Below are positions 1 to 10,478 of a DNA stretch of 10,478 nt, one piece after another. The stretch is from Nitrospirales bacterium (lineage in GTDB: Bacteria; Nitrospirota; Nitrospiria; Nitrospirales; UBA8639): NCBI GenBank assembly GCA_013817135.1, contig JACDDF010000036.1, positions 1 through 10,478 of the forward strand, written 5' to 3'. Position 1 is the first letter of the stretch. Every line of letters begins with the position of its first letter. A model generated the notes under the pieces. It worked only from the letters and a program-made list of their open reading frames with translations, did no database searches and was not told where the DNA came from. The translations under genes and the position numbers were made by a program.

Positions 1-1848
1 CCCTAAGTCCTTCAATTGATCAAGCATGACGACCACTTCATGTAAGCCGGCTTGACGATAAACACGATCAACCAATTTCGTCAGCTCTTTTTTCGTCATA
101 AGCTGATTCACATGCGAAAAAGGCATGCTGGCTGGCAGCACTTCAGAAAGAATCACTCGCCCAACCGTGGTATCGATCATATCTCCATCAATTCTTACTT
201 TTACCCTCGCCTGCTCATCCACTTCCTGCGAATCATAGGCAATTCGAACTTCTTCTGTGGACGAAAAGATCTTCCCTTCGCCACGGGCACCATCACGATC
301 CTTCGTCAGCCAGTAGCACCCTAACACCATGTCCTGGGATGGAATGGACAAGGGGCGGCCATTGGCAGGCGAAAGGACATTATTGGCCGCCATCATTAAT
401 ACCCGGCATTCAATTTGGGCTTCCACCGAAAGCGGAACGTGGACAGCCATTTGATCACCATCAAAGTCAGCATTAAAGGCCGCACAGACTAACGGATGAA
501 GACGAATAGCCTTCCCTTCAACCAAAATAGGGTCAAAGGCCTGAATCCCCAGACGATGAAGCGTTGGAGCACGATTCAACATGACCGGATGCTCCCGAAT
601 GACCTCATCAAGGACATCCCAGACTTCGGGACGTTCCTTCTCGACCAAACGCTTGGCACTTTTAATTGTGGTAGCCGCACCACGTTCTTCCAATTTATGG
701 AAGATGAACGGCTTAAATAATTCTAAAGCCATTTTTTTAGGCAATCCGCATTGGTTAAGCCGCAATTCAGGACCAACCACAATTACCGAGCGCCCGGAGT
801 AATCCACCCGTTTCCCCAAGAGGTTCTGTCTGAATCGACCCTGTTTTCCTTTAAGCATATCGCTCAAGGATTTCAAAGGACGTTTATTGGCACCACGAAT
901 GACCCGACCACGACGACCGTTATCGAACAACGCATCGACCGCCTCCTGAAGCATACGCATCTCATTCCGGATAATGACACCAGGAGCCTTCAATTCCACC
1001 AGTCGCTTAAGTCGGTTATTGCGGTTTATCACTCGCCGGTAGAGGTCATTAAGATCCGACGTTGCGAACCGCCCTCCATCCAAGGGCACCAAAGGGCGAA
1101 GCTCAGGTGGCAACACAGGAATGGCATCCATAATCATCCATTCCGGGTTATTTCCAGACTTATGAAAAGCCTCAATGACCTTTAATCGTTTTGTAAGTTT
1201 TTTTCCTACAGCCGCGGAGGTCGTACTTTTAATCTTGACATGTCGCTCATCCCACAAGGCATTGATATCAACTTTGCGCAATAATTCCCGAATAGCTTCA
1301 GCTCCAATACCCACCTTAAAAGAATTGGCCCCATACTCCTCAACACACTCACGATATCTTTCCTCCGTCAAGAGCTCCCGTTCTTTCAAATTCGTATTGC
1401 CGGGATCCAGGACCACGTAAGCCTCAAAATACAGAATCTTTTCCAGCTGCTTTAAACTCATATCCAAAAGAATCCCAATTCGGCTTGGCACACCCTTGAG
1501 AAACCAAATATGGGCAACAGGAGCAGCCAATTCGATATGGCCCATTCTCTCACGTCGAACTTTTGACTGAATGACTTCCACGCCACATTTATCACATACG
1601 ATACCGCGGTGTTTCATTCGCTTGTATTTACCGCAATTACATTCCCAATCTTTCGTTGGTCCGAATATTTTTGCGCAAAATAACCCATCCCGCTCAGGCT
1701 TAAAGGACCGATAGTTGATCGTCTCAGGCTTTTTTACCTCGCCGTAAGACCACGAGCGAATCTTCTCGGGCGAGGCGATACGAATCCGCATAGCATCAAA
1801 CGAAACTGCGTCACGAGGTTTTTCAAAAAGCGAATAGATACTGTCCAA
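1..1848 (-). CDS. rpoC: RNA polymerase beta' subunit RpoC, N-terminal part (cut by window edge)
   Basis: Encodes the first 616 residues of the largest subunit of DNA-dependent RNA polymerase, which carries the catalytic Mg2+ site. The family is usually about 1,350-1,450 residues, so less than half is present; the frame is open to the window edge. The N-terminus reads [21 protein letters not shown], then [15 protein letters not shown] zinc-binding element with four cysteines (CNCGKYK...GIVCDKCG) lies near residues 68-90. The [17 protein letters not shown] block is present. The catalytic loop [12 protein letters not shown] is intact, with the three Mg2+-binding aspartates at about 461, 463 and 465. 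The start is TTG at 1846-1848, chosen because GGAGG sits 7 nt upstream, no ATG or GTG is available nearby in frame, and the family begins at this point. It follows rpoB by 53 nt and is surely co-transcribed with it. Nothing suggests a frameshift. Identification is very secure. Confidence 0.98.
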
Positions 1849-1855
1849 GTTCGTT

Positions 1856-1860
1856 CCTCC
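1856..1860 (-). promoter_or_regulatory. Ribosome binding site of rpoC
   Basis: GGAGG on the minus strand, 7 nt before the TTG at 1848. It decides the start of rpoC, because the short leader after the rpoB stop has no in-frame ATG. Seen directly; the role is inferred from position. Confidence 0.7.
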
Positions 1861-1901
1861 GATTATGTTGAATGATGGGATTGCAGAATCAGACTACTCG
1901 T

Positions 1902-4900
1902 CTAATCAGCAGATTTGATCAGCTCCACATCCAACCCCAAACTCTGCAATTCCTTTACTAACACATTAAAGGACTCCGGAAGACCCGGCTCAAGGAAGTT
2001 CTCTCCCTTCACGATCGCTTCATACATTCGTGACCGTCCAGGCACATCATCCGATTTCACCGTCAAAAATTCCTGCAAGGTGGAAGCCGCCCCATACGCC
2101 TGAAGAGCCCAGACCTCCATCTCTCCTAAGCGTTGACCACCGAATTGAGCTTTTCCTCCAAGCGGTTGCTGCGTAACCAATGAATACGGCCCTATTGAGC
2201 GAGCGTGAATCTTATCGTCCACCAAATGGTGAAGCTTCAACATATACATGTACCCAACCGTGACTGGACTTTTAAACGGTTCTCCTGTCCGGCCATCATA
2301 CACAACCGATTGTCCTGATTCCGGGAGGTTTGCTTTTTTCAATAACTCTTTAATTTCCTTTTCCGATGCCCCATCGAAAACAGGGGTCTCAACCTGAATT
2401 CCTAAAGTTTTGGCCGCCCAGCCTAAATGAGTCTCCAGAATTTGTCCTACATTCATTCGAGAGGGAACGCCAAGCGGATTCAGGACAATTTGAACGGGCG
2501 TTCCATCAGGGAGATACGGCATATCTTCCTCGGCCATGATTCTTGAAACGACGCCCTTATTTCCATGACGACCGGCCATTTTATCGCCAACGGCAATTTT
2601 TCTCTTAATCGCTAAATACACCTTAACAAGCTTAATGACACCAGGAGGCAATTCATCGCCACGTCGAAGACGACCAACCTTTTCATCGTATTGCGTCTGC
2701 AAGATTTCGATTTGGTCTTTCGCTTCCCGCTCAATTTCATCAAGTTTTTTCTGTTCTTCAGCGTCAGCTAGAATCACCCGACGCGCATCATCATCAGACA
2801 ATTTACGAAGGACTTCAGCGGTAATACGCCCTTTTTTCTTTAGAATCACTTCTCCACTATCGGGATCCATTAAATCACGCCCGACAAATTGCCCAAGCAA
2901 GAGCTTTCGAATCTTTCGATTTCGCTCTTCTTCGATAATTCTCAATTCTTCCTGATAGTCCCGCTCGACTTTAACGCGATCATCCGTCTCGATTGTCCGT
3001 GACCGCTCATCTTTATCTACGCCTTTTCGGGAGAAGATCTTGACGTCCACAACAATACCTTCAATGCCTGGGGGAACCTGAAGCGAAGTATCCTTCACAT
3101 CTCCAGCCTTTTCCCCAAAAATCGCACGCAACAATTTCTCCTCCGGCGTCAGCTGAGTCTCTCCTTTAGGCGTGACTTTTCCAACAAGAATATCACCAGG
3201 TTTGACTTCGGCACCAATTCGGACAATGCCACTTTCATCCAAATTCCGAAGAGCCTCTTCCCCTAGGTTAGGAATATCGCGAGTGATTTCTTCTTTTCCT
3301 AACTTCGTATCACGCGCCTCCACTTCGAACTCTTCGATATGGATAGAGGTAAACACATCCTCTTTAACCATTTTCTCACTCAAAAGAATGGCATCCTCAT
3401 AGTTGTATCCACCCCATGGCATAAAGGCGACGAGCACATTTTTTCCCAACGCCAATTCTCCGCGATCCATCGCTGGACCATCCGCTAGCACTTGACCTTG
3501 CTTGACCGGCTGCCCAATTCGAACAATGGGAGTTTGGGTGATACAAGTATTTTGATTCGTCCGCTGAAATTTAATCAAATCATAGGTATCCAGAATACGG
3601 GAACCTTTTTTCTTGTCATCCTTTTCCTTGAGTCCAGTTCTCACTACAATTCTTCTCGCATCAACCGACTCAACAATCCCATCTCGTTGAGCGATAGCCA
3701 AATATCCAGAATCTCTTGCTACGACAGCTTCCATTCCCGTTCCGACCAAAGGGGCCTCACTTTTAATTGTGGGGACTGCCTGGCGTTGCATATTCGAACC
3801 CATAAGCGCCCGGTTGGCGTCATCATGCTCAAGAAATGGAATTAACGCAGTCGCCACGCTGACTACCTGCTTAGGAGATACATCGAGATAGTCCACCTTA
3901 TCTGGAGTAGTGGTCACAAATTCCCCTGCTTCTCTAGCCGTAATCGTTTCCGACGTGAGCGTCCCATCCTTATCCATCGCTGAATTAGCTTGAGCGATAA
4001 CAACCTGATCTCCATCCAAAGGCGAGAGGAATTCAACCTCGTCTGTTACCCGACCTTTTTTAACTTTCCGAAATGGAGCTTCAATAAAACCAAACTCATT
4101 GATCCGAGCGTAGGTAGCTAATGAAGTAATCAACCCAATATTGGGTCCCTCTGGAGTTTCAATAGGACAAATACGACTATAATGAGACGGATGAACGTCC
4201 CGCACCTCAAAACCTGCACGTTCCCTTGTCAAACCACCTGGCCCCAATGCAGACAGTCTGCGTTTATGGGTGATCTCTGCCAACGGGTTAGTTTGATCCA
4301 TAAACTGCGACAACTGACTACCGGCAAAAAATTCCTTAATGGCACCGACTATAGGTTTCGCATTGATCAGGTCATGGGGCAACACGGTTTCCATATCTAA
4401 CAGATTCATCCGCTCTTTAATGCTTCGTTCCATTCTAGCCAGACCAATACGGATTTGATTTTCCAATAACTCACCAACTGAACGAACACGACGATTTCCT
4501 AAATGGTCAATGTCATCAACTGCACCTTTTCCAGCTTTAAGATCCACTAAACATCTCACCACTTCCACAATATCTTGAGCGGATAACGTCCTTTGCTCCA
4601 TTGACAAATCAAGGTTAAATCGCTTGTTCATTTTCAACCGACCAACAGGGGAAAGGTCATAACGCTTGGGATTTAAAAAGAGATTTTCAAACAACAACTT
4701 TGCCGACTCGATGGATGGCATCTCCCCAGGCCGAAGGCGTTTATAAATTTCAACCCAGGCTTCTTCCTTTGAATTGGTCCGCTCGGCTTCCAATGTATCC
4801 AGAATGACAGGACTGGTGGTAGGGCTATCCAGGTAAATAACCTTAAATCCTTCAACTCCACTTTCCAGAATTCGCTCCATCACCGATGCCGTGAGTCGTT

Positions 4901-5867
4901 GATTTTTTTCTAAAATTACCTCCTGAGTCCCAGGATCCACCAGTTCGGTTAAGACGGCTCGACCAACCAAATCTTCTTGTTTGATAGGAATATCTTTGAT
5001 TCCAGCTGCACGGATACGCCCCATGAGGGTTTTATTGAGCTTGGCACCTTCTTTGACTAATAGTTCGCCAGAACCCTTCTCAAAGAGGTCGGAAGGAGAT
5101 CTCAATCCTGCATGAATGTCGGGATCCAGCTTGCGGAGCAAGGCACCATTCTCGACGCGCACTTCCTCTACGGGGTAATACATCTTAAGAAGATCATCCG
5201 TGCTAAAACCAAAACCTTTTAATAAAATTGTCGCCGGCATCTTCCTGCGGCGATCAATTCGTACATACAAAATATCTTTGGCATCATATTCAAAATCCAG
5301 CCACGACCCCCGATAAGGAATGATCCGACCAGAAAACAAGACTTTGCCACTTGAATGTGTTCGGCCCTTATCATGGCCAAATGATGGCCCAGGCGATCGA
5401 TGCAACTGACTAACTGCCACCCTCTCCGTGCCATTCACCATAAAGGTGCCGCGGTCGGTCATCAAAGGCAGCTCCCCGACATAGACTTCTTGCTCTCTAA
5501 CATCCAACACCCTATTTTTCACACTTTTATCTTGTTGATCGAAAACGACCAGCCGCACACGAAGTTTTAAAGGTGCAGCAAAGGTCATTCCCTGCTCAAT
5601 ACATTCCCTAGTGTCATACTTTGGAGTTCCCAAAGAATAGCTGGAAAATTCTAAAATGGCCGAATTATTATAATCCATAATGGGAAACACACTTTTAAAC
5701 GCTGCATGCAATCCCTTGTCCTCACGACGATCCGGCAATGTTTCCGCCTGCAAAAATTCCTCATAAGATCGGCGCTGCACTTCAACTAAATCCGGAATTT
5801 CAATATGTGAGCGAATTTTTGAAAAGCTATGTCGCTGAACACTGCCCTCAAAGGCTGGTTGTCCCAT
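1902..5867 (-). CDS. rpoB: RNA polymerase beta subunit RpoB
   Basis: Full-length 1,321-residue second-largest subunit of RNA polymerase. It forms one side of the active-site cleft and the rifampicin pocket. The ATG start at 5867 has a textbook TAAGGAG 6 nt upstream. The N-terminal beta lobe includes [11 protein letters not shown]. Rifampicin cluster I ([13 protein letters not shown]...[10 protein letters not shown]) spans about residues 517-543. Residues equivalent to E. coli Gln513, Asp516, His526 and Ser531 are Gln521, Asp524, His534 and Ser539, so this cluster looks drug-sensitive in type, with Thr for Asn518. The block [16 protein letters not shown], the coiled-coil-like stretch before [26 protein letters not shown], and the C-terminal [22 protein letters not shown] clamp anchor are all intact. 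One conserved N-terminal loop is substituted ([11 protein letters not shown], residues 158-168). It lies between rplL and rpoC in the standard order. Identification is very secure. Confidence 0.99.
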
Positions 5868-5873
5868 TCCTGT

Positions 5874-5880
5874 CTCCTTA
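5874..5880 (-). promoter_or_regulatory. Strong ribosome binding site of rpoB
   Basis: TAAGGAG on the minus strand, 6 nt before the rpoB ATG. It is a near-perfect anti-16S match and fixes the rpoB start. Seen directly. Confidence 0.75.
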
Positions 5881-5889
5881 AGGATTAAC

Positions 5890-5913
5890 GGCCACTTCAG
5901 CTTCCTGCTGGCC
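5890..5913 (-). other. Possible hairpin in the rplL-rpoB gap
   Basis: On the minus strand GGCCA and TGGCC pair across a 14-nt interior, which can itself form a small AGC/GCT pairing. There is no T-run after it, so it does not look like an intrinsic terminator. In E. coli an RNase III processing site lies in the equivalent rplL-rpoB gap; whether this hairpin has such a role is pure inference. Confidence 0.3.
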
Positions 5914-5943
5914 CTCGAAACTTCCTAAGTCTCCACACCGAGT

Positions 5944-5956
5944 CCTCAAAATGAGG
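5944..5956 (-). other. Small hairpin just after the rplL stop
   Basis: CCTCA-TTT-TGAGG on the minus strand is a perfect 5-bp stem with a 3-nt loop, a few bases after the L12 stop codon. No U-tract follows. It could be an mRNA-stabilising or attenuating structure at the end of the ribosomal protein part of the operon, but at this length chance is a real alternative. Confidence 0.3.
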
Positions 5957-5962
5957 GAAACA

Positions 5963-6358
5963 CTACTTTACTTCTACAGTTGCACCAACGTCTTGAAGTT
6001 TTTTCTTAATAGTTTCAGATTCCTCTTTGGACACGCCCTCCTTCACCGCCTTCGGGGCCGCTTCAACGAGGTCTTTGGCTTCCTTCAAGCCCAACCCTGT
6101 AATCTCTCGCACCACCTTGATGACTTGAATCTTTTTATCCGCTGGGGCAGTACCCAGGACTACCGTAAACTCCGTCTGTTCTTCAGCGGCAGGAGCCGCA
6201 GCGCCCGCTGCAGCAGCCATGACACCAACCGGGGCAGCTGCCGTCACACCAAATCGATCCTCCAGACCCTTAACAAGATCAGACAATTCCAGGACACTCA
6301 TGCCCTCTATAACCTTAATGAAATCTTCTTTTGACATTTTAGTCTCTGTTGCGCTCAT
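5963..6358 (-). CDS. rplL: Ribosomal protein L7/L12, internal start within the L10 frame
   Basis: Separate L7/L12 (bL12) product of 131 residues, if translation initiates internally. L12 forms the flexible multi-copy stalk that recruits and stimulates EF-Tu, EF-G, IF2 and release factors. The N-terminal dimerisation and L10-binding domain is residues 8-38 ([20 protein letters not shown] onward). An Ala/Pro-rich hinge follows (about 39-61). The C-terminal factor-binding domain is about 62-131 ([27 protein letters not shown], ending VEVK). The ATG at 6358 is chosen because AAAGGAG lies 8 nt upstream. The downstream ATG at 6337 matches the usual family start (MSKED) but has no comparable binding site, so the protein carries a 7-residue extension, MSATETK. 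The ORF is in the same frame as L10, with no stop between. The strong internal binding site suggests free L12 is still made. Confidence 0.85.
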
Positions 6359-6898
6359 CTCCCCTTCTCCTTTCTGCGTTTTGTTTTCTTGTATTGCGGC
6401 TAATACCGCAACAATACTTCTTACAATTTGACCTAATACCCCGACAAAACCTCGAATTGGCCCTTGGAAGGCCGACAACAACATCGACAACAATTCTGTC
6501 TTTGACGGCAAATCCGCCACAGCCGAGATACGAGCAGTATCTAACTCGACTCCGTCCAGAATTGCCCCCTTGAGCAGCAATTTCTCTTCACATTTTTCAC
6601 TTTTAATAAAATCACGAATAACTTTCGCGGGCAAAACGGGATCATCGTATCCAATTACCAATGCCGATTGACCCTTAAAGAAGGGTTGCAAAGGAACAAG
6701 GCCTGTTCCCGCAATAGCCCTTACGGCAAGCGTGTTCTTCACCACATGGAAATTTGACTTCGCCTGCCGAAGTTTTTTCCGCAAATCATTTATTTGATTC
6801 ACGGGCATGCCTGCGCATTCTGTTACGATGGCTATCCGCGCTCGAGCGAATTGTTCATGCATGACTGCCACAGCTTCATTTTTATCAGTTTTTTTCAT
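5963..6898 (-). CDS. rplJ-rplL: Ribosomal proteins L10 and L7/L12 in one continuous frame (apparent L10-L12 fusion)
   Basis: A single 311-residue frame covers what are normally two genes. Residues 1 to about 174 are L10 (uL10). They begin [20 protein letters not shown], include the NTLAVRA and FKGQSALV blocks of the rRNA-binding domain, and end in the long C-terminal helix ([17 protein letters not shown] to AAIQENKT) on which L12 dimers assemble. There is no stop where L10 proteins normally end. The frame continues through a short linker, QKGEGE, into a complete L7/L12 from residue 181. The linker is encoded by the rplL Shine-Dalgarno region. The ATG start at 6898 has AGGTGAG 8 nt upstream. 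The gene follows rplA by 30 nt. Both domains look intact, with no missing motif. Either this is a genuine fusion of the stalk base and stalk proteins, or a nucleotide error or recent mutation removed the rplJ stop. Several linker codons (CAG, AAA, GGA, GAA, GAG) are one substitution from a stop. Family assignment is certain; the fusion as a biological state is not. Confidence 0.9.
6367..6373 (-). promoter_or_regulatory. Internal ribosome binding site for rplL inside the L10 frame
   Basis: AAAGGAG on the minus strand, 8 nt before the rplL ATG, followed by a purine-rich AAGGGGAG. Read as codons it gives the QKGEGE linker of the fused protein. It supports independent, possibly higher-level, initiation of L12. 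Seen directly; its activity is inferred. Confidence 0.7.
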
Positions 6899-6928
6899 AC
6901 CTCGAACTCACCTGCTGAGATTAAAGTT

Positions 6929-7621
6929 TCAACTGACCTGCTTTGCAATCGCGACTCCGTCTAGATGGATACCCGGTCCCATCGTGCTGGATAATGTCGC
7001 ACTTTTCACATACTTCCCTTTACTGGAAGAGGGCTTAGCCTTCATGATGGAATCAAAAACCGACTGGGCATTTTCTCTAATTTGTTGCCCCTGAAAAGAA
7101 ACTTTTCCAACAGGAACATGAATGTTGCCTGCCTTATCCACCTTATACTCAACTCTCCCCCTTCTGATCTCCTGAATCGCTTTCCCAACTTCAAAGGTCA
7201 CCGTTCCAGTTTTGGGATTTGGCATTAACCCTCGTGGCCCCAAAACTTTACCCATTCTTCCGACAGCACCCATCATGTCTGGGGTCGCAATCATGGAGTC
7301 AAAATCCAGCCACCCATCTTGAATTTTCTGCAAAAGGTCATCGCTCCCCACAAAATCGGCCCCAGCCTCCCTGGCCTCCTGTTCTTTTTCTCCTTTTGCA
7401 ATCACTAAAATTCTGACTTTTTTCCCCGTTCCGTGAGGAAGGACCGTGGTCCCGCGAACCATCTGATCCGCACGCTTGGGATCTACCCCAAGGCAAAGTG
7501 ACAGTTCTACCGTCTCATCGAATTTGGCAAAAGCAGCCTGCTTAACCAGGTCACTCGCCTCCTCCAATGAATACAGGCCCTTTGTTACCTTCGCTAAAGC
7601 CGATTCAAATTTCTTTCCCAC
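6929..7621 (-). CDS. rplA: Ribosomal protein L1
   Basis: Large-subunit protein uL1, 230 residues, the usual length. It forms the mobile L1 stalk at the E site, which helps deacylated tRNA leave, and in many bacteria it represses translation of the rplK-rplA mRNA. Recognisable blocks are [33 protein letters not shown], the [10 protein letters not shown] region, [21 protein letters not shown], and [20 protein letters not shown] near the C-terminus. The start is a GTG at 7619-7621 with AGAGGGT 7 nt upstream. A nearby ATG (7626-7628) is out of frame and abuts the binding site. It follows rplK by 36 nt and precedes rplJ by 30 nt. No oddity in the protein; identification is secure. Confidence 0.98.
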
Positions 7622-7628
7622 GGCGCAT

Positions 7629-7635
7629 ACCCTCT
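7629..7635 (-). promoter_or_regulatory. Ribosome binding site deciding the GTG start of rplA
   Basis: AGAGGGT on the minus strand, 7 nt before GTG at 7621. The ATG at 7628 directly touches this site and leads only to a 7-codon out-of-frame ORF, so the GTG is the better start for L1. Confidence 0.6.
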
Positions 7636-7657
7636 GTTAAAAGCCTCACAATATTAT

Positions 7658-8083
7658 TTACCCCTCAACCGTAATGCCCATACTTCTCGCAGTTCCTGCA
7701 ATCACATTCATCGCAGCTGGAATATCACTGGCATTTAAATCTTCTACTTTCAACTTAGCAATGTCCTCTAGCTGTGCCAGAGTGATTGTCCCAACTTTAT
7801 TTTTATGAGGAATCCCTGAACCCTTGATGATACCTGCAGCCTTCTTCAGTAAATCTGATGCCGGAGGAGTCTTGGTCACGAAGCTAAAGCTTCTATCCTT
7901 ATAAACAGAAATGACCACAGGGATAATGCTTCCCTCTTGCTTCTGGGTCCTAGCATTAAACTGTTTACAAAACTCCATAATGTTCACTCCATGTTGCCCC
8001 AAGGAAGGCCCAACAGGAGGAGCAGGATTGGCTTTTCCAGCAGGAATCTGCAATTTAATCTGACTAGTTACTTCTTTGGCCAT
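7658..8083 (-). CDS. rplK: Ribosomal protein L11
   Basis: Large-subunit protein uL11, 141 residues, the standard bacterial length. It binds the GTPase-associated centre of 23S rRNA at the stalk base, next to L10/L12, and takes part in factor-dependent GTP hydrolysis and in the stringent response through RelA. The N-terminal domain shows the proline-rich switch ([20 protein letters not shown], about residues 14-33), the site linked to thiostrepton binding. [13 protein letters not shown] follows. The C-terminal rRNA-binding domain includes [29 protein letters not shown] and [12 protein letters not shown]. The ATG at 8083 has an AGGTGAAGG-type purine stretch upstream. A 65-nt gap separates it from nusG. 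In E. coli the L1 feedback target lies ahead of rplK, but I cannot confirm such a site here. Confidence 0.98.
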
Positions 8084-8120
8084 GCCTTCACCTACCTTAC
8101 ATCGACTTGCGTAATACTTA

Positions 8121-8140
8121 AAATAAAAAAGGAGTACTCC
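8121..8140 (-). terminator. Weak terminator-like palindrome after nusG
   Basis: On the minus strand the 10-bp perfect palindrome GGAGTACTCC is followed at once by TTTTTTATTT, about 8 bases after the nusG stop. The real RNA stem is short (GGA/TCC around GTAC, perhaps extended past a mismatch by weak pairs), so it could at most be a pause or partial attenuator between nusG and rplK. Low confidence. Confidence 0.25.
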
Positions 8141-8148
8141 ACTTGACT

Positions 8149-8685
8149 CTAAACCCGCTCAACCTGAGAAAACGCCAATTCCACCGGGGTTGATCGACCA
8201 AAAATACTGACTAGCGCCTTAACCCGACCATGATCCTGATCCACATCATCCACTAATCCATTGAAGCCCAAAAATGGGCCATCCACAATTCGGACATTGT
8301 CCCCTTTTGAAAAATTCGCCAACTCTCTTGGGGCCGTCACCCCAGACTCCAACTGCTTTAAAAGCGTGGCGACCTCCTCAGGATCAAGCGGAATTGGCCT
8401 GGTTCCCCCTCCAATAAAACCAGTCACCTTGGGGGTCTCCTTGATCATAGCAACGACCTCATCCCCAAGCGGACCGTTCGCTTCAAGCAGAACATACCCG
8501 GGAAAGAATTTTCGTTTAGAGGCTCGGCGTTTTCCTTCTTTAAATTCCACTACATCCTCAGTAGGAACAAGAACTTGCGACACAGAATCCGCCATGCCTA
8601 ATTGATTCGCCCGCTCAACAATTCCGGCCCGAACCCGCCCCTCATATCCCGCATAGGTGTGAATGACATACCAATGACTCGACAT
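8149..8685 (-). CDS. nusG: Transcription termination/antitermination factor NusG
   Basis: Full-length 178-residue NusG, the universally conserved elongation factor that binds the RNA polymerase clamp and, through its KOW domain, contacts Rho or ribosomal S10. The NGN domain is residues 1 to about 110: [14 protein letters not shown] at the N-terminus, [15 protein letters not shown], then [12 protein letters not shown] and [11 protein letters not shown] linker leads to the C-terminal KOW domain, about 124-178, with [20 protein letters not shown] and the hallmark [11 protein letters not shown]. There is no extra domain of the sort seen in some lineages. The ATG at 8685 has an AAGAAGGGA-type binding site. 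It lies 19 nt after secE and is plainly co-transcribed with it. Confidence 0.98.
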
Positions 8686-8704
8686 GAATTCCCTTCTTTA
8701 GATC

Positions 8705-8899
8705 CTAAATAACCCTGCTAATTAACCAAACGAGAAATGAATCCACCACAGAGAGGTACAGGGACATGATCACGCAAAACAACAAAACCACCGTGGTCGA
8801 TCCGATCGTCTCAGACTTAGTAGGATAAGAAATTTTTTTAAGTTCCCCACCCACGTCAGACAAAAATTCCGTAATGGAAAACCATACCTTCTTCAACAC
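8705..8899 (-). CDS. secE: Preprotein translocase subunit SecE
   Basis: Small inner-membrane subunit of the SecYEG translocon, 64 residues. This is the short single-span form common outside gamma-proteobacteria. The N-terminal amphipathic part reads FLSDVGGELKKISYPTKSET, with the conserved E-x-KK-x-x-P pattern of SecE. One hydrophobic segment follows at about residues 33-62 (TIGSTTVVLLFCVIMSLYLS onward). The start is GTG at 8897-8899, chosen because GAGGGGG lies 6 nt upstream and the reading begins (M)LKKVWFSITEF as SecE proteins do. It sits between tRNA-Trp (81 nt upstream) and nusG (19 nt downstream), its classical position. Confidence 0.96.
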   Translation of the reverse strand: MLKKVWFSITEFLSDVGGELKKISYPTKSETIGSTTVVLLFCVIMSLYLSVVDSFLVWLISRVI

Positions 8900-8905
8900 G
8901 ACCTA

Positions 8906-8912
8906 CCCCCTC
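8906..8912 (-). promoter_or_regulatory. Ribosome binding site deciding the GTG start of secE
   Basis: GAGGGGG on the minus strand, 6 nt before GTG at 8899. It supports a GTG start for SecE. Seen directly. Confidence 0.6.
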
Positions 8913-8950
8913 AGCCTTTTTCGAAACCCCGACAATAAACGTCTCTTACA

Positions 8951-8966
8951 TTTAATGCACATTAAA
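8951..8966. repeat. 16-bp AT-rich palindrome between tRNA-Trp and secE
   Basis: TTTAATG-CA-CATTAAA has perfect 7-bp arms around a 2-bp centre. It is 14 bases downstream of the tRNA CCA end and about 50 bases before secE. As RNA it would be a very weak hairpin, so a DNA-binding operator is the more natural reading if it is functional. Chance in an AT-rich gap cannot be excluded. Confidence 0.35.
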
Positions 8967-8980
8967 CCCACGAACAATTA

Positions 8981-9056
8981 TGGCAGGGGCACAGGGATTC
9001 GAACCCGGACTTTCGGTTTTGGAGACCGACGTGCTAGCCGTTGACACCATGCCCCT
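8981..9056 (-). tRNA. trnW: tRNA-Trp (anticodon CCA)
   Basis: A 76-nt cloverleaf with encoded CCA. The 7-bp acceptor stem is AGGGGCA paired with TGCCCCT, followed by discriminator G and CCA. The anticodon stem TCGGT/ACCGA closes the loop CTCCAAA, giving anticodon CCA for tryptophan UGG codons. The D arm is GTGT/GCAC with one G-T pair. The T loop is TTCGAAT. The T stem (CCGGG/CCCTG) carries one C-T mismatch at its second pair. It lies between rpmG and secE, the standard place for tRNA-Trp in many bacteria, so it is probably cut from the operon transcript. Confidence 0.97.
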
Positions 9057-9094
9057 CCAACCTGCACGCAACCTGATATGACCCATACCATTAA

Positions 9095-9244
9095 TCACTT
9101 CACCTCTTTGTGAGGGCTATGCTTTCGACAAAAGCGGCAATATTTTTTAACTTCCAACCGATCTGGATCGTTTTTCTTGTTTTTCATTGTCGAATAATTT
9201 CGACGCTTGCAATCTCCGCACGCTAGAGAAATAATGACTCTCAT
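9095..9244 (-). CDS. rpmG: Ribosomal protein L33
   Basis: Large-subunit protein bL33, 49 residues, the normal size; too short for routine ORF listings. The product starts [19 protein letters not shown] and ends [10 protein letters not shown]. Two CxxC pairs (Cys9/Cys12 and Cys36/Cys39) form a zinc-ribbon, so this is the zinc-binding C+ version rather than the cysteine-free paralogue that replaces it under zinc limitation. The ATG at 9244 has AGGGGTG about 5 nt upstream. It follows tuf by 18 nt and precedes tRNA-Trp by 38 nt, the common tuf-rpmG-trnW-secE order. Confident. Confidence 0.96.
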
Positions 9245-9262
9245 CGATACACCCCTATGTTC

Positions 9263-10468
9263 TTACGCGACGATTTCCGTGACTACCCCGGCTCCAACCG
9301 TTCGGCCCCCTTCTCGCACTGCAAATCGCACCCCTTGCTCCATGGCAATCGGGGAGATCAATTCCCCCTCAAACGACACATTATCCCCCGGCATCACCAT
9401 CTCCACCCCCGGGCTCAATTGCACGATCCCCGTGACATCCGTCGTCCGGAAGTAAAACTGCGGACGATACCCATTAAAAAACGGCGTATGCCGCCCGCCC
9501 TCATCCTTCGTCAAAATATACACTTCCGCCTTGAATTTCGTATGCGGCGTAATACTCTTCGGCTTGGCCAACACCATGCCCCGCTCCACATCCTCTTTCT
9601 TCGTGCCCCGCAACAGCGCTCCAATATTGTCACCCGCCTGCCCCTCATCTAACACCTTCCGGAACATTTCCACGCCCGTGACAATCGTCGTCTGCGTCGG
9701 CTTCAGCCCCACAATCTCAATTTCATCGCCCACCTTGACCACCCCACGCTCAACACGGCCCGTCACCACCGTCCCCCGACCGCTGATCGTAAAGACATCC
9801 TCAATCGGCATGAGAAACGGCTTATCAATGGCCCGCTGCGGGGTCGGGATGTAGCTATCGACGGCCTCCAACAAGCGCAGAATTGACGGGACCCCCACCT
9901 CACTCTGATCCTCTTCAATGGCCTTGATCGCTGACCCGATGACTACCGGCACATCATCGCCCGGGAAGCCATACTTCGTGAGCAACTCCCGCACTTCCAA
10001 TTCCACCAACTCCAACAACTCCTTGTCCTCAACCTTGTCCGCTTTATTCAAAAAGACCACAATAAAGGGTACGCCCACCTGCCGCGCCAACAAGATATGC
10101 TCCCGCGTTTGCGGCATCGGCCCATCAGCGGCACTGACCACTAAAATCGCGCCGTCCATTTGCGCCGCCCCCGTGATCATGTTCTTCACATAATCCGCAT
10201 GCCCAGGGCAGTCGACGTGCGCATAATGCCGATTATCCGTTTCATATTCCACATGCGAAATGGCAATGGTGAGAATCTTGGTCGGATCCCGTCGACCCTG
10301 GCTTTCACTGGCCTTGGCCACCTCATCGTAGGGGATGAACTTGGCCTTACCCGCACCACTCATTACCTTGGTTAACGCCGAGGTCAATGTCGTCTTGCCA
10401 TGGTCGACATGCCCGATCGTCCCCACATTGACATGCGGCTTTTTCCGCTCAAACTTCGCCTTCGCCAT
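9263..10468 (-). CDS. tuf: Elongation factor Tu (EF-Tu)
   Basis: Full-length 401-residue translational GTPase that carries aminoacyl-tRNA to the ribosomal A site. G-domain motifs are G1 GHVDHGKT (19-26), G3 DCPGH (86-90), G4 NKAD (141-144) and G5 SAI (179-181). Domain 2 includes [20 protein letters not shown]. Domain 3 includes [24 protein letters not shown] and ends [21 protein letters not shown]. Switch I is unusual: instead of the canonical RGITINTSHVEY it reads [12 protein letters not shown] (64-75), preceded by a segment about five residues longer than in E. coli. The Mg2+-coordinating threonine appears kept as Thr67. The ATG at 10468 has GAGG at the window edge, 6 nt upstream. Its GC content is clearly higher than that of the rpo genes: hand counts of two lines gave 35 and 40 of 60, against 22 and 24 of 60 in two rpoB lines. 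Identification is secure. Confidence 0.98.
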
Positions 10469-10478
10469 GCCCTACCTC

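Follow-up and report, generated by a model that had tools for sequence, protein, structure and literature searches.

A fused rplJ-rplL gene conserved across the order Nitrospirales, with two likely products, L10-L12 and free L12, from one reading frame

Introduction

The contact between the ribosomal proteins L10 (uL10) and L12 (bL12) is essential, non-covalent and multi-copy in well-studied bacterial ribosomes, and the long C-terminal helix of L10 is the carrier of the L12 dimers. One L10 is reported to bind several L12 dimers, their number can be predicted from the L10 tail, and the copies of L12 amount to four in E. coli and B. subtilis and six in Thermotoga and Thermus (PMC6021402). In the window, the whole stretch of 10,478 nucleotides analysed here, both proteins are encoded in a single open frame. 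The question raised by this locus is what such a gene produces, how far it has spread and from where the stalk would obtain its remaining copies of L12.

Results and Discussion

The fused frame and its predicted structure

The features of the locus are collected in Table 1. The frame of 311 codons opens with an ATG at 6898 and closes with a TAG ending at 5963, and the window ORF list and the translation contain no internal stop. In the 311-residue product NCBIfam placed L10 at residues 5-173 and L12 at residues 187-311, and Pfam placed L10 at 1-98, the L12 dimerisation domain at 190-235 and the L12 C-terminal domain at 244-311. The first-pass annotation had described a single stop-free frame of L10, linker and L12, and translation, NCBIfam and Pfam confirmed it; its further statement that elongating ribosomes would be expected to make one L10-L12 polypeptide is supported by the same stop-free frame. 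The whole-protein L10 family NF000955 was matched at 159.4 bits against a cut-off of 85, although the L10 part does not end as a separate polypeptide after its helix, the stop codon being absent. The L12 part scored above the cut-off for PF16320, PF00542 and TIGR00855, with both the dimerisation and the factor-binding domain present. The source genome (assembly 84.6% complete, 645 contigs) gave one match only to the fused gene. The locus lies in a minus-strand run which we take to be rpoC-rpoB-rplL-rplJ-rplA-rplK-nusG-secE-tRNA(Trp)-rpmG-tuf, where the names other than those of the stalk genes and the tRNA are putative.

Table 1: Features of the fused locus and its neighbours in the window
Feature	Position	Strand	Size	Remarks
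Fused rplJ-rplL	5963..6898	(-)	311 aa, ~33.2 kDa	Open frame with L10 and L12 domains
L10 (uL10) module	6374..6898	(-)	Residues 1-175	Long C-terminal helix 133-175 included
Linker KGEGE	6359..6373	(-)	Residues 176-180	DNA AAAGGAGAAGGGGAG, also the rplL Shine-Dalgarno (SD) sequence
Internal ATG (M181)	6356..6358	(-)		Predicted start of free L12; ATG in 106/106 loci
L12 (bL12) module	5963..6358	(-)	131 aa, ~13.7 kDa if free	Pfam and NCBIfam
rplA-rplJ gap	6899..6928	(-)	30 nt	L10 leader model has 138 positions
rplA (L1), upstream neighbour	6929..7621	(-)		Putative name
rpoB, downstream neighbour	1902..5867	(-)		Putative name
rpoC frame	1..1848	(-)		Opens with TTG as listed; extends past the window start

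The AlphaFold model of the product, computed with 102 alignment rows, had an overall pLDDT of 68.5, with values of 81-90 for L10 up to residue 170 (85-90 in the C-terminal helix up to that residue) and of 58 for residues 171-180. The model contains an unbroken helix at 133-175 followed by a disordered joint at 177-187 with pLDDT below 50. In the L12 part much of 219-311 is below 50 and the N-terminal hairpin is at 55-65. An earlier model on 46 fused sequences was poorer (pLDDT 61.3). As the joint and L12 are poorly modelled, the model bears nothing on docking. Foldseek matched L10 structures, among them 1zax, the L10-L12 complex of T. maritima.

Spread of the fusion

The order referred to here is the window's own, Nitrospirales, and the class survey comprised 196 genomes, 162 of them in the order. 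An essentially full-length match with no stop was obtained in 148 of the 162 (two begin at residue 2 or 7 and three finish at 310), three were broken by contig ends and 11 were unmatched. The whole-genome protein search of 59 relatives matched 57, and 56 of these cross the joint without a stop; in the 57th (G045) the joint is cut off by contig ends on either side, and G002 and G054, the genomes that gave no match, were unmatched for L1 too. Loss or separation of the genes in the 11 unmatched order genomes was considered and rejected, as the neighbouring L1 was matched in none of them. When RpoB was searched in four of the 11, three gave no match and one matched only from query residue 62. With L1 missing from all 11, and rpoB missing or incomplete in the four, the stretch is, for near-complete genomes, absent from the data, and the genes are not shown to be separate.

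The first-pass annotation had suggested comparing rplJ-rplL in relatives. In the locus DNA all 68 order loci (L031 repeats L007) are fused with no stop at the joint, and all 98 outgroup loci, of which 19 belong to the same phylum and 79 to other groups, are split, meaning that L10 and L12 occupy different stop-free frames. Outside the order, among the matches listed, the full-length ones carry stops and the remainder match as two pieces. The open joint across the order is far beyond chance, where the counts over related genomes are to be read as non-independent and the third-base constraint test alone uses a tree.

The linker as a ribosome-binding site

The joint was analysed in 106 fused loci taken from 108 rows, leaving out L191, where the contig ends before the L12 start, and the duplicate L031. 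In the window the linker DNA followed by ATG (6356-6373) forms a good SD and start codon for L12 and is simultaneously coding. The ATG at the L12 start was found in every one of the 106 loci; in 100 it stands in the aligned column, and in the 6 loci of family f2 it comes one codon earlier. The anti-SD pairing of bases -18 to -3 reached -7 kcal/mol or lower in 106/106 loci compared to 17% of 685 other in-frame ATGs, and the L12 start (position 181) ranked first for SD strength among the 304 codon positions scored. The residue after this ATG was S, P, A or T in all 106 loci, while a small residue follows other internal Met in 295/687. The SD spacing is variable: the GGAG core is often 8 nt from the ATG, and many loci have a further SD-like run closer to it. 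In the four f4 loci the SD is limited to the GGAG core, and that of L026 is solely of the GGGGGA type.

The codon-level constraint was counted on a tree built without the joint. The Gly177 codon is GGA or GGG in 97/97 loci having Gly, with 0 purine/pyrimidine third-base changes against 14-23 at eleven non-linker Gly columns; the other linker glycine, Gly179, had 5 such changes. The median over 56 fourfold columns was 17 changes, and the lowest values after the two linker glycines were 7, 8, 8 and 11. Lys176 showed 2 changes compared to 8-24 at 22 other Lys columns. The linker itself occurs as KGEGE, KGDGS, KEDS, KGMGE and others across the loci. In the nine loci where Glu replaces Gly177 the GGAGG core is kept, and since the core outlasts the change of residue, selection on protein alone does not readily explain the conservation of the linker, which points to a constraint sitting on the DNA. 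The ribosome-binding site of rplL, translated in frame, forms the linker, and the conserved SD and ATG indicate that free L12 is probably also made from the same frame by internal initiation. The earlier reading of the locus appears right in expecting a fusion polypeptide, but it overlooked that the linker is a conserved SD with an ATG in 106/106 loci.

In-frame internal starts giving a long and a short product are present in infB and clpB. The fused gene is similar to these in having one frame and, as predicted here, two products from two starts; it differs in that the shorter of the two is an entire ribosomal protein and has to bind the longer one as well.

L12 supply and composition of the stalk

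The L12 genes were counted by a PF00542 search in 117 order genomes, namely the window's own and those at least 95% complete. Exactly one strong match (at least 96 bits) was present in 113 of them and none in the other four, where L1 was absent too, rpoB was absent in three and the fourth matched rpoB only from query residue 62. A second full-length L12 gene was not found in the 117 genomes by this search. As a separate observation, 19 weak partial matches of 21-32 bits occurred in 18 genomes, six of them above the Pfam cut-off of 25.9 and none full length; the open reading frames concerned, of 91-166 residues (for example in G089, G112, G151, G169, G170 and G178), carry an L12-like domain in other proteins. 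Several L12 dimers per ribosome are the rule (PMC6021402), and the fused gene, as the only full L12 source found in these genomes, would have to supply the free L12.

The L10 tail aligns gap-free with that of L10 from Thermotoga maritima (1zav), which has 180 residues, as far as residue 179 of the latter, and local alignments with the L10 of B. subtilis and of E. coli end earlier than this. On the strength of this agreement with the three-site Thermotoga helix, six L12 per L10 are predicted, one tethered and five free. The canonical L10(L12)4 and L10(L12)6 stalks share with the fused locus the domains, the gene order, the three-site tail length and a strong SD before the L12 ATG, whereas the fused locus has no intergenic stop, carries the SD inside the coding sequence and is predicted to join one L12 covalently to L10.

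The reading held likely is that of an ancient, order-wide rplJ-rplL fusion with two products from one frame, L10-L12 and free L12. Ribosomes starting at rplJ would read through the joint to give L10-L12, and other ribosomes would start at the in-frame L12 ATG by means of the SD encoded in the linker to give free L12. The free L12 would then pair with the tethered L12 and fill the remaining sites of the L10 tail, so that each stalk would bear one covalent L12 and free others. With somewhat less confidence, though still on the favoured side, the stalk may be asymmetric throughout the order, with the L12 built into L10 nucleating the assembly of free L12, the frame of linker and SD setting the ratio, and the ancestral L10 leader having been lost before.

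Competing explanations

Cutting of the fusion in its linker by a protease, giving ordinary separate L10 and L12, is an unlikely but the best surviving of the other explanations. The predicted disorder of the linker would suit a protease, but no single cleavage motif is conserved among the linker variants given above, and cleavage alone yields L10 and L12 at 1:1, so that internal starts would still be needed.

It is less probable again that the fusion is the sole product, the ATG and the SD being relics and each ribosome having a single tethered L12. The lack of another full L12 gene in the search and the inability of elongating ribosomes to avoid the fusion are in its favour. Relics should decay, yet the third base of Gly177 shows no purine/pyrimidine change over the tree, the SD survives where residue 177 became Glu, and all 106 loci have kept both the ATG and a small residue after it. 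The L10 tail also retains the length of a three-site helix.

Programmed frameshifting at the joint, by which L10 would end in a share of the ribosomes, is very improbable. An SD-like stretch is present in frame, a +1-frame TGA overlaps the ATG in 16/106 loci and a stop in the other frame lies 22 nt before the ATG in 38/106, but the position of the first out-of-frame stop is common to at most 38/106 loci in either frame, and no conserved slippery site with a nearby stop was seen at the joint in the 106 loci. The first-pass annotation had offered as its alternative an error of sequencing or assembly, or a loss of the rplJ stop specific to one strain. Both can be set aside in spite of the fragmented assembly that holds the window (645 contigs), the error being refuted by an identical open joint conserved across many assemblies of the order, including the single-contig G010, G018, G029 and G053, and the strain-specific loss finding no support in an order-wide fusion.

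Probable origin of the fusion and probable loss of the leader

The fusion was traced in a maximum-likelihood tree of 105 rows, comprising 52 fused sequences of the order, 9 further proteins that look fused and 44 split relatives. All 52 order sequences fell in one clade with support 99/85. Next to it, with weak support (84/40), is a fused group of 322-323 aa, and then the split family f8. In all three loci of f8, a spacer of 43-44 nt lies between the rplJ stop TAA and rplL and contains AAAGGAG shortly before the rplL ATG, and this AAAGGAG core ahead of rplL is common to f8 and the fused loci. It had been proposed that a point change between TAG and the CAG found at the natural end of L10 opened the frame. 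This origin is unlikely, as the stop and the spacer of 43-44 nt in the nearest split relatives make a deletion likelier than a point change. The fusion probably arose by a deletion that took away most of the short spacer together with the rplJ stop, an event that would have left the rplL SD directly after the last L10 codons.

Compared with the 138 positions of the leader model, the 30-nt gap between rplA and rplJ cannot accommodate the autoregulatory leader known for L10. In the fused loci this gap has a median of 31 nt and a range of 17-147 nt (97 loci with L1 found); it is 6-307 nt in 19 split relatives of the phylum and has a median of 274 nt in 73 others, 11 of which are under 80 nt. Neither the window nor 20 fused loci nor 17 split relatives of the phylum gave an Rfam L10_leader (RF00557) match at the gathering score. 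With the threshold relaxed to E up to 1, the 20 fused loci again gave none, and weak matches appeared in 3 of the 17 split relatives (E 0.17-0.31, 30.5-31.9 bits against 44); two of these lie immediately upstream of rplJ, and the third overlaps the rplJ start. The leader was probably lost before the fusion, since short gaps of 20, 20 and 77 nt are already present in the split f8 loci L155, L156 and L157. One study describes rplJL in B. subtilis as autoregulated by L10(L12)4 (PMC4538822). Autoregulation of this type seems absent in the fused lineage.

Fused proteins outside the order

The fused group of 322-323 aa (P0302, P0310, P0319, P0322 and P0329) consists of metagenome proteins and was found when proteins 171-544 residues long were searched with an L12 from Geobacter, the best 120 of 4796 matches being listed. 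It resembles the order fusion in having L10 and L12 in one frame with the Met kept at the L12 start, and differs in its longer linker; it is known from protein sequence alone. Both domains were present in at least 13 proteins (13 of the 120 matches listed, of 4796), and as the list holds 120 of 4796 matches, further L10-L12 fusions may exist. Four proteins were not counted as extra cases. P0299 and P0312 look like single records with deletions, and P0345, which the tree places among the Burkholderiales, has the appearance of a single indel. The fourth, P0341, is an isolated L10-L12 protein of 314 aa from one metagenome contig on a long branch, and, lying away from the Nitrospira group, it is possibly an independent fusion or an error. 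The family PF27436 is precomputed on most of the fused proteins among those listed and is absent from the Pfam search of P0001.

Earlier records

The Nitrospira defluvii record P0211 (311 aa) is named "Fused 50S ribosomal proteins L10 and L7/L12 (modular protein)", which indicates that an annotator had already noticed the fusion. It is the same fusion and a member of the order-wide set, and its name is silent on the internal start and on the spread; its predicted tryptic peptide spanning the joint is GEGDMSAAAGTK. Among the matches listed, the other named records of fused proteins are called L7/L12, L10 or hypothetical, and most rows are nameless. A description of an L10-L12 fusion was not found in the open-access literature searched, a scope outside which the main survey of L12 stoichiometry lies (Davydov 2013). 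The earlier remark that there was no well-described bacterial example agrees with this search and needs amending for the one N. defluvii record already named as fused. What appears new is the order-wide fixation, the single source of L12 and the selected SD inside the linker.

Conclusion

At this locus a ribosome-binding site has clearly been taken into the protein sequence and is apparently selected for both roles. A natural covalent L10-L12 offers a test of whether L12 exchange, the number of free arms or the ratio of L10 to L12 synthesis matters. Nitrospira are major nitrite oxidisers of soils and treatment plants. If the two-product reading is true, the ribosomes of the Nitrospirales, including those of nitrite-oxidising Nitrospira, would work with a stalk bearing one permanently attached arm.
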